This document shows, one piece after another, positions 1-32,554 of a stretch of 32,554 nucleotides of DNA (position 1 is the stretch's first letter; each line of letters opens with the position of its first letter). The stretch spans positions 1 through 32,554 of the forward strand of contig JAUVSF010000005.1 of the NCBI GenBank assembly GCA_030597245.1, in the 5' to 3' direction. The DNA comes from Acidobacteriota bacterium. Its GTDB lineage: Bacteria > Acidobacteriota > UBA6911 > RPQK01 > JAPXNP01. Under the pieces are notes generated by a model. That model saw only the letters and a program-made list of their open reading frames with translations. It did not search any database and was not told where the DNA came from. Position numbers and translations under genes: made by a program.

Positions 1-222
1 CAGGAGGGGTATGATCTTGTGCTTCTGAAAAAAGTTGCGGGTTTTACTCGGATTCCGGTGATTGCGTCAGGTGGTGCAGGCTCGCCGGAACATCTTCTCT
101 CGGCGCTTAGGGACGGCGAAGCGGATGCGGTTCTGGCCGCTAGTATCTTTCATTACGAGCGCTATTCGATAGCTGAAGTCAAGGAGTTCTTGAGCAAGGA
201 AGGTGTGGTGGTCAGACAGTGA
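1..222 (+). CDS. hisF: Imidazole glycerol phosphate synthase cyclase subunit HisF, C-terminal fragment
   Basis: The reading frame is open from the first base, so the gene enters from outside the window and only about 73 C-terminal residues are present. HisF is the cyclase half of IGP synthase: it converts PRFAR plus ammonia from HisH into imidazole glycerol phosphate and AICAR in histidine biosynthesis, in the cytoplasm. The visible part carries the typical end of the (beta/alpha)8 barrel: IPVIASGGAGSPEH, which is the phosphate-binding glycine strand, then ADAVLAASIFH and the closing helix with VKEFL. The stop codon overlaps the GTG start of hisIE in a GTGA junction, so the two genes are translationally coupled in one his operon. 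Identification is secure; the N-terminal half cannot be judged. Confidence 0.93.
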   Translation, partial: QEGYDLVLLKKVAGFTRIPVIASGGAGSPEHLLSALRDGEADAVLAASIFHYERYSIAEVKEFLSKEGVVVRQ

Positions 223-842
223 GAGAAGTTGATATAGAGGCTCTGGATTGGGATAAGTCAGGCGGGCTGATACCTGCAGTCATTCAAGACATCGGCACTG
301 GATCAGTCCTGATGGTGGGCTATATGAACCGCGAGGCGCTGAAAGAAACCTTTGATGCCGGAAAGGTAACCTTTTTCAGTCGAAGTAGAAAGCAGCTTTG
401 GACAAAGGGGGAGACTTCAGGTAACTACCTCATCTTCAAAGGAATTCAGACGGACTGCGATGCGGATGCACTCCTCATTCAAGCTGAACCGTGCGGGCCA
501 ACCTGTCATCGAGGGACTGTCACATGTTTTCAGGATGAGGCGCGGTTCAAGGGTATTACTTTTTTGAATCACCTGGAGAGTCTAATCATAAGCCGGAAGC
601 AGGAAATGCCTGAAGGTTCGTACACGGCTCATCTGTTCAGTTGCGGTCTCCCTCAGATCAGCAAGAAACTGGGGGAAGAGGCGATTGAGGTCATAGTTTC
701 AGTCCTTCAGGACCGACAGCAGACGCTCGAGGAGACTGCGGATTTGCTGTACCACCTGCTCGTCTTTCTGGTTGAAAGGAAAGTCAGCCTTGATGAAGTC
801 GTTGACGAACTGGAACGAAGGCATGGGGGGGGGAATCGGTGA
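219..842 (+). CDS. hisI: Bifunctional phosphoribosyl-AMP cyclohydrolase / phosphoribosyl-ATP pyrophosphatase HisIE
   Basis: This fused enzyme catalyses steps 2 and 3 of histidine synthesis: the HisE part removes pyrophosphate from PR-ATP and the HisI part opens the adenine ring of PR-AMP. Residues 1-110 are HisI: LIPAVIQD, YMNREAL, SRSRKQLWTKGETSG and the metal-binding set QTDCDADALL plus CGPTCH. Residues about 115-207 are HisE: PEGSYTAHLF, KKLGEEAIEVI and the helix ETADLLYHLLVFL, ending ERRHGG. The length of 207 residues is normal for the fusion. The GTG start lies inside the hisF stop (4-nt overlap). It is the last gene of the operon seen here: a heptanucleotide repeat array begins 8 nt after the stop and no more plus-strand genes follow for 2 kb. 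All key residues appear intact. Confidence 0.96.
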   Translation: MREVDIEALDWDKSGGLIPAVIQDIGTGSVLMVGYMNREALKETFDAGKVTFFSRSRKQLWTKGETSGNYLIFKGIQTDCDADALLIQAEPCGPTCHRGTVTCFQDEARFKGITFLNHLESLIISRKQEMPEGSYTAHLFSCGLPQISKKLGEEAIEVIVSVLQDRQQTLEETADLLYHLLVFLVERKVSLDEVVDELERRHGGGNR

Positions 843-850
843 TCGAGGCA

Positions 851-910
851 AGTAAGTAGTAAGTAGTAAGTAGTAAGTAGTAAGTAGTAAGTAGTAAGTA
901 GTAAGTAGTA
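851..910. repeat. Perfect heptanucleotide tandem array, AGTAGTA x 8
   Basis: After a 4-nt partial unit, eight uninterrupted copies of the 7-mer AGTAGTA fill these 60 bases, starting eight bases after the hisIE stop. Because 7 is not a multiple of 3, the plus strand meets TAG in every frame, while the minus strand is open in all frames and produces meaningless Leu/Thr/Tyr-rich reading frames. It is one of several arrays of the same period but different unit in this window. Confidence 0.95.
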
Positions 911-1107
911 CGCCTGACCGTTGGAACTGCACGCCTAGACTTTGTCGTAAGCTTAATCGTAAACTTCGTCGGAAACTGGGTGGGATGGACCGACAAGGAT
1001 GACGACAAAGCTCGCGACAAAGGGGAGGCTGTGGTAAGTGATCGGTAATCAGGGTGGAGCCAGGAACCTGAGGGCTGGGTGGGCTGTTGCTCAAACCGCG
1101 CCAGCCC

Positions 1108-1271
1108 AAGCTCGAAATCCGAAGATCGAAACAAGTTCTAAATGAAAAAGTCTAAGGTCTAAACACCTTGAAGTGACTGTTTCTAAATAGCTTATCAGCA
1201 ACAGCCTGTTTCAGTCATTAGATATTTGAGCTTGAGATTTGTTTCGAATTTCGAGCTTCGAACTTCGGATT
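1108..1271. repeat. Dispersed ~165-bp inverted-arm element, copy 1
   Basis: The left arm carries heptad-like GAAGATCGAAACAA; the right arm carries TTCGAAT, TTCGAGC, TTCGAAC and TTCGGAT in perfect 7-nt register (1243-1270). The arms are reverse-complement-like, so the unit could fold back. The core (for example AAACACC..GAAGTG, then CCTGTTTCAGTC and GAGCTTGAGA) aligns with 8808-8977 over the whole length, with substitutions and small gaps. No open reading frame inside looks coding. Confidence 0.8.
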
Positions 1272-1298
1272 TGGCGGGGTAGTCGGTCAAGAAGATAT

Positions 1299-1325
1299 AC
1301 CACCAAGGCACCAAGCACACCAAGA
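1299..1325. repeat. Half-copy of a 9-nt-phased CACCAAG element
   Basis: Three successive 9-mers, ACCACCAAG, GCACCAAGC and ACACCAAGA, match the arm of the complete palindrome at 10204-10280. No complementary right arm follows, so this looks like a truncated copy. Three tandem copies of the 8-mer CAATACTC lie 40 nt further on (1365-1388). Confidence 0.7.
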
Positions 1326-1401
1326 AAAAGTCAGCCGCAGAACGGGAGAATCTCTACAAGCCCTCAATACTCCAATACTCCAATACTCCAAGACCCAACC
1401 C

Positions 1402-2382
1402 TCATGCCAAGATTTGGCCATGAGAAGCTTCCTCGTAGCGTTTGCCGGTTCGAAAAGCCTCCACGAAAGAATCCTCGGATCGGTGAAACTCGTCGGTTGT
1501 GCCCTGAAATCTGATATGGCCATCCTTCAGGAGCACAATTCGATCCGAGACGATCTCGAGGCATTTGAGATCATGAGTGACGACGACAGAAGTTAGATCC
1601 TCCTTGTCGCCAAGTTTTCGGATCAATCGACTGAGACTCTTCCCTATGATCGGGTCCACCCCCGTGGTGGGTTCGTCGTACAGAATGACATCGGGGTTAA
1701 TAGCGATTGAGCGCGCTATTGCGACTTGTTTCTTGGCGCCGACTCCCAGTTCGTCGTAAACAAAGTCACCCATTCCGTCCAGTTCCACCGCTTCGAGAAG
1801 GTAGTCAACTCGCTCCTTGATTTCGCTTTCAGTTAGCACCCCGCGCTCCCGCAGGGGATAGGCGATGTTCTCACTAACGTTGAGAAAATCGAAAAACGCG
1901 CCGCTCTGGAAGACATACGACACACGCTTCCTGATTTCCAGGAGTTCGTCTTCACCTAGGTGGCCCAGGTCGACGCCTTCAAAGAGAATTAACCCGGAAT
2001 CAGGTTTCAAAAAGCCTGCCAGCAACTTAAGAAGTACACTCTTTCCGGTACCGCTTCTTCCGAGAACGCCAAGTACCTCTCCGCAGTGCACTGAAAGAGT
2101 GATCCCTTCCAGGACTGGGTGATCAAACGCCTTTCTGACGTTGATAACTTCTATCAGGGGGAATTCTCCGCGCTCGCCACATCCTGCCGGCTCCGTCTCC
2201 TCCTGTTCGGAAACGCTACCCGGCTTGCCCAGGAAACGTCGAACCAGAATAGAGAGGAGAATGATGGCGTACGTCGAAAATAAAAGAAGCAGGAAGAGCT
2301 TGAAGACCTGCATTAGGACTCTTACAAACAGGGTACGCCAGCCCGGATGAGGCCGCCTGATTCCCGTATCTAAACGGTCCAC
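1402..2382 (-). CDS. MlaF-like ABC transporter ATP-binding protein with N-terminal membrane helix
   Basis: This is an ABC ATPase most like MlaF/Mkl, the cytoplasmic ATPase of phospholipid (Mla) import systems. Visible motifs: Walker A GRSGTGKS (108-115), Q-loop VFQSGAFFD (157-165) followed by the MlaF-typical NVSENIAYPLRE, Walker B VILYDEP (232-238), GVDP D-loop and the H-loop His270. Two things are odd. The ABC signature, usually LSGGM in this group, reads LGVGA (212-216). Residues 24-50 form a strongly hydrophobic helix, which ordinary MlaF proteins lack. No MlaE permease or MlaD substrate-binding gene lies beside it, so the partners are unknown. The GTG start at 2382 has no clear ribosome site; an ATG at 2313 (residue 24) with a weak AAGAG upstream is an equally good start and keeps the helix. 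ATPase identity is sure; the Mla assignment is an inference. Confidence 0.82.
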   Translation of the reverse strand: MDRLDTGIRRPHPGWRTLFVRVLMQVFKLFLLLLFSTYAIILLSILVRRFLGKPGSVSEQEETEPAGCGERGEFPLIEVINVRKAFDHPVLEGITLSVHCGEVLGVLGRSGTGKSVLLKLLAGFLKPDSGLILFEGVDLGHLGEDELLEIRKRVSYVFQSGAFFDFLNVSENIAYPLRERGVLTESEIKERVDYLLEAVELDGMGDFVYDELGVGAKKQVAIARSIAINPDVILYDEPTTGVDPIIGKSLSRLIRKLGDKEDLTSVVVTHDLKCLEIVSDRIVLLKDGHIRFQGTTDEFHRSEDSFVEAFRTGKRYEEASHGQILA

Positions 2383-2425
2383 CGGCTCTAGAGATAGCCG
2401 GCCAGGTCGTTATCAGGCTGAGGCC

Positions 2426-2764
2426 TCAGTGCCGAATCTGAAATCTGGTTAACTTGCGAGCCATTTCCTTTTTCTGTTTGGTATCGCTTTTGCGATACTC
2501 CTTGAGCCAGTTCCGCAAGTCATTCGGGTTCATTTCAAGGACCTCACAGACCCAGTGAAAACTACCGGGCCGATTCTCGTATGAATAAAACCAATCAAGG
2601 GCGTCTTGGCGCCATTCTTCCCATTCTTTGTTGGAAGCCTTTTTCGGCGCGACAATATCTCTGAAGGCTTGGAGCAGAATTCCAAGAGCCAGATTCCTTA
2701 ATGAGGGTTCAGGCTTCTTCGTTTGTGGATATAGTCCTTCGCTCTCTAGTGCTGATGTTCTCAT
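2426..2764 (-). CDS. Small conserved-type hypothetical protein, possibly DNA-binding
   Basis: The protein has 112 residues and no signal peptide or membrane segment. It is rich in charge, ending in a basic stretch (about 92-112, with KKEMARKLTRF). The middle (about 53-87) reads ALDWFYSYENRPGSFHWVCE followed by a helix with NPNDLRNWL. This resembles small proteins in which an F..(V/I)CE.LG.(D/N)P..LR stretch forms a helix-turn-helix-like unit, so DNA binding is possible but unproven. The gene lies 43 bp upstream of the MlaF-like gene on the same strand and may be cotranscribed with it. The ATG at 2764 has no visible Shine-Dalgarno sequence. The clean reading frame and amino-acid composition support a real gene; function is unknown. 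Confidence 0.6.
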   Translation of the reverse strand: MRTSALESEGLYPQTKKPEPSLRNLALGILLQAFRDIVAPKKASNKEWEEWRQDALDWFYSYENRPGSFHWVCEVLEMNPNDLRNWLKEYRKSDTKQKKEMARKLTRFQIRH

Positions 2765-2910
2765 AATTTTCTGTTATACCGTCCTTCAAATCGGAAAATC
2801 GGAGAGTTCGAGTTACTGGAAAAAAGCTTTTTACCAGATTTTGACAAAAAAACCTAGAACTTTCTTAACTTTTTCCATCCAATGGTTTGATGCAAGTCGA
2901 AGGGGAAAAG

Positions 2911-2939
2911 TTTCGATCCGTAGAAATTTCCGCTACAAT
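2911..2939 (+). promoter_or_regulatory. Candidate sigma-70 promoter for tpx
   Basis: TTTCGA (2911-2916) and TACAAT (2934-2939) are separated by 17 nt. The -10 box matches five of six consensus positions and the -35 only three. Transcription would start about 20 nt before the tpx ATG, leaving room for the GAGGAG ribosome site at 2955-2960. An alternative TTGACA at 2842-2847 has no good -10 partner. Confidence 0.4.
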
Positions 2940-2966
2940 GTCGCTTTCTTTCTTGAGGAGTAGAGA

Positions 2967-3488
2967 ATGAGCGTCGAAAGACAGAATGCAGTAACGCTGA
3001 AGGGTCAACCGCTTACGCTGGTTGGACCGGAACTGAAAGCTGGGGATCAAGCTCCTGATTTTCAAGTAGTGGGAACAAATCTGAAGCCCCTGACATTAGC
3101 CGATACCGGAGGCAAGGCCAGGATCTTCAGTGTGGTGCCTTCCCTTGACACTCCGTTGTGCGATTCACAGACCCGACGTTTCAATAAGGAAGCCGCGGAG
3201 TTGAAGGGTGCCAAGATCTATACCGTGAGCATGGATCTTCCATTTGCCCAGAGCCGCTGGTGTGCCGCCGCCGGAGTTGGAAGGTTGGTGATGCTTTCGG
3301 ACCACAGAAACGCCAGTTTTGGTGAGAATTACGGGACGCTGATCAAGGAACTGAGGCTCGATGCGCGTGCAATTTTTGTTGTAGACGAAAGCGGCACCAT
3401 TCGTCACGCAGAGTATGTAGGAGAAGTTGGCGATCATCCGGATTACGATGCCGCACTTGAGGCGGCCAAGAAGATTCTTGGAGCATAG
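2967..3488 (+). CDS. tpx: Thiol peroxidase (Tpx-type peroxiredoxin)
   Basis: Tpx reduces hydrogen peroxide and alkyl hydroperoxides with electrons from thioredoxin. The 173-residue length is normal. The peroxidatic cysteine is C65 in SLDTPLCDSQTRRFN, which is the family motif. The resolving cysteine is C99 in FAQSRWC, at the expected spacing for an atypical 2-Cys enzyme. The C-terminal strand AIFVVDESGTIRHAEYV is also standard. The ATG at 2967 follows GAGGAG with good spacing. The stop codon shares one base with the GTG start of the M20 peptidase (TAGTG), so the two are probably cotranslated. That pairing has no obvious functional logic. There is no sign of an export signal, so it should act in the cytoplasm. 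Identification is secure. Confidence 0.95.
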   Translation: MSVERQNAVTLKGQPLTLVGPELKAGDQAPDFQVVGTNLKPLTLADTGGKARIFSVVPSLDTPLCDSQTRRFNKEAAELKGAKIYTVSMDLPFAQSRWCAAAGVGRLVMLSDHRNASFGENYGTLIKELRLDARAIFVVDESGTIRHAEYVGEVGDHPDYDAALEAAKKILGA

Positions 3489-5026
3489 TGCGTAAATTTG
3501 TCGCTCTCCTGACTGTGTCGTTCGTTCTCAGCGTTCAGGGCGGATTGAGTTCACAGTCTGTGGGTGGGCTGGAGGCGGCCCGCAATTACGTTGACAAGCA
3601 TTGGGCTGAAGTTCTCGAGGAGTTTGTGGCCCTCCTCAAGATTCCGAATATTGCCTCGAATCGGGAAGACCTGTGGAGAAATGCCAGAGTTCTACTCGAT
3701 ATGTTGTCGAAGAGGGGTGTCGCAGCCGAAATACTGGAGGCTGGCGGAGCCCCTTTTGTAATAGGAAGTCTGGAGGCGCCTCAGGCACAGGGGACCCTTC
3801 TCTTGTACGCCCATTACGATGGGCAACCTGTAGACCCGGCTCGCTGGACCGGATCTCACCCTTTTGAGCCGGTATTGCGAGACGCCGGCCTCGATGATGG
3901 TGGTGCCGTCATCCCCCTGCCGGTCGTTGAACGTCCGAATGACGATTGGAGGCTTTACGCGCGGTCTGCTTCCGATGACAAAGCGCCGATCGTGGCAATG
4001 CTTGTGGCTCTGGACGCCTTGAGAGCCAGTGGTGTTCCTCTCACTTTCAATCTACGGTTTCTCTTTGAAGGAGAGGAGGAAGCGGGCTCACCCAATTTGC
4101 AGGAGTTTCTGAAGCAATACGGCACCCGACTGGCATCCGATGCTGTGCTCGTCGCCGATGGACCTGTCTTTATTACAGGTGAACCCACGCTGTACTTTGG
4201 CGCCCGTGGGATCACTACTCTCGAAATCACTGTATACGGAGCCAGACACCCTCTGCACAGTGGGCACTATGGCAATTGGGCGCCAAACCCGGCAATGATG
4301 CTGGCCGAACTCTTATCATCGATGAAGGATTCCGATGGGAGAGTCCAAGTTGCAGGGTTCTACGACGGTATTGTGCCTTTGAGTCCACTGGAACGCACCT
4401 ATCTGGACCGCATTCCAAGAGTCGAGGCGCAGTTAATGGCGGATCTTTGGATAGCTCAGCCGGAAACCTCCGCCCGCCTGGTTGAATCTATTAACCTGCC
4501 TTCGCTGAATGTACGAGGCATGAATAGCGGATGGGTGGGTGAGCAAGCTCGTACGATAATCCCAGATTCTGCTACGGCTTCGTTGGACTTGCGGCTGGTT
4601 CACGGGATTGACCCATCGGTTCAGGAGGACCGGGTGATAAACCATATCCGTCAAAACGGATACCGGGTTGTCGGGGAGGAACCGGACGCGATGACTCGTG
4701 CCGAGAGTCCGAAACTTGCCCGCGTTGTGCGCGGCAGAGGATATCCGGCATATCGATCTCCGATGGAACTTCCCCTGTGTCGAAGGATGGTTGACTCGAT
4801 GGAAGAGTCGTTCGAAAGTATTGTCGTTCTTCCGACTCTTGGCGGGAGTGTACCGCTCTATCTTTTCCATAAGGTGTTGGGAGTCGATGCGATTATCGGA
4901 GTCCCGATCGTCAATCCGGACAACAATCAACATAGCCCAAACGAGAATCTGCGGTTGGGTAACTTCTTTAGCGGTATCGAGACCTTCGCTGTTCTTTTCT
5001 CATCGAAGGCCGAAGAATCTCGGTGA
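3488..5026 (+). CDS. Exported M20-family metallopeptidase (carnosinase-like dipeptidase)
   Basis: M20 enzymes are two-zinc hydrolases that cleave dipeptides or N-acylated amino acids. Residues 1-22 form a signal peptide (MRKFVALLTVSFVLSVQGGL), so the enzyme should be periplasmic or secreted. Metal and catalytic residues are visible: H109 and D111 in YAHYDGQPVDP, the bridging Asp in ARSASDDKAP (163 or 164), the general base Glu in LFEGEEEAGS (about 195-198), D224 in VADG, and the late His in NNQHSPNENL. The lid domain starts with HPLHSGHYGNWAPNP. The YAHYDGQPVDP form and 512-residue length match the carnosinase/beta-Ala-Xaa dipeptidase branch. Substrate is not predictable. The GTG start overlaps the tpx stop by one base. 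Together with the M19 dipeptidase at 7501-8562 it brackets a membrane transporter, suggesting peptide or amino-acid scavenging. Confidence 0.9.
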   Translation: MRKFVALLTVSFVLSVQGGLSSQSVGGLEAARNYVDKHWAEVLEEFVALLKIPNIASNREDLWRNARVLLDMLSKRGVAAEILEAGGAPFVIGSLEAPQAQGTLLLYAHYDGQPVDPARWTGSHPFEPVLRDAGLDDGGAVIPLPVVERPNDDWRLYARSASDDKAPIVAMLVALDALRASGVPLTFNLRFLFEGEEEAGSPNLQEFLKQYGTRLASDAVLVADGPVFITGEPTLYFGARGITTLEITVYGARHPLHSGHYGNWAPNPAMMLAELLSSMKDSDGRVQVAGFYDGIVPLSPLERTYLDRIPRVEAQLMADLWIAQPETSARLVESINLPSLNVRGMNSGWVGEQARTIIPDSATASLDLRLVHGIDPSVQEDRVINHIRQNGYRVVGEEPDAMTRAESPKLARVVRGRGYPAYRSPMELPLCRRMVDSMEESFESIVVLPTLGGSVPLYLFHKVLGVDAIIGVPIVNPDNNQHSPNENLRLGNFFSGIETFAVLFSSKAEESR

Positions 5027-5075
5027 ATCGACTCCGTTCTCCAGCCCGTGCGATTGATACCACCTAAGATCTTCG

Positions 5076-5543
5076 TTGGGGACCGTGGCGCTGGAGGGGG
5101 CCAGAGATCAGAGATCGCTTGCAGGCTCGGCTGTGGATTGGCAGAATACTCGCGTGTCGGAAGACTCCCCAAGGATAGACCCGCTATATAGGAACGCCCT
5201 GAGAGAGGCTAAGATCATTCTTCTCACTTGGGCAGTTTTCCTGATCTATACCGTCACCTATTGTTACCTTTATGGGTACCTGTCTCATGAAGGAACTCCT
5301 GAATCGACCGGGCCGGACATAGGCGCGCTTGTAGGCCCTCTGTCGAGTTTCAACCGTGATCCGGCATCTCTCACCACTCCACTGGGGCTGGCCATCCCGG
5401 ATTGGGTTTTCTACGGCGTTGTCTTGCCTTGGGTTCTTTGTATTCTCTTTAGTCTGTGGTTCTGTCTTTTCTACTTTAAAGAAGACGATCTTGGCTCAGA
5501 TGGGGCCTTACGGGGGGACGGAGTTCCAGATGACGTCCACTAA
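5076..5543 (+). CDS. YhdT-like (DUF997) small membrane protein, symporter partner
   Basis: The protein has two hydrophobic helices: ILLTWAVFLIYTVTYCYLYG (about 48-67) and a second at about 111-133 that begins WVFYGVVLPWVLCILF. The conserved WVF.G...PW.LC.LF..WF pattern followed by KEDDLG is characteristic of the YhdT/DUF997 family, whose genes usually sit directly before an SSS-family sodium symporter such as PanF, as here. A role as an accessory subunit is inferred from this pairing. The frame opens at a TTG (5076), but the first 26 residues look non-conserved; GTG at 5154 (VSEDSPRIDPLYRN...) is the more likely start and gives 129 residues. The end of the gene overlaps the preferred start of the symporter by 14 nt, implying coupled translation. 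Confidence 0.78.
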   Translation: MGTVALEGARDQRSLAGSAVDWQNTRVSEDSPRIDPLYRNALREAKIILLTWAVFLIYTVTYCYLYGYLSHEGTPESTGPDIGALVGPLSSFNRDPASLTTPLGLAIPDWVFYGVVLPWVLCILFSLWFCLFYFKEDDLGSDGALRGDGVPDDVH

Positions 5544-7407
5544 CCCGATCACAATAGCCACCTTTCTGGTCTACATCGCAGGTGTTTTTGTCCTGGCTGC
5601 GCTTTCACATCGCTTCCTGGCAAAGAAAGAGTTCCTGACTGAGTACTTTCTGGGAAGTCGCGGGCTCCGGAGTTGGTCGCTGGCCTTCGCCTTCGCGGCG
5701 ACAGCGACTTCCGGAGGGAGTTTTATCGGCTTCCCCTCGCTCATCTATAGTTATGGATGGATCCTCGCTTTCTGGATTAGCAGCTATTTGATCTACCCGC
5801 TTTGCGCAATGGGAGGCATGGGCAAACGGTTGAATCAGGTGGCTCGAAAAAGTGGAGCGATTACAATACCGGACGTTCTCCGAGATCGTTTTGAATCTCC
5901 TGCTCTCGGCTTGTTCACTACCTGCACGATTCTGCTTTTCACAACCTGTAATCTTGTCGCTCAGTTCCAGGCCGGCGCACTTATCGTCGAGGAGACTTTC
6001 AACCTGCCTGAAAGCTGGGGATACATTGTGGGCCTGCTGGTTTTTGCTGCAGTTGTCGTCATCTACACTGCCTATGGTGGTTTCCGGGCAGTGGTCTGGA
6101 CAGACGTTATGCAGGGTGTGGTGATGGCCGTTGGTGTTGTGTTTCTCCTACCGGTCATAGTCAGTCAGGTGGGGGGGCTGGATCAGGTGGTTGAGAGACT
6201 CAAGGCACAGCCGCCAACGTTGGTTACGTCGATTCCCGGAGAAAACAATGATCTTGCTTTCATATTGAGAAGGGACTCCTATCAGTCTGTTCCGATCGTT
6301 GGCCTTCAGTATGTAGTCTCGGAAGCTACTCTGGACTATCCGAGGGCCACTCTTGAAGAAGGCACGTCTGAACAGGGTTGGGTGATTCAAGTGGAACTGG
6401 CAACTGACGAAAGTTCTCATGTCCTCACAACCGCACGAGAGGTCAAAGAAACTGTTATGAGTGACCCTGTCCTCGGCGACCTGCTGCGAGTTGAACTGGC
6501 GTACGAGAACGATGGCACCAGGGAGGTAGGTCCGTTTGCCACCGTGCACTTCGCTAGGGGTGAAGAGCGTCTGTTTGGGCCTGGAAGAAGGCCTGATGGG
6601 CTCCCGTTTCATCCTTTGGGCCTCGCTATCTCTTATTTCCTGATGTGGGCGATCACGGCGATGGGCCAACCGGGAATGATGGTCAGGCTGATGGCATTCA
6701 AAGACAGTAAGACTTTGAAGAGAGCAATGCTGATTGTAACGGCATACTTCGCAGTGATTTATATCCCTCTGGTTTTCATCTTCACGGCGGCAAGGATCCT
6801 CCTCCCGTACATTCCACCTGAAAGCGCCGATAAGGCCATGGTGCTGGTGGCCACGCGGATTGTAGGCAACCTGGGGCCGTGGCATGCTGTTTTGGCTGCT
6901 GTATTTGTAGCAGCCCCATTCGCAGCCGTCATGTCTACGGTAGACAGTTTCCTGCTTTTGATCAGCTCTTCAATCGTCCGCGACATCTACCAAAGGTCGA
7001 TTAATCCGAACGTCACCGAAAAGGTGGCCAAGTGGACGAGCTATGTAACTACTGTAATTGTGGGAGTTATCGTAACTCTACTGGCAACTCGTACCATTGA
7101 CTTCCTGCAGTACATTGTTGTCTTCACCAGCAGTGGTTTCGCGTGCACCTTTCTGGCCCCGACCTTGCTCGGGATCTATTGGAAAGACATGACTCGGGAG
7201 GGCGCTTTGGCGTCTGCGATCGGAGGTCTGGGAGTCATTTTGGTATTTTTCTTACCGACCCTGTTTGGTGGAAGCCGAGTCAATCTTTTCGGATTGCATC
7301 CGGTCGTCTGGGGTTTGGCAGCCTCTTTTCTTCTTGGCTTCATCGTTAGTCGGCTTACAGGGCCATCACCCGGCCATCTTGTGCGACGGTATTTCTATGT
7401 AAGCTAG
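5530..7407 (+). CDS. Sodium:solute symporter (SSS family) with an extra loop domain
   Basis: This integral membrane protein belongs to the SSS family, which couples sodium influx to uptake of a solute. The N-terminus has EYFLGSRGL, typical of the first cytoplasmic loop, and AFAATATSGGSFIGFP for the first broken helix. AAVMSTVDSFLLLISSS (about 465-481) is the second family signature and Na-site region. I chose ATG 5530 because GGAG precedes it by six bases; the frame extends upstream to 5356 but that part overlaps the preceding gene. From 5530 the protein has 625 residues, longer than the usual ~480-550. The excess is a hydrophilic stretch at about 242-352, between QVGGLDQVVERL and the helix after GPGRRPDGLPF. 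Substrate is unknown: the YhdT-like partner recalls pantothenate carriers, the flanking dipeptidases suggest amino acids or peptides. Confidence 0.9.
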   Translation: MTSTNPITIATFLVYIAGVFVLAALSHRFLAKKEFLTEYFLGSRGLRSWSLAFAFAATATSGGSFIGFPSLIYSYGWILAFWISSYLIYPLCAMGGMGKRLNQVARKSGAITIPDVLRDRFESPALGLFTTCTILLFTTCNLVAQFQAGALIVEETFNLPESWGYIVGLLVFAAVVVIYTAYGGFRAVVWTDVMQGVVMAVGVVFLLPVIVSQVGGLDQVVERLKAQPPTLVTSIPGENNDLAFILRRDSYQSVPIVGLQYVVSEATLDYPRATLEEGTSEQGWVIQVELATDESSHVLTTAREVKETVMSDPVLGDLLRVELAYENDGTREVGPFATVHFARGEERLFGPGRRPDGLPFHPLGLAISYFLMWAITAMGQPGMMVRLMAFKDSKTLKRAMLIVTAYFAVIYIPLVFIFTAARILLPYIPPESADKAMVLVATRIVGNLGPWHAVLAAVFVAAPFAAVMSTVDSFLLLISSSIVRDIYQRSINPNVTEKVAKWTSYVTTVIVGVIVTLLATRTIDFLQYIVVFTSSGFACTFLAPTLLGIYWKDMTREGALASAIGGLGVILVFFLPTLFGGSRVNLFGLHPVVWGLAASFLLGFIVSRLTGPSPGHLVRRYFYVS

Positions 7408-7432
7408 TTGATGCACGCCAATGTGATGATTT

Positions 7433-7480
7433 AGCCACTGATTCACAGAATACGGGTCTGTGTTCTAGTGTTTAGTGGCT
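7433..7480. repeat. Imperfect palindrome between convergent genes (9-nt-phased family)
   Basis: AGCCACT (7433-7439) pairs with AGTGGCT (7474-7480), and an inner stem CACAGA (7444-7449) pairs with TCTGTG (7457-7462). On the minus strand the arm reads GCCACTAAA then CACTAGAAC, the same 9-nt phase as the elements at 10204-10280 and 20206-20275. It occupies most of the 93-bp gap between two converging genes and may act as a bidirectional transcription barrier; there is no U-tract. Confidence 0.75.
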
Positions 7481-7500
7481 GGCGGAGGGTGACGTTCAGA

Positions 7501-8562
7501 TCAGGATGCCAAGACTCGCTGGAAAAAGGTGATCCAGTTACCGTGGAAGATCATCCTGATCTCTTCTTCAGAATAACCACGGCGCTCCAAGATCGGCTCC
7601 AGCTTCTGAAGATCAGCTATTGTATCGAGATCTTCGGGCGTCTGCTCAGTGCCAAAGCCCCCATCGAGATCTGAACCGATTCCCACGTGGGAACAGTCTC
7701 CAGCCATCTGACAGATGTAGTCGATGTGGTCAACGACTGTTTCGAGGCGGGTATCTTGAGGTGTAGACTTTCCCCTGACCCAGTTTGGCGTAAGCATCCA
7801 GGCGTCGAGTGCCACTCCGATCACGGCCTCTCGTTCAAGCAGTATCCGCATCTGCTCATCGCTCAGTTGCCGCTGCCCAGGCACCAGGGTACGGGAGTTG
7901 TGATGGCTGGCCAGGATTGGCCCTTCAAATCGATCGGCCGCCTCGAGGTACGCGATATCAGCGAGGTGTGTCATATCAAGAATGAAACCCACCTGCTCCA
8001 TCGAACGAAGCAGCTGAAATCCCTCCGGGGTGAAGCCTCCTTCGGTGCCGGTGCCGTGTACGTACTGGTTTATACCGAAATGAGCTGGACCGATAATCCG
8101 GAGTCCGGCTTCCCACCACTCCGGCAACTGGTTCGGGCTCTCGATCGAGTCGGCGCCTTCCATGCTAAGAAGGAATCCAAGGGAAGCCGCTGGTGCGTTT
8201 TCATGCCAGTTGGAGAGATGATCGGTAAGGTCGTTTGAGTTGCGAATCCAGACTAAGTCGCCTCGTTGACACATCCGGCGGTAGCACTCCAGTTGATCCT
8301 GGCCGGCCCGATAGGCGGCATTCCTCTCCTGATAGGGCAGAAAGGGTGGATTTCCTTCCACAACCCGTTTTGCCAGCAGTGTGGCAATTGCCAGGCCAAC
8401 TTCAGCCTTCCTCATTTCCGGTATCGAAACCGTATTTCTGCCACGACCAGTCTGTTCCATCCCCTCCTCAGATTTTCGAATCTCATGGATTTCAAGAGAA
8501 AGATTTCGGCCCCAGTCAATGACGTTCCAAGCCAGATCAAGATGTGAGTCGAAGATAAGCAT
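7501..8562 (-). CDS. Membrane dipeptidase-like hydrolase (peptidase M19)
   Basis: M19 enzymes are TIM-barrel dizinc dipeptidases related to renal dipeptidase; bacterial members often cleave D-amino-acid-containing dipeptides. Metal ligands are visible in order: H7 and D9 in FDSHLD, the bridging E135 in LLSMEGAD, H199 in DMTHLA, H220/H221 in ILASHHNSR, and D298 in GIGSDLDGG. The frame continues upstream to 8802, but the first 80 codons are repeat-derived junk. ATG at 8562 gives MLIFDSHLD, exactly where family members start, and a 353-residue protein. No ribosome-binding site precedes this ATG, and no signal peptide is seen, so it is probably cytoplasmic. It converges on the symporter gene, with a palindrome between them. 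Confidence 0.9.
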   Translation of the reverse strand: MLIFDSHLDLAWNVIDWGRNLSLEIHEIRKSEEGMEQTGRGRNTVSIPEMRKAEVGLAIATLLAKRVVEGNPPFLPYQERNAAYRAGQDQLECYRRMCQRGDLVWIRNSNDLTDHLSNWHENAPAASLGFLLSMEGADSIESPNQLPEWWEAGLRIIGPAHFGINQYVHGTGTEGGFTPEGFQLLRSMEQVGFILDMTHLADIAYLEAADRFEGPILASHHNSRTLVPGQRQLSDEQMRILLEREAVIGVALDAWMLTPNWVRGKSTPQDTRLETVVDHIDYICQMAGDCSHVGIGSDLDGGFGTEQTPEDLDTIADLQKLEPILERRGYSEEEIRMIFHGNWITFFQRVLAS

Positions 8563-8605
8563 ATGAAGTGACAATCTAACAGAAATCGAAGCTTGCTGGG
8601 AACTG

Positions 8606-8640
8606 GGTAGTCGGTAATCGGTAATCGGTGATCGGTCATC
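8606..8640. repeat. Heptanucleotide array, GGTNATC x 5
   Basis: Units in register are GGTAGTC, GGTAATC, GGTAATC, GGTGATC and GGTCATC, followed by AGGGTG. The same unit recurs at 32518-32552, and its final two units plus AGGGTG recur at 1038-1060. Confidence 0.9.
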
Positions 8641-8807
8641 AGGGTGAAACCGGGGACATGGCTTGAACCTTGGAGCTTGGTATCTTAAATCGTGCTCGGC
8701 CTGCCGCGCCGTAGCTCGAAGAGCGAAGGGGGGTGCTCGTAATCGTAATCGTGATCCGCGTGTCCTCCGTAGCTTTAAGGTCTGTTGCCAAAATAGGTAC
8801 ACAGGCG

Positions 8808-8977
8808 AAGCTCGAAGCTCGAAGATCGAAACAAGCTAGAGATTCGAAAGTCGAAGGTCCAAACACGCCGAAGTGTCTGATTTCCAGTCACTTACAGACA
8901 GTATCCTGTTTCAGTCCTCAAATATTCGAGCTTGAGAGTTGTTTCGTGCTTCGGAGTTCGAACTTCGAACTTCCGCT
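8808..8977. repeat. Dispersed ~165-bp inverted-arm element, copy 2
   Basis: The left arm has GAAGCTC, GAAGCTC and GAAGATC in 7-nt register (8807-8827), then GAAACAAG. The right arm has TTCGGAG, TTCGAAC, TTCGAAC and TTCCGCT (8950-8977). The arms are mutually reverse-complementary in consensus. The core shares AAACACG..GAAGTG, CCTGTTTCAGTC and GAGCTTGAGA with copy 1 at 1108-1271. Neither copy encodes a plausible protein. Confidence 0.8.
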
Positions 8978-9001
8978 TTTTCGATTTGAGCAACACGCCC
9001 T

Positions 9002-9086
9002 GGGAACTGGGAGCTGGGAAATTGGGAGTTGGAAATTGGGAATTGGAAATTGAGAGTTGGGAGTTGGGTATTGGGAGTTGGGTATT
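9002..9086. repeat. Degenerate heptanucleotide array, GGGARTT x 12
   Basis: Twelve units follow one another: GGGAACT, GGGAGCT, one 8-nt unit GGGAAATT, then GGGAGTT, GGAAATT, GGGAATT, GGAAATT, GAGAGTT, GGGAGTT, GGGTATT, GGGAGTT, GGGTATT. The phase is kept although most units carry one or two changes. It ends about 60 bp before the start of the PLP-enzyme gene. Confidence 0.92.
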
Positions 9087-9147
9087 GTCCCCTTTGTCCC
9101 CTTTGCCGTTCGGAACCGAATCATGAAGGTGTTATGGTAAATGGATC

Positions 9148-10197
9148 ATGATTGCTTCAGAGATTGAAACCCCTGCCGCTGTAGTTGACCTTGCCCGTTT
9201 GGAAGCCAACATCGTGCGATTTCAGAAGTACCTTGACAAGCACGGAATCGTGAATCGTCCGCACATTAAAACGCACAAGATTCCAGAAATAGCCCATATG
9301 CAGTTGACTCAGGGGGCGGCGGGCATTACTTGTCAGAAACTTGGGGAAGCCGAGGTAATGGTCCAGGCAGGAATACGAGATATCCTGGTCCCTTACAACA
9401 TTCTGGGCGTTCAGAAGCTGAATCGCTTGATTCGGCTGGCAAAAAGAGCCCTAATCAGTGTGACAGCCGATTCGAGTGTTACGGTATTGGGGCTATCGGC
9501 TGCCGCTCACGAAAACGGTGTACATATCCCTGTATTGGTTGAATTCGACACTGGCCTGAAGAGATGTGGGGTCGAGACACCTCAGCTCGCAGCGGAACTC
9601 GCCACTTTAGTTGAATCATCTCCCGGCCTGCAGTTTGCCGGTTTGATGACCTACCCGATGAACGAAAACACGGGTCCTTTTGTCGAGGAAGTAAGAAAGC
9701 TGGTTGAGCCGAAGGGGATGGAGGTTGCATGCGTTAGTGTCGGAGGTACCCACTGCATGTGGGAAGCTCACCAGCATCGAGAGGTCACCGAATACCGGGC
9801 AGGCATGTATGTCTACGGCGACCGCTACACCCTTGAGAGTGGAGCGATGACACTGGAGCAATGTTCTTTCTCCATCAGGAGCACCGTGGTCAGTCGCCCA
9901 TCTCAGGAGCGAGGCATTCTGGATGCGGGTAGTAAGTCACTTTCCTCTGATTTGTTAGGTCTTGAAGGGCATGGCCTCATTCTCGAATACCCGGAGGCCC
10001 AGATTTACGGGCTCTCCGAGGAGCATGGGCACGTCGAGTTCTCTCGCTGTGATTCCAAGCCGGAGATTGGAGAAGTCGTCACTATTCTTCCTAATCACTG
10101 TTGTGTTGCCAACAACCTGTTCAACGAAGTGATCGGTGTCCGTGATGGACAGGTGGAAGTCGTCTGGCCGGTTCAGGCTCGCGGTGCTGTGCTGTAG
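9148..10197 (+). CDS. PLP enzyme of the D-threonine aldolase / D-serine dehydratase family
   Basis: The protein is a fold-type III PLP enzyme (alanine-racemase N-terminal barrel). The Schiff-base lysine lies in RPHIKTHK, most likely K41. FDTGLKRCG and [12 protein letters not shown] follow at the expected places of the barrel, and the C-terminal metal site PNHCCVANN gives H317 and C319, matching the His-x-Cys/Asp ligand pair of D-threonine aldolases and eukaryotic-type D-serine dehydratases. Likely reactions are retro-aldol cleavage of D-threonine-like beta-hydroxy amino acids or dehydration of D-serine; the sequence alone does not separate these. The length of 349 residues is normal. ATG 9148 has only a weak upstream purine stretch. 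Its neighbour on the other strand, the M19 dipeptidase, could release D-amino acids, which would fit. Confidence 0.85.
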
Positions 10198-10203
10198 AAA
10201 CTC

Positions 10204-10280
10204 ACCACCAAGGACAACAGGGACACCAAGGTAGACCCATTCATCTTCGTGTTTCTTGGTGCTCTTGGCGTCTTGGTGGT
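10204..10280. repeat. Complete 9-nt-phased palindrome between convergent genes
   Basis: The left arm (10204-10230) starts ACCACCAAGGACAACAGGG and ends CACCAAG. The reverse complement of the right arm (10255-10280) reads ACCACCAAG, ACGCCAAGA, GCACCAAG, so both arms share the 9-nt phase. The stem is imperfect and the loop about 24 nt. It sits six bases after the PLP-enzyme stop and 18 bases before the end of the converging PHP gene, a natural terminator position. Confidence 0.82.
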
Positions 10281-10298
10281 AAATCCTCCAGCCTCGGT

Positions 10299-11450
10299 TC
10301 ACTCCTCCTCTGGAACGAAAGTAACCTCGATTTCGAACTCTGATTTGAGGCCAATATCCGGCCCCACTAGAAGGTTCCGAACTGTGAACGGAACGGTGAT
10401 CTTCTTGGTACCTGACCGATCTTCCGAAGTGCCTTCTAACTCCAGGAGTACTGTCCTGTTCGCTTGAAGGGCCAGGCCTTCATCAGGCAGCTCGACCTCC
10501 ACGATCTGATCGTCAAATTCGAGCTCGTACTCGATGTCCGAATAGTTGCGGATCTGTACGTAGGCTCGTCCGTCCCCCTTAATTGTTACAGCAGGATTCT
10601 CGATGTGGATTGAGCGCGTGAAGATTGGCTGCAGGTAAGTCTCCTCGCCGATCAGAAGGGCCCCCGAGTAGACGGCGGTCCGGTGTGCAAAGAGAGCTTC
10701 CTTGATTGACTCGATACTTCGATCCCGAGCGAAGACAAGAGTCATTGGGCGGTGATCTCCCTGGCGGACGTGATAATCCAGATTCAGCGGATTATGGATA
10801 TCCGAGTTGCTCAGCATCGTCAGCTCCTTTTCGATGCACCAGCGGTGTGCCTCAGGATAGTACTGTCGCTCGTTGACGACCTCAATGCCGTGCAGCATCC
10901 CCTGTTCCAGCAGCTGCGAGTGCTCGGGATACCATCTGGCGACCTTGTCCGGCTGCTGTCCTTCCCATCCGGGATGGTTCCAGAAGATGAAAGCACCTTG
11001 ATCGTGGGCTGCTTTCAAAGCATCAGGCCATTCTTCCGTATCCAGGGGGATGGAAGAGTTGAGAAAGATTGCATTCAAATGTCCTGGCGGCATATCGCGG
11101 GTCACTTCTGATCCGCGAATGACGATGATGTCAAGAAGGTCTCCGCGCGGCTTGGCGATCTCGAACGATCTGTCGTGGTTAGTCGGTAAATCTTTCTTGT
11201 GCGGCTGGTATTCGATGTGGTCGGTGATAGCGATGACATCCAGGCCTTCGCGCCAAGCCTCTTCGGGTCTGATATCCGGCCATACAGATCCGTCTGAAAA
11301 AACAGTATGGATATGCAGGTCACATTTCAGCGTCTTATAGCCTGGAATATCGGGGATCTTGAGCGGAATTCGGGTCCTCGTGCGATTCTGCGCCAGGGCG
11401 GGTAACAGGAATAACAGCGACAAGAACAGGGCTACGTATCTTTTTTTCAT
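10299..11450 (-). CDS. Secreted PHP-domain phosphoesterase with C-terminal beta domain
   Basis: PHP proteins use a trinuclear metal centre to hydrolyse phosphoesters. Metal ligands visible: H46 and H48 in CDLHIHTVFSDG, D77/H78 in AITDHIEY, E115 in RGSEV, H124, H159 in FWNHPGW, and D217/H219 in SNSDIH. Residues 1-20 form a signal peptide ending PALAQ, so the protein is exported. Residues about 285-383 look like an all-beta, immunoglobulin-like domain. This architecture is common as 'Sb-PDE family' or plain PHP-domain proteins in Acidobacteriota and Bacteroidota. Substrate is unknown. ATG 11450 is preceded by GGAGGA at ideal spacing; the longer frame to 11492 is rejected for that reason. It diverges from the secreted protein at 11709. 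Confidence 0.88.
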   Translation of the reverse strand: MKKRYVALFLSLLFLLPALAQNRTRTRIPLKIPDIPGYKTLKCDLHIHTVFSDGSVWPDIRPEEAWREGLDVIAITDHIEYQPHKKDLPTNHDRSFEIAKPRGDLLDIIVIRGSEVTRDMPPGHLNAIFLNSSIPLDTEEWPDALKAAHDQGAFIFWNHPGWEGQQPDKVARWYPEHSQLLEQGMLHGIEVVNERQYYPEAHRWCIEKELTMLSNSDIHNPLNLDYHVRQGDHRPMTLVFARDRSIESIKEALFAHRTAVYSGALLIGEETYLQPIFTRSIHIENPAVTIKGDGRAYVQIRNYSDIEYELEFDDQIVEVELPDEGLALQANRTVLLELEGTSEDRSGTKKITVPFTVRNLLVGPDIGLKSEFEIEVTFVPEEE

Positions 11451-11708
11451 GCTTCCTCCGTTGTTCAGCTGGATTCTCCACAATTTGGACAAATCAGTTC
11501 AACTTCGCCTATTACCTGCTCGATTGTCAAGGCCCTTGCTTGTATTCAGGTTCAGTCTGAGCATCCCGCAACACGTGCTGGGATCGGGGTATTTCGAGTC
11601 GTTCAACTGATTTTGAACGCGCAGACACGCTTGCGTAGAGTCATTGTCGAAACTGGTATTGAAGTGTGGCGCTCGCATGGAGCTTTTCGATTCTGGAGGA
11701 GGGAAGAT

Positions 11709-12791
11709 ATGCGTAACTCCTTGTTCCACCTGATAATCCTTTTGAGTTCTGTCTCAGTATGGGCTGAGTCGGACCTCACGTTTCCTCAAATAGCTGTTGG
11801 CGAGTCGTTTGAGACGATTCTTCAGATCGCCAACGACGTGGCTTCTGATGACTCGGTCACCTTTGAAGTCTTCTCGGGCGATTTCGAAGGGCATGGCAAT
11901 GGCGAACCTTTTCCGGTGCAATTCGATGATGGCGAACCTACGGCGGTCCTGACAAGGCAGTTGAGCCCGTTTGAGGAAATAACCGTGCGAATCAGCTTGA
12001 CCGGATCGAAATTGAGAAACGGTTGGCTCCGGGTTCGCTCTGCAGCCACTGGCGGCAAAGTATCGGGGAGTCTCATTTTCAGGGTCAGGAGCGGCGAAAT
12101 GGTCTTTGATTCAGTGGGGGTCACGAATGCAAAGAGATATCGATTCGCCCAGATTCAGTTCGACGATCGAGAGCCAAACGTTGCCACGGGTGTGGCCTTT
12201 GTGAACCCTGATGATGCACCTGTTGAGGTCACGATCGACCTCTTCCGGGGGGAGTTGTTCCTGGAGCGCTTTCATATCGAGTTAGATGCCAACGAACATT
12301 TTGCTAAACTTTTTTCGGAGATCTTTCCCGCATTTGTTCACTCTAACGGGACATTACTTGTCGAGACTTCGGCCAGTCGAACGATCCCAATCCTGACCTT
12401 ACGCCTTGATGGTTCGCAGATGACCAGCTTGCCGGTGCGCCCTCTCGGGTTTTCCCTTCAATACGAGATACGGGATCAGACGGAGACCCTGCTTGAATCG
12501 GGGTTCTGGGTTCTTGACTCGGAAGGCCGCAACCTGATCGGTTTGGGTAGGAGGACGGGTGATTCTCAGAGCGAAGAATTCGGCCTCATTGGAAGTTGGG
12601 TCGGCAGCAGCTTTCAATGTGTTCAGCGTACGACTTCTCTCAACGGTTCCAGTGGAGTTCTCGTTTTCAATGGAACTAGTGTTGGGTTTGAGAAAACGGA
12701 AGGAGAGCCCATTACAGGGAAGGTGACAGAAATCGGTTCTGATGGAGACGTGATTTCAGTGAATGATTTCGTAGCGTTTGCCAAGTACTAA
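11709..12791 (+). CDS. Secreted two-module beta-rich protein
   Basis: Residues 1-19 are a signal peptide (MRNSLFHLIILLSSVSVWA). The mature part contains two tandem modules of roughly 110 residues: module 1 (about 24-130) begins LTFPQIAVGESFETILQIAN and ends in GSLIFRVRSG; module 2 (about 140-245) begins RFAQIQFDDREPNVATGVAF and ends PILTLRLDG. Each has the pattern of an aromatic-rich strand, a VNP-like turn, a hydrophobic end strand and a small-residue loop. Similar duplicated modules occur in many secreted Acidobacteriota proteins of unknown role, probably in surface binding. The C-terminal ~110 residues are a different, unrecognised beta region. ATG 11709 follows GGAGGAGGG. The next gene starts 10 nt after the stop, so the two probably work together. 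Confidence 0.72.
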   Translation: MRNSLFHLIILLSSVSVWAESDLTFPQIAVGESFETILQIANDVASDDSVTFEVFSGDFEGHGNGEPFPVQFDDGEPTAVLTRQLSPFEEITVRISLTGSKLRNGWLRVRSAATGGKVSGSLIFRVRSGEMVFDSVGVTNAKRYRFAQIQFDDREPNVATGVAFVNPDDAPVEVTIDLFRGELFLERFHIELDANEHFAKLFSEIFPAFVHSNGTLLVETSASRTIPILTLRLDGSQMTSLPVRPLGFSLQYEIRDQTETLLESGFWVLDSEGRNLIGLGRRTGDSQSEEFGLIGSWVGSSFQCVQRTTSLNGSSGVLVFNGTSVGFEKTEGEPITGKVTEIGSDGDVISVNDFVAFAKY

Positions 12792-12801
12792 GGACGAAGC
12801 A

Positions 12802-14631
12802 ATGAACGAAACCGCGATCAGATTCCAGCGATCCGACTTGGGTTGCCGACGGGTGTTGACGGGGAAAGTCTTGAGCTTCCTCACCATGGTGCTCATGGTG
12901 GGGGGCAACGCCAATTCTGCTTTAGGCGGGGTCCATCAGTTGTGGGCTGTGGGGGATGGACAGAAGATTGATCGCCTGGAGCTGAACAGCCCATTCAAGA
13001 ACTCGAATTCAGTCTGGGACGGTGAAACAATCAGCATCTTTGCCGCACGCAATGAGATCGTCGCCTTCCAGCTGATTGTGGAGTCTGACGAGGAGGGTAT
13101 TGAGTCCGTGGACGTGTCCTTGCCTGAATTGCGGCACGAGGTATCTGGATCGAAAATCATCTACTCATCTCCGAACCCGGACCCCACGGATTACAGGAAT
13201 CAGTCGATTCAGTTGTTTTCCGTGAACTACATGCAGGTAACGAAGCCTACAAAGGCAAGTTGGATTTATCGAAGCGGCCCCAGTGCGCCTGCCGATCCAA
13301 CCGGCTGGAAACCTGTGCAACTGGTTCCGGAGAATGCGAAGGCCGGCAAGGGCGGTTTTCCCCCGTCCGTTGAGCCATCGAGCAATCAAGCGATTTGGAT
13401 TGAGGTGTACACGGGACGAGACCGGCCGCCAGGTATCTATCGGGGATCTTTGCAGGTCACAGCAGACGGCCAGGAGTCTGTTCTTCCCTTAGAGCTTCGG
13501 CTTTTCAATTTCAACTTGTCCGATAGGAACACGATGCATGCCATGGTTTATTTCGAGGGCAGCCAACCCGTTCTCTACCAGGGCCATCGGCTGGACACCG
13601 AATACCATCGGTTTGCCCATCGCAATCGGATCGAGTTGGTGCACGCCTATAGTATTGAATCCGCAACGGAGAACCAGCAGCGATTTCTGGGTGGTGATTT
13701 CACCGGCGAACAGAGTTATGCAGGTCCGGGCGAGGGTGTGGGCAACATCATCATACCGGATACCTTCTACGGTCCAGGGTCAGATTATGATGACCGGGAC
13801 AGTGCGTGGCGGACGTCGGACGAATGGATCAACTTTCTGGACGCAAACCTTCATGAGTATTTGACGTTCGTATATATGCCCGATGAGCCGGACTCCTCCC
13901 AATTCAATCGGATTCGCAATATTGCTGACAACATCCACTCCAATCCGGGTCCCGGACGAAAACTCCCCATCTTTGTGACACTTGCTTATACCGCGGCATT
14001 GGACACTAGAATAGATTACTGGTGCACGGGTCCCCAGGGCTATGACATCGATCGAGCACTCAAAGAGCGGGAGAAAGGGCATGAGTACTGGATCTATAAT
14101 GGGGGCCGTCCATTTGCCGGCGCTGTTGTGATCGATGCTCCGGCCACCGACTCTCGCGCCATCATCTGGGCCTGCTTCAAGCATGGGATTGATTTGTATT
14201 TCTACTGGCATTCAGTTCACTGGCGTCATAATCATCAGATGAAACCGGGTGCTCCACGGAACCAGGACGTCTGGGGCAATCCAATCACCTTCGATACCGG
14301 TGGATCTTATGCCAATGGTGATGGAGTCCTTATCTACCCGGGAGAAGAAGTTCTTCACCCGGAACATGACCGGGGAATCCCGGGTCCCATCTCAACGATT
14401 CGATTGGCCAATTTCCGACGAGGATTGCAGGACCATCAGTATCTGGTGATGGCTAGCCGTCTTGGACTGAAGAAGTTGACTGAAGAAGCTCTCCAGGAAG
14501 TCGTCCCACGCGTCTTTTCAGACACGGGAGAGAACATTGGCTTTGCGGAACTCGAGGAGACCTTCGAAAGCGCCCGGTTTCGCCTCGGACTTGCCATTGA
14601 GGAGGCGCGTCAACTCAGAAGACGACGCTAG
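12802..14631 (+). CDS. Secreted DUF4091 / GH123-like glycoside hydrolase
   Basis: The C-terminal half matches DUF4091, the barrel domain shared with GH123 N-acetyl-beta-galactosaminidases. Visible landmarks: YMPDEPD with the adjacent Asp-Glu pair (D361, E362) that serves as catalytic pair in GH123, IDYWCTGP, EYWIYNGGRPF, VVIDAPATDSRAI, DLYFYWHSVHW, GDGVLIYPGEE and SIRLA-like STIRLANFRRGLQDHQYL. Residues about 45-240 form the N-terminal beta domain that normally precedes the barrel. An N-terminal hydrophobic segment (about 23-42) preceded by basic residues looks like a signal peptide. Start ATG 12802 has AAGGA eight bases upstream and gives 609 residues. It is 10 nt behind a secreted partner gene. 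Substrate could be a hexosamine-containing glycan, but DUF4091 proteins are mostly uncharacterised. Confidence 0.82.
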   Translation: MNETAIRFQRSDLGCRRVLTGKVLSFLTMVLMVGGNANSALGGVHQLWAVGDGQKIDRLELNSPFKNSNSVWDGETISIFAARNEIVAFQLIVESDEEGIESVDVSLPELRHEVSGSKIIYSSPNPDPTDYRNQSIQLFSVNYMQVTKPTKASWIYRSGPSAPADPTGWKPVQLVPENAKAGKGGFPPSVEPSSNQAIWIEVYTGRDRPPGIYRGSLQVTADGQESVLPLELRLFNFNLSDRNTMHAMVYFEGSQPVLYQGHRLDTEYHRFAHRNRIELVHAYSIESATENQQRFLGGDFTGEQSYAGPGEGVGNIIIPDTFYGPGSDYDDRDSAWRTSDEWINFLDANLHEYLTFVYMPDEPDSSQFNRIRNIADNIHSNPGPGRKLPIFVTLAYTAALDTRIDYWCTGPQGYDIDRALKEREKGHEYWIYNGGRPFAGAVVIDAPATDSRAIIWACFKHGIDLYFYWHSVHWRHNHQMKPGAPRNQDVWGNPITFDTGGSYANGDGVLIYPGEEVLHPEHDRGIPGPISTIRLANFRRGLQDHQYLVMASRLGLKKLTEEALQEVVPRVFSDTGENIGFAELEETFESARFRLGLAIEEARQLRRRR

Positions 14632-14703
14632 GGAGTCGTGAGCGGACAGATCGTTGCGATCGCGTTAGCCCCTGGTTCGAGTCGACAAGCAACATCTTTG
14701 TCC

Positions 14704-15195
14704 CTACAAGTCATAGAACTGCGTATCAACGCCCTTCAACATCTTGGTGACGTAGACGATCTGGCCCGTATGATAACTGAAGTGTTCGACCACATGAATG
14801 ATGGCTTGGACCAGCGTCACTTCATAGGCTTGGATCTTCCTCTTGGCAAGAAGGGTTGTCCGATCCATTTTCCTCAATACGTCGATGGCCTCGGCGACGG
14901 TATTCTCGAGTTTCTCGATCAATTCCTGGGCCGGCATCGGGCCTTGCTCCAAGAACTCCTGAGCTCGTTGGCGCTGGTCTGGGGCCTCGCCGACGCCCGA
15001 AACAATCCACTGCCGAACATTCCCGTTCAGATGAAGCACCATGTTACCGACGCTGTTGCTTTGCGGATTGGGTCGCCACCACAATTCATCTTCGGAAAGG
15101 AGAGCGATGGCCGCCCGTAGCTTGGGAAGGAAGTCCTCAGCGAGGAATCGTTCGGACTGTCGAACGAACTCCTTGCTAAGAGTCATCTCTCTCAT
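14704..15195 (-). CDS. DinB-like four-helix metalloprotein (DUF1572 type)
   Basis: The protein of about 163 residues has the DinB/YfiT-like four-helix bundle pattern. The stretch DELWWRPNPQSNSVGNMVLH followed by LNGNVRQW is the conserved core of the DUF1572 branch, and HVVEHFSYHTGQI in the last helix supplies the remaining histidines of the usual three-His metal site. Members are thought to be thiol-dependent transferases or stress proteins, but this branch has no established reaction. Several in-frame ATGs are possible (15204, 15195, 15186). I chose 15195 because AGAGGA lies nine bases upstream. This start lies inside the end of the M28 peptidase gene, giving a 20-nt overlap and probable coupled translation. 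Confidence 0.8.
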   Translation of the reverse strand: MREMTLSKEFVRQSERFLAEDFLPKLRAAIALLSEDELWWRPNPQSNSVGNMVLHLNGNVRQWIVSGVGEAPDQRQRAQEFLEQGPMPAQELIEKLENTVAEAIDVLRKMDRTTLLAKRKIQAYEVTLVQAIIHVVEHFSYHTGQIVYVTKMLKGVDTQFYDL

Positions 15196-16822
15196 GGCTG
15201 TCATTCCTCTTGTCGAAAGTTGGCCTGGTCGAACGGTTAGCCAAGTCCCAGGCGCAGAGGAAGACCAATCGAGCCACTCTTTCCATCTTGGGGTAGTTGA
15301 TTTTTTCGGCCGTATCTGAGGTTTGGTGATAGTCGGGGTGGAGGCCCGTTGTGAACAGTAAGGCGGGAACACCCTTCGCGAGGAATGGCCAGTGGTCAGA
15401 CCGGGCAATCAGTTTCAAGGGATGATTCTCCAGATCGTACAAGAAATCAATCCCTATCTCAGCATTGTTCTGCTCAACCAATTGCTTCATGTCTTTGCTT
15501 CTGCTGAAGCCGAGCACATGCAACGTGTTTGCGTTCTCTTCAGCGCTCTGCGCCTCAAGCCCCGCAAACCGGCTATCTTCAGGGTCATCAACCTCCTGGT
15601 TTCTTCCGATCATATCCATTTGGAGGACAGCAACCGTGTCCTCAAGTGCATACTGGGGACGATGCACGTAGTGCCGCGAGCCAAGTAGTCCTTTCTCTTC
15701 TGCATTCCAAAGGGAAAAAACGATCGATCGTCTCGGCTTGACCGGACTCTGTACGAACGCCTCCGCGATTTCCAGAACCGCTGCTGTTCCACTGGCGTCA
15801 TCGTCGGCCCCATTGAAGATGCGATCATTGCGGGCACCAATATGGTCAAAGTGGGCGCTGATCAGGACAGCCTCGTGCCTCACGAAAGGATCGGAGCCTG
15901 GGAGTTTCGCCAGGACATTCTCGACCTGGAATTGGTCGCGGGTCACCTCCGTTCGGATCATCGCCTGGAACCTGTCGAGTGGCCGGCTTTCAGGTAGATA
16001 GCGCTCGTCGATCCGTCCAACAAGGTCCTCGATGCTGATCTCACCCTTCAGAATCTGGTCGAAGAATCTTCGAGAAGTCCAGATCGCCGGGATATCGAGG
16101 TCGCTTGACCAGATTTCAAGCCCGAAACCTCTACTCTTCCCATCCTTTCTCCAGGCCGACCGAGATTTCCTGCCGCTCGCTGCTGGAGAAGTCAGGATGA
16201 CACCCACAGCGCCATGTTCCTGGGCATTCCTGAACTTGTACGGTGCCCGGCTGTAATCAGAAGAAATGAATCCTTCGAAGGGACTCTTGGGGTCTTTCTC
16301 ACCCGGCTCTCCCTCGAGAATCACGACAATTTTGCCTCGTACATCGATCCCCTGGTAGTCGTCGTAGTTCAAGTCGGGAGCGGTGATTCCGTAGCCAACG
16401 AATGCAAGCTGCCCAGAGGCTTCGCCTTTTCCGCTGTAGCGAGAAGGGGCGAAATCGGTGAGGATTTCGCCTTCAAAAGTCCGGCCTGATGCTGAGTCCG
16501 TGAGACGGATCTCGTTGTCCTGGCCCATTTGGGATCGGGTCAGTGTGACGTGTTGATAGTAGCCTCCATCGTCACCAGCAGGCTCCAGTCCCAGCATCTC
16601 AAAGCTGTGGGCGAGATACCGGGCGGCGATTGCATTGGCGAGTGAGTCGGCCTCCCTGCCCCGCATCTCATCAGAAGCGAGAAAAGACACAATTGATTCG
16701 AGTTCCACTGCTGTAATCGTGTCCAGGGCTTCAACGTGAACAGCATCACTCTTGGCTGATAGGTAAAGGCCTAATGTCGCCACGACTGTCGAGAGGGTGA
16801 GAACTATTGATCTTCGATTCAT
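15176..16822 (-). CDS. Exported M28-family metallopeptidase with PA insert
   Basis: M28 enzymes are dizinc aminopeptidases. All metal and catalytic residues appear present: H324 and nearby D326 in SAHFDHIG, the bridging Asp in NGADDDASGTA (340-341), catalytic/metal E375-E376 in NAEEKG, D403 in MDMIGRN and H499 in DYHQTSD. Residues about 135-290 contain a PA (protease-associated) domain, recognisable from FVGYGI.......YDDYQGIDVRGKIVV. Residues 1-22 are a signal-peptide-like segment, so it acts outside the cytoplasm. Length 548 is normal for M28 enzymes with a PA insert. ATG 16822 follows GGGGAG at seven bases. It probably degrades peptides for uptake, in line with the M20 and M19 enzymes elsewhere in the window; the DinB-like gene overlaps its 3' end. 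Confidence 0.93.
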   Translation of the reverse strand: MNRRSIVLTLSTVVATLGLYLSAKSDAVHVEALDTITAVELESIVSFLASDEMRGREADSLANAIAARYLAHSFEMLGLEPAGDDGGYYQHVTLTRSQMGQDNEIRLTDSASGRTFEGEILTDFAPSRYSGKGEASGQLAFVGYGITAPDLNYDDYQGIDVRGKIVVILEGEPGEKDPKSPFEGFISSDYSRAPYKFRNAQEHGAVGVILTSPAASGRKSRSAWRKDGKSRGFGLEIWSSDLDIPAIWTSRRFFDQILKGEISIEDLVGRIDERYLPESRPLDRFQAMIRTEVTRDQFQVENVLAKLPGSDPFVRHEAVLISAHFDHIGARNDRIFNGADDDASGTAAVLEIAEAFVQSPVKPRRSIVFSLWNAEEKGLLGSRHYVHRPQYALEDTVAVLQMDMIGRNQEVDDPEDSRFAGLEAQSAEENANTLHVLGFSRSKDMKQLVEQNNAEIGIDFLYDLENHPLKLIARSDHWPFLAKGVPALLFTTGLHPDYHQTSDTAEKINYPKMERVARLVFLCAWDLANRSTRPTFDKRNDSHERDDS

Positions 16823-17265
16823 TTGCGACTCCCCTGGTCACGGTTACACGAAAACTTCAAATCCAGAGGGAACAAGTCACTATAACAGTTTTATAGGGGT
16901 TCATTGCCGGAAGTAGGGATGGAGCTATTCGCGCTGTAGAGGTTTCTGAGTCCATTGAAGTACCTGGGACCAGTGACAAATGGCAAATGGTAAATGACAA
17001 GTGCCGGCCTCTCCTCCGTAGCTCGGAGAGCAAAGGCGGATGCCCCTGGGGAGCAAGACCCAAGACCCAAGGCCCAAGCACCAATTCCCAAGCCTTCGAG
17101 ACTCCGAGACCTCGAGACTTCTTCCTCGAGCCCCCGAGACCGTTCGTCGTTCGTCGTTCGCCCCCAGCCCCCAGTTCAGCCTTCCTAACAAGCCGGGTAC
17201 CACACTTCTTGACGCCGGCTTTTCACTCGGGCACAAGTGTCTCCCCTGTAACAAATCCCTGAAAC
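16823..17265. repeat. Gene-free spacer with four different heptad arrays
   Basis: Between the M28 promoter side and the end of btuC there is no credible gene. Arrays in 7-nt register are CAAATGG, CAAATGG, TAAATGA, CAAGTGC (16977-17004); AAGACCC, AAGACCC, AAGGCCC, AAGCACC, AATTCCC, AAGCCTT (17055-17096); GTTCGTC, GTTCGTC, GTTCGCC (17142-17162); and CCCCCAG twice (17161-17174). CGTAGCTCGGAGAGCAAAGG near 17018 resembles CGTAGCTCGAAGAGCGAAGG near 8711, a further shared module. Frames read through here are repeat artefacts. Confidence 0.85.
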
Positions 17266-18285
17266 TCAGAAGAAGATGTCTCGTCGTCTCTTTGTCAACA
17301 ACCAAAGAAAGAACGGTCCCCCGAGGATAGAAGTCAAGATTCCGACCGGAATCTCTGCTGGCGACAGAATGGTTCGGGCGATGGCGTCACAAACGATCAA
17401 GAAAGCCCCTCCAACGAAGAAAGAAGCGGGCACCAGTACTCGATGATCTGCTCCCAACGTTAAACGGAGAATGTGAGGGACGATCAATCCTACAAACCCG
17501 ATCGGACCACTGTAGGCGATAACCGAACCGGTAATCAGGGATGCTCCGAAATACTGGAGCGTGATTACCTTGTTGACACTAACTCCCCGGCTGGCAGCCC
17601 AGTCGTCGCCGGCACTGAGCACGTTCAAATAGCGGCTCAAGTAAAGCAGAATCGGTAATCCAATCGCGAGAAACGGCATTAAGCTGACGATCACTGAATA
17701 GTCGTAGACGTCAAGGCCTCCCATCATCCAGCGCACCATCATGAAGGACTTGGTGAAGTTCGAGAAGTAGTGGATCAACATGATAAGCGCAGCACAGAGG
17801 CAGTTCAGGACAACTCCAGATAGAAGCAACGTGAACGGGGAAACGTGGCGCTGTGTCCTCGAGAGGGTATAGACAAGCGAAACGACCACCACCGACCCTG
17901 CAAATGATGCGAGTGGCAGGAATGCAAATCCATAGAAACTGATTTCCCAGCCCAGCAGGATGGCTAGTACCGCTCCGAGCGAAGCCCCTCCCGAGACGCC
18001 CAGAGTGAATGGGCTGGCCAGGGGATTTCTGAGCACGCCCTGGAAAACGACTCCTGACACGGAGAGAGCACCGCCGACAATGGCGGCGAAAAGGACGCGC
18101 GGGAGGCGGGCTCTGAGCAGGATTTCAAAATCGAGGCTTTCCGGACTCCAGATCGCTTGCTTTAGATTCAAGGAGGTTGGGCCCACCAACGGGGCTATCA
18201 GGATGGCGAGGAAGAAAAGCGCAGACGATCCGATCATCAACAGAACGAATCGGGTTTTCGTCAGTCGAATGGCTCTCATCTTCAA
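17266..18285 (-). CDS. btuC: FecCD/BtuC-type ABC transporter permease
   Basis: This is the membrane permease of a type II ABC importer for cobalamin, haem or siderophores. It shows the BtuC/FecCD pattern: LPRVLFAAIVGGALSVSGVV followed by FQGVLRNPLASPFTLGVSGGA, the coupling region LASPFTLG, and IAYSGPIGFVGLIVPHILR near the C-terminus. Nine to ten hydrophobic helices are spread over 339 residues, the usual size. The frame opens with TTG (18285), which has GAGAAG five bases upstream; an ATG two codons later is the alternative. It is the last gene of a btuF-btuD-btuC operon, 50 bp after btuD. The assignment to cobalamin rests mainly on the binding-protein gene; a siderophore or haem system cannot be excluded. 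Confidence 0.87.
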   Translation of the reverse strand: MKMRAIRLTKTRFVLLMIGSSALFFLAILIAPLVGPTSLNLKQAIWSPESLDFEILLRARLPRVLFAAIVGGALSVSGVVFQGVLRNPLASPFTLGVSGGASLGAVLAILLGWEISFYGFAFLPLASFAGSVVVVSLVYTLSRTQRHVSPFTLLLSGVVLNCLCAALIMLIHYFSNFTKSFMMVRWMMGGLDVYDYSVIVSLMPFLAIGLPILLYLSRYLNVLSAGDDWAASRGVSVNKVITLQYFGASLITGSVIAYSGPIGFVGLIVPHILRLTLGADHRVLVPASFFVGGAFLIVCDAIARTILSPAEIPVGILTSILGGPFFLWLLTKRRRDIFF

Positions 18286-18335
18286 ATCATCTTCTCGAGT
18301 CGTCCGGGAATGCTCTTTTTGCGAGAACAGCTTCT

Positions 18336-19133
18336 CTAGTCTCCATATGACAGGACCACTCGACTGTTGGTGCCGTCCGTAATGATATGTGACTCGACAC
18401 CGAACACTTTCTGAATTAACTCTGGGGTGATCAAGGGATCGCTGGATTCCGCCTTTTTCGTTATGTCAGCTTCGATTCTCCCTTCTTTTAAGAAGACAAC
18501 CCGGCTACAGAAAGATTCTGCCAGGTTCAGGTCATGAGTTACCAGGATCAGGGTTGAACCTCGCTGCCGGTGAAGTTCACGGAGGATTTGGTAGATTTGA
18601 AGTTGGTGGGCGAGATCCAGGAAGGCCGTCGGTTCATCAAGTAGAAGGACTTCGGGCCGCTGAGCGAGAGCACTTGCCAAACCGACAAGTTGCTGCTCCC
18701 CGCTGCTCAGTTCATTGAAGTACCTTTCTGAAAGGTGGAGGCAGTCTGTTGAGTCGAGTGATTCCTCGATGACTGAACGGTCTTCAGCTGTCTCGAATAA
18801 GCTGCCCGCCTGGTGCGGAAGTCGTCCCATCAGTACCACTTCTCTTGCGGTGTAAGCGAATGTGATCTGGATCTTCTGCGGTAAGTAGGCTACAACCCTG
18901 GCAAACGAACGTCGGTCCCAGTCCCGGACTGATTTACCCCTGAGAGACAGTGTGCCGGTCCACTCTGTCAGCAGACCGGAAAGCACACGAAGGAGCGTAG
19001 TCTTTCCGGCACCGTTGGGTCCAACAAGGCCTAGGATTTCGCCCGCTTTGAGTGACAGGTCAATGTTCTTCAGCGCCGGGACGGTACCGAAACTGTATCT
19101 CAAACCTTTTGCCTCAATTACCCACTCGTTCAT
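18336..19133 (-). CDS. btuD: ABC importer ATPase, BtuD/FecE type
   Basis: The ATPase that energises the importer made by the neighbouring genes. Motifs are intact: Walker A GPNGAGKT (38-45), Q-loop at LPQKIQITFAYTAREVVLMG (84-103), where the TAREVVLMGR segment is typical of the BtuD/FecE/FhuC group, signature LSSGE (142-146), Walker B VLLLDEP (162-168) and H-loop H200 in LVTHD. Length 265 is normal; the C-terminal ~50 residues end with FGVESHIITDG, also usual for this group. The ATG overlaps the btuF stop by 4 nt (ATGA), so the two proteins are translated in step. No unusual residues were seen. Confidence 0.92.
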   Translation of the reverse strand: MNEWVIEAKGLRYSFGTVPALKNIDLSLKAGEILGLVGPNGAGKTTLLRVLSGLLTEWTGTLSLRGKSVRDWDRRSFARVVAYLPQKIQITFAYTAREVVLMGRLPHQAGSLFETAEDRSVIEESLDSTDCLHLSERYFNELSSGEQQLVGLASALAQRPEVLLLDEPTAFLDLAHQLQIYQILRELHRQRGSTLILVTHDLNLAESFCSRVVFLKEGRIEADITKKAESSDPLITPELIQKVFGVESHIITDGTNSRVVLSYGD

Positions 19134-20005
19134 TTGAAGTCTTTCCCGTGGAAGATTGTCGCCAATGATGCTACAGCTTCGGCGATTCGGGGCCCCGGCA
19201 CAAGAAAGACGTCACTGGAGACGATATGGACACCGTCGTTCTCCACCGCCCTAATACGTGGAAACTGAGCCCAGATCTCACGTGCCTGTCCGAGTGTCCT
19301 ATCGTCGGGTGCTTCCATGTAAGACATATCGATGATGATCTCAGGGTTTCTGACCAGTATCTGCTCAATTGAGACTTTAGGGTAGGGGGCCGGTAGATCG
19401 GAAAAGATGTTATTTCCTCCGGCCAGTTCAATTAACTGGCCGAGATAACTTCGGGTTCCGACAACATAAATGTCGGTCAATGAGCCGGAATTCCGGCCTA
19501 CCAGAAAGAGCACTTCCTTTTTCGGTAATCCGGATAGTCTGGCTTCTATTTCCGCAAGGTCCCTTTCGATATCAGAAATCAAGGAAGTGGCCGCATCTTC
19601 TCGACCGATGCGTTTCCCGAGTATCCTGATTGATTCGTAGATCTTGGCAAGTGTTTCATGTTCCAGCACCAGCACAGGCAGTGAGAAGGGCTTCAATTTG
19701 TCCTCGAGATCAGCCCGCCCCGAGAGTATAACCACTAAATCGGGCTTCTGACTGAGGACTGATTCGATGTTGGGAACTGCGAAGTCCCCAATAACCGGTT
19801 TCTGCTGCGCTTCCGGGGGGAAGTCACAATAGCTGGTTACACCCACGAGTTCACCTTCCGCCCCCAGGGCATAGATCATCTCTGTGATGCTGGGAGCAGT
19901 AGAAATGATTCGCTTAGGAACGTCGCTGCTTGCTTCGATTGTGGCTATGCCGGCCGTTAATGCCGGCAAAAGAAGCAGAGTGATGATTCCAACCGTTCTG
20001 TTCAT
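19130..20005 (-). CDS. btuF: Periplasmic binding protein, cobalamin (BtuF) type
   Basis: This is the periplasmic receptor that delivers ligand to the permease. RIISTAPSITEMIYALGAEG, followed by VGVTSYCDFPPEA and then PVIGDFAVPNIESVLSQKPD, is the BtuF pattern and fits cobalamin better than siderophores. A long middle helix (about 118-150) and SYLGQLIELAGGNNIF match helical-backbone metal-receptor folds. Residues 1-26 form a signal peptide without a lipobox. I chose ATG 20005, which has GGAAG five bases upstream, over the frame's upstream extension to 20212, which runs into heptad repeats. It is the first gene of the operon. No cobalamin riboswitch is recognisable in the 297-bp leader. Confidence 0.87.
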   Translation of the reverse strand: MNRTVGIITLLLLPALTAGIATIEASSDVPKRIISTAPSITEMIYALGAEGELVGVTSYCDFPPEAQQKPVIGDFAVPNIESVLSQKPDLVVILSGRADLEDKLKPFSLPVLVLEHETLAKIYESIRILGKRIGREDAATSLISDIERDLAEIEARLSGLPKKEVLFLVGRNSGSLTDIYVVGTRSYLGQLIELAGGNNIFSDLPAPYPKVSIEQILVRNPEIIIDMSYMEAPDDRTLGQAREIWAQFPRIRAVENDGVHIVSSDVFLVPGPRIAEAVASLATIFHGKDFK

Positions 20006-20093
20006 CCGTACTTCCAGTTGCGTCTGCATCGTATGTAAGCCACATTGCCCCCCTACAAGCCGGTGCTTCAACTTGGATGCAAGGCAGGTTTCA

Positions 20094-20149
20094 GGATACC
20101 GGATGGCGGATGCCGGATGCCAGATGCCTGTCGCCAGATACCGGACCCC
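20094..20149. repeat. Heptanucleotide array, GGATGCC x 8, upstream of btuF
   Basis: Eight units in strict 7-nt register: GGATACC, GGATGGC, GGATGCC, GGATGCC, AGATGCC, TGTCGCC, AGATACC, GGACCCC. It begins about 90 bp upstream of the btuF start, inside the probable leader or promoter region. A small G+C-rich hairpin CCGCCC / GGGCGG (20177-20196) lies just beyond it. Confidence 0.9.
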
Positions 20150-20205
20150 GATGTCTTGACCCTGCACCCCCAGATGCCGCCCCCCCGTTTGGGCGGAGGG
20201 AAACA

Positions 20206-20275
20206 GGATCAACCACTAAAGCACGAATTCACTAGTAAGATCTTCTTGTGTCTTAGTGATTTAGTGGTTTGATCC
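20206..20275. repeat. Complete 9-nt-phased palindrome between SDR and btuF
   Basis: GGATCAACCACTAAA (20206-20220) pairs with TTTAGTGGTTTGATCC (20260-20275) with a single-base bulge. Inside, TCACTA..AAGA (20229-20240) pairs with TCTTAGTGA (20251-20259). On the minus strand the arm reads ACCACTAAA, TCACTAAGA, CACAAGAAG, the same 9-nt phase as at 10204-10280. It follows the 3' end of the minus-strand SDR gene and could terminate that operon, although no U-tract is present. Confidence 0.85.
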
Positions 20276-20308
20276 CCAGCCCCAAGCCCCAAGACCCAAG
20301 CCTCAAAG
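20274..20308. repeat. Heptanucleotide array, CCCAAGC x 5
   Basis: Units CCCCAGC, CCCAAGC, CCCAAGA, CCCAAGC and CTCAAAG stand in register. The array runs up to and slightly into the stop codon of the SDR gene (20303-20305), so the repeat may have replaced the original sequence right up to the coding end. The unit is related to the AAGACCC array at 17055-17096. Confidence 0.8.
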
Positions 20309-21073
20309 CTGAGCAAGTGTCATTCCACCGTCTACCATCGGTACCTGGCCCGTTGAGTAACGCAGACAGCCGGTTGCCAGAGCAGCAACAGCTTCACCCA
20401 CATCTTCGGGGGTTCCCCATCGCGACTGTGGGATCAGTCCTTCTCTGATGAGTTGATCGTATTTCTCCTTGACCCCTGCTGTCATGTCGGTCTCGATCAG
20501 GCCCGGACGGACTTCGAAGACAGGAATCCCGAATTCTGAAAGCCTGATCGCCCACAGTTGCGTAGCCATGGCAATGGCGGCTTTCGAAATACAGTATTCA
20601 CCTCTGCTGACTGAAGCTACTGTGGCGGAAATCGATGAGATATTGACGATCGTTGCATCGAACTCGGGGTGCTGTTTCCTCTGTTCAATCATCCAGGTGG
20701 CAATCGTCTGGGTCAGAAAGTAGGGTCCTTTCATGTTCACGGTGAACACCCAGTCGAAACTCTCCTCGGTTGCCTCGAGGATGTCCATGCGCTGTTTCGG
20801 TGCGACGCCGGCGTTGTTCACGAGCAGATTGAGCGAGCCAAAGTCGGCGCGTATGTTTTGCACCAACTGCATTCCGGCTTCCGGTCTGGAGACGTCGGCC
20901 TGGTAGTAAAGAACCTGTTGCCCCGGGGAGGCCAACCGTTCGATAGTCTGGCTGACCAGGTTTTCACTTCGGACGCCACACAGCGCAAGATCGAAACCCG
21001 CTTCTGTCAGAGCCGAAGCGATGCCAAGTCCAATCCCTCTGGTCCCTCCGGTTATGAGAGCTACCTTTTTCAT
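20303..21073 (-). CDS. SDR-family NAD(P)-dependent dehydrogenase/reductase
   Basis: A classical short-chain dehydrogenase of 256 residues. The nucleotide motif is TGGTRGIG (8-15), NNAG lies at 86-89, and the catalytic set is N113, S147, Y160 and K164 in EYCISK. PGLIETDM after the last strand is standard, and the C-terminus ends VDGGMTLAQL. General similarity is to FabG-like reductases and sugar dehydrogenases. Its gene follows the GH88 gene with a 4-nt ATGA overlap, so a sugar-acid substrate is more likely than a fatty-acid one; a KduD-like role after unsaturated uronate release is an inference. ATG 21073 is preceded by AGAGGA; the longer frame to 21172 lies within GH88 coding sequence and is rejected. 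Confidence 0.88.
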   Translation of the reverse strand: MKKVALITGGTRGIGLGIASALTEAGFDLALCGVRSENLVSQTIERLASPGQQVLYYQADVSRPEAGMQLVQNIRADFGSLNLLVNNAGVAPKQRMDILEATEESFDWVFTVNMKGPYFLTQTIATWMIEQRKQHPEFDATIVNISSISATVASVSRGEYCISKAAIAMATQLWAIRLSEFGIPVFEVRPGLIETDMTAGVKEKYDQLIREGLIPQSRWGTPEDVGEAVAALATGCLRYSTGQVPMVDGGMTLAQL

Positions 21074-22461
21074 GTCCTCTGCTCCTCTCCGCCCCAAAAG
21101 GTGAGATAAGTTTCTTTCCTGATAATTCTCTGTAAGTACAGTGCGAGTTCGCGTGCATGGTAGTCTCCCCACATGCTCGATTCACCACAGGGCACTGACC
21201 GACCGGCTGGAACGTAGTCCCAGCCGTTGGGACGATGGTAGACCGAGTGGAGTATCAGCCCCTGGTGATCGGCATCGACGCTCAGGTAGGGTGAATCAAA
21301 AAGGGTGTCTGCTATGGTTAGACCCGCCTGTCGGTAGTGGGCTGCCTCCTGCTCCGATCCACCGGCCCTGAGGTAAGTCCCCAAGCGGAGGATCCCCTGG
21401 GCTGCGATTGAGGCGGCGGAGCTGTCAACTGGTTCATGGTCATTGAACGGATCGGCGGGGATTTCCAGGTAGTCATCGATCTTCTCAAGTCCCGGTGCAC
21501 CCGTATCCCAGTAGGGAATACCGTTTGCGGGCGAGTTCTCAAGGTAGAAATCAGCCGCAGCCTTTGCAGCTTCGAGCATAAAGCCTTCGATTTCGGCACG
21601 GCCCCCACAGGTCTCCAACTCATCATCGGGCACAGATCTGAGGAATTCCAGTTGCTCGGCGAACCCCAGAATGATCCAGGCCAGGCCTCGTGTCCACGTG
21701 GATCGTGGAGAATATCCTTGCTGGGAATTGGGGCAGCGGTAGTTTCCGTTATTGATATTGAAAATGCTCTCGTGGGCGACTCTTCCTCGCACGTCGTAAT
21801 GATCCCTGTCTTCCCCATAGTAGACCGAATACCGGGCTGTAGAACGGGCGTGCTCGATGAGTCGCTCCAGAAGAGATACTGTGCGATCGTTTTCCTCGAG
21901 GAGAGAGTGTCCAAGGAGATACCCAAGGGCCAGACTGCGCAAGGATCGGATCGTGTCGGCAAACAGAGAGTGGGGTCCATTGAAGGAGTAGATAAAACCT
22001 CCCGTCTGATGCTCTGTCCAGCGCCGCGCCTGCACCGAAGCCGAGCCTTTCAGAGCCAGTTCATAGAAGTCTTTTTCCCAGGAACTTGCCTCCAGCCGGC
22101 CATCAAGAATGAGACGTCTGAGATTGCCAAAAGTGCTTACATTATTGAAGCCGTGGTCGTGCACCCCCATGTGCGTAATGTGGGCTGCCATTCTGCCGAC
22201 GGTCCCGGCTCGCCCCAATTCCAGGAAAGCGGGTTCGAGCGTGGCATCATATTGAAGAAGAGCGGACCCGTAATGGAATCCGAGCGTCCACTCTGTCCAG
22301 CCGACCGTGCAGTATCTTCCCTGGACGGTATATACCGGCGAACCGGTAGAGAAATCGAAGCTCGAATCCACCGCTCTGATCTTTGAAGCTGAGGATTCCC
22401 AAAGCCGTTCAATTTTGGTCAGGAGATCTGATGGTGCGATACTTGGATTACTGCGGATCAT
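21070..22461 (-). CDS. GH88-like unsaturated glucuronyl hydrolase
   Basis: GH88 enzymes hydrate the enol ether of unsaturated uronic acids left by polysaccharide lyases, releasing the unsaturated uronate. The 463-residue protein shows the (alpha/alpha)6-barrel pattern of the family: HDHGFNNVSTFGNL containing D102 and FADTIRSLRSLALGY containing D169, the probable counterparts of the two catalytic aspartates, then STWTRGLAWIILGF, YWDTGAPG, EPVDSSAASIAAQGIL and SSMWGDYHARELAL. No signal peptide is visible, so it should act on imported disaccharides in the cytoplasm, as GH88 enzymes usually do. It leads a two-gene operon with the SDR. A palindrome 16-33 bp upstream of the ATG is a candidate operator. 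The polysaccharide source (glycosaminoglycan, ulvan, rhamnogalacturonan, xanthan) cannot be told. Confidence 0.83.
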   Translation of the reverse strand: MIRSNPSIAPSDLLTKIERLWESSASKIRAVDSSFDFSTGSPVYTVQGRYCTVGWTEWTLGFHYGSALLQYDATLEPAFLELGRAGTVGRMAAHITHMGVHDHGFNNVSTFGNLRRLILDGRLEASSWEKDFYELALKGSASVQARRWTEHQTGGFIYSFNGPHSLFADTIRSLRSLALGYLLGHSLLEENDRTVSLLERLIEHARSTARYSVYYGEDRDHYDVRGRVAHESIFNINNGNYRCPNSQQGYSPRSTWTRGLAWIILGFAEQLEFLRSVPDDELETCGGRAEIEGFMLEAAKAAADFYLENSPANGIPYWDTGAPGLEKIDDYLEIPADPFNDHEPVDSSAASIAAQGILRLGTYLRAGGSEQEAAHYRQAGLTIADTLFDSPYLSVDADHQGLILHSVYHRPNGWDYVPAGRSVPCGESSMWGDYHARELALYLQRIIRKETYLTFWGGEEQRT

Positions 22462-22476
22462 TCGGGCATCTTAGTG

Positions 22477-22494
22477 GAGAAACAAACGTTTCTC
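22477..22494. promoter_or_regulatory. Palindromic operator candidate between divergent sugar operons
   Basis: GAGAAAC (22477-22483) and GTTTCTC (22488-22494) form a perfect 7-bp inverted repeat around AAAC, and the overlapping AAACGTTT (22484-22491) is itself a perfect palindrome with a central CG, as in many LacI-family operators. It lies in the 123-bp spacer between the divergent GH88-SDR and isomerase-cupin-oxidoreductase genes. No regulator gene is present in the window. Confidence 0.45.
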
Positions 22495-22584
22495 AATCAC
22501 TCTTTAGTTTACTGACTTCCGATCAACGAAACCAGGGTCTGAAGCCTGCCGCAGAGACTCCTCGGCATGCTAGGATTAGAGACC

Positions 22585-23424
22585 ATGATTATTTCTCTCT
22601 GCAACGAAGTTCTCCGTGACATGAGCTTCGCCGAGCAGTGTTCTTTTGCTTCGGCGTTAGGGTATGGAGGGCTGGAGATAGCGCCTTACACACTCGATGA
22701 GGAACCCCACCTTGTTTCTGCTTCGAAACGGGCGGAATGGCGAAGACTTGCCGCTGATTCGGGTATCAAGATCACTGGGCTCCACTGGCTATTACTGACG
22801 CCGGCCGGGCTCTCGGTCACTACTGCCGACGACTCGGTCAGGCAACGGACGCTGGATGTGATGCGCGGGCTGGTGGAACTGTGTGCGGATTTGGGAGGGA
22901 GTGTCCTGGTCCATGGATCCCCAAAGCAGCGACTCATCGCTGATGAAGAGGATCGCGAAGAGGGAAGCAGGCGTGCTGAAGGGGTGTTTGCTGAGATAGC
23001 CCGTGAAGCTGAAGCCAAAGGAGTCACCTATTGTATCGAGCCTCTCAGTAAGGCTGAGACCAATTTCATCAACACCATTTCTGAAGCCGCCGATCTGGTA
23101 AGTCGGATTGGGAGCCCTGCCTTTCGCACGATGCTGGATACGAAGGCAGCTTTCTCCTCTGAGACGGAATCGATACCGAACCTGATTCGTGAATGGTTTC
23201 CCCAGGGTGTGATTGGACACGTACATGTCAACGATCGGAACCTGAGGGCACCGGGACAGGGCGAGGACCTGTTTGCACCGGTTTTTGAGGCTCTAAATGC
23301 ATACGGTTATGATGGCGTAGTCTCCGTTGAACCCTTTGATTACTTCCCGGATGGTAGATCTGCTGCTTCACGGGCGATCGGATATATTCAGGGAATCCTG
23401 GAGACGATCGAACATCAGAAGTAG
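22585..23424 (+). CDS. Sugar phosphate isomerase/epimerase-like TIM-barrel protein
   Basis: A xylose-isomerase-like (AP-endonuclease-2 fold) barrel of 280 residues. Metal-binding positions are visible near strand ends: Glu in TYCIEPLSKAETN, Asp in MLDTKAA, His in GHVHVNDRN and Glu in VSVEPFDYFP, which is the arrangement of D-tagatose/D-psicose 3-epimerase-type and inositol-catabolism isomerases. The exact sugar is unknown. It is the first gene of the plus-strand half of the divergent sugar locus, with the cupin 98 bp and the oxidoreductase 652 bp downstream. The frame opens at ATG 22567, but ATG 22585 (MIISLCNEV) matches the usual beginning of the first strand and has AGGA nine bases upstream. 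Confidence 0.87.
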   Translation: MIISLCNEVLRDMSFAEQCSFASALGYGGLEIAPYTLDEEPHLVSASKRAEWRRLAADSGIKITGLHWLLLTPAGLSVTTADDSVRQRTLDVMRGLVELCADLGGSVLVHGSPKQRLIADEEDREEGSRRAEGVFAEIAREAEAKGVTYCIEPLSKAETNFINTISEAADLVSRIGSPAFRTMLDTKAAFSSETESIPNLIREWFPQGVIGHVHVNDRNLRAPGQGEDLFAPVFEALNAYGYDGVVSVEPFDYFPDGRSAASRAIGYIQGILETIEHQK

Positions 23425-23522
23425 GATCATTCCCGTCCCACCGGCTGACGGTTTAGCTTTGGAAGACAACTCGCGGTTAAGCGCTTACGCAACTACGAGA
23501 TTATCGAAAACGGAGAAAGAAG

Positions 23523-23963
23523 ATGATTATTGCCGATTTGGCGGAAACTGAAGGAAGGGGATATCCAGCCGGACGCCGCACTCAAAACTTGGTCGGAGGT
23601 CTTTCGCCAATCGTAGCGGAACACTTCTGTATGGGATATGTGACGCTGGAGCCTGCAGGGGGACAGGTTCCCTGGCATAACCAGGACCAGGAGGAAATTT
23701 ATTTTGTACTGGAAGGTGAGGGGGAGATGTGCCTTGGCGGAGAAAGAGCCCCGATCAGGGCCGGGCAGGCTGTCTATATTCCTCCCGGAGAGTTCCACCA
23801 GGTGACGAATACGGGAGATGCCCGAATGGTCATGGTTTATTGCTACTCCCCGGCTGGAGATGTCGCTCACTGGCGTCAGGAATTGGATGGGACGCTTCCA
23901 AGGGAGGGAATCGAGGTTCCATCCCTTCCTGAGGGCGCTCAACCTCAGTTTGGCAAGGTGTGA
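23523..23963 (+). CDS. Single-domain cupin protein with HxQ metal motif
   Basis: A 146-residue protein with one cupin barrel. Motif 1 is GGQVPWHNQDQEEIYFVLEG: H52 is present, the usual second His is replaced by Q54, and E58 follows. Motif 2 is IPPGEFHQVTNTGD with H92. Small cupins next to unsaturated-uronate enzymes can be KdgF-like, converting cyclic 4,5-unsaturated monouronates to their linear keto form; this would connect directly to the GH88 gene across the divergent promoter. That role is inferred from context only, and the changed metal ligand makes a binding or isomerase role just as possible. ATG 23523 follows GGAGA. No signal peptide is visible. Confidence 0.82.
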   Translation: MIIADLAETEGRGYPAGRRTQNLVGGLSPIVAEHFCMGYVTLEPAGGQVPWHNQDQEEIYFVLEGEGEMCLGGERAPIRAGQAVYIPPGEFHQVTNTGDARMVMVYCYSPAGDVAHWRQELDGTLPREGIEVPSLPEGAQPQFGKV

Positions 23964-24076
23964 ACGTCGCTTGTTTGTGCCTTCAAAGGGATGTGGGCGA
24001 GATCTGTGAGCGCCGGTTGTTACACGACAGATGGGAACCAGAAACCGTCATCTGAAACGATTCAGGGAGTTTCGCG

Positions 24077-25228
24077 ATGAATAGACAATCCGTCGGCATC
24101 ATCATGAACGGTGTGACTGGCCGCATGGGTACGAACCAGCATTTGATGCGGTCAATTCTCGAGATTATCAGGGAGGGTGGGATCACACTTAAAGACGGCA
24201 GCATTATTGTTCCCGATCCTCTCCTTGTGGGACGAAATCCTTCGAAACTCGAGGATTTGGCAGAAGCCACAGGACTGAAGAAGTGGACCACCAGTCTGGA
24301 TGCCGCCCTGAGTGACTCGAGTTGCTCAGTGTATTTCGATTCGCAAACGACGAGCTTACGCTTCGAAGCAGTGAGCAGAGCAATTGAATCCGGCAAACAC
24401 ATTTACTGCGAAAAGCCAACCGCCCTTACGCTCTCTGATGCCGTTTGTTTGTGCCGACTGGCAAATGAGGCGCCCGTGAAGCATGGTGTAGTGCAAGACA
24501 AGCTCTGGCTGCCCGGGATGATCAAGTTGAAGGGGCTCATCGATGAAGGGTTCTTTGGCAGGATTCTTTCAGTTCGAGGAGAGTTCGGATACTGGGTGTT
24601 TGAGGGGGATACCGTTCCCTGCCAGCGTCCCTCGTGGAACTACAGAAAAGAGGACGGCGGAGGCATCATCCAGGACATGCTTCCCCATTGGCGTTATCTT
24701 CTGGACAACCTGTTTGGAGACGTGAAAGCGTTGTCCTGTCTGGCTGCTACTCACGTGAACGAGCGATGGGATGAATTAGGCCGGAAGTACAGTTGCACCG
24801 CCGAGGATTCAGCATACGCTTCCTTCGACCTGGAGGATGGCGTGGTGGCGCACTTCAACTCTTCCTGGTGTGTTCGTGTCAGGCGGGATGATCTTCTGAC
24901 TCTCCAGGTGGATGGGACGGGGGGATCTGCAGTCGCGGGGCTGCGTGATTGTTTTGTGCAGCCTGGGGCAGCGACACCGAGGCCGGTTTGGAACCCTGAC
25001 ATAGAAAGTACGATAGACTACTTTGACGATTGGATGGTGGTTCCCGAACGCCAACCGTTTTGCAACGCTTTTAAAGTTCAGTGGGAGCTTTTCCTGAGAC
25101 ATGTGTTCGAAGATTCACCTTTCCCATGGGATCTTTTCGAGGGTGCGAAGGGGGTGCAGTTGGCGGAGAAGGCCGTGGAGTCATGGACTGATCGGCGGTG
25201 GGTTGACATTCCCGACCTGACTGTTTAG
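24077..25228 (+). CDS. Gfo/Idh/MocA-family NAD(P)-dependent oxidoreductase
   Basis: The N-terminal Rossmann domain starts with SVGIIMNGVTGRMG rather than the more usual GxGxxG, and the family's Lys motif is present as YCEKPTA (110-116). The C-terminal alpha/beta domain has EDGGGIIQDMLPHWRYLLDN, whose D200 and H204 correspond to the usual Asp/His active-site region. Family members oxidise sugars, inositols or sugar acids. The 383-residue length is normal. A substrate from the same sugar pathway as the isomerase and cupin genes is likely. ATG 24077 has GGGAG eight bases upstream; the spacer to the cupin is 113 bp. The Rossmann region carries an insertion (about 33-48) before PLLVGRNPSKL. Confidence 0.88.
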   Translation: MNRQSVGIIMNGVTGRMGTNQHLMRSILEIIREGGITLKDGSIIVPDPLLVGRNPSKLEDLAEATGLKKWTTSLDAALSDSSCSVYFDSQTTSLRFEAVSRAIESGKHIYCEKPTALTLSDAVCLCRLANEAPVKHGVVQDKLWLPGMIKLKGLIDEGFFGRILSVRGEFGYWVFEGDTVPCQRPSWNYRKEDGGGIIQDMLPHWRYLLDNLFGDVKALSCLAATHVNERWDELGRKYSCTAEDSAYASFDLEDGVVAHFNSSWCVRVRRDDLLTLQVDGTGGSAVAGLRDCFVQPGAATPRPVWNPDIESTIDYFDDWMVVPERQPFCNAFKVQWELFLRHVFEDSPFPWDLFEGAKGVQLAEKAVESWTDRRWVDIPDLTV

Positions 25229-25319
25229 ACCGGACTGGACTCATTCTCCTTGCGTTGCCTCTTGCTGGTCGTCGTATTCGAAATGGTATCCGAGAACTGC
25301 GGTCCCGCCGGTTGCCGTT

Positions 25320-25348
25320 TTGAGGAGAGTCACAAACTTTGGTAGAAT
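25320..25348 (+). promoter_or_regulatory. Candidate sigma-70 promoter for the phosphofructokinase gene
   Basis: TTGAGG (25320-25325) and TAGAAT (25343-25348) are separated by exactly 17 nt, matching four and five of the six consensus positions. The expected start point is about 20-25 nt before the ATG, leaving an AGGA ribosome site at 25367-25370. This is the best promoter-like sequence I found in the window. Confidence 0.55.
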
Positions 25349-25377
25349 TCGCTATTTTCTAATTTCAGGATATTTCT

Positions 25378-26541
25378 ATGGGCAAGAGAATTGGAATCTT
25401 GACAGGTGGCGGTGATGTGCCCGGCCTTAATCCGTGTGTTCGGGCAGTCGTTTACAGGGCTACGGACGATGGAGATGAGGTGATAGGAATCCGCCGAGGT
25501 TGGCGGGGACTCCTGAATTACGATCTCGACGATAAGGATTCACCGGAAAAGCACACCGTTAACCTCACGAAAGAGATGGTGCGGACTGTTGGAAGGACCG
25601 GTGGCACTTTTCTTCATACTTCTCGTACTAATCCGTCGAATGTCGACAAGGAACACGTCCCACTATTCCTTCGGAATACATCTGCAGCACAGGAGCATCG
25701 CCAGTCCGTCGATTTAACAGGTCACATTCTGAAGGTACTGGATCATCTGGGTATTGGGACTCTGATTCCGATTGGAGGTGACGATACGCTTAGTTATGCC
25801 CACCGCATGTATCAGGAGGGTGTCAAGGTTGTTGCAGTCCCGAAAACGATGGACAATGACGTTTACGGGACGGATTACTGCATTGGGTTCTCGACTGCTG
25901 TGACCCGAAGTGTTGAGTACATCACTCAGTTGAGGACATCGATTGGGTCGCACGAGAGGATAGGGATCGTTGAACTATTTGGGCGAAACTCCGGCGAAAC
26001 TTCCCTAATGGCTGCCTACCTGGCGGGAGTTGACAGGGCTATCATCAGTGAAGTCCCGTTCGATCCGGATAGATTGGCCAGGCTTTTGGCTGACGATCAG
26101 GAGCGGAGTCCCAGCAATTATGCGGTTCTGACCATTTCTGAAGGAGCTCGGATGATTGGAGGAGAGATCCTCGAATCGGGTCCTGCGGATGCTTACGGCC
26201 ACCGTAAGCTGGGCGGAATCGGAAACGTGACCGCTGCGGAAATCCGACGCCGGACTGGCCGGAATATCATCTATCAACAGCTCGGTTACTTGATGAGAAG
26301 CGGAGCCCCCGACTCGCTGGATCGGATGGTTTCGGCCAATTACGGAAGTCTTGCCATTGACCTGATCCAGAAGGGTGAGACGGGTCGCCTGGTGGTGCTT
26401 CGGGAGGGCCGTTATGGCCACGAAGACCTTGACATCCTCGCCGAAGGCGTCAAGCGTGTCGATGTCGACACATTTTACGATCTCGATCAGTATCGACCCA
26501 AAGTGACCGATGTTATGGGCAAGCCGATGTTTCTCTACTGA
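25378..26541 (+). CDS. Phosphofructokinase with pyrophosphate-type active site
   Basis: Phosphofructokinase phosphorylates fructose 6-phosphate in glycolysis. The protein shows the family motifs: [12 protein letters not shown] (7-18), [10 protein letters not shown] (132-141), PKTMDND (155-161, catalytic D159 and D161), and [19 protein letters not shown]. Two positions indicate the phosphoryl donor. The second Asp of GGDD and the Lys of PKT replace the Gly residues found in ATP-dependent enzymes, and this Asp/Lys pair is the established mark of pyrophosphate-dependent PFKs, which run reversibly. The 387-residue length fits the bacterial PPi or mixed-substrate groups rather than the 320-residue E. 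coli PfkA. The gene stands alone with its own promoter. Confidence 0.9.
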
Positions 26542-26730
26542 TCCGGAACCTGGGATTGCCAACCAGAGCACCGTCCTGCGCGTGCGCGTGCTCGTACTCG
26601 TAATCGACCGCCTTCCGAGAGTGTGGTTCTGAGGAACCGTACCTGCTTAGCGTCTCATCCTCGCCTGTGCCTGCACCCTCGACCTTTCCGTGAATTGATG
26701 TTGTCGGCAAGGCCGCTCTGCATCGACGGC

Positions 26731-26792
26731 GGAACTGCCAGCGTCCCGATTAGTCAGCAACCTGTCACAGCGGGCGGGACGCTTGCAGTTCC
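26731..26792. repeat. 18-bp inverted repeat, GGAACTGC(C/A)AGCGTCCCG
   Basis: The left arm GGAACTGCCAGCGTCCCG (26731-26748) and right arm CGGGACGCTTGCAGTTCC (26775-26792) are complementary at 17 of 18 positions, separated by 26 nt. This G+C-rich hairpin is unrelated in sequence to the 9-nt-phased palindromes. It resembles REP-like extragenic palindromes and could also stop transcription from either side of this convergent junction. Confidence 0.85.
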
Positions 26793-26910
26793 TTTGAGAC
26801 GCCAGTGGTCCTTCAGCAACCGGCTTGAAAGTAATGTGGGTTGAAAGGCCCGGGAAAAGAGTCATCGTGGTTGACCGGGAAAGGGAGGAGCGGAAGGCGA
26901 ACGACAAGAC

Positions 26911-26931
26911 ATTTACGATTTACGATTTACG
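26911..26931. repeat. Heptanucleotide array, ATTTACG x 3
   Basis: Three exact copies of ATTTACG follow one another, with a diverged fourth (AATGTTG) and a further isolated ATTTACG at 26947-26953. Confidence 0.8.
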
Positions 26932-27020
26932 AATGTTGAATTTCGATTTACGAGTGTCGAGCACGAGCACGAGCAGGATCACGAGCACGAAAAGAGGGGG
27001 GAAGGGGGCCGAGGGTTGGG

Positions 27021-29882
27021 TTAGAACGAGTACTTCAGGGCGATCTCGATTTCCCTTGCTCGAGCAGCACCAAAAATCTTGCCAAACAGGTCGGTTCCGA
27101 AACTCGAGTTTGGGCGGTCGAAATTGACGTTGTTAAAGGCGTTGAAAAACTCGAGCCGAAACTCCAGCAAATCTCCGTCTGAGAAGCGTGTCTGCTTAAT
27201 CACGCTGAGATCCCAAGCCTGGTAGCCCGGACTTGTCAAAATGTTCCGGCCCGAGTTTCCGAAGCTATAGGGGGCCGGCTCAGCAAAAGCACTTGTGTCG
27301 AACCATTGATCAATTGACCGAGCACTTGAAGGAAGGACACCGGAAGAGAGTCGGTCGGGACGGTCTCCGTAAACACCGTCGTTGTTTAAGTCGCCCGGGA
27401 GCGTAACAGAAAAGGCCCTCCCATCTCGAATCTCGGTAATCCCGGAGAGGCGCCAGCCGTCGATGGCCCAGTTAACCCAGGCAGAGGTGTCCTGGAAGGG
27501 GCCCAGAGACGTCAAAGGCAAGTCGACAATGTAGTTGAGGAAAAATCGGCGTTTTGGAACCCAGTTCGATGTCGCCTTTTCCGCTCTCAAGTTCCTTGGA
27601 TTTGATGGATCTCCCCAGATTTCATCGGAAAGGATGCTATTCCACTCAAATCCTGAGCGTAGTGATAAGCCGGCCGAGAGTCTCTTCTGAGCCGTGAAGT
27701 CCAAACTGTGTCCCGTAAAACTCCCGCCATCATTGACGATTGAGAATCGGCCGAAATTGGGGTTTGGTCGCCGTTCCTGGATTTGTCCTTCACCGGGCAA
27801 CGGCACGTTTCCCGGAATGACGCGTGTCGCACTCGAGCCTTTCCGACCTACATATGCCACCTCGAAGCTCCAGTTCCTGACGAACTCGTTGTTGACCGCC
27901 AGCCTCCAGTAGTGCCCGTACGCGTTGCTCAACCGGGGTTCCATCCCGCGCATCGTCATTTCGGCTGTGGCATCGCTTCCAAAAGGGTCTTCGATGTCGA
28001 TGGTCGGCTCAGTGTTTGACGATTCTGCACTCTCAACAAAGTAGAACGGGTAGTTTCGGGTGAGTGAACGGGTAAAGTACCATTGGCTCGGCGGATTGTA
28101 CCAGATGGAATAACTTGCCCTTACTACCAGTTGATTGGTCCCCATCGGGCTCAAGGACAGGCCAAGATGCGGAGACCAGTCATTCTTGTCTGGGAAAACC
28201 AAAGACCCCGGCACTGCACCATCGAACCCCAGCTCAGAGGCACGCTGCGAACCGGCGATAATGATTTCCCCATCGACCGGTGGCTCGAATAGCAGAGGAT
28301 AAAACCCCGAAACGTTGTCGGCGATCGAATGATAAGGGGGGATGAATCGATACGTCATCCCGTACGAGAAAGACAGGTTGGGTTTCGCTTTCCACTGGTC
28401 TCGGAATGAGAACTCCAACTGGTTTCGTCTCAGGTCTGCACGATCAGATCCAATCCCATGAGACGCGGAATCGGGTATCCCCAGCAGAAAGTCTGCAAAA
28501 CCGTCGCCTGTGAAGGTGCCGTTATAAGAAAACGCTCCTCTGTAACGTCCATCAGACCTGAAGTTATTCAGTTGACGTCCCGTGATTTCGAAGCTTGCTC
28601 GAAAGGTATGATTATTCTTAACGTAAGTAAGACTCGTATCTAGAGAGAGGCGGTTCCGGACTGAACTCTCTGGCGATGACCGGTCCCCAAACGATGTATA
28701 TCCGGTCAGGTTGAAGGCCGGATATCCCTCCTCGAGGGGATCGTTGATTCTGAGGCCCTCGATCCCGAGTGATTCCAGCAATCCCTCATTTCCGGCATTC
28801 CTTGAAAGACCATAGTCGCTGCTTCGGTCGAACTCGAGCTTCGCAAATGTAAGCAGTCGGTCGGATGCCGACCAGTTATAAGACAAGGAAGCCTCGTGGT
28901 CTCTCCCCACCGTGTCAGAGTTGAAAGTTGGAAAATTATGCACACGAACACGGTTGGCTCTGGTGTAGACATACTCAACGAAGAGCTTGGATCGAGGGTT
29001 CAGATCTATATCGGCCCTGGTACTGAAGTGATCATGGTTCCGTACCAGCGGATCATTGTTCACATAGTTACGATCTGGATCCTCTCTGTTCGGGTCGGGA
29101 ATGACATCCAGGAGTCGCAGAGCAACCGGACTGATGCGGTCTTTAGGGATTCTGTTGTCGGGAAAAGGGAGTCCGGTCAACGGGTCGATGATCGGGACCT
29201 CCAAAGCGCTGAAGTCGCCGCCTTTCATAGCTGGACTCGGAACATGGGATAGAAGAGTGGAGCCCTGGTTAATTCTCAATCCGTCATAGCTGCCGAACAA
29301 AAAGATCGCAGACGAAAGCTGCATTCCCAACGTGAAACCGAACTGGTTCCTTTTATATTCCGGCAGGGGCTCGCCAGGAGGATCGAAGTAGTTTGGCGCA
29401 TCGAAGTTGTCATTGCGGTGGAATTCATAAAGCGATCCGTAAAACCTGCCCTGCTTCCTGGCCGGAAAGGGATTAATGAGGTCGGATAGGTTCTGAGAGT
29501 TCAGGGTCGAGGTTTTAGTGACGCCAATTTCGTACTCGCGAATGGCGGCAAGCGATGAATCGCCTTCCTCTTCCGGTTTCAGGTTGAGTTCTCGAGTTTC
29601 TCCCTCCTCAACTAGAATCTTTGTTAAGAGGGTCTGACCACCCTTGTCCTGGCGATAAATTCGATAGTGCCCAGGGGGGAGCTGAACTGAGAATTGTCCG
29701 GCATCATCCGTCTTAACGGTAGTCTCTTCACCAGTCGAAGAATTGACGACCAGCAGCTCAGCATTCGGAGCAGCAGCCCCGGAGGTTTCCTGGACAGTTC
29801 CTTCCACAGTAGCCGTAGCGGCGAACACTCTTCCACCCAGAACGAGAAGAGTCAAAAACGCCAGCATCGACACCCGCTTCAT
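27021..29882 (-). CDS. Oar-like TonB-dependent outer-membrane receptor with reduced plug
   Basis: A 953-residue outer-membrane beta-barrel. Residues 1-21 are a signal peptide; residues 24-103 form a carboxypeptidase-regulatory/Cna-B-like beta-sandwich (VEGTVQETSGAAAPNAELLV ... REYEI). The barrel starts near 146 with GRFYGSLYEFHRNDNFDAPN and RNQFGFTLGMQLSS, the standard start in Acidobacteriota Oar-like receptors, and ends LKYSF with the C-terminal Phe of BAM substrates. In typical homologues roughly 100 residues of plug, with a NGRN-like loop, lie between the beta-sandwich and IEEF-like strand. Here the equivalent of that strand (IREYEI, 114-119) follows at once, so most of the plug seems missing. 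The ATG overlaps the stop of the preceding secreted-protein gene by 4 nt. The cargo is unknown; no TonB or inner-membrane importer is adjacent. Confidence 0.87.
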   Translation of the reverse strand: MKRVSMLAFLTLLVLGGRVFAATATVEGTVQETSGAAAPNAELLVVNSSTGEETTVKTDDAGQFSVQLPPGHYRIYRQDKGGQTLLTKILVEEGETRELNLKPEEEGDSSLAAIREYEIGVTKTSTLNSQNLSDLINPFPARKQGRFYGSLYEFHRNDNFDAPNYFDPPGEPLPEYKRNQFGFTLGMQLSSAIFLFGSYDGLRINQGSTLLSHVPSPAMKGGDFSALEVPIIDPLTGLPFPDNRIPKDRISPVALRLLDVIPDPNREDPDRNYVNNDPLVRNHDHFSTRADIDLNPRSKLFVEYVYTRANRVRVHNFPTFNSDTVGRDHEASLSYNWSASDRLLTFAKLEFDRSSDYGLSRNAGNEGLLESLGIEGLRINDPLEEGYPAFNLTGYTSFGDRSSPESSVRNRLSLDTSLTYVKNNHTFRASFEITGRQLNNFRSDGRYRGAFSYNGTFTGDGFADFLLGIPDSASHGIGSDRADLRRNQLEFSFRDQWKAKPNLSFSYGMTYRFIPPYHSIADNVSGFYPLLFEPPVDGEIIIAGSQRASELGFDGAVPGSLVFPDKNDWSPHLGLSLSPMGTNQLVVRASYSIWYNPPSQWYFTRSLTRNYPFYFVESAESSNTEPTIDIEDPFGSDATAEMTMRGMEPRLSNAYGHYWRLAVNNEFVRNWSFEVAYVGRKGSSATRVIPGNVPLPGEGQIQERRPNPNFGRFSIVNDGGSFTGHSLDFTAQKRLSAGLSLRSGFEWNSILSDEIWGDPSNPRNLRAEKATSNWVPKRRFFLNYIVDLPLTSLGPFQDTSAWVNWAIDGWRLSGITEIRDGRAFSVTLPGDLNNDGVYGDRPDRLSSGVLPSSARSIDQWFDTSAFAEPAPYSFGNSGRNILTSPGYQAWDLSVIKQTRFSDGDLLEFRLEFFNAFNNVNFDRPNSSFGTDLFGKIFGAARAREIEIALKYSF

Positions 29883-30571
29883 AATATAAGTTTACCCGAA
29901 ATGATCATGTTTTGGACCGGAAAAATCGCCCTCAAGACAGGCTCGTTTCCCGGTGTGTCAAATTCAAACACAATTGTCTCGTCATCAGTTGTGACGACAG
30001 GAACGCCTTCGAGGTTTCTCGGAAAAACGAATTTTGCCCCCACGCTGGCCTCCCTCGGCGGGTAATAGGCATCAAGTTGAATTCTCGGGAAACTCTCTGT
30101 CGAGAGGTAAGCCCGGTTCTTCAGGGTTTCCAGGGACTGTCTTTCAAGAAACCGATCGAAGCCCGATTCCCGGTTATGGTCATTGGAGCGAAAACTGACA
30201 GCCACAATGATCCACTTGGAGACATCGAGATCGACGATCTCTGCTATCTGGTGATCAACTCGTTGCTTCTCCTCATCGGGTAACTGATCGTAGCCGAGGT
30301 TGATCAGCTGGACTCGAGCGTATGCTTTGCGAACGGGTTCGGCGGAAAGGAGCCTCACAAAGTAGGTACTATAGATCTCCTTTTCACCCTGTATGCCACT
30401 GCCAACCCCCCCCACAACCCGCGTGAAGGTTTCCTGACGCACCCAAGCCGATTTGGTCAAGATTTCGACAGCTTCCGGAAGACTCCAGCTCCGGAATGCG
30501 TCTTCTGCTCGGGACGGGCTCGAGACCACCGGGACGAAGCTGAGAATTAAGAAGATGATTGAGACTCGCAT
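29879..30571 (-). CDS. Secreted protein of unknown function, coupled to the receptor gene
   Basis: The 230-residue protein has a clear signal peptide (1-22, ending SPSRA-ED) and no membrane segment afterwards. The start of the mature part, FRSWSLPEAVEILTKSAWVR, and the end, VLRAIFPVQNMIISGKLIL, resemble a group of exported hypothetical proteins common in Acidobacteriota; no enzymatic motif is visible. A pair of arginine/acid-rich helices (about 80-112) is followed by a beta-rich half. The ATG overlap (ATGA) with the downstream Oar-like receptor shows the two are made together, suggesting a partner role at the outer membrane. ATG 30571 is preceded by GGAA. The promoter should lie in the 189-bp spacer shared with the divergent TPR gene. 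Confidence 0.68.
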   Translation of the reverse strand: MRVSIIFLILSFVPVVSSPSRAEDAFRSWSLPEAVEILTKSAWVRQETFTRVVGGVGSGIQGEKEIYSTYFVRLLSAEPVRKAYARVQLINLGYDQLPDEEKQRVDHQIAEIVDLDVSKWIIVAVSFRSNDHNRESGFDRFLERQSLETLKNRAYLSTESFPRIQLDAYYPPREASVGAKFVFPRNLEGVPVVTTDDETIVFEFDTPGNEPVLRAIFPVQNMIISGKLIL

Positions 30572-30760
30572 GCGTTCCGGGTCACCGACACCAAAGACGA
30601 ACAGGGACAGCTTAAGTATGCTGCCCGAAGGCCTCTCAGTTCAAGTTGCGACACAACCTCCTAACCCCTTCGTGACATAATAGCGGGGGTCGTTATCGGT
30701 GTATCGTTCCAAGGTAAAATTCAGCAACGCTGACACCAACCCAATTTAGAAGAATATGCG

Positions 30761-32506
30761 ATGAATCTGACACTCATCCGCCGCAGAATCTTCTCAATAA
30801 TCCTCTTGGCTTTCACCTGTTCCTGGCTCCCTGCACAGTCCATTAACGAGTACCGGCAGCAGGTTTCGAGTTTGATGATTGATTTCCGGTGGGAGGAAGC
30901 CCTTCATCTTGCACGTGCAGGGCTGGAGCAGTTTCCCAAGGATCCTGATCTGTTAGTCGCAGCAGGGGCGCTCTCGATGAAGCTCGGAAAGACTTCGGAA
31001 AGTGCACGTCTGGTCAGGAGAGCTCTGCAGCAACCGCAGGTGAATCCTACCCTCTTAGGGATTCTTGCCGATCTGAGATTGACCGGTGGGGATTCCGGAG
31101 CTGCCGTTGCCCTATATGAGAAGGCGCTCGAGGCTGGAAACGATCAAGCCTCGCTTCGATACCAACTCGCCAGGGCTCTTCTTGAGCAAGGCCGTGAGGA
31201 GGAGGCTCTGGAGAGTAGTGCTCGGGCGGTGGAACTGGATGGGCAGAATCCGAAGTACAGAAGTCTTTACGCATCGCTGTTGGATCGGAGCGGCCAGCCT
31301 GATAAAGCCGTACTGGAGTTGAAGCTGGCTCGAGCCCTGGCTCCGGAGGATGCTCGAATACTGTTGCGATTGAGCGACAAACAGAGACATCTGGGTCATC
31401 CCGGCCGCGCCATTGAGTTCCTCGAAATGGCCCGCGAAGTGGACCCCGAGAATCCGCTTTATCCGTCACTTCTGGCCGAACTGTATCAGGAACTGGGTGT
31501 GGCCTCGGAAGCGGAGGCTGCCGGCAAGACCGCCGCCAGGCTGGACAGTGCATTCGAACTCTATATGAAAGCCTTGGAACTGGTTTCAGAAGGCCGACCC
31601 TCGGAAGCGGTACCACTCTTAGAGAAAGCCACGGCTGAGGCTCCCGAGTTCGCGACGGGAACGCTCTTTCTCGCTCATCTGTACCGCAAGGTAGGAGAGC
31701 CCGAAAAGGCTCTCGAGCTGTACAATCAGATCCTTGAGCACAATCCCTCCAGCTCTCGGGCTACTCAAGAGTTGGCCTGGCTGTACGTGACCCGTGGCGA
31801 TTTCGACTCGGCCGTTTCATTACTCGAGGCTTCAACTCAGAGACAGGACAATCTGCATCTACTCGAGGGCTACCGGAAGCAGTTAGCTGAAGATTGGGAT
31901 GGAGCGATCTCAGAGTTCATGAAGGTGGAACCGGCCTATCCCCTGGATACGGGCGTGTTGTTGCAACTTAGTTTCTGCCTCAGCTCAGTGGGGAGGGCAG
32001 AAGAGGCTCTCCGCTATCTCGAGAAAGCCTACACGGTCAGCCCCGGGGATGCTGAGATTGAGAACGCAGCTCGTAGAGTGCGTTTCGAACACGCGGTCAG
32101 GATGGAGAATCAGGGCCGGTGGGCGGCCGCCTTGCCGCTACTCGAGCGCCTTTGCCTGGAAGAGGAGAACGCTGAGTATCGGCTTCATAAGGCCTATGCG
32201 GAACAGAAACTGGGCCGTTTCAGGGAAGCGATCGAGGATTACAGGAGTGGCCTCCGCCTCGATCCGGAGGCTTCTTGGGCTCGTATCAATCTGGCAGTAT
32301 GCCTGGATGCACTCTTCCTCTACCACGAAGCTACTGAGCAGTGGCAGTATCTGGTAACACAGGACCCTCAGCCCAAGCACATCTACGGATTGGGCCTGAG
32401 TCTAATCCGATACTGGAAGCTGAAGGAGGGTTGGTCGTTGGTTGAGCAGGCAGCTACTGCAGGTCACCTGCCGGCTGAGAAGTTGTTGAAGCGGAGAAGA
32501 CGGTGA
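30761..32506 (+). CDS. Exported tetratricopeptide-repeat protein
   Basis: Residues 1-26 form a signal peptide (MNLTLIRRRIFSIILLAFTC then SWLPAQ), and nearly all of the remaining 555 residues are consecutive 34-residue TPR units. Examples are ALYEKALEAGNDQASLRYQL, ALELYNQILEHNPSSSRATQ and REAIEDYRSGLRLDPEASWA; I estimate twelve or more repeats. TPR solenoids bind other proteins, so this is probably a periplasmic scaffold, but no partner is identified. It is divergent from the secreted-protein/receptor pair, with 189 bp between starts, so it may share regulation with them. ATG 30761 has AGAAG eight bases upstream; an out-of-frame ATG five bases earlier is ignored. A GGTNATC heptad array begins soon after its stop. 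Confidence 0.88.
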   Translation: MNLTLIRRRIFSIILLAFTCSWLPAQSINEYRQQVSSLMIDFRWEEALHLARAGLEQFPKDPDLLVAAGALSMKLGKTSESARLVRRALQQPQVNPTLLGILADLRLTGGDSGAAVALYEKALEAGNDQASLRYQLARALLEQGREEEALESSARAVELDGQNPKYRSLYASLLDRSGQPDKAVLELKLARALAPEDARILLRLSDKQRHLGHPGRAIEFLEMAREVDPENPLYPSLLAELYQELGVASEAEAAGKTAARLDSAFELYMKALELVSEGRPSEAVPLLEKATAEAPEFATGTLFLAHLYRKVGEPEKALELYNQILEHNPSSSRATQELAWLYVTRGDFDSAVSLLEASTQRQDNLHLLEGYRKQLAEDWDGAISEFMKVEPAYPLDTGVLLQLSFCLSSVGRAEEALRYLEKAYTVSPGDAEIENAARRVRFEHAVRMENQGRWAAALPLLERLCLEEENAEYRLHKAYAEQKLGRFREAIEDYRSGLRLDPEASWARINLAVCLDALFLYHEATEQWQYLVTQDPQPKHIYGLGLSLIRYWKLKEGWSLVEQAATAGHLPAEKLLKRRRR

Positions 32507-32517
32507 CGGGTAGGGTC

Positions 32518-32554
32518 GGTTATCGGTTATCGGTCATCGGTCATCGGTGAACGG
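32518..32554. repeat. Heptanucleotide array, GGTNATC x 5, running off the window
   Basis: Units GGTTATC, GGTTATC, GGTCATC, GGTCATC and GGTGAAC, then GG at the window edge. It begins 11 bases after the TPR stop codon and shares its unit with the array at 8606-8640, 24 kb away. Confidence 0.9.

Follow-up and report, generated by a model that had tools for sequence, protein, structure and literature searches.

A plug-less Oar-like outer-membrane receptor and its linked exported partner in Acidobacteriota: a possible trans-gated channel

Within the window, the 32,554-nucleotide stretch of Acidobacteriota DNA analyzed here, an Oar-like outer-membrane receptor has lost most of its plug domain, and the gene directly upstream of it in the same operon (4-base ATGA overlap) encodes a small exported protein (Table 1). 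We propose that this separate protein may close or gate the receptor-derived barrel from the periplasmic side, a reading to which we assign a probability of about 0.5. Somewhat short of even odds, in our estimate, is the broader claim that such pairs form a natural class of channels derived from TonB receptors. In this class a dedicated, unrelated gating protein acting in trans would stand in for the lost cis plug and TonB coupling, and in one lineage it would have become fused to the barrel.

Table 1. Features of the receptor and partner genes (positions in the window; residues in the respective protein).
Feature	Residues	Position	Strand	Basis
Plug-less Oar-like outer-membrane receptor, 953 aa		27021..29882	minus	ORF; PF13620 and PF25183; orthologues from 20 class genomes
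N-terminal β-sandwich, CarboxypepD_reg	24-101	29580..29813	minus	Pfam (25-101); AlphaFold2 strands (24-101)
Stretch at the plug position, about 90 residues missing, remainder predicted disordered	104-146	29445..29573	minus	Alignment; pLDDT; plug HMM
IREYEI remnant, counterpart of the I-x-E-F strand in ordinary Oar plugs	114-119	29526..29543	minus	Alignments
LSDLINPFPARKQGR motif, conserved in the family, in place of the last plug strand VNVVTKSGTN	132-146	29445..29489	minus	20 orthologues
β-barrel, about 22 strands, C-terminal Phe	147-953	27024..29444	minus	AlphaFold2; Foldseek
Exported partner, 230 aa		29879..30571	minus	Next to a receptor or fused to it in all 23 close copies; no Pfam, NCBIfam or PDB match
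Invariant-rich loop R..TFTRVVGGVGSGIxGEKEI, candidate receptor contact	45-66	30374..30439	minus	Conservation in linked partners

The receptor ORF is free of internal stops. Pfam places CarboxypepD_reg (PF13620) at residues 25–101 (E = 2e-13) and the barrel family OMP_b-brl_4 (PF25183) at residues 147–945 (E = 3e-180), with no Pfam domain between the two. The barrel is complete and the protein terminates in KYSF, with an aromatic last residue, in agreement with a preliminary description of this DNA that had called the barrel intact. The CarboxypepD_reg extension of the Oar subclass, present in the window receptor, is missing from many orthologues and is thus optional in the plug-less family.

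The same description held that most of the plug was missing, which is borne out by two comparisons with ordinary Oars. In a profile alignment of the window protein with 13 plug-less orthologues and 28 ordinary Oars, positions 116–253 align with the plug of the solved TonB-dependent receptors FepA, PfeA, and PirA; the window protein has 49 residues there, compared with 130–146 in the 28 ordinary Oars, a shortfall of about 90 residues. An HMM of the plug part N-terminal to the I-x-E-F strand, built from ordinary Oars, had no match in the window protein or in any of its orthologues, even at E values as high as 1000 (hmmsearch --max). At E < 1e-5 it matched 74 further Oar-like ORFs, including four from the window protein's own genome. 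The true misses of this HMM are two ORFs (L153 and L164), both truncated where a locus or contig stops. As the 86 ORFs labelled ordinary by a regular expression include ten plug-less orthologues (the window protein counted), the HMM scores were used instead. By plug HMM, residue count and structural model, the receptor lacks the N-terminal plug that sits inside the barrel of TonB-dependent transporters (TBDTs). In ordinary Oars the plug is preceded by the TonB box (E-x-V-x-V-x-A), a segment lost with the deletion seen in the alignment; judged from sequence, the receptor appears to be without a TonB-box region, and a cryptic TonB contact may exist elsewhere in the protein.

The preliminary description had the sandwich run straight into the IREYEI strand. 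The start of this strand at residue 114 stands, and the junction proved less bare than described, with two remnants kept across the family, I-x-E/D-Y-x-I and (V/I)NPFx(A/V)(R/K)KxGR, followed by the first barrel strand GS(V/L)YEFHRND. Ordinary Oars have I-x-EF and VNVVTKSGTN at the remnant positions. Within the second motif, N137 and F139 are invariant and P138 and G145 are conserved at 90% or above among 20 orthologues, and the mean conservation of residues 133–146 is 0.70, vs. 0.64 for the barrel.

The AlphaFold2 model of the receptor (42 sequences) has a mean pLDDT of 86.6, with most of the barrel above 85, and consists of the sandwich and a complete barrel of about 22 strands (hand count on the DSSP string), retaining the long conserved extracellular loops. 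Residues 104–142 are disordered (pLDDT < 50), and no substitute plug within the receptor chain was seen on the DSSP string of this model, the point on which a structure prediction of the receptor alone had been suggested. TBDTs were the top Foldseek matches (E to 3e-22; target-normalised TM of 0.42–0.64 among the matches listed), in keeping with a predicted barrel of the TBDT fold.

The window assembly is MAG-like and fragmented (748 contigs), which might suggest that the missing plug reflects an assembly gap, a frameshift or decay into a pseudogene. Independent assemblies argue against this: the closest homologue (G001, from another genome, 89% identity) has an identical junction at the plug deletion, and the alignment of homologues shows the junction to be shared by all orthologues. 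Full-length plug-less orthologues are present in 20 of the 38 genomes covered for the class. The frames are open, and because dN/dS between G000 and G001 is 0.12 for the receptor and 0.13 for the partner, both genes are under purifying selection; residues 104–146 give 0.07, over a short stretch for which significance was not assessed. The orthologues together with the dN/dS values rule out these artefacts for practical purposes, and we consider them highly improbable. The cassette was found only in one class of Acidobacteriota, none being detected outside it in 247 genomes drawn across the phylum (E ≤ 1e-45). This class is probably UBA6911 of GTDB; the named orthologues come mostly from Acidobacteriota MAGs, among them a genome of subdivision 18 (gp18 AA62) and several that bear the label Zod.

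Coupling of the receptor to the 230-residue protein, stated in the preliminary description, which suggested that this protein might close the pore, emerged as a consistent property of the family. In the class, 22 genomes yielded 23 close partner copies (220 bits or more), and each lies directly upstream of, or is fused to, a plug-less receptor, which makes the partner an obligate neighbor. In 20 of the 23 the partner is immediately upstream on the same strand. In G010 the two genes are on two contigs whose ends share approximately 98 bp, joining the pair, and in G031 the first ~62 residues of the receptor follow the partner at the contig end. G017 carries a fusion (L082:2-1234; G017:C12, minus strand), a single ORF that starts with a signal peptide and continues through the partner domain and an NPF-type motif into the barrel. 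It lacks a second signal peptide, and its partner domain occupies the position of the plug domain. The contig ends inside the barrel, and a complete natural fusion was not found. Up to 1.5 kb from a more diverged partner copy in G035 (208 bits) there is no receptor, and the ordinary Oar loci L116–L181 have no partner homologue up to 7 kb away. The mirror-tree correlation between receptor and partner (r = 0.92) was not taken as evidence, since shared ancestry alone yields it. A conserved operon beyond the two genes was rejected: close relatives share the wider gene neighborhood of the window, and otherwise the flanking genes vary from family to family.

Further copies were recorded at several loci. 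G030 has two separate cassettes (G030:C3:87151-90527 and G030:C23:34291-37675). At L085:8326-10706 in G002:C1, a second partner fragment, interrupted by masked N stretches, lies beside a divergent TPR protein that resembles the TPR protein of the window at 30761-32506, and a second receptor fragment at G002:C1:4434747-4436291 is interrupted by masked N stretches. The partner at G024:C27:1344-2036, adjoining an intact receptor, has one in-frame TAG near its N-terminus, which could reflect a pseudogene, a sequencing error or a later start.

The partner carries a signal peptide, and no lipobox was seen. It had no match in Pfam or NCBIfam, nor to the PDB by sequence. Homology to the plug was considered and rejected (hhalign probability ~0.1%, E = 0.39), as was a short, non-significant match between its GEKEIYSTY loop and the plug motif GAREAANNF. 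Among the linked partners, R45, T48, G55, G57, S58, G59, G62, E63, and E65 are all conserved at 100%, whereas the same nine residues are at 15–62% in 13 more distant homologues (the G017 fusion among them); P79, F183, P184, and R185 are at 85–100% in both sets. Residues 42–65 mostly have a pLDDT below 50 in the isolated model. As the loop at residues 45–66 is near-invariant in linked partners, poorly kept in distant homologues and of low confidence when modelled alone, it is a candidate receptor-binding loop. Distant exported paralogues of ~190–265 aa occur with no receptor nearby (L096:7442-8188, L097:7027-7824, and L085:6530-7258); they form an uncharacterised Acidobacteriota family for which a Pfam entry was not found. 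The partner family also recurs in other Acidobacteriota genomes (L041, L042, L045, and L046), multicopy in some, with the common pattern W......L..SPW ... (V/I)R..SA.P(V/I)R.A ... F(I/V)FPR.

On the reading we favor, the two genes would together specify an outer-membrane channel made in two parts. The larger part, without its plug and TonB-box region, is predicted to be an Oar-type TBDT barrel with about 22 strands; the smaller exported protein would bind it from the periplasmic side and close or gate the pore, replacing the plug in trans. The likeliest contacts would be IREYEI and NPFxARKxGR at the N-terminus of the barrel and the loop at residues 45–66 of the partner, and the channel may operate without TonB. 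The strict linkage, together with the fusion, makes a periplasmic gate acting in trans the most likely reading in our judgement, and the same linkage makes a constitutively open pore less probable. Several observations count against the favored reading. The fusion is known from one contig, in a genome listed as 76% complete; the mature partner, at ~205 residues (signal peptide estimated), is bigger than a plug; its model (pLDDT 74.5) gave nothing against the PDB by Foldseek at E ≤ 0.001; its sequence shows no kinship with the plug; and distant partner paralogues lacking such a receptor indicate that the partner family has an independent existence.

The main rival to gating in trans, which we hold to be unlikely, is export of the partner through the plug-less barrel. 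Pore and cargo would then be a two-partner secretion pair derived from a TonB receptor, and the G017 fusion would be an autotransporter-like form of it. In type V secretion, passenger and barrel can likewise be either split or fused, and the signal peptide of the partner, the lack of a visible lipobox and the position of its gene directly upstream all fit a secreted cargo. Export also has a precedent in Myxococcus xanthus, where Oar is needed for the secretion of the protease PopC (PMC6434023). However, M. xanthus Oar lacking its plug secreted no PopC and accumulated to lower levels (PMC6434023); in that species the plug is required for PopC secretion. The conservation of the partner also argues mildly against cargo, as it resembles that of the barrel (mean pairwise distances of 0.46 and 0.50, respectively, with similarly close dN/dS), unlike that of a typical variable exoprotein, and partner paralogues exist without such a barrel.

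We give still less weight to the view that the partner is a periplasmic accessory, either an assembly chaperone or a substrate-binding protein, with the barrel a permanently open large diffusion pore or narrowed by its own loops only. Some barrel proteins do require dedicated periplasmic helpers, the partner is part of a larger exported-protein family, and the sandwich and extracellular loops that remain in the receptor are compatible with such an arrangement. An unplugged TBDT barrel of this width is, however, expected to leak, the fusion and the strictness of the linkage point beyond the role of a transient chaperone, and Foldseek against the PDB detected no binding-protein fold for the partner.

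A barrel gated in trans can be compared with several known systems, FpvAI and SprA-Plug serving as precedents for it. Ordinary Oars such as that of M. xanthus (CarboxypepD_reg, plug and a PF25183/TBDT barrel) share with the window receptor the signal peptide, a homologous barrel, the C-terminal Phe, the TBDT fold (predicted by the model for the window receptor) and an optional CarboxypepD_reg; the window receptor differs in having neither plug nor TonB-box region and in its obligate upstream partner. SprA-Plug of the type 9 secretion system combines a large barrel with a separate Plug, the arrangement that we propose for the window pair; SprA is a far larger, 36-strand barrel. SprA is sealed by its separate Plug protein (PMC10994853). 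In FpvAI, a soluble plug supplied as a separate chain complements the plug-less barrel (PMC10994204), so that function is restorable by a separate polypeptide when the cis plug is absent; that plug-less barrel is a laboratory construct, whereas the window pair is natural and its partner is not plug-like in sequence. SusCD resembles the window pair in combining a TBDT barrel with an obligate partner from an adjacent gene, but SusD is a surface lipoprotein that forms a lid and SusC retains its plug (PMC7782687), whereas in the window partner no lipobox was seen and the G017 fusion sets the partner at the N-terminus of the barrel.

In open-access full texts searched with a few exact phrases, a natural plug-less receptor family was not found, and engineered or proteolysed plug-less receptors were. 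The plug is regarded as the defining, function-giving domain of TBDTs. A conserved natural family that does without it and is bound to a single small exported protein would illustrate how a gated receptor can become another kind of outer-membrane channel, and the receptor and its partner would provide a clean system of just two genes in which to ask how so wide a barrel stays closed.
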